NCBI GenBank assembly: GCA_029552945.1
Contig: JAKPDD010000021.1
Location: 1-64,000 of the forward strand
Length of the DNA stretch: 64,000 nucleotides
Reading direction: 5' to 3'
DNA from: Spirochaetota bacterium
GTDB lineage: Bacteria > Spirochaetota > GWB1-36-13 > JAKPDD01
Positions 1 through 64,000 of the stretch are shown piece after piece. The notes below the pieces were generated by a model, which saw nothing but the letters and a program-made list of their open reading frames with translations, did not search any database and was not told the origin of the DNA. Each line of letters starts with the position of its first letter. The stretch's first letter is position 1. Both the position numbers and the translations under genes were made by a program.

Positions 1-252
1 CCAAAACCAGATAAAGTAAGAAAAGCACTCGCATGGCTTAAACAGAAAGACTTTAAATGGCCAGAAGAGCTTGAAAAAGAATCAAAAGATAAAGCAAAAG
101 AACTTGAGGACTTTATTAAAGACCTTAAAGAAACAATAAAAAGTGATACTATGAAAAATATAAAAGAAAACACATCAATAAAGGAGAAAGATGTAAAGAT
201 AAAGGATAAAGGAAAAGAGGAAGGAAAAAGGTTTGACGAGATTGAAAGATAA
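1..252 (+). CDS. C-terminal fragment of an unknown Lys/Glu-rich protein
   Basis: An open frame enters from the left edge and stops at TAA 250-252, giving 83 residues. The visible part is highly charged, mostly Lys, Glu and Asp, and looks helical or disordered, with one less charged patch (RKALAWLKQKDFKWPEEL) near the edge. No family is recognised from this tail. Its last 20 bases overlap the TTG start of the following glycosyltransferase gene and supply the purine-rich ribosome binding stretch, so the two were probably co-transcribed. Confidence 0.6.
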   Translation, partial: PKPDKVRKALAWLKQKDFKWPEELEKESKDKAKELEDFIKDLKETIKSDTMKNIKENTSIKEKDVKIKDKGKEEGKRFDEIER

Positions 253-1804
253 TATAAAGACTTCAGTAATAGAAAAAATAGCTTATAAAGTAACCAAAAA
301 CTACTTATATTTACTATTATTTTTATTACTAATAGGTCTAATCTTTTTATTAACCTTACCATACCCTAAGCATCCTGATATGTTTTTTTATATTGAGGGT
401 GCAAAAGTAATAAAGTCTGGTGGTTTAATATATAAAGATTTTGGAGACCTTAAACCCCCACTAATATTTTTTATATACTCCCTTACTCTTGCCATATTCA
501 ATGAATCAAACATATTTCTGGGGCTAAAACTTGTAGGCTTTCTGTTCGAAATTACTACAGCTTTTTTAATATTCCTACTCTCTCAGAGAATTTTTAAAAA
601 TAAGACTGTACCATTATCACTTTCAATAATAACTTTGATACTAATCAATACAGGAGTAACAACCTGGTATCCCAATATTTTTCTATTTTACATACCATTC
701 CTACTTTTATCATTAATTTTTTTAATTAAAGACAACTTTAATTTTTCCAACCTAAACCTTTTTATAAGCGGCCTATTTCTTGGTATATGTTTTATAACAA
801 GTACAAACCTGATTTTTTACTCTTTACTTTACCCTATACTATTATTCTATAGATACAAAAATATTAAAAAAATTATTTTAAAAACAGTAACACCATTTAT
901 TGGGTTTATAATACCAATCTTTATTGTTATAATCTACTATTACAGCAACAATGCACTTGATGATTTTATATGGTGGAACATAAAATGGCAGGGGAAATAT
1001 GGGAACTATTATACTTTATGGCTTAGAATATGGAAATTCTTTTATAGTTTTATAATTACCTGGTATTTTCTACCTGTATATTTACTTGGAATATATTCCA
1101 TTATAAAGATAATAAAAAATAAGGATATAAACTTAAACACTCTGTTTCTATTATCAATATTTTTTATATCCTTGGTTGTAAGATTTTCACTCTGTAAAGG
1201 GGTTGAAAGGTATATGCTCTTTATTCTTCCTGTTATGGTTATAATACTACCTTACGGATTTTACTGCCTAAAGCCATATACTAAGAAGATCTATTTATTA
1301 GTCTCAATCATTATTGTAGCCATAGGATTTACTATAAACCAGATTGAAGTCTTTAAAGAGAGTGAAAGTTGGGAGCTTAGTATAGAAAAAAATAGAGAGG
1401 TAATTGAATATATCAAGAAAAACTCTAAAAAAGATGATAAGATATTTGTGTTTAATAGAGGAGGATTTGAGTTTATATACTTTTATTCAGAAAGAAAAAA
1501 TGCAACATCGTTTATATTAGCTGGGCAACACCTTGACTTCCCATACTTATAGGAACAACTTAATTATAAAGATATAGAGATACCATTTGAGAAGTTTTTT
1601 CAAGAGTTTGAGAAAGATAGACCAATTTTAATAATAGACCCATATGGTGAATTATTGTCTGACAACAACAAAAAAAGAGAGGGCAAATTAAAAAATTATA
1701 TGGAAAGGTTAAAAAACACTATTCTAAAGAACTATCAAAAAGACTTCGATAATAATGGAATAATTATATATAAAAAAATTAAAAATTACATAAATTTAAA
1801 TTAG
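233..1804 (+). pseudogene. GT39-like membrane glycosyltransferase interrupted by an in-frame TAG
   Basis: The gene starts at TTG 233, preceded by GGAAAAAGG. It encodes a polytopic protein with about 10 hydrophobic segments and an acidic first-loop region (PKHPDMFFYIEGAK, then KPPLIFFIY), typical of GT39/ArnT-like enzymes that move sugars from polyprenyl-phosphate donors to periplasmic acceptors. The frame is cut by TAG at 1550-1552 after 439 residues, but the same frame stays open for 83 more codons to TAG 1802-1804. The continuation (..EKDRPILIIDPYGELL.., ..NNGIIIYKKIKN) matches the C-terminal pattern of the two paralogues at 3409-6569, which have PKYFIDTSPANFYS and NILIYKLKN. I therefore read it as one gene with a premature amber. 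A truncated protein retaining all membrane segments might still act. The tail overlaps the end of the convergent EptA-like gene. Confidence 0.75.
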
Positions 1805-3395
1805 TATCAATTATATTAGATCTTACACCTGCACAACCTAAAACAGTACTAAAAATATAATCATGTGAAATATTTTTATTTTCATCAAGTAATTGATCTT
1901 TATCAAGATCATAGTTAAACCTTTTCTGGTTTTTAAGTAAGTTAGAATAGTTATTTGATAAACTCTTTTTATACTTTTCTGAACACCATATTATAAACGG
2001 GACCCTCCTCTGTTCAGGTACATCAATATTAATATCCCAGTGAGAAAATAAACCATTTTCACCCAAGGACTCACCATGATCAGAGATATAAAAAACTATA
2101 GCATTTTCATCTTTTAAAGCATCAATAACTCTTGATATAAAATAATCAGTATATAAAATACTATTATCATACGAATTTATTACTTCTTCCTGTTTACATA
2201 AACTCTGGGTATTTTCGTTACAGACTGGTTTAAACTTTTTAAAACTCTCAGGATAATGTGAATCATATCTCCAATGACTTCCTATAGTGTGTAGTGTAAT
2301 GAAAACCTTTTCATTTTTTTTATCTCTTAATATATCTGTCATAGGTTCTATAAGATTCTCATCAATTATTTTTAACCTACCAAAGTCACCACTCTTATTT
2401 AAAAATAGTGTTAAATCCGCTTCACTTGCTATAATAGAAACAGGTGTCTCATTAACCCCTAAAAAACCCTGATTTGAAATCCATGCAGTGTAGAAACCTG
2501 ATTTTTTAAAAACATTTATTATTGAAATCTCTTTCAAAGACTTTTCAGAATCCTTAAAATCTGCTTTTGTCATAAGACATGGAACAGCAATCCTTGTTAT
2601 TGTTGCACATGATAAAACATTTTTAAAATAAATAACTCTTCTCTCTATAATATTAGGAGTTGTCTCTCTATTATATCCGTTAATTTGGAAGTTTTCTGCT
2701 CTTGCTGCCTCACCTATTATCAAAATAACTTTAAGTCTGTCATTATTACTATTAGTTACATTAAAATCAAATAATTTTTCCCTTTCCACCTTAAGCTTTT
2801 TTAAAGCAAAAGACTCTTTCACATAGCTAAGAGTAGATGAAAAGATACTGTATGGCATAGGTAAAAACCTAAAAAAATAATAGGTTGGTGAAACTATAAA
2901 ATAGATAATTGGAAATATCAATATAATTACAGGAATAAACCCCATAAGTTTTTTGCCGTTAATATTTTTCTTGTTATAGAGAAATAAAGTAATTAAAGAG
3001 AGAATTAAAATAAAAGTTACCCACAAAACTAAGTAAATACTTATAACCCCAGCAGCCTCATCATAATTTGTCTCAAATAGAAGAGCAACAGTAGTTGAAC
3101 TAATTAATATATTATAGTTAACTACAAAATAAACTATTATACTTGCTAAAAAAGAAAAAAGAAAAAAGAAAAAAGAAAAAATTATTTTATTTAAACTTAG
3201 AATAATGAATAAAAAATATACAAGAAAAAATGATAATAAAAAAGCCTTAAAGATTATAAAATAGTTATCACTGTAGTATATAATATACTGTGGCAGATTA
3301 AAAAGTGAAAATATAAGAGAAATCCATAAAATAAACAGATTACTTTTGCTTTTAAAACTAACTTTAAAATAATTTTTAATCCTTTTTAACATCAT
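1779..3395 (-). CDS. EptA-like phosphoethanolamine transferase (sulfatase fold)
   Basis: Inner-membrane enzyme predicted to transfer phosphoethanolamine from phosphatidylethanolamine to lipid A or another surface glycan. About five N-terminal membrane segments (roughly residues 20-175) precede a periplasmic alkaline-phosphatase-like domain. Diagnostic stretches are IIGEAARAENFQINGY (metal-binding Glu), SCATITRIAVPC (nucleophilic Thr, as SCGTATAVSVPC in EptA), HTIGSH and SDHGESLGENGLFSH (metal ligands). The frame can be extended to a TTG at 3404, but ATG 3395 (or 3392) looks more likely; neither has a strong Shine-Dalgarno. It lies 13 bases after a GT39-like gene on the same strand. The coding strand contains a perfect 7-base tandem repeat in the region for residues about 71-82, so slippage would switch the gene off. 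Family is secure; the acceptor is unknown. Confidence 0.88.
   Translation of the reverse strand: MMLKRIKNYFKVSFKSKSNLFILWISLIFSLFNLPQYIIYYSDNYFIIFKAFLLSFFLVYFLFIILSLNKIIFSFFFFLFSFLASIIVYFVVNYNILISSTTVALLFETNYDEAAGVISIYLVLWVTFILILSLITLFLYNKKNINGKKLMGFIPVIILIFPIIYFIVSPTYYFFRFLPMPYSIFSSTLSYVKESFALKKLKVEREKLFDFNVTNSNNDRLKVILIIGEAARAENFQINGYNRETTPNIIERRVIYFKNVLSCATITRIAVPCLMTKADFKDSEKSLKEISIINVFKKSGFYTAWISNQGFLGVNETPVSIIASEADLTLFLNKSGDFGRLKIIDENLIEPMTDILRDKKNEKVFITLHTIGSHWRYDSHYPESFKKFKPVCNENTQSLCKQEEVINSYDNSILYTDYFISRVIDALKDENAIVFYISDHGESLGENGLFSHWDINIDVPEQRRVPFIIWCSEKYKKSLSNNYSNLLKNQKRFNYDLDKDQLLDENKNISHDYIFSTVLGCAGVRSNIIDTNLNLCNF
3148..3181. repeat. Perfect heptanucleotide tandem repeat inside the EptA-like gene
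   Basis: On the plus strand this reads as four AAAAAAG units plus a final AAAAAA, 34 bases without a mismatch (CTTTTTT units on the coding strand). The unit is not a multiple of three, so gain or loss of one unit shifts the reading frame of the phosphoethanolamine transferase early in its membrane domain. At present the frame is open. Confidence 0.9.
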
Positions 3396-3408
3396 AAAAC
3401 CCAATTTC

Positions 3409-4977
3409 TTAATTTTTAAGCTTATAAATAAGGATATTTTCTATATTATTTTCTAAATAATAGTTAGAAATAACAAAATCATAAAGTTCTTTAAAATCCT
3501 CTAATTTAAATCTTGAGTATGAATAAAAGTTTGCTGGGCTTGTATCTATAAAATACTTTGGTTTACCATATTTTTTAATATCATCCCAGAACATATTCCA
3601 TACTTTATCTGAAATCTCTCTCTTTACTGTTTTATCGCTATCTTTTGTACCAAATATCCTACCACTCAAAAAGTCTGCTATAATAAACCTTGAAAGACAG
3701 TTTCTAGATGAGTAATAGTATATTGGAGTCGCAAAACCCCATGCAAATATTTTATCATTACTGTCAGTATTTAATTTTATATACTCCCCTACTTTCTTAT
3801 AAACAGTGTTGGCTATCTCATAACTATTATTTGTTATTTTGCCAAAAAAAGCAAGGTCTATTCTTGGTAAAGTAAAGCCTAAAGGAAATATAATAAAAAT
3901 TAAAGTAATAATTTTATAATTTAACTCTTTTAACATTAAACCAGAACCACTCAATAAAGACAGAAAAACAATTATTAATATAAAATAGTGACCATAAGCC
4001 CTCTTTCCAGGAATTACTGTTAAAAATGAAAGTATAAACATTATCAAAAGAAGAATAAAGTTTTTATCTAAAATTTTATTTTTCAAAATTTTAAAAAACT
4101 CAATCTTTATATACCTAAATGCAAAAAACCATACAGGAAGTGAGGATAAAACATACAATAAAACCCTAATTAAAAGCCTGGATAATGGTATTGTCTGACT
4201 ACTCTTTATATAATCATGATTGTAATATATTGTCCAATACAAAAAATCATCAAAAAACCTTTTTTTAATCATTATCAGTACAAGGATAAATAAAGCAAAT
4301 AAAAACCCGCTTGAAATAGATATTAATCTTTTTACAATTTTATAATCATTTTTTAAGTATGATTTTTCCTTAAAAAAGATAAAAAACTCGTATAAGAATA
4401 TGCCTAAAATAAAAAATAGTGCGTGATATCTTATAAAAAAAGCACCACATGTAAGTATTCCAATAACAAAAAGTTTAAGATTCTCATATTTAGAGTATTT
4501 ACTTTCAATAAATAGATAAAAACCAATTACAAATAATAGATTTATAATAGTCTCACCATTTGTTGATATATATTTGGGTTCATATATATGAGACAATAAT
4601 AAAAACGAGATAAGGGAAAAAATACCTGTATTTCTATCCTTTAGTCTTAAACCAATAAGATAAACAAAAAAACCTGTTATCATAACAATTATAGTTGTTA
4701 TTAAATGAACAAATAAAAGGTTTTCACCAAAAATATAATATATTGCATAAAAAAAGTAGTAGTTAAGTATTGGTTTATTATCAACAACATCAATATAGGG
4801 TTTTGCACCATGAAGTATTTTTGAAGCAAACTCACTGAAAACCGATTCATCAATATCAAATATATGTTGATAAAGTGTAGGTATTCTAAAAATAAAAATA
4901 AGAGACATTAAGAAAATAAGTCTCCTGTTTTCTATAACAAAATTTAAAACTCTTTTTATTTTCCCTTTTTCTTCCAT
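3409..4977 (-). CDS. GT39-like polytopic glycosyltransferase
   Basis: A 522-residue membrane protein with about 10-12 hydrophobic segments. It resembles the GT39/ArnT-like superfamily, which uses polyprenyl-phosphate sugars on the periplasmic face. The first periplasmic loop holds the acidic motif (FDIDESVFSEFASKILHG) followed by DVVDNKPILNYYFF. The C-terminal soluble part has YYYSSRNCLSRF and PKYFIDTSPANF. It overlaps the upstream GT39-like gene by 22 bases and is followed by the EptA-like gene, suggesting a surface-glycan modification operon. The donor sugar and acceptor (lipid A core, O-antigen or protein) cannot be read from the sequence. Confidence 0.8.
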   Translation of the reverse strand: MEEKGKIKRVLNFVIENRRLIFLMSLIFIFRIPTLYQHIFDIDESVFSEFASKILHGAKPYIDVVDNKPILNYYFFYAIYYIFGENLLFVHLITTIIVMITGFFVYLIGLRLKDRNTGIFSLISFLLLSHIYEPKYISTNGETIINLLFVIGFYLFIESKYSKYENLKLFVIGILTCGAFFIRYHALFFILGIFLYEFFIFFKEKSYLKNDYKIVKRLISISSGFLFALFILVLIMIKKRFFDDFLYWTIYYNHDYIKSSQTIPLSRLLIRVLLYVLSSLPVWFFAFRYIKIEFFKILKNKILDKNFILLLIMFILSFLTVIPGKRAYGHYFILIIVFLSLLSGSGLMLKELNYKIITLIFIIFPLGFTLPRIDLAFFGKITNNSYEIANTVYKKVGEYIKLNTDSNDKIFAWGFATPIYYYSSRNCLSRFIIADFLSGRIFGTKDSDKTVKREISDKVWNMFWDDIKKYGKPKYFIDTSPANFYSYSRFKLEDFKELYDFVISNYYLENNIENILIYKLKN

Positions 4978-6569
4978 ATTCTTACCTCACCAAAGTTACC
5001 AACAAAATCAAAGTTTTTCTCTATAAGACTCAAAAGAAGTGGGAATGAATATATTCCACCATACTTAGCAATATTACTCTTTGTTTTAACAGATGATATA
5101 TCAACAAAATAATCAGAGTTATCAATAACCTCTTTTGCAATGCCTATTTCATACTTTTCAGACTCTTTTATATTACCTTTAAGCCTTTGATTCAAAGCAA
5201 AATTAGCAGGAATCTCCTCACCAGAAAAAACTTTCTTTGCAGACCTTTTTCTTGAAAAAAATATAATCTCATCAGCATTTGGCCATGCATATATTTTCTC
5301 ATCATCCTTTACATTATTTTTAATATAATCAACAGCCTCTTTCATCATTTTATTACAGAGTAGATAATCATCATAATGACCTAAAAGAATCAATCTTAAG
5401 TAATACACAAATCTTGTTTCATTATAAAATAAATCATTATTGAACTTAACGATATAAGCATCCCTTAAGTTCCAAACAAAGACAAAGATTATAGGAATAA
5501 CAAAATAAATAAAAGACCTTTTTCTAAACTTAATGTTATTTTCAAAAAGATTCATAAAAGCCCTTGCCCCCAGTATAGAGAGTACAGGATACACATGCAT
5601 AAAATAATGGAAATATATTCTTGTTCCAGCAGTAAATATTAGAAAAAAGAGGATAATAGTTAAAGTTATAAGATAAATATCTTTTAAATTCTTGTTTTTA
5701 TTCTTAAAATAACTTACAATATAATACAATCCTAAAACCCATACTGCCCAGTGATAAACACTCATTAAAGAGACCCTATATATTAACTTAGGAAAAAACA
5801 GAAAATTAAAACCCCTTACAGTAGAATAAATCACTAAATTATCTATTGAATCCTTTATTCTACCTTTTATTATCAAGTTAGTGTAAGAATAATCAATTAC
5901 TAAAAATAGAAAAACTAAAACAGTTAAAGATATGGTTATTAAGTAATATTTTTTTCTAATTTTAAGATCAAGAAAATAAAAATAAGGGCTAATATACACA
6001 ATAAAAAACAGTATAGCAACAGATGCCCAAAAACCCTGGAACTTAACAGCAAAGGAACAGATTAAACTAAGTATTGTGGGAATAATCATCAATTTTTTTC
6101 TTTCAAAATAAAAAAGATAAAAGTAGTAGAAACTGGATGCATAAAAAAGATTATAGACAATCTCACCATTTATTGCCATAAACTCAGGATTAAAAGCAGA
6201 TATATATACACCATAAAAAAATCCTGCTAAAAGACCTATCCTTTGATTATAAATCCTTTTTCCTAAAAGAAAAATGAAAAAACTTGTTAAAAATACTATT
6301 ATAATGCCAACAAAATGAAAACTCCTTATATCTTTTCCAAAAACAAGAAGGCTAAAATTAAGTATCTTATGGTATAAAATACCCTTGTTATACACGTAGT
6401 CAAGTCCATTAAGTTCACGAAGAGAGGTCAAAAATGAGGATAAAACATCTCCACTATAATATTCAACAAAAAGTGTTGGTATCCTTAAAATAAATGTAGA
6501 TAAAAATATTATTAAAATAGACTTTTTCAAGTCTTTTAAAATAAAATCAAAAAAATTATAGAATTTCAT
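4956..6569 (-). CDS. GT39-like polytopic glycosyltransferase
   Basis: A 537-residue polytopic protein, first gene of the minus-strand glycan operon. The N-terminal membrane segment is followed by VEYYSGDVLSSFLTSLREL, whose Asp may stand for the usual acidic motif; it is less canonical than the DE of its neighbour. The C-terminal part contains YAWPNADEIIFFSRKRSAK, parallel to the YYYSSRNC region of the next gene, so the two are distant paralogues. The 97-base gap to fliO must hold divergent promoters. A lipid-linked sugar transfer role is inferred from topology and neighbours. Confidence 0.75.
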   Translation of the reverse strand: MKFYNFFDFILKDLKKSILIIFLSTFILRIPTLFVEYYSGDVLSSFLTSLRELNGLDYVYNKGILYHKILNFSLLVFGKDIRSFHFVGIIIVFLTSFFIFLLGKRIYNQRIGLLAGFFYGVYISAFNPEFMAINGEIVYNLFYASSFYYFYLFYFERKKLMIIPTILSLICSFAVKFQGFWASVAILFFIVYISPYFYFLDLKIRKKYYLITISLTVLVFLFLVIDYSYTNLIIKGRIKDSIDNLVIYSTVRGFNFLFFPKLIYRVSLMSVYHWAVWVLGLYYIVSYFKNKNKNLKDIYLITLTIILFFLIFTAGTRIYFHYFMHVYPVLSILGARAFMNLFENNIKFRKRSFIYFVIPIIFVFVWNLRDAYIVKFNNDLFYNETRFVYYLRLILLGHYDDYLLCNKMMKEAVDYIKNNVKDDEKIYAWPNADEIIFFSRKRSAKKVFSGEEIPANFALNQRLKGNIKESEKYEIGIAKEVIDNSDYFVDISSVKTKSNIAKYGGIYSFPLLLSLIEKNFDFVGNFGEVRIWKKKGK

Positions 6570-6666
6570 AATATTAAAACCTTTATTTTCAAATATTATT
6601 ATAACTTAAAAATTAGTTAAATTTAATCACATAAACTTAGAGAACTTGTTTTAAAAGGTAAAAAAT

Positions 6667-7266
6667 GTGAAAAAAATTATTATATTAATATTCTTTTTTA
6701 CTATCTTAACAAATAGATTAGCTTTGAAATCTTTTGCAACCGAAGAAACAAAAGATGAAATAAAAAAAGAGGAAACAACAACAAAAAGACCTGATTCAAT
6801 AGAAGAATATAATAAAAGAACAGAGGGTGGGACTCGAGAAGAGACAGGCTCATCAAGTTTTCTTCCTTCTATGATCATACTTATAATAATTTTAGGTGGT
6901 TTTTACTACATAATTAAAATAATAAGAAAAAAAAAGGTACCTGATATAAAAGAGGTCCCATACATGTCAAGTATAGGTACACTTAGTTTACCTAGTGGCG
7001 GTTATCTTGAAATAGTAGAGATAGGCAATAAAGTCCTTATTTTGGGGGTAAGCAACAATAGTGTCTCTCTTATAAAAGAGATAGATGATCCTGATCTTAT
7101 TTTAAAAATAAAGCAGAATCCTCCAACAATAAAAGTTCAAACATTTCTGGGAGTTTTAAGTAAAGTTTTTGAGAAAAAAGGACTACATTTAGACCTTCAA
7201 GAACCAAAAAGCAAGTTTGTTGATTACCTGAAAAAACAGAAAGAAAGGTTAAAAAAATTAAAATGA
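6667..7266 (+). CDS. fliO: Flagellar biosynthesis protein FliO
   Basis: FliO assists assembly of the FliP core of the flagellar type III export gate. The 199-residue protein has an N-terminal hydrophobic segment (residues about 3-20, probably a signal peptide), an acidic Glu/Lys/Thr-rich linker, a transmembrane helix at about 65-86 followed by RKKK, and a cytoplasmic domain with the FliO-like LSLPSGGYLEIVEIGNKVLILGVS. The start is GTG with AAAAGG about 10 bases upstream; the overlapping ATG two bases earlier is out of frame. It overlaps fliP by 4 bases (ATGA), which supports both calls. FliO is poorly conserved, so the assignment leans on this synteny. Confidence 0.87.
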   Translation: MKKIIILIFFFTILTNRLALKSFATEETKDEIKKEETTTKRPDSIEEYNKRTEGGTREETGSSSFLPSMIILIIILGGFYYIIKIIRKKKVPDIKEVPYMSSIGTLSLPSGGYLEIVEIGNKVLILGVSNNSVSLIKEIDDPDLILKIKQNPPTIKVQTFLGVLSKVFEKKGLHLDLQEPKSKFVDYLKKQKERLKKLK

Positions 7267-8063
7267 TAAAAAGAATAACAAATTTCTATTCAAGATATAA
7301 GCTTGTACTAATAAGCTTTTTTATTATAATAATACCATCTGTTGTAACACCTCAAATTCCAGCACCAAATATAAATATAGGGATAGGTCAGGCAACCAAC
7401 CCCTCTCAAATATCACTTTCACTTCAGGTCTTAATACTTATCACAATATTAAGCCTAGCACCTGCTATTGTTATAATGACAACATCATTTATACGACTTG
7501 CAATAGTATTTTCATTTGTAAGGACAGCACTTGGCACCCAGAATTTACCACCTAACCAGGTTTTGATGGCTCTTGCTGTATTTTTAACAATATTTATAAT
7601 GGCACCAACTATAGACAGAGTATATAAAGAGGCATGGCAACCATACTCCCAAGGGAAAGAGGGAACTTTTGAGGATTTGTATAATAAGGGTATAACGCCT
7701 GTAAGAGAGTTTATGTTCAAACAACTATCAGGTCCAAACTCAAGTAGAGGAATGGATACCCTCTTCTTTTTTATTAAACTTGCAGGTCTTAAAGAGAGAC
7801 CAAAAAATGAAAGTGATGTCCCAACACATATATTAATACCTGCATTTATGACACATGAACTTAGAAAGTCTTTCGAAATAGGGATAAAAATATTTATACC
7901 ATTCTTGATGATTGACCTTATTGTTGCCAGTATATTAATGGCTATGGGTATGATAATGCTCCCCCCTGTAATGATAGCACTCCCTTTTAAGCTTATACTA
8001 TTTGTCCTCGTTGATGGATGGAACCTTATAATAAAAGAGATGGTTGAAAGTTTTGTTAAATAA
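7263..8063 (+). CDS. fliP: Flagellar type III export gate protein FliP
   Basis: FliP forms the pentameric core of the FliPQR export gate at the base of the flagellum. The 266-residue protein has an N-terminal signal-like segment, then family signatures: TSFIRLAIVFSFVRTALGTQ, LPPNQVLMALAVFLTIFIMAP, a periplasmic segment, and the C-terminal helices with PAFMTHELRKSFEIGIKIF and MGMIMLPPVMIALPFKL. Length is typical. It is translationally coupled to fliO. Unusually, fliQ, fliR, flhB and flhA do not follow; an unrelated small gene does. They must lie elsewhere if the apparatus works, which the fliM/fliY/fliL genes in this window suggest. Confidence 0.97.
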   Translation: MIKRITNFYSRYKLVLISFFIIIIPSVVTPQIPAPNINIGIGQATNPSQISLSLQVLILITILSLAPAIVIMTTSFIRLAIVFSFVRTALGTQNLPPNQVLMALAVFLTIFIMAPTIDRVYKEAWQPYSQGKEGTFEDLYNKGITPVREFMFKQLSGPNSSRGMDTLFFFIKLAGLKERPKNESDVPTHILIPAFMTHELRKSFEIGIKIFIPFLMIDLIVASILMAMGMIMLPPVMIALPFKLILFVLVDGWNLIIKEMVESFVK

Positions 8064-8519
8064 ATGAAAATAAAAGACTTTTTCTACTTTTTTCAGAAAT
8101 TGCCATATTCTTATTCTACAGAAAAAGAAGAAAATAAAGATAATACAATACTTATACTTGAAAATCAGATAAGTATATTCTCAATTAGAGAACCGAGAAA
8201 CACAATAATAGAGATAAAAAATAAAAAAGAAAACCTGCTTGTTTTAAAAATAATAAACAGAAATTCAATAGACAGATTTGGTCTTAGGTTCGAAAAAACT
8301 GGTAAAAATATCTATATAGTAGTTATACCATACTTTATATCAGAAAATTATAAAGTTAAATTAATAAATAATGAAAAAGATACTATATTATTTGGAATAT
8401 ATAAAATATTCAAAAATTTTGAATTAAGTACAGTAATAAAACCCCCTACAGTTAGTATAATTTTCGAAAATAAAACTGAACATGTAGATATTTGTTTTAG
8501 AATAATATCTTTTGATTAA
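8064..8519 (+). CDS. Unknown 151-residue protein following fliP
   Basis: The ATG begins on the base after the fliP stop, so it is almost certainly translated from the same message. The protein has no clear signal peptide or membrane helix. It is rich in Ile, Lys and Asn, and its alternating hydrophobic pattern (TIIEIKNKKENLLVLKII, NIYIVVIPYFI) suggests beta strands. It occupies the place where fliQ usually stands but is not FliQ, which is about 90 residues with two membrane helices. I recognise no family. A flagellar role is only a guess from position. Confidence 0.7.
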   Translation: MKIKDFFYFFQKLPYSYSTEKEENKDNTILILENQISIFSIREPRNTIIEIKNKKENLLVLKIINRNSIDRFGLRFEKTGKNIYIVVIPYFISENYKVKLINNEKDTILFGIYKIFKNFELSTVIKPPTVSIIFENKTEHVDICFRIISFD

Positions 8520-8549
8520 AAAAGCAAAAGGAATATTCCCTTTGCTTAA
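8514..8549 (-). terminator. Intrinsic terminator, minus-strand lipoprotein gene
   Basis: A 26-base near-perfect inverted repeat at 8522-8547 (AAGCAAA..GGAA / TTCC..TTTGCTT) is followed on the minus strand by TTTTTT. It therefore ends the lipoprotein gene; the hairpin could also end the fliO-fliP transcript arriving from the other side. Confidence 0.75.
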
Positions 8550-8576
8550 AACAAGACTTAATTTAAAAGTCTATCA

Positions 8577-8915
8577 TTATTCATATACATTAACTTCAAC
8601 TGTCTTTGGTCCTATTGTTAAAAAACTAGTAAAGATAGATATCAAAATATCTGTAAAAGACGTATAATCTGATACACTTGCTTTTTTAACTCCAACTAAC
8701 ATATCTTGAGTATCATTAGAAGATAATGGAACCAACCCAAAAAGAATATACCATACTTTTTTACTTTTAACCTCTTTAGCTAAAGCTTGGCTATCCTGTG
8801 CTACAATTTGAACCTCCTGATTGGTTGGTGCCTTAACAACAACTTTATAACAGGATGTAAAATTAATTAATACAAATAATAGTAAAAGAAAACTTGCAAC
8901 ACAATTTTTTTTAAT
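8577..8915 (-). CDS. Small lipoprotein with apparent AUU start codon
   Basis: A 112-residue protein easily missed because it has no ATG, GTG or TTG start. The frame opens after TAA, passes GGGAGG and, six bases later, reaches ATT followed by KKNCVASFLLLLFVLINFTSC, a textbook lipoprotein signal ending in the lipobox FTSC at residue 21. The mature part continues YKVVVKAPTNQEV and then KKVWYILFGLVPLSSNDTQD, which recalls the Bor/TRL-like small lipoproteins (W.L.GL.PL), and ends VEVNVYE before TAA. The frame is unbroken for 339 bases and is bounded by an intrinsic terminator. ATT is the only plausible initiation codon; a point mutation or base-call error of ATG is the alternative. Function unknown. 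Confidence 0.72.
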   Translation of the reverse strand: MKKNCVASFLLLLFVLINFTSCYKVVVKAPTNQEVQIVAQDSQALAKEVKSKKVWYILFGLVPLSSNDTQDMLVGVKKASVSDYTSFTDILISIFTSFLTIGPKTVEVNVYE

Positions 8916-9505
8916 TTTTAACCTCCCTTTTCTTTGTAAATGTTATATTTATATAATATAACAAAATAATTTTAAAAAAAAATCTAATCCATCCACATTT
9001 ATTTTTCTTAAATATAAAAAACAAATAGATCTAACATAAATATTATTTCTATTAAACCCAATTCAATTATTTTTTAATACTTGCTTTTGTAAAAAATAAA
9101 CTTTTTGAGTATAAAAAAAATTTCTTAGCAAAATAAATCATTAAGTTTAATCTGATGTTTAAAACTCTAAAATATAATAATAAAAAAATATTCCCCTTTA
9201 TTCCATTACACATTAAATTCTAATCGAATAATAACTTTATTAATAAATGGAGATTTAATATATTTTTCGTTATTTATAATCAATATCTCTTTCCTTATAA
9301 ACTATTGAATTGGCTTGCATCTTATTAGCTTAAAAAATTAATTTTAAAATAAAATTAATTATTATAATTTACCTTAGTATATATAAAAAAATTATTATTT
9401 TTATCATTTTTTTAACTTTTTTAAAATTTTTCTAGATTTTTTTTAAAAAATAGTTATCTTTTACTTCTATATTTTAAAAACCAAAAAATACATAGGAGGA
9501 AACTT
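8916..9505. other. Gene-free AT-rich spacer
   Basis: About 590 bases of very AT-rich DNA between the minus-strand lipoprotein gene and the plus-strand barrel gene. It must contain divergent promoters, but AT richness makes any -10/-35 call unreliable. The only clear signals are the ribosome binding sites at its ends, GGGAGG for the lipoprotein and AGGAGG at 9495-9500 for the barrel gene. I see no further coding frame, RNA gene or repeat. Confidence 0.6.
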
Positions 9506-10176
9506 ATGAGAAAACTTATCACTCTAGGGTTAATTATTTTAACCTGTTCAGTTTTTGCACAAAGCGAGAACAAAACTGGTAAAATAGCAGTTGGAATTAT
9601 AGGAGGATATGGCTTTGGCTTTACTACAGGTACAATAAGTGTGGACCCTATCATTGTAACTAAAGTAGAAAAAAAACAGCAGGTGCTTATAACTTTGGTA
9701 CTAATGCGTTATATTACCTAAACAATGAAAATGTTCTACTTCTAGGTTTATCTTATGATGCAAAGGATATGAAAGTTAGTATGATTATGTATGGTAATTC
9801 AATAGATGTAACATTACATCAAAAATTATTTAATATCAATCTTGGTTATCGTTACTACTATTCCTCATTTTTTGGTGGTCTTGGACTCTATTACGGTATT
9901 CCTGTTGGAACTTGGGAAATGGAAATTAAAGACCCGTCAGGAAGTCATACTGAAAAAACTAAGGATAATTTTGATATAAGCGGTGAATTTGGTATTTCAC
10001 TTGAGCTTGGTGCTTCATTCCCTGTAATGGATAATATGTATATCGATATTCTAGGAAAATATATGTTTGCTATGAATAATATTCTTAAAACCAAAACTGA
10101 AGGTACAGAGATTAAAAAAATGGAGTTTAAAAATCCAGCTATGCTGATACAATTAGGTGTTAACTATCTATTCTAA
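9506..10176 (+). pseudogene. Outer-membrane beta-barrel protein gene, out of frame at an A8 tract
   Basis: ATG 9506 follows a strong AGGAGG. The first frame gives a clean signal peptide (MRKLITLGLIILTCSVFAQ) and a barrel-like start (KIAVGIIGGYGFGFTTGTIS), then runs out of frame at G-AAAAAAAA-C (9669-9676) and stops at 9721. With nine instead of eight A residues the frame continues without a stop (..KTAGAYNFGTNALYYLNN..) into the barrel encoded to 10176. That part has alternating Tyr/Gly strands (INLGYRYYYSSFFGGLGLYYG, GISLELGASFPVMDNMY) and the terminal aromatic QLGVNYLF expected for BAM recognition. The intact protein would be about 223 residues. Explanations are a homopolymer read error, reversible slipped-strand variation or polymerase slippage. 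It is a general small OMP-like barrel; the ligand is unknown. Confidence 0.8.
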
Positions 10177-10200
10177 ATCATTTTTATAATTAAATTCAAA

Positions 10201-10247
10201 AAGAGTAAAATTTTTTAATAATTTTTTTATTAATCAATTTTACTCTT
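10201..10247. terminator. Bidirectional hairpin terminator
   Basis: A perfect 12-base inverted repeat, AAGAGTAAAATT ... AATTTTACTCTT, encloses an AT-only loop that can pair further. It lies between the convergent barrel gene and the 126-residue gene, so it can serve both strands. Confidence 0.6.
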
Positions 10248-10330
10248 ACTTTACTATTCATCATCAATAACTTGAGTCTTAAAACTAGTTTAATAAAAAA
10301 ATAAGATTAAAAATAAGAATATATATTATA

Positions 10331-10711
10331 CTAATTATCCTGATAATGGAATGCCATTTTTGAAAGAAAAATCTCTTTACTTACAAAGTTAGCTATTTTC
10401 TTATTTACTTTTCTAAAAAAAGCTTCAGAAAGTTCGTAATAAGATATAGCTAAGCTAAAGTCCTGTCTCTTTGAATATGTTTTACCTATAAAATAAAAAC
10501 ATATAGCCTTTACTAAAGAATCAGTATCAGAAATAGACTCAACCTTTTTTATAATACCTTCAATTGGTCTGTCATAAAACTTTAAATAGTAAGAGATTAC
10601 CTTATTTAAAATATATTTTATATCATTATTCTCTGTTTTTCTTATAATATTATTTGCAAGTGTGTAAATATATTTATATACATCTTTATTTATCTGTATA
10701 GTTTTTTTCAT
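10331..10711 (-). CDS. Unknown 126-residue helical (TPR-like) protein
   Basis: A small soluble, all-helical protein starting at ATG 10711. The middle resembles a pair of tetratricopeptide-like helices (LVKAICFYFIGKTYSKRQDFSLAISYYELSEAFFRK), and the N-terminus is charged (MKKTIQINKDVYKYIYTLAN). No enzyme motif is visible. The gene lies downstream of, and on the same strand as, the CHASE2 cyclase with a 135-base gap, so a link to cyclic nucleotide signalling is possible but unsupported. Function unknown. Confidence 0.6.
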   Translation of the reverse strand: MKKTIQINKDVYKYIYTLANNIIRKTENNDIKYILNKVISYYLKFYDRPIEGIIKKVESISDTDSLVKAICFYFIGKTYSKRQDFSLAISYYELSEAFFRKVNKKIANFVSKEIFLSKMAFHYQDN

Positions 10712-10846
10712 AAAACAACCTTAAAATTCTTAAATTAAAATTTAATAATAACATAAATAAGTAAAAAATATCTTAATTACTTATTCTAATATCGCCATTT
10801 ATATATAATAAATTAAAAATTAAAAAATATTAATAAAAGTAAAAAA

Positions 10847-13237
10847 CTAAGCTTTCAGTTTATCAAGTTCCTCTTTAAAACCCAATAGTTCATATATCTT
10901 TACAGGTTTTAATTTACCTTTAACCCTTATAAGATCAAGTTCTCTAAAAACAAACCTATCCTTAACAAGTTCATAAGTATTTTCACTTACTATAATATTA
11001 GTATGATACACTTTATTAGTTCCCTCAAGTCTTGACGCAAGGTTAACATTATCTCCCATTACAGTATAGTTTTTTCTTATCTCAGAACCCATATTTCCAA
11101 CAGTCATTTCACCAGAGTTAATACCAAGTCCAATATCTATTTTTATATTTGGTGGTAATTCACCAGAATTATTAAGTCTATAAACCTCATCCATCATCTC
11201 CAAGGCTGTCTTACAAGCAAGGTATGCATGGTCTTCATAATATATAGGGGCACCCCAGAATGCCATTATAGCATCACCTATATATTTATCAAGTGTACCC
11301 TTATTTGCAAGAAGAATGTTTGTCATCTTAGATAAGTATTTATTAAGATAGAGAACCAGTTCCTGTGGAGTAAGGCTCTCAGATAAGGTAGTAAACCCTC
11401 TTATGTCAGAGAACATAACAGTTAAAACCCTTGTTTCACCACCAAGCTCAAGTTTAGAAGGGTCTTTAATTATTTCATTTACAACTTCAGGGTTTACATA
11501 ACTTCCAAATATTCCTTTTATCCATTTTTTCTCTTTCTCTTCAGTTAAAACTTTATAACTTATATTAAGTATCATTGTTATTAAAATAGAGGAGAGTGGG
11601 AAAGTCATATTCATAATATAAAGTGGTGAGTTCATTACTCTTATTTTAGAAAACGATGCAGTTATAGAGGAAGGAAGAAAAATATATATTATAAATACTA
11701 GGGCAACAGAAGCTAATGAGATATATTTGGCTTTTTTTGTATCAATTATAAAAAGCAGTATCCCTATTGCAAGTAAAATTATGAAAAGTGGCAGAGCTAT
11801 GATAGAACCTGAAAATATAAAAACCCCAAACATGAATACTAATAATAAACCAAAAAATCCTGTTATTAGACCCTTTATTATATCCTGTTTTGCAAGTACA
11901 AATGTTAATACAGCAATAATAATTACAGTAAGTATAATATTGAATGTATCACCTGTCTCCTTAATAAACTGGTTAGATAATATTGTATAAATAGCATTAG
12001 CGTGTATTTCTATCCCATACATATTACCATAAGGAGTATTAAAATAATCCTTTGTTTTTCCTAATCCGGCTGTAGAATAAAATCCAATTAATAGTGTCCT
12101 GTTTTTATAAAGATAAGCATTTTGTCTTTCAGTATCTGCATTAACAAAAGCAAAAGATATATTTTCAAATGAACCGGATATACCCTGGTAGTTTATAAAC
12201 ATTTTTCCTTCTTTATCAATAGGTATATAAATGTCTTGAGTTTTAGTAGCAATAGTCTCATATATACCTTCTTTATTTTTTTTCTTGATAGGTACTTTAG
12301 CATTATTTACCTTTATATATTTTCCAAAAACTATTTCAAGATCTTCTGGCTTAACATCAAGATATCTCATTATTAAAGTAAGGTCAATTGTTGGTAAAAA
12401 TACAGGTTCTTTTAACACTCTATCATCATAGTATAAAAATAATAATGGCATTTTCCTTACATTACCATCAGGATCAGTCTCAACAAGTGCAGAACCCAGG
12501 CCTAAAGCCTGTCTTGAGATCTCTTCAACCGGTGGTTTAACATCAAGAATAACAGGACCTTCAAATTCTTTAGGATTTTTTGGTTTAAGAGAATCTTTCA
12601 AAAGATATTTTAATCGTGGTATGAGTTCATCTTTTGAAAACCTCTCCTGTTCAGTATACTGTGAAAGGTAGTCAAAAAATACATTATTATGATTTTTAAG
12701 TTCATCAAAAAGAATATTATCAGATGTCCTATAATCTTTTTTATACATTTCCTCTACAAGTTGTTTGAAGTCTTGAATGTTTTTTGTTTTTGACCATGGA
12801 TTTTTCTGGTATAGAAATTCACTAAACTCATTTATAAACTTATCGTCTGCTAACGGAACACGGTAGTAATCAAAAAATATATCGAAAAATATATAAGCTG
12901 GTAAATATTTTCTATCATCCTCTCTAAAATATCTCAAAAAATCAGCATAAACATCTCTTGACCATGGGAAAGGACCTAAAAAATCATTACTTACACTTAT
13001 CTCATCTATCCCAAGTATGATTATATCAGAATCAACTTTGTCACCCTCTTTATAAGCCCCCATCTGAATTCTTCTTGCAGGTTCAAGAAAGTTTTTATTT
13101 TGGAATCTCTCGTTTATAAGAGAGCTCTCAAGTCCTTTTATAAAAGGTATTGAGTTTATAAAGTACCCACCCATTATACTACTTAAAATGATAAGCATTA
13201 TAGCAAGATAATCTTTTATTTTTTTGTCTATTTTCAT
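10847..13237 (-). CDS. CHASE2-domain class III adenylate/guanylate cyclase
   Basis: A 796-residue membrane cyclase. One N-terminal membrane helix (about 9-30) is followed by a large extracytoplasmic CHASE2 sensor (about 35-425; DSDIIILGIDEIS, FPWSRDVYADFL, IHANAIYTIL). Three or four membrane helices follow (about 435-560), then a linker (FGSYVNPEVVNEII) and a class III catalytic domain (about 595-785). The metal-binding aspartates are present in FSDIRGF (about 606) and GDAIMAFWG (about 653), and the ribose/transition-state region is in YTVMGDNVNLASRLEG. It makes cAMP or, less likely, cGMP in response to an extracellular cue. ATG 13237 has AGAGGGG upstream. It diverges from the CHAT-protease operon across only 73 bases, so the two may share regulation. 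Confidence 0.93.
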   Translation of the reverse strand: MKIDKKIKDYLAIMLIILSSIMGGYFINSIPFIKGLESSLINERFQNKNFLEPARRIQMGAYKEGDKVDSDIIILGIDEISVSNDFLGPFPWSRDVYADFLRYFREDDRKYLPAYIFFDIFFDYYRVPLADDKFINEFSEFLYQKNPWSKTKNIQDFKQLVEEMYKKDYRTSDNILFDELKNHNNVFFDYLSQYTEQERFSKDELIPRLKYLLKDSLKPKNPKEFEGPVILDVKPPVEEISRQALGLGSALVETDPDGNVRKMPLLFLYYDDRVLKEPVFLPTIDLTLIMRYLDVKPEDLEIVFGKYIKVNNAKVPIKKKNKEGIYETIATKTQDIYIPIDKEGKMFINYQGISGSFENISFAFVNADTERQNAYLYKNRTLLIGFYSTAGLGKTKDYFNTPYGNMYGIEIHANAIYTILSNQFIKETGDTFNIILTVIIIAVLTFVLAKQDIIKGLITGFFGLLLVFMFGVFIFSGSIIALPLFIILLAIGILLFIIDTKKAKYISLASVALVFIIYIFLPSSITASFSKIRVMNSPLYIMNMTFPLSSILITMILNISYKVLTEEKEKKWIKGIFGSYVNPEVVNEIIKDPSKLELGGETRVLTVMFSDIRGFTTLSESLTPQELVLYLNKYLSKMTNILLANKGTLDKYIGDAIMAFWGAPIYYEDHAYLACKTALEMMDEVYRLNNSGELPPNIKIDIGLGINSGEMTVGNMGSEIRKNYTVMGDNVNLASRLEGTNKVYHTNIIVSENTYELVKDRFVFRELDLIRVKGKLKPVKIYELLGFKEELDKLKA

Positions 13238-13310
13238 AAAGCCCCTCTTTTATTTTAAATTTTATACTTTAATAAAGATAACAAAATATTTAATCAATTA
13301 TAAATAAATT

Positions 13311-14240
13311 ATGGAATTATTAAGAATAAATACTAATGAAATAATAAAAATAAGATCAGGAATAAAAAATATAAAAGATTTTTTAAAAAAAGATAATACT
13401 ATACTGGTTGATTCATACTTTAACATAGGTCTTTTTATAAAAAAAGATAACCATATAAAAAAGGTCTACATACCTTATGGAGTTGATAAAATAAATTATG
13501 GATTCGTTATAATAGAAGTTATAGAAACAAAAGATAACAAAGTAATAATAAGAACAAGAGGAAAAGACTTTATGGAAGGGTATAAGATTGATAAAAAAGA
13601 TCTGTTATATTATATTAATAAATATTCAAAATACTATACAACAATTTCAACAGAAGGGGATATCTTAAATCAGGAATTTTACAAAGAAAATTGCATATTC
13701 AGTATAATCCATTTTTTTTACCAAACAGTATCAAAATCAACAAAAATAAAGAGTATAGCAATAATAAAAGACCCCTCAGATACACTCAATAGAGCAAGAG
13801 AGGAGACAGAAAACATATATAATTTTCTATCAACAGAAATACCAGATATTAAGGTAAGTTTATATAATAACATTGATGGAAATACTCTGGAAAAAATATT
13901 TTCAATATATAACATTGTACATATATCAGGGCACATGGATGAAAAAGGACTCCTACTTAAAGACGGTTATTACAATCCTTGGCAGCAAAATAATCTACCA
14001 GAATTTATATTCCTAAATACTTGTAATCCTTCACATGATTTTTTAGAATGCCTTATAAGAAGAAAGCCATTAAATATAGTATACAACAATACTAAAATTT
14101 CAGATAGAGAAGATATAGAATCAATAAAAAAATTCTACGAAGGTATAGTAGCAGGTTATAGAATAGGCGATGTTATAAAAAAAGTGTTTAACAATAAAAA
14201 AAGGGTTTATGGATGGTTAACAAACAGGTTCATTTTTTAA
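13311..14240 (+). CDS. CHAT-domain caspase-like cysteine protease
   Basis: A 309-residue protein whose C-terminal half (about 145-309) matches the CHAT peptidase fold: KDPSDTLNRAREETENIYNFL, then NIVHISGHMDEKG with the catalytic His at 208, and EFIFLNTCNP with the catalytic Cys at 238. It closes with FYEGIVAGYRIGDVIKKVF and GWLTNRF as in other CHAT domains. The His-Cys dyad is intact, so proteolytic activity is expected. The N-terminal 130 residues are an unrecognised, strand-rich region that could bind a trigger. The upstream ribosome binding site is weak. It is the first gene of a tight operon and overlaps the next gene, a small membrane protein, by 28 bases, suggesting coupled production. 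CHAT proteases often sit in defence or cell-death modules with a dedicated substrate; here the partner is unknown. Confidence 0.82.
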   Translation: MELLRINTNEIIKIRSGIKNIKDFLKKDNTILVDSYFNIGLFIKKDNHIKKVYIPYGVDKINYGFVIIEVIETKDNKVIIRTRGKDFMEGYKIDKKDLLYYINKYSKYYTTISTEGDILNQEFYKENCIFSIIHFFYQTVSKSTKIKSIAIIKDPSDTLNRAREETENIYNFLSTEIPDIKVSLYNNIDGNTLEKIFSIYNIVHISGHMDEKGLLLKDGYYNPWQQNNLPEFIFLNTCNPSHDFLECLIRRKPLNIVYNNTKISDREDIESIKKFYEGIVAGYRIGDVIKKVFNNKKRVYGWLTNRFIF

Positions 14241-14626
14241 ATTCAAAACTTATAGTATATTTATCACTTATTTATCTATTAATTGAGTTTCAGAAGCTAT
14301 TTTTAATAGAAAGTTTTATAAGAATAAACTTTATATTGTTTATACTTATTTTCTGGGAATATATTTTCCTTAACGAAGATAAAAATGTTTATCTTTATAT
14401 AATCGATGGTCTTTTATTTATGCTAGGAATAATTGGATTTTTTAATATAAAAATAAGAATTATTTTTGTTAGTATAATACTTTTTATGAATATAATTTTT
14501 ATTAGTACAAAAAAAATATTTAAAATTTTTTTATTTTCCCTTTCAGTTTTAGGATTTTTTAATTATATATTCTTTATAATCACTTTAATATGTTTAGCTT
14601 TATTGAAAAAGTTTAAATTTATATAA
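14213..14626 (+). CDS. Small polytopic membrane protein coupled to the CHAT protease
   Basis: A 137-residue protein of almost continuous hydrophobic segments, about four or five membrane helices, with short Lys/Asn-rich loops (NEDKNVY, STKKIFK, KKFKF). It has no enzyme motif. ATG 14213 lies inside the end of the CHAT gene, 28 bases before its stop, which is a reliable sign of translational coupling. Position suggests a membrane anchor, effector or substrate for the protease, or an anchor for the HEAT-like protein that follows. This is inference from gene order only; no family is recognised. Confidence 0.65.
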   Translation: MVNKQVHFLNSKLIVYLSLIYLLIEFQKLFLIESFIRINFILFILIFWEYIFLNEDKNVYLYIIDGLLFMLGIIGFFNIKIRIIFVSIILFMNIIFISTKKIFKIFLFSLSVLGFFNYIFFIITLICLALLKKFKFI

Positions 14627-14652
14627 TAAGAATTTAAATATGGAGAGATAAA

Positions 14653-16083
14653 TTGATAATAGAAAAAAAATATTTTTTTACTGTAATATTTTTATCATTA
14701 TTAATATCATTTATAGTGATATTTACACCATTTAAATGCCAGAAAAGTTTTGAAGGAAAAGAGTTAGAATGGATAGATAAACCATCATTTGTATTACTTA
14801 AAAACCTTGAGTCTGAAAACCCAGTATTAAGAAGAGAAGCAATAATAAAACTTGGTGAGAAGAGAGTTGAAAAAGCATTAAAACCATTATTTGATATACT
14901 GACATCAAAGACCCAGCCACTTTATGAAAAACAACTTGCAGCAAAATCTATAGCATTAATATCATCAAGTAAAATAATACCAATAATACTGAAAGCAATA
15001 GAATACTATAACTCATTGCCACCAGATACTGTCAACAAAAACATAATAATTGGTATGCTATATGTTTTAAATAATATAGACTCTTCTCAGTTAAATATCC
15101 AGGAATATGATTTTTCTATATTAGATACAATTATATCTAAAAACAAGGACAATGATATACTAAAAGTAACAATAGAAGCTATAGGAAATTTAGGTTATAT
15201 AAAACCATTTTACACAATATCCACCCTCTATTCAAACCTATTTTTAAAATTATCATGCATTGATGCTATGAGAAAATTATCTTTAAAAGAACCTAAACTT
15301 GCCTTATGGTACTTAAATTTTATAAATAAATCATACTTTGAAGAGACAAACAGTAGTGTAAAAGCAGCAATAAACAAGTCAATAATAATGCTTGAAAAAA
15401 GAGAATTAACACAAAAAGACCTTTATCTTATTGAAAAAATTACTCTTCTTTCATCAAACAATATTATAGAATCTACAGAAGGAGAAGAATTCTTAATAAA
15501 ATCTGAAATAAAAGAAGAAAATAAATATATTCTAAAATTTTTCCTAACATCAAAAGATTATGTCTTAAAAAATAGATTGCTTGAAGTTATGAAAAAGAAG
15601 GGTTCAACATTTGGTTTAGAAGACTACCTATACACGATAATAGATGAAACCTATACAGTAAAACCCATAGAGATAGGAATAGACTCATCAAAAAAAGCAT
15701 TATCATTGTTTCAATACTCAGAAGAAGTTATTGACATAGGTTTTATAGCAAAATTAATTTACAACTACCATTTAAGTGTAGATGCAATTAAACTTTTATC
15801 AAACCTTATAGAAAAAAAAGTATATACAGAAAGAATAAAAGAGATATTTACACCGTATAACTATTCACTTTTTCAGGCAAAACAGAATTTAATACCATTA
15901 CTAGAAATATACTTAAAATTAGGACTTGACAGAAATATAAATAATATTTTATTATCAGGGGATCCATATTTGACAAGAAACACTATTTTGTTTTTAAAGT
16001 CAAAAAACATAACTGAGAATTACAAAGAGACAATAAATAAAATAATAAACAATGATATAAACAGAAAAATTTTAGAGATTTAA
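14653..16083 (+). CDS. Membrane-anchored HEAT-repeat-like protein
   Basis: A 476-residue protein started at TTG 14653 (GGAGAG upstream). An N-terminal hydrophobic helix (about 6-26; FFTVIFLSLLISFIVIF) forms a signal anchor. The remainder is helical with HEAT-like units, clearest at PVLRREAIIKLGEKRVEKALKP (about 57-78) and LAAKSIALISSSKIIPIILKA (about 96-116), then more diverged repeats. Such solenoids bind proteins. The next gene, a hybrid kinase, begins on the base after its stop. With the CHAT protease and small membrane protein upstream, it may scaffold a membrane sensing complex. No catalytic residues seen. Confidence 0.7.
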   Translation: MIIEKKYFFTVIFLSLLISFIVIFTPFKCQKSFEGKELEWIDKPSFVLLKNLESENPVLRREAIIKLGEKRVEKALKPLFDILTSKTQPLYEKQLAAKSIALISSSKIIPIILKAIEYYNSLPPDTVNKNIIIGMLYVLNNIDSSQLNIQEYDFSILDTIISKNKDNDILKVTIEAIGNLGYIKPFYTISTLYSNLFLKLSCIDAMRKLSLKEPKLALWYLNFINKSYFEETNSSVKAAINKSIIMLEKRELTQKDLYLIEKITLLSSNNIIESTEGEEFLIKSEIKEENKYILKFFLTSKDYVLKNRLLEVMKKKGSTFGLEDYLYTIIDETYTVKPIEIGIDSSKKALSLFQYSEEVIDIGFIAKLIYNYHLSVDAIKLLSNLIEKKVYTERIKEIFTPYNYSLFQAKQNLIPLLEIYLKLGLDRNINNILLSGDPYLTRNTILFLKSKNITENYKETINKIINNDINRKILEI

Positions 16084-17802
16084 ATGATCTATATTATAAC
16101 ATTTTTATATATTTTATTATTTATAATTTTTTTTATCTATGTATTAAAAAATAAACTTAAAAAGATAAACAATAATTATAAAATGATATTACAAAAAATG
16201 GTAGATAACGAAAAAAAATTTCTACAGATATATCATAATTCACCTGCAATTTACATTCTATTAGATAATAATTTTAAGATAATAGACTGTAATAAAAAGT
16301 TTCTAGAAGTATTAAACCTTAATCTCGAAGATGTTATAAACAAAAATATTGAGAATTTTATTTTGAGTTCCTACATACCAAAAATAAAAGCATTTAAAGA
16401 ATATCTGTTATATAAAGGAGTAGCATCAGGGGAGTTTGCAATAGTAAATACTGATAAACCAGAACCAATTGAAGTTTTTTTAACAGCAACGATAAACACC
16501 TATAACAACACAATCTTTTTTATAATGCAGGACATAACAAAATACAAGTGGATGCATAATTCTCTAATTGCTTATGCTGAACAACTTAAAAAAGAGATGA
16601 AAAAAGCCGAGAACTCAAACCTTCTTAAAACAACATTTATAGCCAATATATCACATGAGATGAGAACACCATTAACATCAATAATAGGTTTTGCAGAACT
16701 TTTAAAAGAAACATTGCTTGATAATAACCAGAAAGACTTTATAAATACAATAATCAAAAGCTCAAAACATCTTCTGGAAATAATAAATGATGTAATAGAA
16801 ATATCAAAAATAGAAGCTGATAAAATTGACCTTGAAATAGATGATATTGATATAAATAAAATTATAGAAGATGTTGTAAATATGTTGATAGTAAAAGCAA
16901 ATGAAAAGAAACTAGAATTAAATGTAAGTATAGACGAGAAACTAAAAAACCTATATATCAGAACAGATGGTTTTAGACTTAAACAGATACTTATAAATCT
17001 TGTTTCAAATGCTATAAAGTTTACACATCAAGGATATGTAAAAATTGATGTAAAACTTACAGAAAAAAATATAATTATAGATGTTATAGATACAGGCATT
17101 GGAATAGAGAAAGAAAAACTTGATATAATATTTGAACCATTTGTCCAGGGTGAACTAAAATTATCAAGAGAATATGAAGGCACTGGTTTAGGTCTTGCAA
17201 TAACAAAAAACCTTGTTAAATTAATGGATGGTCAGATAAAAGTTGAATCTGAAAAAGGTAAAGGTAGTAAGTTCTCTGTTATATTCCCAAAAAATATATT
17301 AACTAATAGAGAGATATCTTACAGAGACATCTATGACTTTGAAAATAAAAAAATAGAAACAGAAATAACAGAAGAATTACAAACAGAGAATAAAAAAGAG
17401 GAAATAAAAATAGAAATAAATACAAAAGACCCAATAATCTTGGTAATAGAAGATAACAATGCTATAATAATGCTCCTCGATTTTATATTCAAAAAAAACT
17501 CCATACCATATATAAGTGTGAATACTGGTATGGAAGGAATAAGTTATTTTAAACAGTACTCACACTGTCTTAAACTTATATTAACAGACATAAGTTTAAA
17601 TGATATATCTGGAATAGATGTTGGAAAAGAGATAAAAAAAATAGATAAAAACATAAAAATAATAGGTTTTTCAGCATACAGTATAACAGATGTTGAAGAG
17701 AAAATAAAGGGTGTATTTGATGACTATATTAAAAAACCTTTTACAATAGATGAGATATTATTCAAATTAAAAAAATATATAGGAAGTGAAAAAGATAACT
17801 GA
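16084..17802 (+). CDS. Hybrid sensor histidine kinase (TM-PAS-HisKA-HATPase-REC)
   Basis: A 572-residue kinase. The order is one N-terminal membrane helix (about 2-20), a PAS domain (about 45-155; PAIYILLDNNFKIIDCNKKF, IFFIMQDITKYK), a HisKA dimerisation helix with phospho-acceptor His191 in SHEMRTPL, a HATPase_c domain with N box NLVSNAIKFTH, G1 VIDTGIGI and G2 GTGLGLAI, a linker rich in Glu/Lys, and a C-terminal receiver with acidic EDN, phospho-acceptor Asp502 (LTDISL) and the conserved Lys (KKPF). There is no output domain, so phosphate is likely relayed to a separate phosphotransfer protein. It starts immediately after the HEAT-like gene and overlaps queG by 17 bases, placing it in the CHAT operon. 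Confidence 0.95.
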   Translation: MIYIITFLYILLFIIFFIYVLKNKLKKINNNYKMILQKMVDNEKKFLQIYHNSPAIYILLDNNFKIIDCNKKFLEVLNLNLEDVINKNIENFILSSYIPKIKAFKEYLLYKGVASGEFAIVNTDKPEPIEVFLTATINTYNNTIFFIMQDITKYKWMHNSLIAYAEQLKKEMKKAENSNLLKTTFIANISHEMRTPLTSIIGFAELLKETLLDNNQKDFINTIIKSSKHLLEIINDVIEISKIEADKIDLEIDDIDINKIIEDVVNMLIVKANEKKLELNVSIDEKLKNLYIRTDGFRLKQILINLVSNAIKFTHQGYVKIDVKLTEKNIIIDVIDTGIGIEKEKLDIIFEPFVQGELKLSREYEGTGLGLAITKNLVKLMDGQIKVESEKGKGSKFSVIFPKNILTNREISYRDIYDFENKKIETEITEELQTENKKEEIKIEINTKDPIILVIEDNNAIIMLLDFIFKKNSIPYISVNTGMEGISYFKQYSHCLKLILTDISLNDISGIDVGKEIKKIDKNIKIIGFSAYSITDVEEKIKGVFDDYIKKPFTIDEILFKLKKYIGSEKDN

Positions 17803-18628
17803 ACAACTTAAAAACATACTTAATAAATATAAAATATACGGTACATCAAAAAAAATATTATTTAAAGAGGTTCTTAGTAAAGTAGAAAAAAGAGTTTTTA
17901 AAACAGAGTTTGAAGGTGATTATTTAAAAAAAATAGATTTATCCAATACTTTAAAAAATGTAGCTTCCTTCATAGCAATAGGTTTTCCATATCCTACATT
18001 CTATCCAAAACTATTAAATAGAACAATATCCTCATATACTATTATCACAGACTACCATAAAGTATTAATAAAAGAGTTAAAAAAAACAGTTGAGGACCTA
18101 AAAAAAATATTTCCTGGAAACTATGTTATTTTAGTTGACTCCTCTAAAGTATTTGAAAAAGAACTTGCAGTAGAGTCAGGTCTTGGTTTTTTTGGTAAAA
18201 ATACCCTTGTTATAAATAAGGAATATGGTTCTTTTTTTTTCATAGGTATAATAGTAACAGATGTAAATCTCCCATTAATATCTTCTCATAATCATAAGGG
18301 ACTATCATGTAGTGAGTGTAGAAGATGTGAAATGACATGTCCTAACAATGCCATAAAAGAATACAAACTCTTAGCAGATAAGTGTATATCGTATATAACT
18401 TCAACTAAAGAATCAGGTAGAAATACGTCCAAATATATATGGGGTTGTGACCTGTGTCAAATAGTATGCCCATTTAATATTAATAGAAAAACTCACTATT
18501 TTGAAGAGTTTAAATATGAGTTTAATATAAAATTAACTGAAGTAAAAAATAAAAAAGAATATAACTTATACTCAAAAAACTTACCACTTAGATGGAGGGG
18601 TTTTAATGTTTTCAAAAAAAATTTATAG
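17786..18628 (+). CDS. queG: Epoxyqueuosine reductase QueG (short form)
   Basis: Catalyses the final step of queuosine synthesis, reduction of epoxyqueuosine in tRNA, using cobalamin and two [4Fe-4S] clusters. The 280-residue protein starts at GTG 17786 inside the kinase gene. Family marks are YHKVLIKEL (about 90), VDSSKVFEKELA with the putative catalytic Asp118, GFFGKNTLVI, the first cluster CSECRRCEMTCPN (175-187), Cys200 in DKCISYIT, and the second cluster WGCDLCQIVCPFN (219-231). It is about 100 residues shorter than E. coli QueG and lacks the C-terminal HEAT-like extension, ending with LPLRWRGFNVFKKNL. A T9 run lies in the gene at 18232-18240 but the frame is intact. It has no obvious link to the signalling genes upstream. 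Confidence 0.93.
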   Translation: MKKITEQLKNILNKYKIYGTSKKILFKEVLSKVEKRVFKTEFEGDYLKKIDLSNTLKNVASFIAIGFPYPTFYPKLLNRTISSYTIITDYHKVLIKELKKTVEDLKKIFPGNYVILVDSSKVFEKELAVESGLGFFGKNTLVINKEYGSFFFIGIIVTDVNLPLISSHNHKGLSCSECRRCEMTCPNNAIKEYKLLADKCISYITSTKESGRNTSKYIWGCDLCQIVCPFNINRKTHYFEEFKYEFNIKLTEVKNKKEYNLYSKNLPLRWRGFNVFKKNL

Positions 18629-18644
18629 AATAAAATTTTAAAAA

Positions 18645-19160
18645 ATGAATTTAAGATCATCAGCAGTATTAATACTTATAGATTCAAAAAACAGGATTAT
18701 ACTTACTAAAAGAACAAAAAATGTAAGAACACATAAAGGGCAGATATCATTCCCTGGTGGTAAATATGAGGATATTGATAGAGAACTAATAATCACAGCA
18801 ATAAGAGAAACAACTGAGGAAATAGGAGTAACACAAGATAAGATAACCGAGATTAAAAAACTAAATTACAGCTATATAAGCCCAAGGGGATTTATAATAT
18901 ATCCTTTTTATGCTAAACTAAAAAAAAACAGTTTCAAAAAAAATAGTGATGAAGTTGAAAAAATAATAAAAATTCCAGTTGCTTTTTTCAAAAAAGGCAT
19001 TTACAGTAAACACCTGTATAAAGTAAACAGAAAAAAAGTATTATTACCAGTATATATTTTTGGAAAAACAAGGATATGGGGAGCAACAGCAAATATAATA
19101 TATAACTTTATAAGAAAAAAATTAAACAGAAAGGAGTTTTATAACATCAATAATAGATAA
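18645..19160 (+). CDS. NUDIX hydrolase, CoA pyrophosphatase (NudL-like) type
   Basis: A 171-residue Nudix protein. The extended motif ILTKRTKNVRTHKGQISFPG followed by GKYEDIDRELIITAIRETTE and EIGV matches the CoA-pyrophosphatase subgroup (LLTxR..L..H.GQ..FPGG..D..D) rather than generic Nudix enzymes, so hydrolysis of CoA or acyl-CoA to phosphopantetheine and 3',5'-ADP is likely. It follows queG by 16 bases and closes the plus-strand operon. Its last 39 bases overlap the end of the convergent rhomboid gene. Confidence 0.85.
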   Translation: MNLRSSAVLILIDSKNRIILTKRTKNVRTHKGQISFPGGKYEDIDRELIITAIRETTEEIGVTQDKITEIKKLNYSYISPRGFIIYPFYAKLKKNSFKKNSDEVEKIIKIPVAFFKKGIYSKHLYKVNRKKVLLPVYIFGKTRIWGATANIIYNFIRKKLNRKEFYNINNR

Positions 19161-19889
19161 GACAAGTGATACAATTATTAGAATCAAAGAAATAAAATAT
19201 AAATAGAAAAGATTTCGTTTTATTCTAAATTTTACTATAAAAAGTCCTAACAATATACCTGAAATAAGACCACCTAAATGACCAACAAAGTCTATACTTG
19301 GCAAAATAAAAGAAAGAATTACATTTATGATAATCACACTTAATATCTGCTGCCTCATATAATTTTTAAATAAAGGTTCAACATCAGAGGAAAATGTGAA
19401 AAATGAAAATGCAGCTCCCATAAGTCCAAACACACCGCCTGAAGCCCCACCAGAATTACCCTTAAGAATATAGAAACTTGCAATATTTGATAAAATGCCG
19501 GATATGAAAAAAACAAGGAAAACTATCCTTTTATTCCATAATTTTTCAAGTAAAGACCCAAGTATATACACACCAACCATATTAAGAAACAAGTGTATTA
19601 AACCGAAATGTATAAACATTGCTGTTATCCATCTATAATAAGAATTAAGTGCAATTATAATTTTGTAATTATTTGAAGCCCATATTGATAAAAAATAATC
19701 AAAGTTAATTGATGCTACTAAAGACCCAATAATAGCAATAACATAAAAAATAACTGATAAACCTATGATTGTATATACACCGCCATATAAAGAGGACAAA
19801 GATTTTAAAATTGATAGAAATCTAGAAAAAAAACCCTCCTTTTCTGGAGGGATAAAATTATAATCACCAGGTTTAAGTTCTATATACAA
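19122..19889 (-). CDS. Rhomboid-family intramembrane serine protease
   Basis: A 255-residue protein with six or seven membrane helices. The catalytic Ser lies in GGASGGVFGLMGA and the catalytic His in FVGHLGGLISGILLG; the upstream WITAMFIHFGLIHLFLNM is the typical HxxxHxxxN-like region of rhomboids. An N-terminal cytoplasmic stretch of about 35 residues precedes the first helix. It starts one base after the inositol phosphate synthase stop, so it belongs to the hslV-hslU-synthase operon. Substrates are unknown. Confidence 0.95.
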   Translation of the reverse strand: MYIELKPGDYNFIPPEKEGFFSRFLSILKSLSSLYGGVYTIIGLSVIFYVIAIIGSLVASINFDYFLSIWASNNYKIIIALNSYYRWITAMFIHFGLIHLFLNMVGVYILGSLLEKLWNKRIVFLVFFISGILSNIASFYILKGNSGGASGGVFGLMGAAFSFFTFSSDVEPLFKNYMRQQILSVIIINVILSFILPSIDFVGHLGGLISGILLGLFIVKFRIKRNLFYLYFISLILIIVSLVLSIIDVIKLLSV

Positions 19890-19890
19890 A

Positions 19891-21096
19891 TTATGCCATC
19901 TCTTTTACTTTGTTCACAAGTATCTCATATTGCTGAAATATAGAGTGTATTGGCATCTCATCCTCTTTTGTTGTCTGAGGCGACTTGAAAAAGAATGAAA
20001 GCCATTTTTGAACACCTTTATATCCTTTTTGCTTTGCTCTTGCAAGTAATAAAGCAGTATCAAGCACTAACGGTGCAGCAAGTATGGAATCCCTACATAA
20101 AAAGTCTATTTTTATTTGCATAGGATAACCTAGAAATCCAGATATGTCTATATTATCCCATCCTTCTTTATTATCACCTCTTGGTGGATAATAATTTATT
20201 CTTACCTTATGAAATGGTTCATAACCTAAAATACTACCTAAAACTGAAAGCTTCGAAACCTCTTTCGTCTTAAAAGAACCAGGGTCATCAAGTACATATC
20301 CATCCCTGTTGCCAAGTATATTTGTTGAAAACCAACCATCAACTCTAAGGTTTCTTACCCTAAGTCCAGGTGCAACTATTGTTTTCATTAGAGTCTGACC
20401 AGTTTTCCAGTCTTTACCAATTATAGGAGTATTAGTCTCTTCAGAAAGTTGCACCATTGCAGGCATATCAACAGTAAGGTTTGGAGCACCATTCGCATAA
20501 GGTATTCCCATCTTTATTGCAGCATAAGCATATATCATAGAAGGAGAAATATCAGGTGAATTATTTTTCATTGCCTTTTCAAATGACTTTAAGTCTTTGT
20601 GATTGTCAGTAAGTTCCATATAAACTTCAGTTGATCCATTCCATATCATAACACACTCATCAATATTATTTTTTTTCTTAAAATCTTCAATATCTTTCAT
20701 AACCTGTTCAGCAAGTTCAAACTTGTTTTTACCTTTTTTCACAAAACTACCATCCAATTTTTTAACATACTCTTTGTCAAAAACAGCTGGCATTGTCCTT
20801 ACAGAAGAGGCCTCTTCTTTCACAGACTCAATAAGTTCTTTCTCCAGAACCTTAGCTTCTAATGCTCTTTCATACATTGAAATATCTTCTATATCCCATC
20901 CGCCAAATACAATATCATCAAGACTATGAAGTTTTGCAACATCTTTTACTAATTTTCTTTTGCCATCTATTTCTATAGTATCATGAGTAAAGCTACCTAT
21001 AGGTTCAGCTATTTTTTTTCTTATAGCATAGGTACCAACAACAACAGTTGAGGTTATTGCCCCCATTCCAGGAATTAATAAACCTAACTTTCCCAA
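19891..21096 (-). CDS. ino1: myo-Inositol-1-phosphate synthase
   Basis: Converts glucose 6-phosphate to 1L-myo-inositol 1-phosphate with NAD. The 401-residue protein has an N-terminal nucleotide-binding loop (GLLIPGMGAITSTVVVGTYA), FGGWDIEDISMYERA, WNGSTEVY, YANGAPNLTVDMPAM and the signature GKDWKTGQTLMKT (as GDDFKSGQT in other synthases), then FLCRDSILAAPLVLDTALLLARA near the end. The start is TTG 21096 with AAGGAG six bases upstream. It lies 64 bases after hslU and one base before the rhomboid gene. Inositol could feed phosphatidylinositol lipids or an inositol-phosphate solute; no downstream enzyme is visible here. Confidence 0.92.
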   Translation of the reverse strand: MGKLGLLIPGMGAITSTVVVGTYAIRKKIAEPIGSFTHDTIEIDGKRKLVKDVAKLHSLDDIVFGGWDIEDISMYERALEAKVLEKELIESVKEEASSVRTMPAVFDKEYVKKLDGSFVKKGKNKFELAEQVMKDIEDFKKKNNIDECVMIWNGSTEVYMELTDNHKDLKSFEKAMKNNSPDISPSMIYAYAAIKMGIPYANGAPNLTVDMPAMVQLSEETNTPIIGKDWKTGQTLMKTIVAPGLRVRNLRVDGWFSTNILGNRDGYVLDDPGSFKTKEVSKLSVLGSILGYEPFHKVRINYYPPRGDNKEGWDNIDISGFLGYPMQIKIDFLCRDSILAAPLVLDTALLLARAKQKGYKGVQKWLSFFFKSPQTTKEDEMPIHSIFQQYEILVNKVKEMA

Positions 21097-21160
21097 TTTA
21101 AACTCCTTATATTTTTTAAATTAATATATAAAATGCAAACCCTTTTCTAATAGCTTAAAA

Positions 21161-22519
21161 TCATAAAATATATCTTACTATTTCTGTATTTTCTATAGTT
21201 TCTTTAAGTTTTTTTATAACATATTCTTTATCAATCGTTATCTTTTCTCCGGCCATTTTTTCAGCTTCAAAAGATATATCTTCCATAAGCTTCTCCATTA
21301 TTGTATGCAATCTCCTTGCTCCAATATTCTCTGTTTTCTCATTTGCAATTGTTGCAAACTCCGCAATTTCATCAATAGCATCAGGCGTAAAATCAACCTC
21401 TACATTTTCAGTCTTTAAAAGTTCTTTATACTGCATAATTAAAGCATTCTTAGGTTCAACAAGTATTCTCTTAAGTTCATCTTTTTTAAGGTGTTCAAGT
21501 TCAATCCTTATAGGGAACCTACCCTGCAATTCAGGAATAAGATCAGATGGTTTTGATATATGGAAAGCACCAGCACCTATAAAAAGAATATGGTCTGTTT
21601 TTACTTGTCCATACCTGGTATTAACAATAGTACCTTCAACAATTGGTAATAAATCTCTTTGAACTCCTTCTCTTGAAACATCAGGTCCTGTTTTTGCCCC
21701 AACTGACGCTATTTTATCCATTTCATCAATAAAAATTATCCCAAGGTTCTCAGCTCTCTCTAATGCTTCCTCTTTAACTTTATCAAAGTCAATAAGTCTA
21801 TCTATCTCCTCTTCTCTTATTATCTTAAATGCCTGTTTTATTTTCATTTTTTTCTCTCTATTTCTTGGTGGCATAACCTGTTCCATTATAGATTGAAACT
21901 GCTGTTCGATTTCTTCCATCCCTATATTTGATAAAACACCAAATACAGGTCCTCCTATACCATCTTTTTTACTGAACTTTACAGTAATTTCCTTTTCATC
22001 AAGTTCACCTGCCAATAATTTTGCTTTCATCTTATTCCATGTATTTTTAGCAATCTCATCTTTGTCTATATTTGCTCTTGTACCTGGTAGTAAAATATCC
22101 AGGATTCTATTAATAGTGTTTTCTTCTGCTTGAGCCTCAACTGTTTTTTCCATCTCCTTCTTAACCATAGAAACACTATTTGAAACAAGGTCCCTGACCA
22201 TAGACTCAACATCACGCCCTACATACCCTACTTCAGTGTATTTTGTAGCTTCAACCTTAATAAAAGGTGCATTTACAAGTTTTGCAATCCTTCTTGCTAT
22301 CTCAGTCTTTCCAACACCAGTAGGGCCTATCATAAGAATATTTTTAGGTGCTATCTCCTCTTTTATTTCATCTTTTAACTTCATTCTTCTTAATCTATTT
22401 CTTAATGCTATTGCAACAGCTTTTTTTGCTCTATCTTGACCTATTATATACTTATTAAGTTCTTCTACTATTACAGAAGGAGTCAGTTTATTCAACTTTT
22501 GTAAAATTTCATCTCTCAT
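21161..22519 (-). CDS. hslU: HslU (ClpY), ATPase subunit of the HslUV protease
   Basis: AAA+ unfoldase that feeds substrates to HslV in the cytoplasm. The 452-residue length is typical. It shows LNKYIIGQDRAKKAVAIALR, Walker A GPTGVGKTEIARR, the pore-loop region VEATKYTEVGYVGRDVESMV, the helical I-domain (about 110-250), Walker B IIFIDEMDKIA, sensor and arginine regions ELQGRFPIRIEL and GARRLHTIMEKL, and the C-terminal IVRYIL that docks into HslV. The ATG at 22519 uses the GAGGAG inside the end of hslV, four bases upstream. Confidence 0.99.
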   Translation of the reverse strand: MRDEILQKLNKLTPSVIVEELNKYIIGQDRAKKAVAIALRNRLRRMKLKDEIKEEIAPKNILMIGPTGVGKTEIARRIAKLVNAPFIKVEATKYTEVGYVGRDVESMVRDLVSNSVSMVKKEMEKTVEAQAEENTINRILDILLPGTRANIDKDEIAKNTWNKMKAKLLAGELDEKEITVKFSKKDGIGGPVFGVLSNIGMEEIEQQFQSIMEQVMPPRNREKKMKIKQAFKIIREEEIDRLIDFDKVKEEALERAENLGIIFIDEMDKIASVGAKTGPDVSREGVQRDLLPIVEGTIVNTRYGQVKTDHILFIGAGAFHISKPSDLIPELQGRFPIRIELEHLKKDELKRILVEPKNALIMQYKELLKTENVEVDFTPDAIDEIAEFATIANEKTENIGARRLHTIMEKLMEDISFEAEKMAGEKITIDKEYVIKKLKETIENTEIVRYIL

Positions 22520-22523
22520 TTAA

Positions 22524-23054
22524 CTAAATCTCCTCAACACTTATATTAGTATTTGTATAAATACAAATCGAACCTGCTATTTCTAATGACTTTACTGCTA
22601 TATCTTTTGCTGAAAGGTCTGTATTTTTAATAAGTGCAATACCAGCTGCATAAGCATAAGGACCACCTGAACCTATTGCTGCAACTTCATCATCTGGTGC
22701 TATTATATCACCACTACCAGATAGTATTAATGTCCTATCCTTATCAGCAACTATTAACATAGCCTCAAGTCTTCTTAAAATCTTATCACTTCTCCAGTCT
22801 TTTGCAAGCTCAACTGAGGCTCTTAAAAGATCACCTTTATACTCCTTTAACTTAGATTCAAACTTATCAAGCAAAGAAAAAGCATCAGCTGCTGCACCTG
22901 CAAAACCAGCAATAACTTTATCATTATAAAGTTTTCTTACCTTTGTAGCCTTAGACTTTACAACTGTATTACCCAAAGTAACCTGTCCATCAGATGCCAT
23001 AGCAACATTATTCCCCTTTCTTACACATACAACAGTAGTATTTCTTATTTTCAT
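22524..23054 (-). CDS. hslV: HslV (ClpQ), peptidase subunit of the HslUV protease
   Basis: Proteasome-like N-terminal threonine peptidase that forms a double ring with HslU. The 176-residue precursor begins [14 protein letters not shown], so a five-residue propeptide (MKIRN) is probably removed to expose the catalytic Thr. Signatures are [47 protein letters not shown] and [15 protein letters not shown]. It ends with TAG. First gene of the operon hslV-hslU-ino1-rhomboid, with a 230-base upstream region that holds its promoter. Confidence 0.99.
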
Positions 23055-23252
23055 AATTACCTCTTAGGAATTACACTTCAAGATCACCTTTTAAACAATA
23101 TTAAAATTTAATTACAAACAATTATGTTTATGAAATAATTAGTTTAGATTTTAACATATAATTTCCAAAATTTCTAAATGAAATATATAATAATTTATAT
23201 TATCTTTACTATTTTTACATTAATTTTGTTATAAATCAGATAATAAGAAATA

Positions 23253-23272
23253 AGAGGGCTTTAAAGCCCCCT
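23253..23272 (-). terminator. Intrinsic terminator of the Ig-repeat esterase gene
   Basis: The palindrome GGGCTTTAAAGCCC at 23256-23269 with flanking A/G-C/T pairs lies just beyond the stop of the esterase gene and is followed on the minus strand by a T-rich TCTTATTTCTTATT. Confidence 0.8.
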
Positions 23273-23287
23273 TTATACTATCTTATT

Positions 23288-25903
23288 TTAATTGCTAGTG
23301 TAAGTTACATACAATTTAGCAGAAGTACCTTCTTTTATAAATATATAAGCAGTTGATGTTTGATTGTTGGCAAATCTTAATTTTAATTGAGTTTTACCAG
23401 TTTTATTTATTGCTGAAAGTCCACTGGTATTAAAGTCAGATGATTGCTTTGTGCCACTTGTAAACTTATCAATAGTTGCTATAACTGATGCTGTTGCTGC
23501 TGCTGCCCAATCATCAGTACCAATAGTAGAAGCTGAGCCAAAATATCCATTCTTTATATCAATAACAAGTGAATTACCATTAGCCCATGGATCACCTGAA
23601 TTTGATGAATATGTTACAACTATATATGCTCTTGTTATAACAGCATTGTCTGGTATGCTTGATGTATCAAAAGAGAGAATTGCTCTATTATATTTCCCAT
23701 CAGAACCCCTGCCTATAGCAAGTGTTGTATAAGTTCCAACAGCTGGTGATGATCCATCTGCATTAGCCTTTACATACCCATCATCAGTAGATATACTATT
23801 AAAACTTACAGTTGTTGAACTACCAGAATTACTTACTGTAACACTTGTATCATTATCGATAGCACTATTGCCAGCTGCATCATAAGCTACAGCTTTTAAA
23901 GAATATGTTCCATTAGAGTAACCGGTTGTATCCCAGTTGTATTCATAAGGTGATGTTGTATCTTCGCCAACTTTTGTATTGTTTATATAAAACTCAACCT
24001 TTGTTACACCAACATTATCACTTGCTGTTGCTGTTATTGTTACTGTACCACTTACTGTTGAACCATTTGTTGGTGATGTAATATTTACTGTTGGTGCTGT
24101 TGTGTCTGAACCACCACCTGAACCTGCTGAACAACCCATAGCTTCTAAATCTACCTGATCAACCCATGTTATTCCATTGCTTTGATATTGAGTTAAAAGG
24201 TGGTAAACTGTAAATGGGTTTATATAACCATATCTTGTTCCATAAGTAGTATATTGATTGCTTGTTATTCTGCCAGCAACATAATGATTAGTAGCTGTAT
24301 CACTTGCTGTCTCTGAGTGACATATAATAACATGAACAACATTTACACTTGTATCATTATCAACAGCAGTATTACCAGCCCCATCATAAGCTATTGCCTT
24401 CAGACTATAACTACCTTCAGAATAACTTGAAGTATCCCAGTTGTATTCATAAGGTGATGTTGTATCTTCTCCAACTTTTGTATTGTTTATATAAAACTCA
24501 ACCTTTGTTACACCAGTATAATTATCGCTTGCTGTTGCTGTTATTTTTACTGTACCATTTACTGTTGAACCATTTGTTGGTGATGTAATGTTTACTGTTG
24601 GTGCTGTTGTATCTGTTAAACCACCTGTTACAGTTACACTTATAGTAGCTTCAGCCAAATTATTTGATGTATCGTAAGCTTTTGCTGTAATATTATACTG
24701 ACCATTATATTCATTTGAAGTATTCCAGCTGTATTCATAAGGTGCTGTAGTATCTTCACCCAATTTTACACCATTTTTATAAAACTCAACTTTTGCAACA
24801 CCAACATTATCACTTGCTGTTGCTGTTATTTTTACCGTACCACTTACTGTTGAACCGTTTGTTGGTGATGTAATGTTTACTGTTGGTGCTGTTGTGTCTG
24901 AATTATCAAGACCCCAGAACTTTGCTGCATAGTATGAAGAATATATATCTTTATCTTCTGAGTAAGCCCCAGTTGTTCCACCTTGATCTGTATTTGAACC
25001 TGGGTCAACTGTTATTGCATGCCCCATCCCATTTATATAATATGTAACTACTACATCTTTACCTGCAGCATTTCTGTATATCTTTCTTGTTGCTGTTCTG
25101 AATGTTTCTGTTACTTCTGGAGTTTGGTCTGTGCTATGAACATTTGTCCATTGATCGACAAGTTCAGTCATATTTAAATCTTTTACTGTATAATCACTTG
25201 ATCCTTGAAATACCATCAATGTTGGGTATGGGCCACTATAACCACTGTAAGCTGATCTTACAAGATCACCCCATTGTTGTGGAGTCTTATCAACACCAGG
25301 GCTCATACATGAAAATGCATCAGTCATAGTCGTTGCACACTTGTAAGGAATACCTGCCATAACAGCACCACCTGCAAATACATCTGGATATGCTGCCATC
25401 ATAACTGCTGTCATAGCTCCACCTGCAGAAAGTCCTGTAACAAATATTTTAGAAGAATCAATATTAAACTTACTCTTCATATAATCAATCATCTGTTTAA
25501 TTGAAAGTGCTTCACCCTGTCCTCTTGCTATATCTCCTGGTTCAAACCAGTTAAAACACTTGTTTTGATTGTTAGAGCTCTGCTGTTCAGGAAATACTAC
25601 ATAAAAACCATATTTATTAGCAAGAACATGCCATTCTGTCCTATCTGCATACTCACTTGCTGATTGAGTACAACCATGTAACGCAACAACAAGTGCAGCT
25701 GGTGACTTTGGGTTTGAAGGTGCATAATAGTACATCTTTAAAGCACCAGGATTAGTACCAAAATTACTGACTGCTGTAAGAGATGCTCGAGTATCAGCAG
25801 ATATTACCCCAGAAGGTAAGTCCTGTTTTGAACATGAAGATAGAGTTATTACCATAAGAACTATAGAAAGGCCTATAATCCTTAAAAACTTTTGCAAATT
25901 CAT
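23288..25903 (-). CDS. Secreted lipoprotein esterase (PHB depolymerase/feruloyl esterase type) with three Ig-like repeats
   Basis: An 871-residue surface or exported lipoprotein. The signal ends in the lipobox LSSC at Cys24. The esterase domain (about 45-332) has HGCTQSASEY, the nucleophile Ser159 in TGLSAGGAM, Asp237 in QGSSDYTV and His295 in GMGHAI, as in extracellular PHB depolymerases and CE1 feruloyl esterases. Then come Ig-like repeats at about 336-428, 431-522 and 600-690, each opening DTTAPTVNITSPTNGSTV, a Cys-containing insert (about 527-591; VIICHSETASDTATNHYVAG) between repeats two and three, and a C-terminal beta-sandwich domain (about 697-871) resembling DNRLRE/CBM-like modules. 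AGGAGGC precedes ATG 25903. The gene is visibly richer in GC than its neighbours and may be acquired. It stands alone with its own terminator. The substrate could be polyester or esterified plant polysaccharide. Confidence 0.9.
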   Translation of the reverse strand: MNLQKFLRIIGLSIVLMVITLSSCSKQDLPSGVISADTRASLTAVSNFGTNPGALKMYYYAPSNPKSPAALVVALHGCTQSASEYADRTEWHVLANKYGFYVVFPEQQSSNNQNKCFNWFEPGDIARGQGEALSIKQMIDYMKSKFNIDSSKIFVTGLSAGGAMTAVMMAAYPDVFAGGAVMAGIPYKCATTMTDAFSCMSPGVDKTPQQWGDLVRSAYSGYSGPYPTLMVFQGSSDYTVKDLNMTELVDQWTNVHSTDQTPEVTETFRTATRKIYRNAAGKDVVVTYYINGMGHAITVDPGSNTDQGGTTGAYSEDKDIYSSYYAAKFWGLDNSDTTAPTVNITSPTNGSTVSGTVKITATASDNVGVAKVEFYKNGVKLGEDTTAPYEYSWNTSNEYNGQYNITAKAYDTSNNLAEATISVTVTGGLTDTTAPTVNITSPTNGSTVNGTVKITATASDNYTGVTKVEFYINNTKVGEDTTSPYEYNWDTSSYSEGSYSLKAIAYDGAGNTAVDNDTSVNVVHVIICHSETASDTATNHYVAGRITSNQYTTYGTRYGYINPFTVYHLLTQYQSNGITWVDQVDLEAMGCSAGSGGGSDTTAPTVNITSPTNGSTVSGTVTITATASDNVGVTKVEFYINNTKVGEDTTSPYEYNWDTTGYSNGTYSLKAVAYDAAGNSAIDNDTSVTVSNSGSSTTVSFNSISTDDGYVKANADGSSPAVGTYTTLAIGRGSDGKYNRAILSFDTSSIPDNAVITRAYIVVTYSSNSGDPWANGNSLVIDIKNGYFGSASTIGTDDWAAAATASVIATIDKFTSGTKQSSDFNTSGLSAINKTGKTQLKLRFANNQTSTAYIFIKEGTSAKLYVTYTSN
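23928..24011. repeat. 84-base direct repeat, copy 1 (Ig-like unit 3)
   Basis: This stretch, GTATCCCAG to TACACCA on the plus strand, matches 24432-24515 base for base except one position (G here, T there). It encodes the end of Ig-like repeat three. Near identity at DNA level points to recent duplication or gene conversion. Confidence 0.9.
24432..24515. repeat. 84-base direct repeat, copy 2 (Ig-like unit 2)
   Basis: Second copy of the 84-base repeat in the Ig-like region, one mismatch from 23928-24011. A further conserved block of about 60 bases (TTGAACCATTTGTTGGTGAT core) occurs before all three Ig units near 24056, 24562 and 24849. Confidence 0.9.
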
Positions 25904-26301
25904 AGTAGCCTCCTTTCATCTAAATTTTTTGTATTTTTTTTTATACATTATTTAATAATAACCCATATCAAGAATTTGTCAATTAAACTAAAGTTTAATT
26001 TTTATGAAAAATTATAATGTAGGAAAAATATTACATATAATATTGCTTTTTTAAAACTTTACGAAGTTAATTAGTATTTGGAAAAATTAATTTTGACTAA
26101 AATAAAATACTAGTTTATTACACAATTATAATGAGACAAAAGAAATAAAAGTTAGAAAATTTTAAAATTTTAAAATTTTTTCATTAATAAATTATAATTT
26201 ACAACTATAATTAAAACAATAAGAAACTTTATAACATTAAGTCCAGAAAAAAACAAATACATAAGAATAAAAAAAGTGAATAAAGCAATAACGAATTTAT
26301 T
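25904..26301. other. Gene-free AT-rich spacer
   Basis: About 400 bases between the stop of the second cyclase and the start of the esterase, both on the minus strand. It must carry the esterase promoter; the GGAGG site lies at its lower edge. Simple AAAATTTT-type runs occur near 26160-26180. No terminator hairpin, RNA or coding frame could be supported. Confidence 0.5.
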
Positions 26302-28005
26302 TTATTTTGTCTCCATTTTCCAGATACCATTCCAGTCAGAAGGCACATTCTGTTTTAAAAACTCTATTCTCTCTATAAATACATCTTTTATATCCAATGA
26401 CATATTTTTAAAATATTTAAGTGCTTTATCAAACTCACCGTTATAGTAATAATTAAGGCCATTATAGAGATTACTTATATCATCTGAAAATTTAAAAGCT
26501 TCCTCGCTTTTTAAAGGCCAGTATATTTTTTTACCAATAGTCTTACCTTTAACCTGGACAGTATCTATTTCAACAAATTTATAACCATGATTTTCAACAT
26601 TATTCTCAACATCACTTTTAATATATTCTGAACAAATAATAGGTATTTTATAAATCCTTGTAAGACCTTCAAGTCTTGAGGCTGAATTAACATTATCGCC
26701 TATAACAGTATTTGTCATCCTTTCTGTAGAGCCAATATTGCCATAAAAGACTATCCCACCATCTATACCAACCCCCACCTCTATTGCAACAGCTTTAAAT
26801 ATTTTTTCCTCCTCCTCTGTAATATACCCTCTTTCTTTTAATATAGAATCTCTTTTTTCAGACATCTTTACTCTTAATAGTCTTGCAACTTCCTGTATTT
26901 TATATCCAGATTCAATAGCAAGATAAGACTTATTACCACTTGACTCCAAAACTCCAAAAACAGCAAGTAGTGCATCTCCTATTATAGAACCTATTACTCC
27001 ATCTCTTTTTATTATCTCTTTTATAGCCCTATCGTAGTGTATGTTAAGAAGATTTATTATATCACTTCCCAGAGTTTCTGTCATATAAGTAAAACCTTTT
27101 ATATCTGAAAAAAGGCAGGTAAGCTCTTTCTGAGAACCCTCAAGTCTAACCCTCTTCTCTTTATAAGCCTTAATAACAATATCCCTATTGGTAAACTTTT
27201 TAAATATATTAATCAAGTTGTTTATAGTTGAAGCAAGAGAATTAAAAGATATACCTAAAAAAGAGATATCATCTAAAGGAGCCTTCTTAAGGTCAATTAT
27301 TTTAAGTTCCTGTGTCTTATTCATTTCAATAATCTCTTTTGTTATTATACCAAGATATCTTAGTATCTTTCTTAAAATCATTATTCCAACAATAGCTGTA
27401 ATTATTGTAATTATAAATATTATCATAGATATAGTCTTAAAAATATCCTCTGTTTCTTTATAAAACTCTGCTGCCTCTTCACCTTTTACTATAAAAATAT
27501 CCCATTTAGGATTATATTTATATATTGTAAGATATTCTCTACCAGCAAAACTTATATTTATAAAACCTTCTGTAATATTTTTACTAAGCCCATCTAACAT
27601 TATTTTAAGACTTTTTTTATCTGAAAAAACATTTTCTCTATAATTGTTAGAAGCAAGAAAAAAGAAACTTGCGTCTTTATTAACACCAAAAGCAATAGAA
27701 TTATTATACCTAAACTCTTTTTTCGACTTTTCTTCTATATTCTTTTTTACTTCTTCAATATCTTTTTTATACTCATAAATTTGGTATTGATCATTACAGA
27801 AATTATAAATCTCTTTTAGTTCTTTTATCATAAACTTTCTCTCTTTTTTTAAAAGAATACTTCTATTAAAAAAGAGGTTAATATAGTTTGATGAAAGATT
27901 TGAGACAAGTGTAAATAAAGCAAAAACTATTATTATTTTTGTTGAAACAGGAAATATTCTTTTTCCTTCAAACTTCTCACCTATTATATTCTTTAATATA
28001 TTCAT
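26302..28005 (-). CDS. Membrane class III adenylate/guanylate cyclase with extracytoplasmic sensor
   Basis: A 567-residue cyclase. A membrane helix at about 25-45 and a second at about 190-215 enclose a periplasmic sensor of about 140 residues (NNSIAFGVNKDASFFFLASN, FINISFAGREYLTIYKYNP), Cache-like in pattern. A HAMP-like linker follows, then the catalytic domain (about 285-490) with both metal aspartates in LFSDIKGF (about 296) and IGDALLAVFG (about 342), and NTVIGDNVNSASRLEG. The C-terminal tail includes a short TPR-like piece (GLNYYYNGEFDKALKYFKN) and ends with the NGIWKMETK pattern common in spirochaete-type cyclases. Upstream ribosome site is weak. Transcribed alone. With the CHASE2 enzyme it gives two independent extracellular inputs to cyclic nucleotide signalling. 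Confidence 0.92.
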   Translation of the reverse strand: MNILKNIIGEKFEGKRIFPVSTKIIIVFALFTLVSNLSSNYINLFFNRSILLKKERKFMIKELKEIYNFCNDQYQIYEYKKDIEEVKKNIEEKSKKEFRYNNSIAFGVNKDASFFFLASNNYRENVFSDKKSLKIMLDGLSKNITEGFINISFAGREYLTIYKYNPKWDIFIVKGEEAAEFYKETEDIFKTISMIIFIITIITAIVGIMILRKILRYLGIITKEIIEMNKTQELKIIDLKKAPLDDISFLGISFNSLASTINNLINIFKKFTNRDIVIKAYKEKRVRLEGSQKELTCLFSDIKGFTYMTETLGSDIINLLNIHYDRAIKEIIKRDGVIGSIIGDALLAVFGVLESSGNKSYLAIESGYKIQEVARLLRVKMSEKRDSILKERGYITEEEEKIFKAVAIEVGVGIDGGIVFYGNIGSTERMTNTVIGDNVNSASRLEGLTRIYKIPIICSEYIKSDVENNVENHGYKFVEIDTVQVKGKTIGKKIYWPLKSEEAFKFSDDISNLYNGLNYYYNGEFDKALKYFKNMSLDIKDVFIERIEFLKQNVPSDWNGIWKMETK

Positions 28006-28095
28006 ATATCATACCTGAATTCTTTAATATAATTAATAGCAGGATAAAATTATTTAATAAAGTATCGTTATTTAAAAGATAATAATTTAAAAAAT

Positions 28096-28126
28096 TAAAA
28101 AAGAGGGGCGTACGAAAAGCCCCCTT
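28096..28126 (-). terminator. Intrinsic terminator of the ADH-synthase/DHQ-synthase II operon
   Basis: On the minus strand GGGGGC-TTTTCGTAC-GCCCC is followed by TCTTTTTT. The stem abuts the stop codon of the dehydroquinate synthase II gene. Confidence 0.9.
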
Positions 28127-29117
28127 ACTTTTCGTTTATACTCTCTTTTATTTTAAAACCAAAGTGTCTACCACCCTCCTCTGTATAACCCAAAACTTTA
28201 TCCCCCTTCTTAAGATTAACTACTGATATTGGCTTACCATCAATACCAGTAAGCCTTATTGTTTCAGCATTCTGAAGAATTATTGATACCTCTTTATTAT
28301 CAACTCTTGCTGTAATATTAAGCATAGGCCTTTTTTCAATTTTTACTCTACCAACAGATGTTATTTTTGTATTTCCCTTGTAATCAACAATAAGAAGTTC
28401 ATCCCCAGTCCTAAGTTCATCAAGATATTTTGTCTTACCATCAGGCAATAAGATATAAGCATGAACAGCACCAGCATTAACTCTAAAGGGTCTTGGTGAA
28501 ACATAAGGATTTTCAATACTCTCAGAATGTACAAGAAAAAAAGCATTACTATAATTGCCAATAAGCATACCTTCTCCAATACTCATATTTGTTATAGTAT
28601 CAATACATACTCTATCACCAATAGCAATTTTTTTTACATCTTCTATTATAAACTCTCTTACATCAACCCTTACGCCCGAATTTTTAAACACATCTGTTAT
28701 CTCTTTTATAACAAGTGGGTCGTTAGTATTTATTATAATACCATACACTCCTTTCTCCAATATGCCTGATGCTGTTTTAGCATCTTCTAGAGTTGAAACC
28801 GGGTATATTATCTTTTTATTCTGGGCAATAAGATTTTCAAGCGGAATTATTGACCAATCCTCTGTTCTTACTATAACTATAGTATCATGATTAAGTGATG
28901 CTATATATTCCTCATCTTTTTTAGACTTTATGTTTATTTCAAGAACATCTTTTCCCAATAAAAGATCACTATTTTTATCAGATACAGTAATAACAAGTCC
29001 TAATTTTTTTGTTTTTTCAACATCATCACTTTTAAGCAAAAACGCATCAATACCAGACTCAATAGCTGTTGTTATTATTTTCTTATCCCATTTTCTTGCA
29101 TCAACCCAAACTTTCAC
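28125..29117 (-). CDS. 3-Dehydroquinate synthase II (archaeal type)
   Basis: NAD-dependent enzyme that oxidatively deaminates and cyclises 2-amino-3,7-dideoxy-threo-hept-6-ulosonate to 3-dehydroquinate, the alternative to AroB. The 330-residue protein begins [13 protein letters not shown] and carries the family blocks [56 protein letters not shown] and [10 protein letters not shown]. It is unrelated to classical AroB. Its ATG overlaps the ADH synthase stop by 4 bases, so the two steps are translationally coupled. A terminator follows directly. Known mainly from archaea and a scattering of bacteria. Confidence 0.95.
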
Positions 29118-29917
29118 TTTATTTCTCCCTTCATTATTTTTATAGCCTGTTCAATGCTTACATTATCATGAACTATAGCTTTTACAGCTCTTGTCATTGC
29201 AACAGGGTCTTTATGCTGAAAAATATTTCTACCTATTGATACACCAGCACCACCTGCTTCAACAGCATCTTTTATTATTTTTAAAACCTCTTCGTCAGAT
29301 TCAGCTTTCTCTCCCCCTGCTATAACAACAGGTATATGTGTCCCTTCAACAACCTCTCTGAAACTCTCTTTATCACCAGTATAACTTACCTTGACTATAT
29401 CAGCACCAAGCTCACCTGCAACCCTTGCTGCATGCTTAACAAGTTTAGGGTCACAGCTATTCTTTATATTTTTACCTCTTACATACATCATTGCAAGTAG
29501 AGGCATATTCCAGTATTCACACTCTCTTGCTATCATACCAAAGTCTTTTAACATCTCTTTTTCATCATCAGCACCAAGATTAACATGGATAGAGATAGCA
29601 TCAGCACCCAATCTTATAGCCTCTTCAACAGTACAAACCAATACTTTTGAGTTAGGATCAGGGCTTATCGAAGTACTTGCTGAAAGATGCACTATAAGCC
29701 CTATGTCTTTACCCCTTCCCCTGTGGCCAGCTTTAACATTTCCCTTATGAAGGACTATTGCATCAGCACCACCCTCTGCTATTTTAGAGACAGCACCCCT
29801 TAAATTCACAAGGCCTGGTATTGGGCCAGAACTTACCCCATGGTCAAGAGGTACAATAACAGCCCTGTTTGTCTCCCTGTTCATAATCCTTTCAAGCCTT
29901 ATCATTTTTCCTATCAT
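29114..29917 (-). CDS. 2-Amino-3,7-dideoxy-D-threo-hept-6-ulosonate (ADH) synthase
   Basis: Class I aldolase condensing L-aspartate semialdehyde with 6-deoxy-5-ketofructose 1-phosphate, the first step of the archaeal-type aromatic pathway. The 267-residue protein is close to the methanogen enzyme in layout: [69 protein letters not shown], the Schiff-base Lys in [25 protein letters not shown] and [13 protein letters not shown] 29917 has AAGGAGGA upstream. The two genes form an operon behind a structured leader with an internal terminator, so regulation by premature termination is likely. Confidence 0.95.
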
Positions 29918-29965
29918 ATTTTCCTCCTTAATTTTAATTTTTTAATAAATAGGAAAAACCACAGG

Positions 29966-30087
29966 GAGGAGGGTGCTTAAGCCTGAAATTTAAAAAAGCC
30001 ACAGCACCCTTCCTCTATGGTAGGGCCTGTGGCTTCTCCTACTTTTAATACTTATGAAGCCCTAATATCCCCCCATAGAGGTACCAT
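29966..30087 (-). promoter_or_regulatory. Structured attenuator-like leader of the aromatic-biosynthesis operon
   Basis: Read on the minus strand, four segments can pair in mutually exclusive ways. Segment A, CCTCTATGG (30081-30073), is a perfect complement of B, CCATAGAGG (30020-30012). B lies in the loop of a terminator hairpin (29992-30034) whose 3' arm GAGGAAGGGTGCT (30015-30003) is also complementary to segment D, AGCACCCTCCTC (29977-29966), with one bulged base. A:B or terminator:D pairing would oppose the terminator. A tiny frame, MVPLWGDIRAS (30087-30052), spans segment A but has no visible ribosome site. No T-box sequence or known riboswitch consensus was recognised. Control by aromatic supply is inferred from the genes below. 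Confidence 0.6.
29992..30034 (-). terminator. Internal intrinsic terminator within the ADH synthase leader
   Basis: AGCCACAG-GCCCT on the 5' side pairs with AGGGTG-CTGTGGCT on the 3' side, giving a 13-base stem with a small bulge and an 11-base loop, followed at once by TTTTTT. It stands about 75 bases before the ADH synthase start, so it would prevent expression unless opposed by the alternative pairings. Confidence 0.8.
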
Positions 30088-30297
30088 AATAATAAAACCA
30101 AAAATAAAAGAAGAAGAAATAGTAGAAATAATAAAGATTTTTTGCCTTTTTTATAGAATCAGAAATATATAATAAGATGTGAGTTGTATTCTTTTCTTTT
30201 CCCAAAACAAATTCCTGTTATTTATTAATAACTAAAATTTAAAAGTAATCTATTTTTTATAAAAAGTCAAATTTTTTATATAAAATTTTCTATAAAG

Positions 30298-31605
30298 CTA
30301 TCTTTTCTCTTTAAACTCTAAAATAACTGGCACCTCTTTAAAACCAAGAGACTCTCTTATAGTCTTTAAAAGAAACCTATAATATGCATCTGTTAACGTT
30401 TTTGTTGTATTTACAAATGCTTTAAAAAAGGGTGGAGCTGTATCAACCTGTAATGCATAATAAACTTTAAAATTACCTTCATTACTAAAAAGTGGTTTTT
30501 CTCTTGTAGTTTTAACAAGCAATTCACTAATTTCAGATGGCTGGATTTTTTTGTTAAACTCATTATTTATAGAAATAATCTTATCAAGAAGTTTTTTTAT
30601 ATTATATCCATCTTTTGCTGATATTTCAACTAACGGAAGATAAGAGTTTGAGCCAAGGAAAAATCTTATTCTATCAAAATAATTCTTTTTATCTATTTTA
30701 CCTTTTACAACATCCCATTTATTAATAGCAATTATTACCGAATTCCTGTTTTCTATAGCAAGATTTATAAGCTTTATATCCTGATTTGTTATACTTTCAA
30801 GAGCATCAAGCAAAACTATTGATATTTTACTCTGCAAAAGAGAGTTTATAGCTCTTTTAACCATTATATATTCAAGTTTCTCTTCGACTTTTGACCTTCT
30901 TCTTATACCTGCAGTATCTACAAACTTTATTCTTTTATTTTTATAATCAATAACATCTTCAACAGTATCAATAGTAGTACCAGGAATATCTGAGACTATA
31001 CTCCTCTCTTTTCCAACAAGCTGATTCAGAAGACTTGACTTTCCTACATTAGGTCTTCCTATTATAGATACTCTTATATCCTCACTATCACTAAAATTAT
31101 CTATTTTTCTTGCTTTACCTTTTATAATATCTCTTATAACGTCTATACCTTTATTATGTGCTGCCGAAGTAAAAAAAACAGTCTTTAAACCTAAAGAATA
31201 GGCTTCACTTGCTAAAACCTCTCTCTCCTGGTTATCAACCTTGTTTACAATAAGAAAAGTTTTGTCAATAAATCCATTCTTTCTAAGATAATCAGCAATA
31301 TATTCATCATCCATATCTATGTTCCCTACCTCAACAACAAAAAGAACAAGGTCTGCTTCTATTATTGTGTTTTTCGCAAACTCGGTTATCTTTTCTATAA
31401 AAGTATGTTTATCTTTTGTTATACCACCAGTATCAAGAAACATAACTGGAGTATCATCAATATAAAATATTTCATTTACTACATCCCTAGTAAGGCCTGG
31501 TTTTGAGTCTACAATAGACTTTCTTTTTTTTATAAGTGCATTGAAAAGCGATGACTTACCTACATTAGGTTTGCCAACTATTGCTATTTTGTAAATAGTA
31601 TCCAT
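30298..31605 (-). CDS. der: Ribosome-assembly GTPase Der (EngA)
   Basis: Essential tandem GTPase for 50S subunit maturation. The 435-residue protein has a first G domain (GKPNVGKSSLFNAL, DTGG at G3, NKVD at G4), a second G domain (GRPNVGKSSLLNQL, DTAG, NKWD) and a C-terminal KH-like domain (about 345-435; VYYALQVDTAPPFFKAFVN). All nucleotide-binding residues are present. It follows tsaD by 33 bases on the same strand as the last gene of the tsaE-tsaB-tsaD-der cluster. The 380 bases beyond it hold the promoter and leader of the next operon. Confidence 0.99.
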   Translation of the reverse strand: MDTIYKIAIVGKPNVGKSSLFNALIKKRKSIVDSKPGLTRDVVNEIFYIDDTPVMFLDTGGITKDKHTFIEKITEFAKNTIIEADLVLFVVEVGNIDMDDEYIADYLRKNGFIDKTFLIVNKVDNQEREVLASEAYSLGLKTVFFTSAAHNKGIDVIRDIIKGKARKIDNFSDSEDIRVSIIGRPNVGKSSLLNQLVGKERSIVSDIPGTTIDTVEDVIDYKNKRIKFVDTAGIRRRSKVEEKLEYIMVKRAINSLLQSKISIVLLDALESITNQDIKLINLAIENRNSVIIAINKWDVVKGKIDKKNYFDRIRFFLGSNSYLPLVEISAKDGYNIKKLLDKIISINNEFNKKIQPSEISELLVKTTREKPLFSNEGNFKVYYALQVDTAPPFFKAFVNTTKTLTDAYYRFLLKTIRESLGFKEVPVILEFKEKR

Positions 31606-31638
31606 AATATTCTCTTTTTTAATTTTTTTATAATTTAT

Positions 31639-32652
31639 CTATTTTCTTAAAGCTTTCTTATCATTATAAGTTAAAATTTTATCAACAGGCTCTATACTTT
31701 TAGGATCATTAATCACAATACCATTTTTATAGAGATAATAAGCAAGACCAGCAACCATTACACCATTGTCAGTACACAGTTTTATAGAGGGAAAAAATGT
31801 TTTCAATTTTTTATCAGATAAGAAAACCTCTCTTAAATACGAGTTTGCTGCAACCCCGCCACCTATAACTACATTATTTATATTAAAGTCTTTACATGCT
31901 ATAACAGTTTTTTTATATAAAACATCTATTGCAGCCTTTTGAAAAGAGTATACAACATCTTCTTTATTATATTCCCTATTATTCCTTATATAATATACAA
32001 CCGATGTCTTAAGACCACTGTAACTGAAATTATATCTATCTTCTTTATTATTTAGCATAACAAGAGGAAAGCTTACACTAGATTCTTTAACCCCTTTAGC
32101 AATCTTATCTATAATAGGGCCTCCTGGATAACCCAAGTCAAGTAGTTTCGCAACCTTATCAAAAGCCTCTCCAACAGAATCATCTATTGTTGTCCCAATT
32201 ATTTTTTTATCAACCCAGCTATTCCAGACTGTAAGTAATGTATGCCCCCCACTTACAATAAGACCTATAAACGGGAAATCTATATTATTATCAAAGCTTG
32301 CTGCATATATATGAGACTCAATATGATTAACAGGTATTAAAGGTTTACCAGTAAGATAAGATATTGTAGATGCAACAGATAAACCAACCAAAAGAGAGCC
32401 AATAAGACCAGGTTTTACAGTAACACCAACAGCATCAATATCTGAAAGCAAAATATTAGCTCCACTTAAAGCCTTTTCTATAAGATTATGTATATATTCA
32501 AGGTGTTTCCTTGACGCTATTTCTGGGACAACACCTGAAAATTTTTTATGTTCTTCTTGAGAAAAGACTATATTTGAAAGTATTTTATATCCATCCCCAA
32601 CAACAGCAACACCTGTATCATCACATGATGTCTCTATACCAAGTATTAACAC
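31639..32652 (-). CDS. tsaD: tRNA N6-threonylcarbamoyladenosine transferase subunit TsaD
   Basis: Catalytic subunit transferring threonylcarbamoyl to A37 of ANN-decoding tRNAs. The 337-residue ASKHA protein begins LILGIETSCDDTGVAVV, has the metal-binding histidines in NHIESHIYA, nucleotide-binding VSGGHTLL and GEAFDKVAKLLDLGYPGG, NFSYSGLKT, VIGGGVAANSYLRE and CTDNGVMVAG. It starts at GTG 32652 inside the end of tsaB (7-base overlap). All three of tsaE, tsaB and tsaD lie together, so the complex is co-expressed; tsaC is not in this window. Confidence 0.99.
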   Translation of the reverse strand: MLILGIETSCDDTGVAVVGDGYKILSNIVFSQEEHKKFSGVVPEIASRKHLEYIHNLIEKALSGANILLSDIDAVGVTVKPGLIGSLLVGLSVASTISYLTGKPLIPVNHIESHIYAASFDNNIDFPFIGLIVSGGHTLLTVWNSWVDKKIIGTTIDDSVGEAFDKVAKLLDLGYPGGPIIDKIAKGVKESSVSFPLVMLNNKEDRYNFSYSGLKTSVVYYIRNNREYNKEDVVYSFQKAAIDVLYKKTVIACKDFNINNVVIGGGVAANSYLREVFLSDKKLKTFFPSIKLCTDNGVMVAGLAYYLYKNGIVINDPKSIEPVDKILTYNDKKALRK

Positions 32653-33260
32653 TTCAACTCCTCAGCCTGTGATTTTCTGCCATAATATGGTAAGATTTCA
32701 TAATTATAAGGTCCTACCAAACATTTAGAGAAAGAATCAACTGTAGGATAATAAAACCTGTCGTTTATCCTTAAATTACTAAAATATTTACTGTAATTTA
32801 AAAAAGCATTACCTATAAACTCATAATCATACAATTTTTTATCTTCTATAAACTTTAAAGCCTCAGTAATAGTAAAATCAAATATATCAGACTTATTTTC
32901 TTTTTCATATACTCTTAAAAATATCCTTCCATTACCATCTATACCACTTACAACCCTATCTGAAACAGTATTATATCTTATAAGATCAAGAGAGTAAGCA
33001 CCATAAACCGGTATTTTCTTAATAAAACTGATAGTTTTTATAACTGAAAACCCTATTCTAAGGCCTGTAAAACCGCCCGGCCCTACATCAATCCCAATAG
33101 AATCATACTCATAACCTAGAACTTTTATAAAGTCTATAATTTTTAATATTTTATCCTGAATCTTTTTCTCTTTCACATATATACTTGTCAAAATATTAGA
33201 ATTATTATCAATAATCCCACAACAAAATATGTCTGTAGAAGAAGATAAAACCAATTTCAT
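32646..33260 (-). CDS. tsaB: t6A synthesis partner protein TsaB
   Basis: Inactive ASKHA paralogue that dimerises with TsaD and bridges it to TsaE. The 204-residue protein shows the N-terminal SSSTDIFCCGII, the conserved GIDVGPGGFTGLRIGFSVIK, and GIDGNGRIFLRVYE. It is slightly shorter than most TsaB proteins. Its ATG lies one base after the tsaE stop and uses AAAGAGG in the end of that gene; its own stop overlaps tsaD. Confidence 0.95.
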   Translation of the reverse strand: MKLVLSSSTDIFCCGIIDNNSNILTSIYVKEKKIQDKILKIIDFIKVLGYEYDSIGIDVGPGGFTGLRIGFSVIKTISFIKKIPVYGAYSLDLIRYNTVSDRVVSGIDGNGRIFLRVYEKENKSDIFDFTITEALKFIEDKKLYDYEFIGNAFLNYSKYFSNLRINDRFYYPTVDSFSKCLVGPYNYEILPYYGRKSQAEELKC

Positions 33261-33261
33261 A

Positions 33262-33666
33262 TTAAACCTCTTTTATAAAAAAGTCACGTGTAGTTTCTGA
33301 CTTAATTTTTATCTCAACAAGAACTCCATCTTTAATAATCTGTGGAAAAATGTCAGCCCACTCAACTAATTTTATAGAATCATCAAAAGATAATATCTCA
33401 TCAAGTCCAATATCATAAAAATCATTAAGAGACTTAAGTCTATAAAGGTCAATGTGATAAAATCTCTTTAAGCCCTCATAAACATTAACAATAGTAAATG
33501 TTGGGCTTAATACGTAATCAATATTATTTTTTTTACATATCTCTCTTACAAGTCTTGTTTTACCAGCTCCCAGATCACCAACAAGAAAAATATTATTCTT
33601 ATTCTGATCTAGAATATATTCAACAATATTTTTAAGCTTATTTTCATCTATATCCAGAAAATTCAT
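33262..33666 (-). CDS. tsaE: t6A synthesis ATPase TsaE
   Basis: P-loop ATPase that resets the TsaBD complex. The 134-residue protein has Walker A VGDLGAGKTRLVRE, SPTFTIVNVYEG, HIDLYRL and DEILSFDDSIKLVEWAD, all family marks. It is the first gene of the tsaE-tsaB-tsaD-der group and diverges from the GHKL-fold gene at 33808 over 141 bases of AT-rich DNA that must hold both promoters. Confidence 0.97.
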   Translation of the reverse strand: MNFLDIDENKLKNIVEYILDQNKNNIFLVGDLGAGKTRLVREICKKNNIDYVLSPTFTIVNVYEGLKRFYHIDLYRLKSLNDFYDIGLDEILSFDDSIKLVEWADIFPQIIKDGVLVEIKIKSETTRDFFIKEV

Positions 33667-33807
33667 GTTTCTAAGTTGTTGCCTTTAATTTTTTACTTGA
33701 CTTATAAATAAAAATTTTGTTTATTAAAATTTAAACATTAAAAATACTAAAAACTTTAATTTTACTTATCTTTAATTTTACAAACTTAATAAAACGAAAG
33801 GTAAAAA

Positions 33808-34980
33808 ATGAGTCTTACCAAGAAAAATCCAGTAATAAACATACCAGCCAATATTATTTTAAATGAAAAAGGTGAAAACTATTTTTCATCTCTTGGCGTA
33901 CCTTTAAAAAGTGTTAGTGGGATAAATGGAAGGAAAAGGTTTGGATTCTGTTCAAATATATTAGAAGTACCATTAGTTAAAACAATATCAAAAGGTAATT
34001 TTTTAGAAGAGGTATACACAAGAGAAACAGACCTTATTAGCAGGAAGTCTGAAATACAGGATATCACAAAACTACTTTTTTATAGCCTAATATATAATAA
34101 GTTTATACCTCATTTAAGAGAGGTTCTATTAAATACAAACCTTATAGAAAAATACAACATGAAAAACCCTTCAACAAAAATAACACATGATACAAAGTTT
34201 GATGAACAAAAAATAAAAGCTTTTTTTGCTTCCAGGAAAGAAGAGATATCAAAAATGATTACCAACATACTTAAAAAGCCCTACAAGATAATAGATGAGG
34301 ATAAAGATATTAAAGAAAAAGATGAAAAAAAGAATATTTTAAAAACAATGCTTAACCATATAACTTTAAGAGAATGGTTTCTATTTTTTCTCATAACAAC
34401 TGATGCAAGAGAAAGAGATATAGTAACTGAAAGAATCTCTGATTTGATGATAATATACCTTGGAAAGACAAAAATAGCAGATTATTTAGGTTTTCTTGTT
34501 GTTGAACTTATACAAAACGCTGAAAAAGCAACACTTGAAAAAGCAGCAAAAATAAAAGGTATTGTCAAAAAAGACGATGATAGCAGAACTGTTGATAATA
34601 TACTAAAAGATGTAAATACAAGGAATAAAATCATTGAAATATCAAGACAGATGGGATATTTTATTGAACTTTCATGGAAGTTTAAAGATGTTGGTGACAG
34701 ACTTAACTCAATAAGATATGAAATAACTGTATCAAATAAAGGTGTAATACCAAAAGCAAAAAGGAATGAAGTAAAAAATAAGTCTCAAACAGATATAGAA
34801 GGTTTATCACTAGCAGACTTTTATCAGGATACAGGACAAGAACTTGGTGCAGGATTGGGACTATTTTATATATCATATATAAATGAAGAATCTGTAAAAC
34901 AGGGAATAAAGTTCAGCTCTATAATAGACTCTGATGATGATAAAGATATAACATATGTAATATTAAAAATTACTGTATAA
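33808..34980 (+). CDS. Protein with C-terminal GHKL (histidine-kinase-like) ATPase fold, no HisKA
   Basis: A 390-residue soluble protein of unknown role. The N-terminal 220 residues are charged, helical and unrecognised (KIKAFFASRKEEISKMITN). The C-terminal part looks like a Bergerat-fold ATPase: N box LVVELIQNAEKATLEKAAK (about 229), a D-box-like ITVSNKG, and G2 loop LGAGLGLFYISYI (about 347). No phospho-accepting His helix precedes it. The N-box spacing and layout resemble the N-terminal module of the HDOD protein at 38098, so the two may be relatives in one pathway. Candidates are an anti-sigma-like kinase or an ATP-dependent regulator. AAAGG precedes ATG 33808. It stands alone on the plus strand. 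Confidence 0.7.
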   Translation: MSLTKKNPVINIPANIILNEKGENYFSSLGVPLKSVSGINGRKRFGFCSNILEVPLVKTISKGNFLEEVYTRETDLISRKSEIQDITKLLFYSLIYNKFIPHLREVLLNTNLIEKYNMKNPSTKITHDTKFDEQKIKAFFASRKEEISKMITNILKKPYKIIDEDKDIKEKDEKKNILKTMLNHITLREWFLFFLITTDARERDIVTERISDLMIIYLGKTKIADYLGFLVVELIQNAEKATLEKAAKIKGIVKKDDDSRTVDNILKDVNTRNKIIEISRQMGYFIELSWKFKDVGDRLNSIRYEITVSNKGVIPKAKRNEVKNKSQTDIEGLSLADFYQDTGQELGAGLGLFYISYINEESVKQGIKFSSIIDSDDDKDITYVILKITV

Positions 34981-35018
34981 AAGATAAAACTCTTCTAATC
35001 ATAATTATTCAATATTTT

Positions 35019-36368
35019 TTAAAAATATAACAAGTAACTTACTTTAAAACCTATTGTATAAAATGGATCATTCCCTACATTGATAAAAGAATTTGCTATC
35101 TTACTGTAATACCCTTTAGAGGGGAAATATATACCATAAAAAATATCTATATTTACTGATTCTATTTTAATATCAGTACTAATAATATTCTCTATGCCCA
35201 TATATTTTTTTAATTCTGTATCAAAAAACATAGTATTTATCAATTCAATTCCTAAAAAAATATCCAGTCTATTTTTTAATTTTACAAAAGCTTTTGTGTT
35301 TGTTGCATCTATATAAGTTGGAGTGTTATATTTTGAATAATCAATAAAATGATAGGAACCAACATAAGGATATGCAAAATAACCTTTATAACCATATAAA
35401 AGAACCTCACCAGGTGAAAAACCTTTAAAACCACAGAATCCAGGTTGAAAATAGCCTGCACCAACATAGGTTGAAAAGTTTTTTAATTCTGTTTTAAAAT
35501 TAAAAACTGCTCCAAAACTATTGTACTTCCTATCTTTTTCAATTTTGTAGTCTTTACCATAGCTATAAATAAAAGTAAAGTCTGTATTTTCATAGTATAA
35601 CCTAAGACCAGTAAGAAAAAGAAAATCATTATCTGGTTTATTTAAAGTATTAAGCCCATTTTCAGAAATATCAGCACCACCACTCTTATTCGCTCCATAA
35701 TATACATAATAAAAAAATGTTTTTATAAACTGATAGTTTATTATAAAACCTGTTCTGTAAGATATTTTTTTGCCTTCAAAATCGTCTAGATTCTCATCAT
35801 CTTTCTGAATTGATGAGAATAAATAACCTTCAGTTTTATTTGCTATTCCCATTATATCAAATGAAAATTTTAAATCCAAATATTTAAAATAATATCCTAT
35901 AACCAAAGCATCTATTATATCATAGAAGATATATTCGTTTATACTATCTCCAAGACTAAATCTTTGCCTGCCAAACCTAATTATAAAATTATTGTAATTA
36001 AAATCAAAATAGATCTCTTTTATCATCAAATTATTTGGATTATTATTCTCGAGATTATCATTTCCCCATAATCCACTTATGTAAAAATCAGTATAGAATG
36101 AAGTTAAATCATTCTTATTATATAATCTTAAACCAAGGTTAGAGTATATGAAAAATACAGCATCATCAGTATTTTTCAATTGGTTAGACCTGTATAAAGA
36201 AAACAGATAAGAATTATAAGAATTAAAATCAGAGTTGTTAAAAAAATAGGAATCTGTATCAAAATAAAGTAATATATAATTTTCATATTTAAAAAAATTA
36301 TTTGACTCTGAAAAAAGGGCATGACAAAAAAATAGAAATATAAGTAATAAAAAACACTTAAAACTCAT
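35019..36368 (-). CDS. Outer-membrane beta-barrel porin-like protein
   Basis: A protein of about 449 residues. The frame can be extended upstream to 36452, but ATG 36368 (or 36374) gives a proper signal peptide (MSFKCFLLLIFLFFCHALFS) with AGGG upstream, so I take that start. The mature part is a series of aromatic-edged beta strands; IIRFGRQRFSLGD is typical of alginate-export or other large-channel barrels, and the protein ends SYLLYF with a terminal Phe for BAM-mediated insertion. It overlaps the end of the lamin-tail-domain gene by 11 bases, so the two are coupled. Substrate unknown. Confidence 0.8.
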   Translation of the reverse strand: MSFKCFLLLIFLFFCHALFSESNNFFKYENYILLYFDTDSYFFNNSDFNSYNSYLFSLYRSNQLKNTDDAVFFIYSNLGLRLYNKNDLTSFYTDFYISGLWGNDNLENNNPNNLMIKEIYFDFNYNNFIIRFGRQRFSLGDSINEYIFYDIIDALVIGYYFKYLDLKFSFDIMGIANKTEGYLFSSIQKDDENLDDFEGKKISYRTGFIINYQFIKTFFYYVYYGANKSGGADISENGLNTLNKPDNDFLFLTGLRLYYENTDFTFIYSYGKDYKIEKDRKYNSFGAVFNFKTELKNFSTYVGAGYFQPGFCGFKGFSPGEVLLYGYKGYFAYPYVGSYHFIDYSKYNTPTYIDATNTKAFVKLKNRLDIFLGIELINTMFFDTELKKYMGIENIISTDIKIESVNIDIFYGIYFPSKGYYSKIANSFINVGNDPFYTIGFKVSYLLYF

Positions 36369-38049
36369 CTTCATCCCTGAATCCTGGAGTAGAATAAGTA
36401 TATAAAGAAAATATATTATCAGATAAATTATAAGATGATGTACTCCAACCATATGTTTTTAAAACCATTGATTTTTTGAGATTTAAACTATTATATCCAA
36501 AACTCCCATTCATGTACACATTATCTATTATATTACCAATATTGTCCTTTAACTCAATATAGTAAGGAAAAGTATTTGATATTGATAATGATGTCGATGC
36601 TATATATTTTAAATTCATCATATCAAGATTAAAACCAGACGAAGAAAAAAGATAATCTTTACTATTTATTATTAAAAAATATTTATCTGGTCCAATGATT
36701 TTATAGATATTTCCAAGAGAATTAAAAGAGTTTGAATCTAACTGTAAAGAACCTTTTATATAGAGATTAAGATTACTTATATCTATATATTTTCCTGATA
36801 CATTCTTTATTTCAATAAACTCATCAGAGTAAAAATTATTGAATCCATCTGTAGACCCCATCCATAAAACTTCTGTTATTCTTATATCCCCTACCTCAGC
36901 TTTTTTAGGATATATAAAAGAAATATTATCCTCCTCCAAACTATTATTGTCAATAACTTTTATGTTATAATAATATCCTGGTTCAATAGGAATTTCACAA
37001 CTTAAACCAGTAAACTCAGTAAGAAAATTATAATTTATATTGTCAATACTATAATATACTGTAAAAGAACCTAAATAGTCTGAAAATATTGTTGGTTTAC
37101 CGTTCACAATATCGAATTTTAGTCCTAAGTTTACTTTAAAATCAAAACCTTTTGAAGTTAAAAATGGAATTATCTTATCATATAAGTTACCTTTAATAAC
37201 TAACACTATACTATAATTACCCTTATTACTTTTAAAATAATTACCATCATAAACACTACCACTGTCTTTACCTATTGGTGAAGAAAAACATATAAAAAAA
37301 TCTTTTTTAAGATCATAGGTATTAAGGCTATAACCCCTGAAATTTTTTAAAAGAGATTCATTGATTTGAATCTCCTGTCCAACTATAAAACTAAAACCAA
37401 TATTATTTGAAACTTTTTTGCCATTAAATAGTGTTGATATGTTATCAGGGTAAAATATAGAATATTTTTTCTGGTAAGTTACATCAGAATATAAAGTCTC
37501 ATCTCTCATATCAACGGAAAACATAGTTATTTTTGAAGCTGATTTTATGAGGTCTTTAATTAAAGTAAGTCTTTTATCACCATCCCACCTTTTTATCTCA
37601 TTTGGTGCAAACATTATTCCAATCTCATAAGGTCCAACCTTTTCATAGTAGTATATAGTATTATTTCTTTTTTGATTTGTTATTATACCGTTAAACTCAT
37701 CTAAAAGGTGGTTATAAAACTTATTGGAATCTATTTTTATTGCATTAAGAGGGCTTTTCGATAAAATTATTATACACGATCTTTTGTCAAAAACAAAAAA
37801 TTGATAATACCTATTATATAAAGAATAATTTATTATCTCCCCATATTCTTTATATATAACATAAGGGCTATTAACATAATTTAAAAAATCTGATGGTAAT
37901 ACCCCGTAAGGTTTTTCCATTGAGTTTATATTATTAACTAAGTCATTAAAATTATCTATTATATTAAAAACATTTAAAGAATAAGGTTTGGAGATACAAG
38001 AGATAATGCTAATAGAAAATAAAATAGACTTTAAGTAAATTTTTATCAT
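36358..38049 (-). CDS. Secreted protein with C-terminal lamin-tail domain
   Basis: A 563-residue exported protein. The N-terminal signal (IYLKSILFSISIISCISK) could be processed by signal peptidase I, or as a lipoprotein at the Cys in IISC. The first 370 residues are an unrecognised domain that includes a DUF4350-free, strand-rich region with several Tyr/Asn-rich turns. The C-terminal 180 residues match the lamin-tail (LTD) fold: DIRITEVLWMGS, YSDEFIEIKNVSGKYIDISN, and the closing YSTPGFRDEDEF, the TPG being usual at the end of bacterial LTDs. Such domains anchor or adhere at the cell surface. Coupled to the porin-like gene downstream, so a surface complex is possible. Confidence 0.72.
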   Translation of the reverse strand: MIKIYLKSILFSISIISCISKPYSLNVFNIIDNFNDLVNNINSMEKPYGVLPSDFLNYVNSPYVIYKEYGEIINYSLYNRYYQFFVFDKRSCIIILSKSPLNAIKIDSNKFYNHLLDEFNGIITNQKRNNTIYYYEKVGPYEIGIMFAPNEIKRWDGDKRLTLIKDLIKSASKITMFSVDMRDETLYSDVTYQKKYSIFYPDNISTLFNGKKVSNNIGFSFIVGQEIQINESLLKNFRGYSLNTYDLKKDFFICFSSPIGKDSGSVYDGNYFKSNKGNYSIVLVIKGNLYDKIIPFLTSKGFDFKVNLGLKFDIVNGKPTIFSDYLGSFTVYYSIDNINYNFLTEFTGLSCEIPIEPGYYYNIKVIDNNSLEEDNISFIYPKKAEVGDIRITEVLWMGSTDGFNNFYSDEFIEIKNVSGKYIDISNLNLYIKGSLQLDSNSFNSLGNIYKIIGPDKYFLIINSKDYLFSSSGFNLDMMNLKYIASTSLSISNTFPYYIELKDNIGNIIDNVYMNGSFGYNSLNLKKSMVLKTYGWSTSSYNLSDNIFSLYTYSTPGFRDEDEF

Positions 38050-38097
38050 TACCTGGCTCTAAAAAATTACTCATCTATCTATTTAAAAATTAAAACA

Positions 38098-39528
38098 CTA
38101 CTTTTTTAAATTAGAATAAACATAATTTACAATTTCATCCATCTGTTCTTTATTTAAAATCTTAAATTTTTTCAATACCTGAATATTTATATCCTCAAAC
38201 TTATATAAGCCCCTTTTATAATAGAATATTACATTTGAAAAATAGACAACAAAAACAAGGTCAAGGTATTTCTCAGATGCTTCTGTGGGTATGTGATGAT
38301 ACCTTACAGCCTCTTGAACAAACTTAGGAAAGTTCCATTTTTCAGTTAATATTTGACCTATAATAGCGTGGTTATACCCAAGTACTATATTATCAATAAT
38401 ATCTTCATTTAAATTTCTACTTTTTGCAAAATTTTTAATCTTACTGAAAAGAGAAGGATCTACTGCAAAAACAATTATTTTACCTATATCATGTAATAGA
38501 GAAGACAAATAAAACTCTTCCTGAACACTTTTTAGATTAAATCTATTTACTAGAATCCCGGCTATAATAGCAACCTCATTTGAATGGTCAATTATATCTT
38601 TTACCTCTTTTATCTTATACTGACTCATAAGTAAATTTTTTGTTGTATAACCTAAAACAAGGTTTTTTATTCCCCTAAAACCTATCATCTTTACAGCTTC
38701 CTCAACACTCTTTAACTCTTTTGAAAATCCGTAAGCTGCTGAGTTAACAACTCTTAAAAGATCTGCAACAAGTGCGGGGTCCTGTTTTATTATGACAAAT
38801 ACGTCTTTAAAGTCTGATGTTGGATCATCAAGTATTTTTTGAAGTCTTAAAATATGTTCAGGAAACTGAAGGATTAATTCTATCTCCTTTTTTATAGAAT
38901 CAACAATAAAATCTTTTTCTTCTTCTGTTAGTACATATTTTGGTATTTCAAGCCTAAAAACAGTTTTTGTACTATCAGAAAAAAACTTAATGTTTGTATC
39001 ATCAAGTCCTATCTTTCTTAACATCAGTAAACTTATAATAAGACCAAAACCAGCCCCTTCCGATGCATCATAAGCATTCATCATAGCATCTTCAACACTC
39101 TTAAACCTTCTTGCAGCAATATATTTATCCTGTATTCTCTTTTTTTCTTTTTCAAGAATAGGTGAATTATTAATTACAAAAAATATTATTTTATCGTCAT
39201 CCAGGTATATTTCTATTTTAACAAAATAACCTCTAACAGCAGCAATATCTTCAAGTTTTTTTGGATCTGTATCAAGTATTTTTTTAAATTCAGCAACATA
39301 TTTTTCATATAAAGTTTCATCATTAGGATCTATCTTTTTTTCTTCAAAATACGCTTTTTTAAGGTTTGCCTTAGCTCCATTTGTAACAGCTTCTGATAGT
39401 ATATATGTAATGTAATGACTTAATCCAGATTTTTTAATATTATTAAGAAAACTAATAATGTTTTCTTCCAAATTAACTCTCTCTTTAAGCCCAAAAAAAG
39501 TATAATTCAAAGATTTAATAAGGTCCAT
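38098..39528 (-). CDS. GHKL ATPase-fold protein fused to HDOD domain
   Basis: A 476-residue soluble signalling protein. Residues about 1-195 look like a Bergerat-fold ATPase: N-box LSEAVTNGAKANLKKA (44-59), D-box-like FFVINNSPI, and G2-like EGAGFGLIISLLML (157-170); there is no HisKA. Residues about 223-425 form an HDOD domain (DPALVADLLRVVNSAAYGF, VEEAVKMIGFRGIKNLVLGY, SSLLHDIGKIIVFA, with HD at 346-347, and HHIPTEA). HDOD proteins act in signalling and nucleotide-dependent regulation, but this N-terminal fusion is unfamiliar to me. GAGG lies upstream of ATG 39528. The neighbouring genes are unrelated. Confidence 0.8.
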   Translation of the reverse strand: MDLIKSLNYTFFGLKERVNLEENIISFLNNIKKSGLSHYITYILSEAVTNGAKANLKKAYFEEKKIDPNDETLYEKYVAEFKKILDTDPKKLEDIAAVRGYFVKIEIYLDDDKIIFFVINNSPILEKEKKRIQDKYIAARRFKSVEDAMMNAYDASEGAGFGLIISLLMLRKIGLDDTNIKFFSDSTKTVFRLEIPKYVLTEEEKDFIVDSIKKEIELILQFPEHILRLQKILDDPTSDFKDVFVIIKQDPALVADLLRVVNSAAYGFSKELKSVEEAVKMIGFRGIKNLVLGYTTKNLLMSQYKIKEVKDIIDHSNEVAIIAGILVNRFNLKSVQEEFYLSSLLHDIGKIIVFAVDPSLFSKIKNFAKSRNLNEDIIDNIVLGYNHAIIGQILTEKWNFPKFVQEAVRYHHIPTEASEKYLDLVFVVYFSNVIFYYKRGLYKFEDINIQVLKKFKILNKEQMDEIVNYVYSNLKK

Positions 39529-39621
39529 AACATTTCCTCAAGTATGTTTTTACTTAAAAATTAAAATTATAAAACAAAATTATATAAAAAAAATAATAAT
39601 AAAAAATTATTGCTAAAATTA

Positions 39622-39648
39622 AAAAGAAAAGCCCTATGAAAGGGCCTT
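39622..39648 (-). terminator. Intrinsic terminator of the enolase gene
   Basis: On the minus strand AAGGCCCT-TTCAT-AGGGCTTTT lies a few bases after the enolase stop, followed by TTCTTTTTAATTTT. Confidence 0.85.
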
Positions 39649-39652
39649 AACT

Positions 39653-41020
<1,368 letters not shown>

Positions 41021-41069
41021 TTACCGAAAGTTTAATTATATTTTTTTAAAACAATTTTTGGAGAAAGTT

Positions 41070-41885
41070 ATGAAAAAGTTATTATTTTTTCTATTATCTA
41101 TAATAATTATAACATCCTGTAAATACAAAAAAACCTTATTTTTAGAATTAGATGATATGCCCAAAAACTCAAATAATTTTAAATACTACCATAAAACTTT
41201 AACAGATGTAAACTCTATTTTCAGACTTGATGAGTCTTTTAAACTTTCTCTTATAGGTAGTAAAGATAGGAGTAATTTTGACTCTTACTCTAAAGTTTTT
41301 TACGGTGAAAGTGAAAAAATAGTAAGAGTTGAAAACTATAAAAGAGACAGTTTCAACTCTCATATATTTTATCCATTTTTAGTTTTTGAAATTGATGAAA
41401 ATGAGTCTTCAATAATTTTTAACATAATTAGAAAAGAATGGGATATTGAAGCAAATAAAATAAAAGATATAAGTTCATCTATACAAATTGTGCCAAAATT
41501 ACAGGATATAAGTTTTTCTGATTTTATAACAAAAATCAATTCAGGAACTGAGGTAAAAGAAAATATAAAATTAATGTTTATTGCGTTTAATAATGAAAAT
41601 AATAGAAAACAGCAGGAAGCAATAGCAGCTGACTTGAATTACATAGCTTTGGAAGGATATGTAAAAGAATTTGAAGAAAAAAAAATAAAAATGTTCTTTT
41701 TTGAAGAAAATAGAGGGCAAGCAGGTCTTGAGTTTGATAAACCATACCCAATAAAAGCATCATATATAAAGTTTGATGAAAATGGTTACATAAACTTAAG
41801 ATTTATATCATACTTTAAACCAGAAGACGATAACTCGGCAGGTAAAAATATGGAGGAAAGTGTATATGGTAGTACCAGTAAATAG
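41070..41885 (+). CDS. Unknown lipoprotein
   Basis: About 271 residues. The frame can be opened four codons earlier at a TTG, but ATG 41070 sits after GGAGAAAG and gives a clean lipoprotein signal, MKKLLFFLLSIIIITSC, with the acylated Cys at 17. The mature protein is strand-rich (SSIIFNIIRKEWDIEANKI, KIKMFFFEENRGQAGLEF) and has no recognised domain. It overlaps the alpha/beta hydrolase gene by 20 bases and leads an envelope operon with that hydrolase and the PQQ-OmpA fusion. It ends in TAG. Confidence 0.75.
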   Translation: MKKLLFFLLSIIIITSCKYKKTLFLELDDMPKNSNNFKYYHKTLTDVNSIFRLDESFKLSLIGSKDRSNFDSYSKVFYGESEKIVRVENYKRDSFNSHIFYPFLVFEIDENESSIIFNIIRKEWDIEANKIKDISSSIQIVPKLQDISFSDFITKINSGTEVKENIKLMFIAFNNENNRKQQEAIAADLNYIALEGYVKEFEEKKIKMFFFEENRGQAGLEFDKPYPIKASYIKFDENGYINLRFISYFKPEDDNSAGKNMEESVYGSTSK

Positions 41886-42708
41886 TCTTGAAATTAATGA
41901 AAAAGATATTGTTATAAATGGTACTAAATATCATTATTTTGAAGTTCCCAATATTGGAAAACCAAAAATATTTATGGTTCATGGTCTTATGGTTGACTCA
42001 CACTGTTTTTTAGGTATAATCCAATACCTTAAAGATAACTACCACATATACTCAATTGACCTTAAGGGACACGGGAAAAGTGATAATGGAAAAGATTATT
42101 ATTCAAGCTATACACCTACAATAATAGCAGATGAGTTCTATCAGTTTTATAAAGAGGTTATAAAAGAAAACTTCACATATATAGGATACTCCCTGGGTGG
42201 ACAATATGGGATTGCTTATGCTGGTAAATACCAGGATACATTAAAAAGTCTTATTATAATAGACAGTGCTCCATCAATCTCAACAAGAGGTTCTTTTTCA
42301 ATAATGTTTGCTAATACTGTTACACCAAAAGTTTTTAAAGATAAAAACCATGTAATAAACTTTTACGATAAATCAATAAAAGGTCTTGGTGAATATATGA
42401 CTAACTATTGTGTAATAGAAAATAGCAAAGGATACACCTTAAGGTTCGACAAAAATATAGCTCCCCCAACTGTTATTGGTATGATAAGAAGAGACAGAGA
42501 ACTTTGGACACATTTTTCAAAAATTAATATACCTTTTTTGCTTATTAAAGCAAAAAAAAGTGAGATAATAAACAACAGAATAGTTATGCTTATGAAACAA
42601 ATTAACAAGAACATAAACACAGTTGAAGTTGATGGAAAGCATACATTTGTATTTACAAACCCAGAAAAAATTGCAGAGCAAATAATTAACTTTTTGAAAG
42701 ATAAATGA
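41866..42708 (+). CDS. Alpha/beta-hydrolase fold protein
   Basis: A 280-residue cytoplasmic hydrolase. ATG 41866 is preferred over GTG 41860 because GGAGG is nine bases ahead. It shows the oxyanion region MVHGLMVDSH, IDLKGHGKSD, the nucleophile elbow GYSLGGQYG and the catalytic His in DGKHTFVFTNPE. The catalytic acid is not certain. Substrate cannot be told; esterase, lipase or thioesterase roles are possible. It lies between the lipoprotein and the PQQ-OmpA gene, overlapping both (20 and 4 bases), so all three are translationally linked. Confidence 0.85.
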   Translation: MVVPVNSLEINEKDIVINGTKYHYFEVPNIGKPKIFMVHGLMVDSHCFLGIIQYLKDNYHIYSIDLKGHGKSDNGKDYYSSYTPTIIADEFYQFYKEVIKENFTYIGYSLGGQYGIAYAGKYQDTLKSLIIIDSAPSISTRGSFSIMFANTVTPKVFKDKNHVINFYDKSIKGLGEYMTNYCVIENSKGYTLRFDKNIAPPTVIGMIRRDRELWTHFSKINIPFLLIKAKKSEIINNRIVMLMKQINKNINTVEVDGKHTFVFTNPEKIAEQIINFLKDK

Positions 42709-44606
42709 AAAAAACTATATTTTTTATTTTATTACTTAATACAATGCTATATTCTGAAGATTGGCCAGTATACAAGGGAAACCTATATTTTACTGGTAAT
42801 AATGATGAAATAGTCGTCAAAACACCATATCTAAAATGGCTTTTTCAGGCTAACCAGCAAATATTCAATCCAATAGCATCAGATGGAAAAATATATTTTA
42901 TCGGTATTGAAGGTTTTATATATTGTGTTGACTCTGATTATGGTAGATTAATCTGGAAAATAGACCTAAGAAAGATATCATCAAACTTTAGAAAAACCGA
43001 TGTAAGATATAAAATTAAATACCCACTTATAAAAAACAACTTACTATTAATAACTGACGGTGTATCTATATATGCCATTGATAAAAATAATGGGGCTTTT
43101 GTATGGGCAAGAGCAGGAATAGAGACTGATACAAAAAACTTTAAAAATATAAACTATAAACCAATAATATCTGGCATATATTCTGATCCTGTTATAGTTG
43201 ATAATTTTGTATTTTACGGAACAAGGGATAATTTTCTTACAAGAAACTTAGAAAATGGGCATCTTAAATGGGACACAAAACTATCAAGTTATGATGCATT
43301 CCCATCATTCTATGACAATATTGTATTTACTCAATCAAGGGACTATAAAAATAACGAATATAAAATTATAGCATTATCAGCAAAAGATGGAAGTACACTA
43401 TGGGCAGCAAGTCTTGAAAAACCTTTTAAAATATACCCACCAGTAACATATAAAGGAAGTGTTTTTATTCCAGTAAGTGACACACTACATTCTCTTAATA
43501 TAAAAGATGGCTCACTTAAATGGAAAAATAGTTATGGGGGCATTATAACTTCACCTCTAAGTTTTACAGATAGGTCAATAATATTTTCAATAAATAACCA
43601 GGATATATTAATAGTTGAACCTGAAAATGGTCAGATAAAAGACACAATAAAGGTAAAAGAGAAGTCATCCCCCTATTTTGTAACTATAAGAGATATAATA
43701 TATGTAGCATATAATGAGTTTATAAGTGAATTCCCAACACCATATACAATAGTTAAGGCAATAGATCTTGATACTAAGAATATTTTGTGGGAGTTTAAGT
43801 CAGTTTTTCCTGGGGCAGTATCACAACCATCAGCTTACAGAGGTAATTTGATAGTTGCATCCGGAAACTATCTTTATTCTATAGGTGCAACAGGATATAA
43901 AAGAATAGTTGATGGTGGTGATGGATATAATGTTGATACAAACAAAGAAAAAGAGATATCAATAGAAGAAGAAAGGAAAAATATAAAAATTGAAGAGGAA
44001 AAAAAATCAAAAGAGAGAGAGATTACACTTGATGCTAAAGATGAAAAAGGGAAGGAAATAGAAGCTTATGTTGATGTTATAAAAAGGGATGAAAATGGGA
44101 ATATTATATACCAGAAAAAACAGAAGGTAGTAGATAAAAAAATAAAAGTACCTGACACTGATGGGGTTGAAGTCATTGTATCATCAGATGGTTTTTTACC
44201 TGAAAAGGTAATTATTGATAAAAAAGATGAAAAGAAAGAGGTTGTATTAAAGAAAATAGAGATAAATAAAATATATATTGTTGAAAATATTAATTTTGAT
44301 TTTAACAGTGCCCATCTAAAAAAAGAATCACTCGACATATTATCAAAAATACTTGATATTATGAAGTCAAACCCAAATTTAAAACTGCTTGTAATGGGGC
44401 ACACAGATTCAATAGGAGATGATAAATATAATCAAAAACTATCTGAAAGAAGAGCTGATGCAGTAATAGAATATTTAATAAAAAATGGGATATCACCTGA
44501 AAGATTAAGTTCTGAGGGATATGGTGAGACAAAACCTGTTGCAAGTAATGACACTGAAGAGGGAAGAGCAAAAAATAGAAGGACTGAGTTCAAATTTTAC
44601 TATTAA
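42705..44606 (+). CDS. PQQ-type beta-propeller fused to OmpA-like peptidoglycan-binding domain
   Basis: A 633-residue exported protein. A signal peptide (about 1-18, MKKTIFFILLLNTMLYSEDW) is followed by a BamB-like PQQ beta-propeller (about 20-400) with repeats such as DGKIYFIGIEGFIYCVDSD, YGRLIWKIDL, DGSTLWAAS and DGSLKWKN. A charged helical linker (about 410-450) leads to a PEGA/carboxypeptidase-regulatory-like strand region (about 450-515) and then an OmpA domain (about 520-633; NINFDFNSAHLKKESLDILS, LLVMGHTDSIGDDKYNQKLS, YGETKPVASN, GRAKNRRTEFKF). The OmpA residues for diaminopimelate binding (TDSIG, NRR) are present. It would tether a propeller scaffold to peptidoglycan. It overlaps the hydrolase by 4 bases. 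Confidence 0.92.
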   Translation: MKKTIFFILLLNTMLYSEDWPVYKGNLYFTGNNDEIVVKTPYLKWLFQANQQIFNPIASDGKIYFIGIEGFIYCVDSDYGRLIWKIDLRKISSNFRKTDVRYKIKYPLIKNNLLLITDGVSIYAIDKNNGAFVWARAGIETDTKNFKNINYKPIISGIYSDPVIVDNFVFYGTRDNFLTRNLENGHLKWDTKLSSYDAFPSFYDNIVFTQSRDYKNNEYKIIALSAKDGSTLWAASLEKPFKIYPPVTYKGSVFIPVSDTLHSLNIKDGSLKWKNSYGGIITSPLSFTDRSIIFSINNQDILIVEPENGQIKDTIKVKEKSSPYFVTIRDIIYVAYNEFISEFPTPYTIVKAIDLDTKNILWEFKSVFPGAVSQPSAYRGNLIVASGNYLYSIGATGYKRIVDGGDGYNVDTNKEKEISIEEERKNIKIEEEKKSKEREITLDAKDEKGKEIEAYVDVIKRDENGNIIYQKKQKVVDKKIKVPDTDGVEVIVSSDGFLPEKVIIDKKDEKKEVVLKKIEINKIYIVENINFDFNSAHLKKESLDILSKILDIMKSNPNLKLLVMGHTDSIGDDKYNQKLSERRADAVIEYLIKNGISPERLSSEGYGETKPVASNDTEEGRAKNRRTEFKFYY

Positions 44607-44723
44607 AATTTTAATATTACATTCTTGCAAGTTTATTATATTCTTTTTATTTTACCCTTACCTCCTCTACAAGCTCTAATATCATAAATATATTTATATT
44701 TTTATATAAATTTTATCTTACCT

Positions 44724-45407
44724 TTAATATCTATCCAGTATTAATACTTTTATCTCTTTATCAACAAGTTCCTTAAATCTCAAGGCATCATCCTTATTCC
44801 CAACCACAGTTCCCCAGTGCATTGGTATTGCATATTCTGGTTTTATAGTATTAACAAGGTCAGCAGCCTCTTTAAAATCCATTGTATATGTACCACCTAC
44901 TGGAACAAAAACAATATCAGTTTTTATTTTTCTCATCTCTTCAACAAACTCAGAATCACCTGTATGGTAAATTTTTTTTCCATTCAATTCTATAACATAT
45001 CCTAACCATTTGTTTGCCTTGGGATGAAACTGTTTAGTCTTATTATATGCAGGTACTCCTGTAAAAACTAGTTTGTAATTATTTATGGCCACTGTATTTG
45101 ATTCATTTGGACTTAATTTAATAGTATTACTAGCAATATCTTTTATATCGTAAGGCCCAACTATTATAGTATTCTCTTTTAAAATAGTCTTAACATCATT
45201 CGGCGAAAAATGATCATAGTGAGTATGAGAAATAAATATTATATCAGCCTTAGGGTAGTTTTTACCAGGTTTAAGGTCATAAGGGTCAATATATATAATT
45301 ATCTCTTTTTTATCTTTACTCTGAAACTCTTGAGAGTGAGGCAAAGGAACTTTTATAAGAAAACTGGCATGCCCAAGCCAGTATATAAATATTCCATATA
45401 TTTCCAT
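44724..45407 (-). CDS. Metal-dependent hydrolase, UPF0173-like metallo-beta-lactamase fold
   Basis: A 227-residue protein with the metallo-beta-lactamase motif HTHYDH, YHTGDSEF (metal-bridging Asp) and AIPMHWGT (late His), plus YWLGHASFLIK and IYIDPYD at the start, the pattern of UPF0173/UlaG-like hydrolases. Substrate unknown. It lies 6 bases after the phasin-like gene, on the same strand, and converges with the PQQ-OmpA gene. Confidence 0.9.
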   Translation of the reverse strand: MEIYGIFIYWLGHASFLIKVPLPHSQEFQSKDKKEIIIYIDPYDLKPGKNYPKADIIFISHTHYDHFSPNDVKTILKENTIIVGPYDIKDIASNTIKLSPNESNTVAINNYKLVFTGVPAYNKTKQFHPKANKWLGYVIELNGKKIYHTGDSEFVEEMRKIKTDIVFVPVGGTYTMDFKEAADLVNTIKPEYAIPMHWGTVVGNKDDALRFKELVDKEIKVLILDRY

Positions 45408-45413
45408 GGTTTA

Positions 45414-45737
45414 CTATTTTTCTATCTTTTTTAATACTCTATCAAGTTTATCTGATATTTCATTCATCTTTGCCTCAAGGAGTGTAACCTTGTATAGAGC
45501 TCTTTCAATCTCCTCTTTTGTTGGAAGATGAAGATTTTTTAAACTTTGAGTAATAACCTTATCAAAATATGTTTTCATATCAAGCATACTGTCTCTAAAC
45601 CTTGATAATGCTTTAATATATTTATCATCCTGTGTAAGTTTTTGTAGAAATTGAGATGTTGCATCTTCAAAATGTTTTAGCAACTCTGTAAAAACGTTAG
45701 TTTCTTGTATTATAGACTCTTTTTTATTATTCTCCAT
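45414..45737 (-). CDS. Small coiled-coil protein, phasin-like
   Basis: A 107-residue helical protein with no membrane segment. The C-terminal half, LPTKEEIERALYKVTLLEAK then MNEISDKLDRVLKKIEK, resembles the tail of phasins and PHA-synthase accessory proteins, where VPT/LPT is followed by a heptad coiled coil. The N-terminal part is an amphipathic helix (FTELLKHFEDATSQFLQKL). Phasins coat polyhydroxyalkanoate granules. The sequence is short and the match is by pattern only, so a different oligomerising role is open. It precedes the metallo-hydrolase by 6 bases. Confidence 0.55.
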   Translation of the reverse strand: MENNKKESIIQETNVFTELLKHFEDATSQFLQKLTQDDKYIKALSRFRDSMLDMKTYFDKVITQSLKNLHLPTKEEIERALYKVTLLEAKMNEISDKLDRVLKKIEK

Positions 45738-45846
45738 AAAAGACCTCCATAAGGATTAATATATTTTTATTTTTTCTGATAGATTAAGATAATAAAAAAA
45801 ATATTTTTCTCAATAGTTTTTTAAACATTTTTAAAAAAAATTACCT

Positions 45847-47976
45847 TTATACCTTTGCTTTTTCTTTATTATTCGAAGGTCTATTATATTCAACAGCCTT
45901 TTTAATAGAAAGACTTACCCTCTCTCTTTGCCTGTCAATGTCTATTATCATTGCTTCAATTATATCAGATACGCCAAGAACCTCAAGTGGATGTGATATG
46001 TATGAATCTGAAATCTCGCTTATATGAACAAGTGCATCATTTTTTATTCCTATATCAACAAAAGCCCCAAAATCAACAACATTTCTTACAATTCCCTGTA
46101 CTATCATACCAGGTTTAAGGTCATCAATAGTCAATATATCTTCCCTCAGTATTGGTTTTGGCACATCGTCTCTAGGGTCAAGATTAGGTTTTTCCAGTGC
46201 TGTTATTACTTCCTGTATTGTTATATTACCTACATTAAACTTTTGTGATATATCCTTTTTTGTTTTTTCATCTATTACTATTTTGTTACCATTCTTATAT
46301 TTTAATAACTCTCTTGCAAGCTCATAGTTTTCAGGGTGAACCCAAGTATTATCAAGTGGTTCATTGCCACCATCTATTTTTAAGAATCCTGCTGCCTGTT
46401 CAAAAGTTTTATCACCAAAACCTTTTATTTTTTTCAGTTCTTCTCTATTTTTAAACCCACCTTTCATTTGTCTATGAATTACTATCTTTTTGGCCAAGCT
46501 TGGAGTTATACCGGAGACATATTTTAATAAAGAATATGATGCTGTATTAAGATTAACACCAACCTTATTAACACAATCTTGAACAACTTTATCAAGTTCT
46601 TCGCTTAGCTTTGTCTGATCAACATCATGTTGATACTGCCCTACACCTAAAGACTTTGGGTCTATTTTAACTAATTCTGAAATAGGGTCCTGAAGTCTCC
46701 TTGCTATAGATATAGCCCCTCTTACTGTAAGATCAAGATCTGGAAACTCCTCTCTTGCTATATCACTTGCAGAATATACAGATGCCCCTGTTTCAGGAAC
46801 AATAGTATACTTCACATTTAAGTTATTTTCTTTTATCACATACGCAACCAATTTTTCAACATCCCTAAAACCAGTACCATTACCTATTGCTATTATGTCA
46901 ACCTTATATTCTTTTACAAGACTTAATATCACGTTTATTGCTGTTGGATTCTCCTGATATATTACAGAATTTGTAATAAAATCTCCATTTTTATTTACTA
47001 TGGCTATCTTTGAACCTGTCCTTATTCCTGGGTCTATCCCCATAACAGTATATCCCCTAAGAGGTGGTTGCATAAGTAGTTTTTTTAGGTTCCTAGAAAA
47101 TACTTTTATTGCCTGTTCCTCAGCCTTTTCAGTAAGTATAGATCTTATCTCTCTCTCTATCGATGGTTTTATAAGTCTTTTATATCCATCCTCTATAGCT
47201 CTTTCTATATAACTATTTTCTTCAATTATAAAATAATCTTTTATATTTTTAAGAATATATTCATCTGGAAACTCTATCTTAACAGTAAGTTCATCCTCTC
47301 TCTCACCTCTATTTATAGCTAATACCCTATGAGGTTTTATTTTTGAAACAGGTTCTTTATAGTTTTCATACATTTTATAATCACTATTTTCTTTCATATT
47401 CTTTGACTTTGTTATAACAACACCCTGTTCTAATACAGTTTCTCTTATAAACTTTCTTATCTCAGCATCTTCAGAAACTATTTCAGCAACAATATCTATT
47501 GCACCCTCGATAGCCTCATCTCTACTATTAACACCTTTTTCTGGATTAACAAAATTATCAACATAATCCTCAGGATTTGGATAGTCCATTATATATTGAG
47601 CTAGTGGTTCAAGCCCTTTTTCTCTAGCTATAGTAGCCCTTGTTCTCTTTTTAGGTTTATAAGGAAGATATATATCCTCTAATTCCTGTAATTTATCAGT
47701 TGAAATGATCTTCTGCATAAGTTCATCTGTCATCTTTCCCTGTTTTTCTATTGACTCTATTATTGTCTTCCTTCTCTCTTCAAGCATCTTATAATAGTTA
47801 AGAAGTCTTTCTATTTCTCTTATCTGAACCTCATCAAGTGAGCCCGTCATCTCTTTCCTGTATCTTGCAATAAATGGAACTGTATTACCATCTTCTAAAA
47901 GTCTTATAGTTGCTATAACCTGTATAGGTTTAAGTCTTGTCTCATCAGTTATTTTCTTGACTATCTTTTCATCCAT
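45847..47976 (-). CDS. tex: RNA-binding transcription accessory protein Tex
   Basis: A conserved nucleic-acid-binding protein. An ATG exists at 47991, but the one at 47976 has GGAGAG at good spacing and is preferred, giving about 709 residues. Visible parts are the N-terminal helical domain (GNTVPFIARYRKEMTGSLDE), the YqgF-like nuclease-fold domain (TVMGIDPGIRTGSKIAIV, IAIGNGTGFRDVEKL), the GQYQHDVDQTKL region, helix-hairpin-helix motifs (GVNLNTASYSLLKYVSGI) and a C-terminal S1 domain (LKPGMIVQGIVRNVVDFGAF). The gene is 109 bases before the phasin-like gene on the same strand. Confidence 0.98.
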   Translation of the reverse strand: MDEKIVKKITDETRLKPIQVIATIRLLEDGNTVPFIARYRKEMTGSLDEVQIREIERLLNYYKMLEERRKTIIESIEKQGKMTDELMQKIISTDKLQELEDIYLPYKPKKRTRATIAREKGLEPLAQYIMDYPNPEDYVDNFVNPEKGVNSRDEAIEGAIDIVAEIVSEDAEIRKFIRETVLEQGVVITKSKNMKENSDYKMYENYKEPVSKIKPHRVLAINRGEREDELTVKIEFPDEYILKNIKDYFIIEENSYIERAIEDGYKRLIKPSIEREIRSILTEKAEEQAIKVFSRNLKKLLMQPPLRGYTVMGIDPGIRTGSKIAIVNKNGDFITNSVIYQENPTAINVILSLVKEYKVDIIAIGNGTGFRDVEKLVAYVIKENNLNVKYTIVPETGASVYSASDIAREEFPDLDLTVRGAISIARRLQDPISELVKIDPKSLGVGQYQHDVDQTKLSEELDKVVQDCVNKVGVNLNTASYSLLKYVSGITPSLAKKIVIHRQMKGGFKNREELKKIKGFGDKTFEQAAGFLKIDGGNEPLDNTWVHPENYELARELLKYKNGNKIVIDEKTKKDISQKFNVGNITIQEVITALEKPNLDPRDDVPKPILREDILTIDDLKPGMIVQGIVRNVVDFGAFVDIGIKNDALVHISEISDSYISHPLEVLGVSDIIEAMIIDIDRQRERVSLSIKKAVEYNRPSNNKEKAKV

Positions 47977-48053
47977 TAATCTCTCCAACATTTTAATTAT
48001 AAGAATTCAAAAACAGGTTAATAAATTTAATTAAAAAAATTAGGATTAAATAG

Positions 48054-48308
48054 ATGATTATAAAATGTAAGGTCGTACCAAAAAGTAAGTCCAATTCCAT
48101 CTCCTGGTACGATAAAGAATCAGAAATACTTAAGTTAAACATAAATGCTGTACCAGAAAAAGGAAAAGCTAATGAGAAAATAATAATTTTTTTATCAGAG
48201 TTTTTTAAAATCCCTAAAAGTTTAATAAGAATAAAAAGTGGGGAAACATCTAAAATAAAAGAAATAGAGATAGATAAACAAATAGATATTAAATCCATAA
48301 TAAAATAA
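48054..48308 (+). CDS. YggU/DUF167 family protein
   Basis: An 84-residue protein. The conserved core VPKSKSNSI (basic strand), LKLNINAVPEKGKANEKII and SGETSKIKEIEI matches the UPF0235/YggU fold, whose role is unsettled. The opposite strand is also open here (47993-48298), but the family match shows the plus strand is real. No good ribosome binding site is visible. It lies between tex and secF, both on the other strand. Confidence 0.88.
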   Translation: MIIKCKVVPKSKSNSISWYDKESEILKLNINAVPEKGKANEKIIIFLSEFFKIPKSLIRIKSGETSKIKEIEIDKQIDIKSIIK

Positions 48309-48310
48309 TA

Positions 48311-48362
48311 TTAAGGGAAGTTAACCCTTCACTTATTTCTTCTAGTGGTTAACCCCCTATTT
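48311..48362. terminator. Bidirectional hairpin between the YggU-family gene and secF
   Basis: GTTAAC-CCTT-CACT pairs with AGTG-GTTAAC over an AT/CT-rich loop; a smaller AAGGG/CCCTT hairpin is nested at the left. Position between two convergent genes, with A/T runs on both sides, suggests a shared terminator. Confidence 0.5.
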
Positions 48363-48384
48363 TAAAATTTTAATATTAAAAATT

Positions 48385-49275
48385 TTAAGACTTTTTAGTC
48401 TTTTTACTACCCGATCTCTTTTTTATCTTTTCCCAGGCAAGTACTACTGGCGATGCTATAAAGTTTGAAGAGTATGTTCCCACTATTATACCAAATATTA
48501 AAGTTGCAGCCATTGCTTTAAGTTCAATACCTGCAAAAATTAATAAAGCAACCAATGCAACAAGTGTTGTTAAAGATGTTAAAAATGTTCTAGTAAGTGA
48601 CTTATTAATACTCAAATTAACAACCATTGAATAATCCTCTTTACCTAAATGGTGAGTCTTTACTTCTTCTCTTATTCTATCAAATATTACTATTGTGTCG
48701 TTAAGTGAGTAACCTATTATTGTTAAAACACTCGCTAATAGAGTTATATCAAACTCATAACCAGTATAAGTTATAAAACCTAATGTCAATATAACATCAT
48801 GTAACAGAGCTATTACTGCTGCAACACCAAATTTAAATTTAAATCTTATACCTATATATATCAATATTATAATTAGGATTACAATAGTTGCCTGATATGC
48901 CATACTCTGAAACTCTTTACCTATCTTTGGGCCAACAAAGTCTTCTGATAATATTTCATACTTATCTTGAAAAAGTTCAGTAAGTTTAGTTTTTACATTA
49001 AACTTTTCATCTTTGTATGATATTATATATTCTTTTTCATCTTTTCCAACATTTGTTATCCTTGGCCCTATTTCCTTAAGACTATTTCTCAATATATCAG
49101 GACTAATGTTTATATCTTTAGAAAACTTAACTCTTAATGTCTTTCCGCCCATAAAGTCTATGCCAAGGTTCATACCCTTTGTAAACAAACCAATAACTGT
49201 AGCTATTATAAAAAATAAAGATATAATAACAGCTATTCGTGAGGCCTTTATAAAATCAAACTTATTATTAACCAT
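48385..49275 (-). CDS. secF: Protein-export membrane protein SecF
   Basis: Partner of SecD in the Sec holotranslocon, using proton motive force to pull substrates across. The 296-residue protein has FIKASRIAVIISLFFIIATV at the N-terminus, GIDFMGGKTLRVKF, LRNSLKEIG, a periplasmic domain, and C-terminal helices with TLGFITYTGYEFDITLLASV and LTIIGYSLNDTIVIFDRIRE. ATG 49275 follows AGGAGAGAG. Last gene of yajC-small protein-secD-secF; a 23-base gap separates it from secD. Confidence 0.99.
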   Translation of the reverse strand: MVNNKFDFIKASRIAVIISLFFIIATVIGLFTKGMNLGIDFMGGKTLRVKFSKDINISPDILRNSLKEIGPRITNVGKDEKEYIISYKDEKFNVKTKLTELFQDKYEILSEDFVGPKIGKEFQSMAYQATIVILIIILIYIGIRFKFKFGVAAVIALLHDVILTLGFITYTGYEFDITLLASVLTIIGYSLNDTIVIFDRIREEVKTHHLGKEDYSMVVNLSINKSLTRTFLTSLTTLVALVALLIFAGIELKAMAATLIFGIIVGTYSSNFIASPVVLAWEKIKKRSGSKKTKKS

Positions 49276-49298
49276 ATCTCTCTCCTTTTCCTATAAAA

Positions 49299-51170
49299 CT
49301 AAATTGAGATTTTTTTAATTCTAAACTTATATACAAAAATATCATATATAAATCTTGTAATAAACACTGCTGTAAAAAGGTTTGCTAAAAGACCTATTAT
49401 AAGAACAACGCCAAAACCTTTAACAGAGCCTGAACCTATCAAAGCAAGTATTATACCAGAAAATATAGTTGTAATATTTGAGTCAAATATTGTCCTAAAT
49501 GCAGAAGAATATCCTAATCGAAGAGCTGATTCTATACCCTTACCCTCTCTTAATTCTTCCTTTATTCTCTCATTTATAATTACATTAGCATCAACGCCCA
49601 TCCCTATAGTTAATACAATACTTGCAATACCTGGTAAGGTAAGAGTTGATCCTAACTGTGCCATAACAGCAAGTATAAATAAAAGGTTTAATACCTGGGC
49701 AAAAGATGCATTTAAACCACTCCATTTATAATAAACTAACATTACTAGGACTACAAGGATTATTGCTAGAATAGAAGCATTTAACCCCTGTTCTATCTGA
49801 TCTTTACCAAGGGTAGGTCCAACAACTCTCTCTTCTTCTATCCTTATAGGAACAGGTAATGATCCTGCTCTTAAGATTGCCGACAATGTTTGAGCCTCTT
49901 CAAGTGAAAAACTACCGGTAATCTGTGCCCTTCCACCAGTTATTTGAGTCTGTATTACAGGTGCACTCTGTATTTTATCGTCAAGTACTATTGCAAGTCT
50001 ATTACCAACATTTGCTTTGGTAATAGCAGCAAAAATATCAGCCCCTTCAGAATCTAAATCAAAACCTATATAAGGAAGTCCTGTCGGGTCATATTCAACC
50101 CTTGCATCTTTTATCCTCTCACCATCCAATTCAACCTTCTTAAAAACTGGCAAAACCCCTATATCTCTCGGGATTCCAAACTTATCCTGTTCCTGTACCC
50201 ATAATAATACTGTACCATCTGGTAACTCTGTTTTTAATTTATAAATGTATTCTTTATTAACTATAATACCTTTAGCATCTTTATATTCAAGCGGTGTCTT
50301 TTTAACAAGATCCTCATTAACTAACTGGAATGTTAACCTACCAACCTTTGTTATAACCTCTTTAGCAGCATCTTTATTTTTAAGACCAGGCAATTCTATA
50401 GTTATAGTATTATTAGCACTTTTTCTTATTACAGTCTCAGATACACCAAACTGGTCAATCCTGTTTCTAATTTTTAAGAGTACTCTATCAATACTCTCCT
50501 TTTCTTCTGTCTCAACTCTTTTTTCCTTTTCCTCTAATAATTTCTCAATTCTTTTATCCACCTCTTGAGCAAGCGTTTTTGGGTCATAGTTTTTAGCTTT
50601 AAGTTCATCTATAATCTTGTTTTTATCCATAAGACTCATATATTTTTCTTCTATTATCTTTTTTAACTCATCTTTATCAACACCAACAACAAAATGTACA
50701 CCACCTGCTAGGTCAAGCCCAAGTTTTATTATCCTATTCCTTATACCTCTATAACTTTCTATTTCAGCTATTTTGGCAATATATTGTTTTGATTTATTAA
50801 AAGATTCCTCAAGACTTTTAAAATCATTATAGTCTGGATTAACTTTATTTATTATATTTTTTAACCTTTCAAAATCAAGATTAAGGTTATAATCCCTCTT
50901 TTCTGGTCTTATATCAAGCACAACTTTTGAAGATTTTGAACTCTCTAATATATAATAAAACTCACTGTTATTTTTTAACGCATTTCTTATCTGATTTATG
51001 TTTATCTCAAGTTCTTCAATTAAATTATTAACCTCTTTTTGAGATGTTGAGCCTATTTCCCTTTCAGTCTCATTAAAAACATAATACCATTTGTAAGTAG
51101 GGTAAAGTATAGCAAGGCCAAGTGCTATAAAACCTATTATTATAATACCTCTTAAAAAACCATTACTCAT
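49299..51170 (-). CDS. secD: Protein-export membrane protein SecD
   Basis: Larger half of the SecDF pump. The frame extends to 51224, but ATG 51170 has GAGGGGG upstream and starts MSNGFLRGIIIIGFIALG, so I use it (623 residues). Signatures are LGLDLAGGVHFVVGVD, the periplasmic P1 domain (NRIDQFGVSETVIRKS, ITIELPGLKN), GGRAQITGSFSLEEAQTLSAI (about 410), and the membrane region LPGIASIVLTIGMGVDANVI. The region upstream of P1 has a coiled-coil insertion rich in Lys and Glu. Confidence 0.99.
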   Translation of the reverse strand: MSNGFLRGIIIIGFIALGLAILYPTYKWYYVFNETEREIGSTSQKEVNNLIEELEININQIRNALKNNSEFYYILESSKSSKVVLDIRPEKRDYNLNLDFERLKNIINKVNPDYNDFKSLEESFNKSKQYIAKIAEIESYRGIRNRIIKLGLDLAGGVHFVVGVDKDELKKIIEEKYMSLMDKNKIIDELKAKNYDPKTLAQEVDKRIEKLLEEKEKRVETEEKESIDRVLLKIRNRIDQFGVSETVIRKSANNTITIELPGLKNKDAAKEVITKVGRLTFQLVNEDLVKKTPLEYKDAKGIIVNKEYIYKLKTELPDGTVLLWVQEQDKFGIPRDIGVLPVFKKVELDGERIKDARVEYDPTGLPYIGFDLDSEGADIFAAITKANVGNRLAIVLDDKIQSAPVIQTQITGGRAQITGSFSLEEAQTLSAILRAGSLPVPIRIEEERVVGPTLGKDQIEQGLNASILAIILVVLVMLVYYKWSGLNASFAQVLNLLFILAVMAQLGSTLTLPGIASIVLTIGMGVDANVIINERIKEELREGKGIESALRLGYSSAFRTIFDSNITTIFSGIILALIGSGSVKGFGVVLIIGLLANLFTAVFITRFIYDIFVYKFRIKKISI

Positions 51171-51183
51171 ATTATATCCCCCT

Positions 51184-51483
51184 CTATTTATAAATCTTTT
51201 TTCTCTTAAATTCTCTAATAACATAAATCAAACTTATAAAGAACAATATATAAGCAATATATATTTTTATTTGCCATTCTTTTGTGTCTTTTCTAAACTC
51301 TTCTTTAAACTTTTCCTCTTTATTTACTCTTTTTGTCTCTTCTTTTTCATCTTTATAGTTATCATCCTTCCTCATCTCTTCTTGGATAGGTGTCTTTTTC
51401 TCTATTACTATATGCCCTTCTTGAGAAGATAAGTGGTCATAGACCACTATTGAAATAAAAATTATAAATAAAACTCTTAACAT
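51184..51483 (-). CDS. Small membrane protein between yajC and secD
   Basis: A 99-residue protein with an N-terminal hydrophobic segment (LRVLFIIFISIVVYDHL, possibly a signal peptide), a strongly charged Glu/Lys middle (about 33-68) and a C-terminal membrane helix (IYIAYILFFISLIYVI) ending in basic KRKK. No family is recognised. It starts six bases after yajC stops and ends 13 bases before the preferred secD start, so it belongs to the Sec operon. Its topology would place the charged segment outside the cytoplasm. Role in export is inferred from position. Confidence 0.75.
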   Translation of the reverse strand: MLRVLFIIFISIVVYDHLSSQEGHIVIEKKTPIQEEMRKDDNYKDEKEETKRVNKEEKFKEEFRKDTKEWQIKIYIAYILFFISLIYVIREFKRKKIYK

Positions 51484-51489
51484 TTTCCC

Positions 51490-51780
51490 TTAACTTTTTA
51501 ATACTTGTCCTATATAAGGTTTAAGAACTTCAATTTTAGTACCCTGACTGGATATAACTATTGTCTCATCCTTAACCTCTTCAACAACTCCCTTAATACC
51601 ACCTGCTGTTACAACCTTATCACCTTTTTTTATAGCCTGTATCTGTTTTTGAAGTTCCTTCTGTCTTTTCTGTTGTGGTCTTATCAATAAAAAATAAAAA
51701 ATGGCAAATATTGCAGCCATCATTATCAATGTTACAATACCACTATTCTGTGGTGCATTCTGTGCTAACATAACATCCAT
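51490..51780 (-). CDS. yajC: Preprotein translocase accessory subunit YajC
   Basis: A 96-residue single-span protein of the SecDF-YajC complex. It has the typical helix VTLIMMAAIFAIFYFLLIRP followed by QQKRQKELQK, then KKGDKVVTAGGIKGVVEEV and IVISSQGTKIEVLK. The ATG at 51780 uses AGGAG six bases upstream. It is first in the operon. Confidence 0.98.
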   Translation of the reverse strand: MDVMLAQNAPQNSGIVTLIMMAAIFAIFYFLLIRPQQKRQKELQKQIQAIKKGDKVVTAGGIKGVVEEVKDETIVISSQGTKIEVLKPYIGQVLKS

Positions 51781-52145
51781 TGTATTCTCCTAATTAATAA
51801 TTTTTTTGCTTAATTAATCCAATTAAATATAATAACTTTTAAGTGTTATTATATACCTTTTTAACAAGGATTTAGATTATTTTTTTACTTGTTCACAGAT
51901 AATACTTAAAAAATAACTCTAAAATTAAACTACTAATAAAAAATTGTCCTAAATTAGTTTTAATGCTAAAAAATTTGCTAGAATAAAATTTAATTTCTAA
52001 AAATTTAAAAAAATAAAAAATATCTTCTTTTAATAATTTTAAATTCTATTAATTAAATTAAGAAAATTTAAAATGAAATAGATACAAATACTAAAATTAA
52101 AAATAAAGTAAATAGAATAACAGTTATTAAAACAATATTTCAAAA
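51781..52145. other. Gene-free AT-rich spacer
   Basis: About 365 bases between the RlmD-like gene's end and yajC, both on the minus strand. It should contain the yajC operon promoter. A small inverted repeat AATAAC...GTTATT lies at 51831-51850. No coding frame, RNA gene or convincing terminator was seen. Confidence 0.5.
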
Positions 52146-53453
52146 CTATTTCTTTATTCTGATCTTAAGTTTAAAGTTATTTTCTCTTTTAAAACTAAGT
52201 ACTGTCTCAATATAGTAATTATTAGGGTCTCTATCTATAGCATAAGAGTTATTTTTGTTAAAAATAAAGCCGGATTTTGACAAAACTTCTATATAATTCT
52301 TCAAATATTCTAAGTGTGTTACAATAATTATATTTCTTACATTCTCATTATTAGCAATTTTTGCTATACTCTCTATATCATCACTGTTTATGCTGTGCAG
52401 TATTATAGTATCTATATCCTTTATAATTTCAGTATTTTTTTCTATAATAGACTCTATTTTTTGTTTTAAAACAATGACATTCTCTACTTTATTTAGTTTT
52501 AAATTAAAGAGTATATCTCTTACTAGACTAAGAGACTTTTCTACAGAATAAACTATTTTTGAACATCTGGCAGCAAGTAAAGTTGTAAGCCCATTATTAG
52601 CATGTATTACTAATGATTTTTGAGGTACTATTTTTTTAAAAATACTATTTAATGTTGTTAATATTTTAGAATTTAATTCTCTCTCTTCTATCTTGTTATA
52701 AGGGTCTATTCTATACTTAAGGTCCAGTTCATCAATTTTTTCTATTATAAACTTATCATAATTTATAAAAAAAAGTGGACCTGACTTTATATAAAATGAT
52801 GTTACCTCCAACTTAAGATCTTTAAAAAAACTTATATCACTATTTTTATAAAGTTCAATTACTAAAAGTGATGTTTTTTCATATTCTGAATAGTATAAAG
52901 AAATCTTATATATACTTTTTTTTGCTTCCAAGTTAAGGCTGTTATTTATAATATCAATATTTTTTACAAGTATATCTCTTATATTATCAGTGTAGAGTGG
53001 GCAGTCTATTGTTTCAACAAAAAGATCTCTATTTTTATCAAGAAAACCCAATTTAACATTATTATTTATTACCCTACTGTATAGAGTAATAAAGTTTTTA
53101 AATTTATAGTCTACCTTAAATCCTATAAACTCAAGATTATATATTGACTCTATAAACCTCTTTTTTATTGCAATCTTTTCTTCATACAGAAGGTTTGGGC
53201 TCTTACAGAAAAGACAATTATTTATATTGCATCTATTTATTCTATTTTTAGATTCTCTTATAATTTCAATTAAAGAGGCTGTTATTATTTTATCTTTTTC
53301 ATTTATCTTTTTTATTTCGACTTTAACTTTTTCACCAGGATTAGACTTTGGAACCTCAATTATATAATCTTTATATTCACCAAAACCGTTGCCATACTGA
53401 TTAATTCCATCAATATCAACTATTATACAATCATTAATATTAAGTATATCCAA
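52146..53453 (-). CDS. RlmD/TrmA-like protein lacking the catalytic cysteine
   Basis: A 435-residue protein with the layout of 23S rRNA/tRNA 5-methyluridine methyltransferases: an N-terminal TRAM-like domain (IDGINQYGNGFGEYKDYIIE), iron-sulfur cysteines (CNINNCLFC near 74-82 and a fourth in TIDCPLYTD), and a Rossmann-like C-terminal domain (LVIHANNGLTTLLAARCSKI, YSVEKSLSLVRD). In active enzymes the SAM loop is DLFCG-like, then DPPR and a catalytic Cys in the YxSCNP region follow. Here those places read VIHANNGL, ILHSINSDD and IIIVTHLEYLKN, with no Cys. I infer loss of methylation with possible retention of RNA binding or an Fe-S role. Starts at TTG 53453, eight bases after fliY stops, so it belongs to the flagellar operon. 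Confidence 0.75.
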   Translation of the reverse strand: MDILNINDCIIVDIDGINQYGNGFGEYKDYIIEVPKSNPGEKVKVEIKKINEKDKIITASLIEIIRESKNRINRCNINNCLFCKSPNLLYEEKIAIKKRFIESIYNLEFIGFKVDYKFKNFITLYSRVINNNVKLGFLDKNRDLFVETIDCPLYTDNIRDILVKNIDIINNSLNLEAKKSIYKISLYYSEYEKTSLLVIELYKNSDISFFKDLKLEVTSFYIKSGPLFFINYDKFIIEKIDELDLKYRIDPYNKIEERELNSKILTTLNSIFKKIVPQKSLVIHANNGLTTLLAARCSKIVYSVEKSLSLVRDILFNLKLNKVENVIVLKQKIESIIEKNTEIIKDIDTIILHSINSDDIESIAKIANNENVRNIIIVTHLEYLKNYIEVLSKSGFIFNKNNSYAIDRDPNNYYIETVLSFKRENNFKLKIRIKK

Positions 53454-53460
53454 TTCCTTA

Positions 53461-54519
53461 TTATTCCCCTTCCTTGGTCATCATTTTAATAAGATCTGTT
53501 GGGCTTATTATTTCAGTTATACGTACACCAAAATATTCATCTATTACTACTACCTCACCTTTAGCTATCAATTTACCGTTTACAAGTATATCAACAGCCT
53601 CACCAGCAAGCTTTTGAAGTTCTATTATAGAACCCTCACCCAAACCCAATATCTCTCTTATTCTCCTCTTTGTTCTTCCAAGTTCAACAGTAACCTCCAT
53701 TGAAACATCAAGTAATAACTCTATATTACCAAAAGGAGACTTATTTTTTACCTCTTCCAGTCTACTAAACTGTACTGGTCTTGATGTTATCTGCTTTCCA
53801 GTCTTTGTTTCTTTTTGCTCTACCTGTACTTCATATTCACCCTTTTTACCTTTAAGACTTATATTTATCATCTCTTTACCAAGAGTAACAGGTAAAACAA
53901 TATCCATAGGAATTGTTCTTTCCCCTAATTTTAAAGAAAATTCTATGTGAATAGACTGCCTTGACTCAAAATCAATATCAAGGGGATTATCTTTAATATC
54001 TATTGTTACAGTATCAGAGTCTATAGTAACATTGTAAGACTTTTCAAGCCATTCATAAAATCTTTTAAAGATCATATTAAAGTTTTCAGCAAGTGCATTT
54101 AATGTTAACTCAGATATTATAGGAGAATCCTGTTCCAATATTTTCTCAACTATCTGTAAAGCTCTCTTTTCTTCAATTATAGTCTTTAAATTACCATTTA
54201 TAGCACCTTTTACATTTTGTTTTACCAAAACTATCTTATCTTTTATTTTAGACAATATTTTATCAGAGTCCTTAAGATTTAACTTAAGATCTGTTACAAC
54301 AACACTCTCCTCAACAGTATCCTGTAATGCAGTAAAGCCAATTGAAAGACCTTCCTGAAGAAGTTCTTGAAGATTGATCATTTCACTTTTTTCATAACTC
54401 TTATCTTTAATTAACGTATTTGAGGTAAATGACTCTTCCTTTGTCTTTGTATATATATCTGTTTCATCAACACCAGCTAACAAAGCATCTATTTCATTTT
54501 GTGATAATCCATTGTTCAT
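53461..54519 (-). CDS. fliY: Flagellar motor switch protein FliY/FliN type
   Basis: A 352-residue switch protein. The N-terminus LSQNEIDALLAGVDE mimics the CheY-P-binding segment of FliM. The middle (about 45-230) is CheC/CheX-like, with a family-type helix LNALAENFNMIF that keeps the E-x2-N but has Asn in place of the usual Asp/Ser, so phosphatase activity is uncertain. The C-terminus (about 258-350) is a full FliN/SpoA domain (LLLDVSMEVTVELGRTKRRI, ILGLGEGSIIELQKLAGEAV, FGVRITEI). FliY is characteristic of Gram-positives, spirochaetes and some other groups. ATG overlaps the fliM stop by 4 bases. Confidence 0.93.
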   Translation of the reverse strand: MNNGLSQNEIDALLAGVDETDIYTKTKEESFTSNTLIKDKSYEKSEMINLQELLQEGLSIGFTALQDTVEESVVVTDLKLNLKDSDKILSKIKDKIVLVKQNVKGAINGNLKTIIEEKRALQIVEKILEQDSPIISELTLNALAENFNMIFKRFYEWLEKSYNVTIDSDTVTIDIKDNPLDIDFESRQSIHIEFSLKLGERTIPMDIVLPVTLGKEMINISLKGKKGEYEVQVEQKETKTGKQITSRPVQFSRLEEVKNKSPFGNIELLLDVSMEVTVELGRTKRRIREILGLGEGSIIELQKLAGEAVDILVNGKLIAKGEVVVIDEYFGVRITEIISPTDLIKMMTKEGE

Positions 54520-55607
54520 TCTTCTTCTCCTTTAAAAAGTTCATCCATAGATAATAAACTAAGCTCTTCAAGTTCCTCTGTCACTTGAACAGCAAGTCTT
54601 TTACCATATATACCTGGCTTACACTTAAACTTTGGTTTTTTACCAATTAAAAGTATAGCATCTGAATTAACTTTATATCCTGTAAGTCTTATAATATCAC
54701 CCTCCTCAAGTGACATTGCCTCTTCAAGAGTTATCTCTGTTTTACCAAGTTCAGCAGTAACTTTAAGTTCAACATCTTTCAAATTATCTTTTATTATATT
54801 AAAGTTCTCTTTGGTTATACCCTTTCTTACAGATGAATACCAATACTGTGCACTAAGTTTTGATACTATTGGCTCTATAGTAAGATATGGAATACAAAAG
54901 TTTGTCATCCCCTCAACTTCACCTATCTTTGTCTCAAGTGTAATTAATACTACCATATCATTTGGTGGGACTATCTGAGCAAACTGTGGATTAGTTTCAA
55001 TATTCCCCAACCTTGGTCTTAAGTCTATTACATTGGCCCATGCTTCTCTAAGGTTATTTAAAATACGAACAATAACTGTTTCTATTACAGTACTCTCTAT
55101 GTCTGTCAATTCCCTGTTTTTCATCTTACTATCATATTTCCCAGCACCACCAAACAACCTATCTATTATTGTAAACGTTACAGCAGGGTCCATTTCATAT
55201 ATTGCACTACCTTTTAGAGGTTCCATATTTATCATTGCAAGTGTTGAAGGATTGGGAATAGACCTTATAAACTCCTCATATGTCATCTGTTCAACAGCAG
55301 CAACATGCACGTGTACCAACAATCTTAATTGTGCTGAAAGTGATGTTGTTGTCAACCTGGCAAAAGTCTCATGTATCATCTGAAGTGTTCTTATTTGGTC
55401 TTTTGAAAACTTATCAGGCCTTTTGAAATCATACATTTTTACCTTTTTTCTTCCACGACCCTCTATACCTCCCCCTGGTGCACCTCCACCAAGGTCAAGA
55501 GACCCAAGGTTTAAGTCAATTCCCCCCCCTAAATCACCCACCTCAGATGATGAAGTTACTTGACTTAGAAGGGCATCTATATCTTCTTGTGATAAAACAT
55601 CATTCAT
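54516..55607 (-). CDS. fliM: Flagellar motor switch protein FliM
   Basis: C-ring protein that receives phosphorylated CheY and sets rotation direction. The 363-residue protein begins LSQEDIDALLSQV, the CheY-P-binding peptide. A Gly-rich linker follows, then the CheC-like middle domain (FKRPDKFSKDQIRTLQMIHE, FTIIDRLFGGAGKYDSK with the GG loop, FAQIVPPNDMVV), and a C-terminal FliN-like domain (TAELGKTEITLEEAMSLEEG). ATG 55607 follows GTAGGG. It is translationally coupled to fliY. Confidence 0.99.
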   Translation of the reverse strand: MNDVLSQEDIDALLSQVTSSSEVGDLGGGIDLNLGSLDLGGGAPGGGIEGRGRKKVKMYDFKRPDKFSKDQIRTLQMIHETFARLTTTSLSAQLRLLVHVHVAAVEQMTYEEFIRSIPNPSTLAMINMEPLKGSAIYEMDPAVTFTIIDRLFGGAGKYDSKMKNRELTDIESTVIETVIVRILNNLREAWANVIDLRPRLGNIETNPQFAQIVPPNDMVVLITLETKIGEVEGMTNFCIPYLTIEPIVSKLSAQYWYSSVRKGITKENFNIIKDNLKDVELKVTAELGKTEITLEEAMSLEEGDIIRLTGYKVNSDAILLIGKKPKFKCKPGIYGKRLAVQVTEELEELSLLSMDELFKGEEE

Positions 55608-55618
55608 GTCCCTACCCT

Positions 55619-56176
55619 TTATGACTTCGGTATTGCATTAAAGTCAATTATATAAACATCTTCAATAAGACCATTTATTAAAAGTGAATTCACTTGTCTT
55701 TGTATCTCTTTTTTGAATGATTGAATCTTATCCGGTGTATTCAGGTCTTCATAAGTTTTTGATGATATTAAAGTAATTATAGTATCTCGTATTTCAAACT
55801 TTCTGTTCAACAATTCTGTCTGCAGCTTTATATTATTGGACTCATAAGCAAGAGCTATCTCTAACTGAATAAATACAGGATTTGCCCCAGTCGGGTCATT
55901 AAGATTAAGTCTAAAAGGATCAAGGTGCAAAGTCTGGAAAGGTTCCTTTTTTGGAGTTACTCCTGGGGCCCATATTTTTTCTTGTACAGCAGTTTCACCT
56001 TTTGTTTTAATATTATATACAATATTTGATACTATTATCATAATTATTATACCAACAATAAATGCTGCTACCAACATTAACATTTTTACAAGCTTAGACG
56101 ATAGTTTAGGACCCTCTTCCTGTGTATAAGTTTCAGTATCCTCTTTTTCCTCTATTTCTTCTTTTTCTTCAGCCAT
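55619..56176 (-). CDS. fliL: FliL-like flagellar basal body-associated protein (copy 1)
   Basis: A 185-residue membrane protein that sits around stators. An acidic cytoplasmic N-terminus (EEKEEIEEKEDTETY) precedes a membrane helix (LVKMLMLVAAFIVGIIIMII, about 30-50) and a periplasmic FliL domain (FQTLHLDPFRLNLNDPTGAN, FIQLEIALAYE, IRDTIITLISSKTYEDLNTP). It precedes fliM by 11 bases. The adjacent second FliL-like gene is clearly a paralogue. Confidence 0.92.
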   Translation of the reverse strand: MAEEKEEIEEKEDTETYTQEEGPKLSSKLVKMLMLVAAFIVGIIIMIIVSNIVYNIKTKGETAVQEKIWAPGVTPKKEPFQTLHLDPFRLNLNDPTGANPVFIQLEIALAYESNNIKLQTELLNRKFEIRDTIITLISSKTYEDLNTPDKIQSFKKEIQRQVNSLLINGLIEDVYIIDFNAIPKS

Positions 56177-56238
56177 TTTAGACCCTCTTAATTTTATTAT
56201 TATAAATCGGATAAATTTTTAAATTATAAATTTTTTGT

Positions 56239-56787
56239 TTACTCTTTAGGTATTAAATTATATTCTGAAAACATTATTGAATCTATTTTACCATATTTTA
56301 AAACATTATTAATTTTTGTCAGAATCTCTTCCTTAATTACTTTTATGTTTTCAGGACCTTCTATATTATTATAAGTTTTTCTTGTTATTACACCCCTTAC
56401 TATATCAATAATCTCAAGTTCTCTTTTTGTAAGTTCATTATTAAAAATAGGGTCTGGATTCATATATCCAAGTACTATCTCAACTGAGAAAAATACTGAA
56501 CTCTTACCTTTTGGGTCTGAAAGATTAAAATTCATTCTCTTAAGCTTCTTTGTCAATAGTGGCTCTTTTTTAACTACTGGTTGCTCTTTAAACTCTTTTA
56601 TACCAGTATTAATATTTTCCTCTTTTTCCTGTTTAGATGATATTACTAGTCTAGCAACAAATATTATCATAAGTACAAAAAGAATTAATACTAACAATTT
56701 TGTTAATGTTTTTAATATCTTTTTTAAAAAACCTTTATTCTCTGTTTCTTCTATAGTTTCTACCTGATTTTCTTTATTCTCTTCCAT
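56239..56787 (-). CDS. FliL-like flagellar protein (copy 2)
   Basis: A 182-residue paralogue of the next gene: charged N-terminus (EENKENQVETIEETE), membrane helix (LTKLLVLILFVLMIIFVARL) and periplasmic FliL domain (MNFNLSDPKGKSSVFFSVEI, LTKRELEIIDIVRGVITRKT). It is the first gene of the minus-strand fliL-fliL-fliM-fliY group. A duplicated FliL suggests two distinct stator-interacting rings or different stator types. No motA/motB is seen nearby. Confidence 0.88.
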   Translation of the reverse strand: MEENKENQVETIEETENKGFLKKILKTLTKLLVLILFVLMIIFVARLVISSKQEKEENINTGIKEFKEQPVVKKEPLLTKKLKRMNFNLSDPKGKSSVFFSVEIVLGYMNPDPIFNNELTKRELEIIDIVRGVITRKTYNNIEGPENIKVIKEEILTKINNVLKYGKIDSIMFSEYNLIPKE

Positions 56788-57275
56788 AATATAAAACTCT
56801 CTAATTAATTTTCATAATATAATAATAATAATTAAATTTTTTACTTCTAAAATTTAAATTCCTCTTAAATTTACTTAAAAATAAAAGCAAAATTTTCTTA
56901 AAATTTTTAAATAACACCAAAAAAATTATTATTCTGCTAGTCAAAAATATATACTTTACTTTATTCATAATAAAACCAGTAATAATTTTTTGAAAAAAAA
57001 TATTATTACATTTCTAAAACTTTAGTTATATTTATATATTACTAAAGCTAATTATTTATTTAAGATAAAAAAATATGTTTTTATTACAAAAAAAACTAAA
57101 AAACATCTTTTTAATTATACTTAATCACAAAATCATTATAATTAAGAGTCTAAATCAATTTATTTTAATTTATAAAACTATTATAAAAGTGAATAAAAAT
57201 CAAATTTTAACTAAAAATTTTATTTATAACATAATAATATAACTATTTTTTATTTTTTAATGGAGGCTTTATACT
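56788..57275. other. Gene-free AT-rich divergent promoter region
   Basis: About 490 bases between the divergent fliL operon and the giant sensor kinase gene. It holds promoters for both. An inverted repeat is present at 57020-57047; the kinase's GGAGG lies near 57263. No coding frame, RNA gene or other structure is supported. Confidence 0.5.
57020..57047. repeat. AT-rich inverted repeat, possible operator
   Basis: CTTTAGT...ACTAAAG with an AT-only inner part that is partly symmetric, 28 bases in all, in the middle of the divergent promoter region. A role as a regulator binding site is only possible, as AT-rich DNA often gives such symmetry by chance. Confidence 0.3.
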
Positions 57276-60200
57276 ATGTTAACAAGTATCATAAAAGATT
57301 ACAAAATAGAACAGGTTATAAAAGAAAGTACTTATAAAACTTATATTGCTTATAAAGATAATTTAAAGGTTATATTAAAAATAATCTCAAACAATAGTGA
57401 AAACTATGTAAATACATATTTATTTAAAAAAGACATATTAAAAGCCTGTAATCTTAATCTTATTGAAGTTGTTGATATCCAAGATAATGACAATGAAATA
57501 TTGTATTCATATAAATATATTGAGGGAGTTCCACTTTCAAAACTGGACTATAAAAAACTTAACATTAATGAGATCATGGATATAATGCTTAAAATACTTT
57601 ACATTATAAAAAAAGCCCATGATAATGATATTTATCATTTAAACATTCATCCTGATAATATAATATATAATGCTTTAGAAAAATCAGTCTCTGTAATAGA
57701 TTTTGCTCTTCACCATATAAAAAACAAAAGAACTTTATATAATCCACCTGAGTTTACATTTATAAGGCAAGAAAATATAGATTATTCTTTAGCTGATGTA
57801 TATCAGCTTGGGGTCCTATTTTATCAAATATTAACTAATAAACTTCCTTTTAAGATAGAAGACAATAAAGTCTACATTAAACAAATAAAAACAATATTAC
57901 CACCCGACAAATTAAATAAATCAATACCTAAATATTTAAGCGATCTTATATTAAATATGTTAGATAGAGAGCCAGTATCAAGACCGGCAATAGATCTTGT
58001 AATAGATACTATCAATAAAATAAAAAACGGAGATTCTCAGGTTTCTTTACATCACAAAACTAGTAATCATAATTTCAATTACCCACCATTTGTAGGTAGA
58101 GAAGATGAAATCTTTTCCCTATACAAAGAGATTGATAGGTTCCTTATAGAAAATAGAGGTGATATTATTTTTATTAAAGGAAAAGAAAGTATAGGGAAAA
58201 CAAGGTTAATATCAGAAGTATTAAAACTAATTAATAAAGAGTTTAATATAATAGAAATTAAATCAAGCATTAGTTCAAATAAGATTTCATACTATCTTAT
58301 AAAAGAACTACTATTTCAGTTTTTAATCATATTAAAAACATCAGATAAATCTTTTAATAATCTTAAAATTAATAAAGATATAGATATAAAAGAACTTATT
58401 AATCTTATTTATGATATATCACCAGATATACTTGATTTCATATTTTCTCATAAAGAGACAAATAATTATATAGAAGATGAAGGATTAAAAAAAGAAAAGT
58501 TTATAACACTGTTGAGTAATGTAATAGATACTATTATTGAAAAATATCCACACATTATAATAATTATGGAGAATCTTGAAAATGCTGATAAACTTTCTCT
58601 GGAGATTCTAGATTCACTCAGACATAAACTAGTGTCAAAAGTATTAATAATATGTGTTTTTAATAGTGAGCATAACAACAAAGCTCTAGAAAAGTTTGTT
58701 AATAATTCGTTAAAAGATTATGCAAAAATAATAGAAATATCAGAATTAACTTATAATGAAGTAGAAACATTAATTCAGAAAATATTAAACAATTATTCTA
58801 AAGAAACAATATTTCTTTCTTCTCTTATATACAATATAAGCAGAGGCAACCCATTTTTTACAATACAAGTGTTAAAATATTTTATGTCCTGTTTTGTTTA
58901 CGATAAAGAAAATAATATTTACAAAATAGAAGAGAAAAAAATAAAAGAGATAAAAGTACCAGAGTTTTTATTTGAACCTATAGCAAAAATAATTTATAAT
59001 CTTTCTCAAAAAACATTTAACTTTTTAAAAATTCTATCAATATTAGGTGATGGGTTTGATTTAGAATCACTATCATTTATAGGGAACCTAACACTAGATG
59101 ATATACAAAGTATAATAAAAGAACTTATTGATAACTCCATAATATATGAAAAAAACCATTATTCTAAAAAATACTACTATTTTACACACATATTTATAAG
59201 AGATGTTTCACTTAATCTTATAAACTCTATAGAAAAATATGAAATACTGGAAAATGTTCTAAATATTCTGGTTGAATTATATAATAAGAATAAAAAAGAA
59301 AATATTCTTATAACTATAATTAATCTGGCCCTGCAAAAAGATAACAAAGAAAAATTTTTAAACTATTTTTATAAAGCAGCTTATGTTTACAAAAATGATT
59401 TCTGGTACGATGAAGCTGTAAAATACTTTAAAACTATAATTCAGATAATAGAAGAAAAAAAACTTAATGAAGATGAACTATATTTTGATTCAATATTTCA
59501 AATAGCAAATATTTCTAATATAACAGGTGACCTTAACACAGCAATAAAATATGCGTTAAAGCTTACAAAAACAGATATATTTTCCTACAAAATTAAAGGT
59601 TTCTACACAATAGGTGAAGCAAGCTTTAAAAAGGGTGAGTATGATAATGCAATAACATACTTCAACAGAGTTATTAAATTACTCAAAGGTAAAAATTATC
59701 TAGAAAAGATAAAATTATTCTATCCATTTATAAGGCTACTTAACTTTGTAAAAAAAACAAACAGTAAAGAAATAGATATTAATGATATTATTTTTATAAA
59801 CTCTCTATATTTCCTTATATGGATATACTCTTTTACAAACTATAAAAACACAAAACCACTTATATTTAAACTTAAAAGATATACTGACTCACTTTCTCCT
59901 TCAAACAGTTATTACTTTACAGGCTTTAAGGTATTAGCAAACTTTTATATATCTACAGGTAAAATAAACAAAGCAAAGAATGTGATAAAAAAGGCTCTTA
60001 TTATTGCAAAAAACTCAAATAATAAATTAGGGATTGCAATATGTTATCAATTATTTGGTTATATTTATCAGATACAGGGAAAATATGATGACAGTATAAT
60101 ATTTTTAAAAACTTCAATAGAGTATTTCGAAAAATTAAGAGAAATAAGAGAGATTGCTATATCTTTATTAATACTGTCTTATAACTACTATTACAAATCA

Positions 60201-63176
60201 GACTACAACAATGCAACAAAAACATACTCAAAGTTTACATCTATCTTTAGTGAAACAAATGACTATTATGGAATACTTTCATCACTAATAATTCAAGCTA
60301 AAATATTTATCGAAAAATCTGATTATAAAAATGCTGAAAAGGTTTTAAATCTATCCTATAAAATAAGTAATGAGAAAGGTATAGACTATGTAAAAGCTTA
60401 TATAGGGCTTGAAATCGCAAAAATAGCAATAAAAAAAGATAATATTAATGAAGCCAGGAGTATTTTGAAAAAATCATACCAGTTTTTTAAATCATCTGGT
60501 AGTTTTATGAGTTATTTTGTATATTATTACCCTATATACCTAAGTACTATTGTTGAAGAATATAAAAGTAATAATTTTGCCTCAAAAAAGGAAAAAGCTG
60601 ATTTTATCAGAAAGAGCATAAAAGATATAAAAAAGACATTAAAAATTACAGACAAGTTAGTTAATTACAAATATATAGCTTTAAGAGAAGCAGCAAGATT
60701 CTACGAAGAAATAGGTAAAAACAAAAAAGCTTTCTACTTATATAAAAAATCAATTGAAGGGCTTGAAAAACATGGAAGACTATATGAACTTGCACTGACA
60801 TTATACTATTTTGCAATATTTTTACAAAAAAATAGATCCTTTAATATCGACTATGTGACTTTACTGAAAAAAAGTTTTTCCATATTCAGTTTTATAAATA
60901 ATGAAGAATATATTAACAAAATAAAATCAATAATAAACGTAAACATTGATACACAAAAAATTAACGAAATTGATTCTATGAAACTTAAAATGATAATAGG
61001 ATTCAATACTCAAATAGCAGGTGTACTTGATCTTAAACTTTTACTTGATCTTATACTTGATTATTCTATTAAAATAACTGGGGCAGAAAGAGGTATAATA
61101 TTTTTAAAAGACGAAAGCAATAATATTGAACCAGTTGCATATAAAGCATTAGAAAAAATAGATACAAGATTCCCAAAAGAGATTGTGGAGGAGGTTATAA
61201 ACTCTGGAAACAAGATTATAACAACAAACATTGATAAGATATATAGTGAGATCTCTTCATACAATATAAGATCAGTACTATGTGTACCTATAAAAAAAGA
61301 AACAAATATTATAGGAGCAATCTATCTTGATAATACACTTATAAACGGGACATTCACAGATGAAGAGGTAAATTTATTGTCTATATTCACAAATCAGGCA
61401 TATGTATCCATAGAAAATGCAAAACTCCATAAAAAAGTTATAAGAGATGAGCTTACAGGTACACTTAGTCGTTTATATTTTGAGTTCTTAATTGATAAAG
61501 AGATAGCAAGAGCTGAAAGGTATCAGAGTACATTTTCTTTACTAAATATAGATATTGATAACTTTAGTTTTATAATGGACATGTATGGAAACAAAGCTGG
61601 TGAAAATATTTTAAAAAATGTTTCTTCTGTCATCTCTGAATGTATAAGATCAACAGATTATCTTGCAAGATACTATGATGACAAGTTTTTTGTTCTTGCT
61701 CCTGAAACAGATATAGTAGGTTCAGAAATACTTGCAAAAAGAATATTAAATAAAATTCGTGAATACAAATTTGAAAATATTGAAAATTTAAAGCTAACAG
61801 TAAGTATAGGTATTGCTAACTATCCTTATAATTCTGTTACAAAATCAAACCTTATCTCTCTTGCTGAAGATGCTCTAAAAAATGCTAAAAAAATAGGAAA
61901 AGACTGTTATTTTATCCAAAAAAGTACAAGATTCATTGATGAAAAAGACATATACCTTGATAGTGCACTATCTAAACTTGAAAAAGTCTCGTCTGTAATT
62001 AAAATTACACATGATATCTCAACACTTGTTAATGTCGAGAAAGTAATTGAAAAAATACTTGATAAGTCTTTAAAAATATTGGGTGAGGAAAGAGGATTAA
62101 TTGCAATAGAAAATGAAACTACTGGGAAATTGGAAATCTTATCCTATAAAGGATTTGATAACATACCAGAATTCATTTACACTATAATAGAAAATAGCTT
62201 TAAGAATAGTAAAGAGACTTATATAAGATCTGAAGAGTTTGTTAAATATAACATAGATATTATAGATAAAAATATTAGCGGTATAATTACAATACCTATA
62301 AAATATAAAAAAGATATAAAAGGTATTTTCCTATCATATTTAAAAAGAAAAATAGAAACATCTGATATTATGGTTTTAAATATAATTTTAACTCAGGCTG
62401 CTGTATCTATAGAAAATGCAAAGTTTTACAAAATAGGCGTTGAAATCCAAAGGCTTGAAGCTGAAAAACAATATCTTGAAAGAATTAACAAACTTAAAAA
62501 TGAGTTTATAAACATACTAAGTCATGACCTTAAATCCCCTGTTGCCAAGATTAAAATGGTCGCAAATCTGATAAGAGAGTATTACAAAGACTTTGACGAA
62601 AAACAAAAGGAAGAGTTTTTAAGAGAAATAGAATCATCAAGTGAGTTTGTACTAAAACTTATTGAAAACCTGCTTGATATATCTAGAATAGAAAGGGGTG
62701 AGTTTAAAATTGAAAAAGAGGAAGTAAACTTTGTTGAGTTTATAGCAAATGTAATAAGAGAAAATATTATACTTGCAAGAAACAAGGGAATAAAAATAAA
62801 CTATGAATATTCTGAAAATGTTCCCCCTATGTATATAGATAAAATAAAAATAACACAGGTATGCAACAATTTTATATCAAACGCCATAAAGTTTTCACCG
62901 CTAGACTCTGAAATTACTATAAAAGTTACAAGAGATAATGGGAATGTTGTTTTTTCTGTAAAAGATGATGGGCCTGGAATACCTTTAAAAGAGAGAGAAA
63001 ATATATTTAAAAAAGAGTTTTATCAGACAAGCGTAAAACCTACAAAAGGAGAAAAAGGGACAGGACTTGGGCTCTTTATATCAAAGAAAATCATTACTAT
63101 ACATGGCGGTACTATTGGTTTTGAAAGCGAGGAAGGAAAAGGTTCTACATTTTATTTTAAATTACCAATTAGCTAA
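57276..63176 (+). CDS. Giant multidomain sensor histidine kinase (pseudokinase-AAA-TPR-GAF-GGDEF-GAF-HisKA-HATPase)
   Basis: A 1966-residue soluble protein. A Ser/Thr-kinase-like head (about 5-250) keeps the VAIK-type Lys (VILKII, K35) and a DF at 142, but the catalytic HRD reads HLN (121-123), so it is probably a pseudokinase. An AAA/NACHT-like ATPase follows (about 270-560; Walker A KGKESIGKTRL, Walker-B-like HIIIIMENLENAD), then a long TPR-rich region (about 690-1210). GAF1 is at about 1240-1385 (AERGIIFLKDE). A GGDEF domain (about 1390-1545) has YDDKF in place of GGDEF, so it is likely inactive. GAF2 spans about 1570-1725. HisKA carries His1750 in LSHDLKSPVAK, and HATPase_c has N box NFISNAIKFS, DDGPGIP and GTGLGLFISKK. 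The kinase end looks active. GGAGG precedes ATG 57276. Similar mosaics occur in spirochaetes and myxobacteria. Confidence 0.9.
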   Translation: MLTSIIKDYKIEQVIKESTYKTYIAYKDNLKVILKIISNNSENYVNTYLFKKDILKACNLNLIEVVDIQDNDNEILYSYKYIEGVPLSKLDYKKLNINEIMDIMLKILYIIKKAHDNDIYHLNIHPDNIIYNALEKSVSVIDFALHHIKNKRTLYNPPEFTFIRQENIDYSLADVYQLGVLFYQILTNKLPFKIEDNKVYIKQIKTILPPDKLNKSIPKYLSDLILNMLDREPVSRPAIDLVIDTINKIKNGDSQVSLHHKTSNHNFNYPPFVGREDEIFSLYKEIDRFLIENRGDIIFIKGKESIGKTRLISEVLKLINKEFNIIEIKSSISSNKISYYLIKELLFQFLIILKTSDKSFNNLKINKDIDIKELINLIYDISPDILDFIFSHKETNNYIEDEGLKKEKFITLLSNVIDTIIEKYPHIIIIMENLENADKLSLEILDSLRHKLVSKVLIICVFNSEHNNKALEKFVNNSLKDYAKIIEISELTYNEVETLIQKILNNYSKETIFLSSLIYNISRGNPFFTIQVLKYFMSCFVYDKENNIYKIEEKKIKEIKVPEFLFEPIAKIIYNLSQKTFNFLKILSILGDGFDLESLSFIGNLTLDDIQSIIKELIDNSIIYEKNHYSKKYYYFTHIFIRDVSLNLINSIEKYEILENVLNILVELYNKNKKENILITIINLALQKDNKEKFLNYFYKAAYVYKNDFWYDEAVKYFKTIIQIIEEKKLNEDELYFDSIFQIANISNITGDLNTAIKYALKLTKTDIFSYKIKGFYTIGEASFKKGEYDNAITYFNRVIKLLKGKNYLEKIKLFYPFIRLLNFVKKTNSKEIDINDIIFINSLYFLIWIYSFTNYKNTKPLIFKLKRYTDSLSPSNSYYFTGFKVLANFYISTGKINKAKNVIKKALIIAKNSNNKLGIAICYQLFGYIYQIQGKYDDSIIFLKTSIEYFEKLREIREIAISLLILSYNYYYKSDYNNATKTYSKFTSIFSETNDYYGILSSLIIQAKIFIEKSDYKNAEKVLNLSYKISNEKGIDYVKAYIGLEIAKIAIKKDNINEARSILKKSYQFFKSSGSFMSYFVYYYPIYLSTIVEEYKSNNFASKKEKADFIRKSIKDIKKTLKITDKLVNYKYIALREAARFYEEIGKNKKAFYLYKKSIEGLEKHGRLYELALTLYYFAIFLQKNRSFNIDYVTLLKKSFSIFSFINNEEYINKIKSIINVNIDTQKINEIDSMKLKMIIGFNTQIAGVLDLKLLLDLILDYSIKITGAERGIIFLKDESNNIEPVAYKALEKIDTRFPKEIVEEVINSGNKIITTNIDKIYSEISSYNIRSVLCVPIKKETNIIGAIYLDNTLINGTFTDEEVNLLSIFTNQAYVSIENAKLHKKVIRDELTGTLSRLYFEFLIDKEIARAERYQSTFSLLNIDIDNFSFIMDMYGNKAGENILKNVSSVISECIRSTDYLARYYDDKFFVLAPETDIVGSEILAKRILNKIREYKFENIENLKLTVSIGIANYPYNSVTKSNLISLAEDALKNAKKIGKDCYFIQKSTRFIDEKDIYLDSALSKLEKVSSVIKITHDISTLVNVEKVIEKILDKSLKILGEERGLIAIENETTGKLEILSYKGFDNIPEFIYTIIENSFKNSKETYIRSEEFVKYNIDIIDKNISGIITIPIKYKKDIKGIFLSYLKRKIETSDIMVLNIILTQAAVSIENAKFYKIGVEIQRLEAEKQYLERINKLKNEFINILSHDLKSPVAKIKMVANLIREYYKDFDEKQKEEFLREIESSSEFVLKLIENLLDISRIERGEFKIEKEEVNFVEFIANVIRENIILARNKGIKINYEYSENVPPMYIDKIKITQVCNNFISNAIKFSPLDSEITIKVTRDNGNVVFSVKDDGPGIPLKERENIFKKEFYQTSVKPTKGEKGTGLGLFISKKIITIHGGTIGFESEEGKGSTFYFKLPIS

Positions 63177-63213
63177 ATTATAGCTTAAGTTTGAAAATAG
63201 ATTAAAATATTAA

Positions 63214-64000
63214 TTATTTCATAAGTTTAAACCTTAATTTTACAACAGCCCCATCCTCATTATAAAACTCAAGATCACCTCTTAGCTGCTTTGCAAGCTC
63301 TTTTATAATATCCATACCTATAGAATATTTATCTATTTTATCCTTATCAAATCCTTTTCCATTGTCTTTTACTATAACAGTTATAATATCTTCAGGACTT
63401 TTCTTTATAAAAATAGATAATTTTGGGTTTTCAAGTCCCTTAAACCCATGTTTATATGAATTTGTTATTACCTCGTTTAAAAAAAGACCAAAAGGCACCG
63501 ATTGATCTAAATTAAGAGTTATATCATCTATATCCAAATATGTTGTTAAACATTTATTTTCTATTTCAAATATTCTGTTTAACGATTTTATAAGGTCTAC
63601 TACAAAGTCTTTTATATTTATTTCTGTCAAGAGGTCAAATGCATACAGTTTATTATGGACCAGTGCTATTGCATGAATTCTTGATTGTAATTCGCTAAAA
63701 TACATTCTAGACTTTTCATCTTCAATAATTGATCTTTGTAAAAATATAAAGCTTATTATATTTTGAAGATTATTTTTTACCCTGTGATGTATCTCTTTTA
63801 TTAATATATCTTTTTCTTTTATCATTTTCTCAAGTTCTCTATTTTTAATTTCAAGTTCAAGTGTTTTTTCCCTTATTATCTTTTTTAAATAAGACCTTAT
63901 AATAAACCAGATTACATGACTTAAAATAATAAGAATTACTAATAATACTATCCATTTATAATTAACAGTATTATTTTCCAGTTTATACACATAATCCTTA
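63214..64000 (-). CDS. HisKA_2-type sensor histidine kinase, 5' end outside window
   Basis: The frame is open to the window edge, so the start is probably beyond 64000 (a GTG at 63990 is a weak alternative). The visible part has a membrane helix (KWIVLLVILIILSHVIWFII), a coiled coil, and the HisKA_2 motif KEIHHRVKNNLQNIISFI with the phospho-acceptor His. HATPase_c follows with LFLNEVITNSYKHGF, VKDNGKGFD and SIGMDIIKELAKQL. The HisKA_2 and HATPase subtype is common in two-component systems whose sensor domain is periplasmic; that sensor lies outside the window. It converges with the giant kinase. Confidence 0.9.
   Translation of the reverse strand, partial: KDYVYKLENNTVNYKWIVLLVILIILSHVIWFIIRSYLKKIIREKTLELEIKNRELEKMIKEKDILIKEIHHRVKNNLQNIISFIFLQRSIIEDEKSRMYFSELQSRIHAIALVHNKLYAFDLLTEINIKDFVVDLIKSLNRIFEIENKCLTTYLDIDDITLNLDQSVPFGLFLNEVITNSYKHGFKGLENPKLSIFIKKSPEDIITVIVKDNGKGFDKDKIDKYSIGMDIIKELAKQLRGDLEFYNEDGAVVKLRFKLMK

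Follow-up and report, generated by a model that had tools for sequence, protein, structure and literature searches.

Upstream of an archaeal-type entry into the aromatic pathway, the minus strand of the window (the whole 64-kb stretch of DNA analysed) carries a leader with mutually complementary segments. The question raised by this locus is which signal the leader could read and in which direction this signal would act on the genes behind it. The leader precedes a two-gene operon, the products of which make the common precursor of Tyr, Phe, and Trp. The following features define the operon and its putative start.

29114..29917, minus strand: 2-amino-3,7-dideoxy-D-threo-hept-6-ulosonate (ADH) synthase, first gene (TIGR01949, 384.8 bits, cut-off 299.45)
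28125..29117, minus strand: 3-dehydroquinate synthase II, second gene (NF002627, 452.7 bits, cut-off 392)
29923..29929, minus strand: ribosome-binding site of the first structural gene, AAGGAGG, read from the sequence
30265..30270, minus strand: -35-like TTGACT of the putative leader promoter, followed 17 nt further by a weak -10 (TACTTT)

A TTGACT is also found at the matching relative place in L002, the only relative of the same order that was found (ADH synthase 70% identical), and there it is followed by TATAAA. A strict consensus scan of the leader called neither a promoter nor a terminator. The upstream neighbour on the same strand is the der gene. The GC content amounts to 47% over positions 29952-30081, to 17% in the leader upstream of that stretch, and to 28% in the whole window.

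The source genome is 99% complete. Its sole PF00793 match is a 333-aa protein that we judged by eye to be NeuB-like by sequence, and an ordinary DAHP synthase was not seen in this genome. With the only PF00793 match being NeuB-like, the aromatic pathway appears to have ADH synthase as its only entry. Genes for chorismate synthase, prephenate dehydratase, and a chorismate-binding (TrpE-type) protein are present, which fits a working aromatic pathway. Around the trpE-type, aroC, and prephenate dehydratase genes of the source genome no comparable leader was found, and a search for repeats of the leader elsewhere in this genome returned nothing beyond short matches. Upstream of the trpE-type gene starting at position 1838 of L080, also part of the source genome, tandem palindromes (GTTTCTATAAATAGAAAC and GTTTCTACATATAGAAAC, 1790-1828) are situated just before the start codon and resemble the operator of a repressor. 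The region upstream of this gene showed no Trp leader peptide; taken together with the palindromes, this means that the trpE-type operon may be controlled by a protein instead.

An earlier note on this DNA, made from the letters alone, had proposed that the leader controls transcription by mutually exclusive hairpins. The segments concerned are listed here from their sequence and from folding.

30073..30081, minus strand: segment A, which forms the 5' strand of the antiterminator; its sequence CCTCTATGG is exactly complementary to segment D (p = 0.002)
30056..30062, minus strand: segment B, GGGCTTC, the partner of GAAGCC in the terminator 5' arm when the antiterminator forms; this pairing belongs to the minimum-energy structure for 3' ends between 30012 and 29997
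30025..30037, minus strand: segment C, 5' arm of the terminator, AGCCACAGGCCCT, with an approximate outer limit (folding)
30012..30020, minus strand: segment D, 3' strand of the antiterminator, CCATAGAGG, within the loop and upper stem of the terminator (sequence, folding, and shuffles)
29992..30010, minus strand: segment E, 3' arm of the terminator and U-run, AGGGTGCTGTGGCTTTTTT (folding)

The strong intrinsic terminator that had been placed ahead of the start codon was found, with its arms at 30037-30025 and 30010-29997 and a U-run reaching to 29992. The 90-nt hairpin stretch folds with -33.5 kcal/mol versus a shuffle mean of -24.3 (z -3.0). Also confirmed was the exact complementarity between an upstream segment (A, 30081-30073) and the terminator loop (D, 30020-30012), which in the window leader exceeded that of 499 of the 500 shuffles. 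The leader has both an intrinsic terminator between the leader ORF and the first gene and an antiterminator that excludes it, and the A:D and C:E folds together with the shuffles support the proposed attenuation. According to the folding, segment A can pair weakly with its own neighbourhood. A strong pause or protector hairpin upstream (1:2, as in E. coli trp) was not seen in the leader folds.

The sensor of this switch would be supplied by a reading frame that starts well upstream of segment A.

30212..30217, minus strand: Shine–Dalgarno-like CAGGAA of the leader peptide, read from the sequence; L002 likewise has CAGGAA shortly 5' of its TTG start
30062..30205, minus strand: predicted leader-peptide ORF with TTG start, 47 aa, MGKEKNTTHILLYISDSIKKAKNLYYFYYFFFFYFWFYYYGTSMGGY, stop codon TAG; its aromatic density was reached by none of 1000 shuffles
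30086..30133, minus strand: control codons, an uninterrupted run of 16 aromatic codons (8 Tyr, 7 Phe, 1 Trp), from a pattern match and a six-frame scan

Codons 25-40 of this ORF read Y Y F Y Y F F F F Y F W F Y Y Y. The pattern for the 16-codon aromatic run gave one match in the 64-kb window and no match in 100 shuffles even when 3 mismatches were allowed. In the six-frame scan of the 64 kb the leader run was the only 12-codon stretch with at least 11 aromatic residues. Eight-codon Phe/Tyr runs are not rare in this AT-rich genome (31 matches versus 38 for the reversed control pattern), and consequently the weight rests on the length, the place, and the recurrence of the run, not on Phe and Tyr codons per se. 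A predicted short leader ORF with a ribosome site, and control codons for the end products of the operon, are what the sequence of a classic attenuator is expected to contain.

The earlier note had instead considered a short frame with a Trp codon. This frame does exist (ATG 30087, MVPLWGDIRAS), but it is not the relevant one, and as candidate leader peptide it was replaced by the frame starting at TTG 30205 with its AGGAA and its aromatic run. The further claims of the note depend on this wrong frame and are not supported. The leader had been described as lacking a ribosome site, which the ORF from TTG 30205 has. Stalling had been expected to favour termination; as the control codons are located upstream of the antiterminator strand, it would favour readthrough, which is the classic sign. 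Finally, a new sensor or ligand had been suspected, and here the leader ORF with its 16 aromatic codons would take the place of the sensor, so that a new ligand class is not needed.

The spacing of these elements is suited to such a switch: the aromatic run ends at 30086, segment A starts at 30081, and the stop codon is situated just past A. We modelled the ribosome on the assumption that its footprint on the RNA extends to 12 nt beyond the first base of the A-site codon. In modelled stalls at codons 25-38 segment A was free, and the probability of A:D pairing was about 1 once D had been transcribed. This probability was 0.66 at codon 39, 0.29 at codon 40, and 0 from codon 41 on; with the ribosome past A the masking model yields the terminator. 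In the model, then, a stall at the control codons frees the antiterminator and a ribosome at the stop codon covers A, which is the geometry of a classic attenuator. When A is free, the fold with A:D and B:C (-29.3 kcal/mol) is of minimum energy from the emergence of D until transcription has gone past 29997. Forcing each of the two folds at the U-run gives -31.8 kcal/mol for the A:D antiterminator and -33.5 kcal/mol for the C:E terminator, meaning that at equilibrium the terminator is still slightly favoured even with A free. From this we infer that the outcome must be decided co-transcriptionally, in a race between the two folds, which is what attenuators of this kind require.

On this computational evidence, namely the anatomy, the complementarity, and the recurrence in nine other leaders described below, we consider it highly probable that the leader is a ribosome-mediated transcription attenuator sensing charged tRNA-Tyr, tRNA-Phe, and probably tRNA-Trp. 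The leader ORF would have to be translated, with a ribosome initiating at TTG 30205 and trailing the RNA polymerase. If any of the Tyr, Phe, or Trp aminoacyl-tRNAs became scarce, the ribosome would stall within the 16 aromatic codons and leave A free, and A:D (and B:C) would pair as soon as D is out. These pairings would occupy the 5' arm and the loop of the terminator, allowing readthrough into the genes of ADH synthase and dehydroquinate synthase II. If the tRNAs were charged, the ribosome would reach the stop codon just past A and cover A, the C:E terminator would form, and transcription would end at the U-run near 29992.

The same plan was found in other genomes. L002 shows the same order of parts: TTGACT, CAGGAA, TTG, LKLSLKNNSFSSLSQTLASYFYSYFWFYYYYSYRSSMRGLKTA, then CCTCTATGAGG matched by CTTCATAGAGG, then a terminator. 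The two leaders have diverged; the Shine–Dalgarno sequence, the TTG start, the aromatic run, and the A:D and C:E pairings are retained. Phe, Tyr, and Trp swap between the two peptides, the aromatic class being kept. In L003, L005, L010, and L011, from genomes of the phylum, ADH synthase is likewise preceded by an aromatic leader with an A:D pair and a hairpin, and so it is in L056-L059 (e.g. MQVRQASFSFYYYFYYPWP), contigs of Desulfobacterota type titled Desulfobacca, Deltaproteobacteria, or Thermodesulfobacteriota. This gives ten leaders including the window, not all of them independent, since L010 and L011 as well as L056 and L057 are close to each other. In every one of the ten leaders no more than 14 of 500 shuffles attained the A:D complementarity. 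In nine of them none of 1000 shuffles attained the aromatic density; solely in L003 was the density of the aromatic ORF not significant (p = 0.09). Sequence and internal loops vary across the ten; constant are the complementarity and the aromatic ORF upstream of it. Outside the pair of window and L002 and the close sister pairs the sequences are too divergent for one covariance model, and conservation was therefore assessed by comparing the complementarity with that of shuffles. This plan is common to two lineages whose leader sequences are almost entirely different.

Within the phylum 22 genomes with ADH synthase were sampled; in 6 of them the leader is present, and in 16 none was seen ahead of this gene. 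Six genomes (G001, G002, G015, G026, G035, and G066) have a second, more distant ADH-synthase-like gene with 56-60% identity to the window protein, and none of these second copies has a significant aromatic leader. The aromatic leaders of L056-L059 end in PWP*, and L057-L059 have a chorismate mutase/prephenate dehydratase-like ORF further downstream. In L060 a short ORF (MKIHFHSWGWPMYFWP) about 95 nt before ADH synthase is possibly a Trp-rich leader; with p = 0.17 its aromatic density falls short of significance, and a terminator is not apparent.

We considered three alternatives to an attenuator governed by a translating ribosome. First, the leader could be a metabolite riboswitch of an unknown class, in which a small molecule, for instance an aromatic amino acid or an intermediate of the shikimate pathway, would bind to the A-D domain and tip the antiterminator/terminator balance. 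The fold with A:D and B:C does resemble an aptamer stem with an internal loop. Moreover, the known classes give no match: at the gathering scores of Rfam 15 no family, the known riboswitch classes included, matches the leader, and the covariance searches agree on this point with the earlier note, which had recognized neither a T-box nor a riboswitch. Aptamers, however, retain a conserved ligand pocket, whereas neither the sequence nor the internal loops are conserved among the ten leaders, and a riboswitch would leave the aromatic ORF unexplained. We regard this alternative as very improbable.

Second, the hairpin could simply terminate transcription of der, with the complementarity being due to chance and the aro genes being transcribed from a promoter downstream of 29992. 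The position of der upstream on the same strand and the empty strict promoter scan would agree with this. The terminator, however, is located about 300 nt beyond the der stop codon, and nine other leaders ahead of ADH synthase have the leader ORF, A:D, and C:E as well, in different sequences, a pattern that the terminator of one particular upstream gene would not explain. We give this explanation just as little chance as the riboswitch. Third, a T-box, in which uncharged tRNA pairs directly with the leader RNA and stabilizes the antiterminator, would suit the kind of operon and the signal (tRNA charging), as in many T-boxes, yet the covariance model RF00230 found no match in the leader, in the remaining window, or anywhere in the source genome, and its probability is next to nil.

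Besides the attenuator proper, the earlier note had pointed to a downstream segment complementary to the 3' arm of the terminator. Such a segment (29978-29966, p = 0.002) is indeed present.

29966..29978, minus strand: segment F1, AAGCACCCTCCTC, including AGCACCC, complementary to E, the 3' arm of the terminator (E:F duplex -19.7 kcal/mol, more than in 499 of 500 shuffles)
29952..29965, minus strand: segment F2, CCTGTGGTTTTTCC, similar to the 3' arm of the terminator and complementary to segment C (whole-leader fold); perhaps a second terminator that has decayed

The CCTGCGG of F2 matches CCGCAGG in L002, where an E:F pairing analogous to that of the window exists with a different sequence. 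Tested separately against shuffles, the E:F complementarity gave p = 0.002 in the window, 0.024 in L002, 0.008 in L003, 0.046 in L011, and 0.02-0.03 in L056-L059; in L010 it was not significant (p = 0.27). These p values are uncorrected for multiplicity. For L005 the figure is the duplex energy, -10.7 kcal/mol over 8 bp. The E:F1 complementarity is thus real in the sequence, and the pairing could form after readthrough. As it would form only after the polymerase has passed the first U-run, it cannot affect the termination decision there.

L003, L005, L010, and L011 have a second U-tailed hairpin between the leader hairpin and ADH synthase, and segment F forms its 5' arm. This 5' arm resembles that of the first hairpin and can pair with the first hairpin's 3' arm; in L005 the U-run is found on the second hairpin only. 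No good second terminator remains in the window and in L002. The layout of the four leaders suggests a relay: an E that is not engaged in the first hairpin would disable the second one. A relayed second checkpoint could accordingly be imagined in which A captures D, the freed E pairs with F mimicking C, and one stalled ribosome disables two terminators in turn, F in the window and in L002 being a remnant of the relay; we put this forward tentatively and regard it as rather doubtful. A second-tier control in which CCTCC in F hides the ribosome-binding site of the gene was considered and rejected. The accessibility of the Shine–Dalgarno sequence did not track the switch, the unpaired fraction being 0.73, 0.67, and 0.45 in three states of the window and 0.05 in the antiterminator state of L002.

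The leader of the window has the sequence-testable features of classic leader-peptide attenuators and adds a new, well-supported case to a known mechanism. Where bacteria have the archaeal-type aromatic entry, this leader indicates that leader-peptide attenuation can govern it. The literature searched, which was covered partially, yielded no previous description of an ADH synthase attenuator. The nearest published case that we located is the uORFC-13-1 motif before aroF in Acholeplasma, with a predicted uORF containing at least one Phe codon and an adjoining terminator, likewise ahead of the first gene of the common aromatic pathway (PMC8632094). This motif is restricted to Acholeplasma and unplaced environmental sequences and controls an ordinary DAHP synthase (PMC8632094), whereas a 16-codon run of Tyr, Phe, and Trp is found here. 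Leader peptides beyond the Proteobacteria were described by comparative genomics in Actinobacteria (PMC1262725) and for his in Firmicutes (PMC2965389); the mechanism is shared, and the parts of these two papers that were available do not report an ADH synthase leader or a mixed aromatic leader.

Among 4227 Rfam models the best one at a loose threshold was Phe_leader (RF01859; 23.6 bits, E 0.1, gathering score 55), matching over the full model length on the right strand. By its anatomy and logic the leader would work like this Phe leader of enterobacterial pheA, sharing the short Phe-rich leader peptide, the switch between antiterminator and terminator, and an aromatic biosynthesis gene downstream, and by the cut-off it is outside RF01859. 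In contrast to Phe_leader, the codons are a mixture of Tyr, Phe, and Trp, the genes are those of the archaeal-type pathway entry, and no strong protector hairpin was seen. What distinguishes the present case is that one peptide would read all three aromatic end products, and this on an archaeal-type pathway entry. Multivalent attenuators in which one leader peptide senses several end products are known from E. coli, namely ilvGMEDA (Ile, Val, and Leu) and thr (Thr and Ile). By mechanism alone, with other amino acids and other genes, these are the counterparts of the leader described here: a single leader peptide for several end products of a shared pathway.
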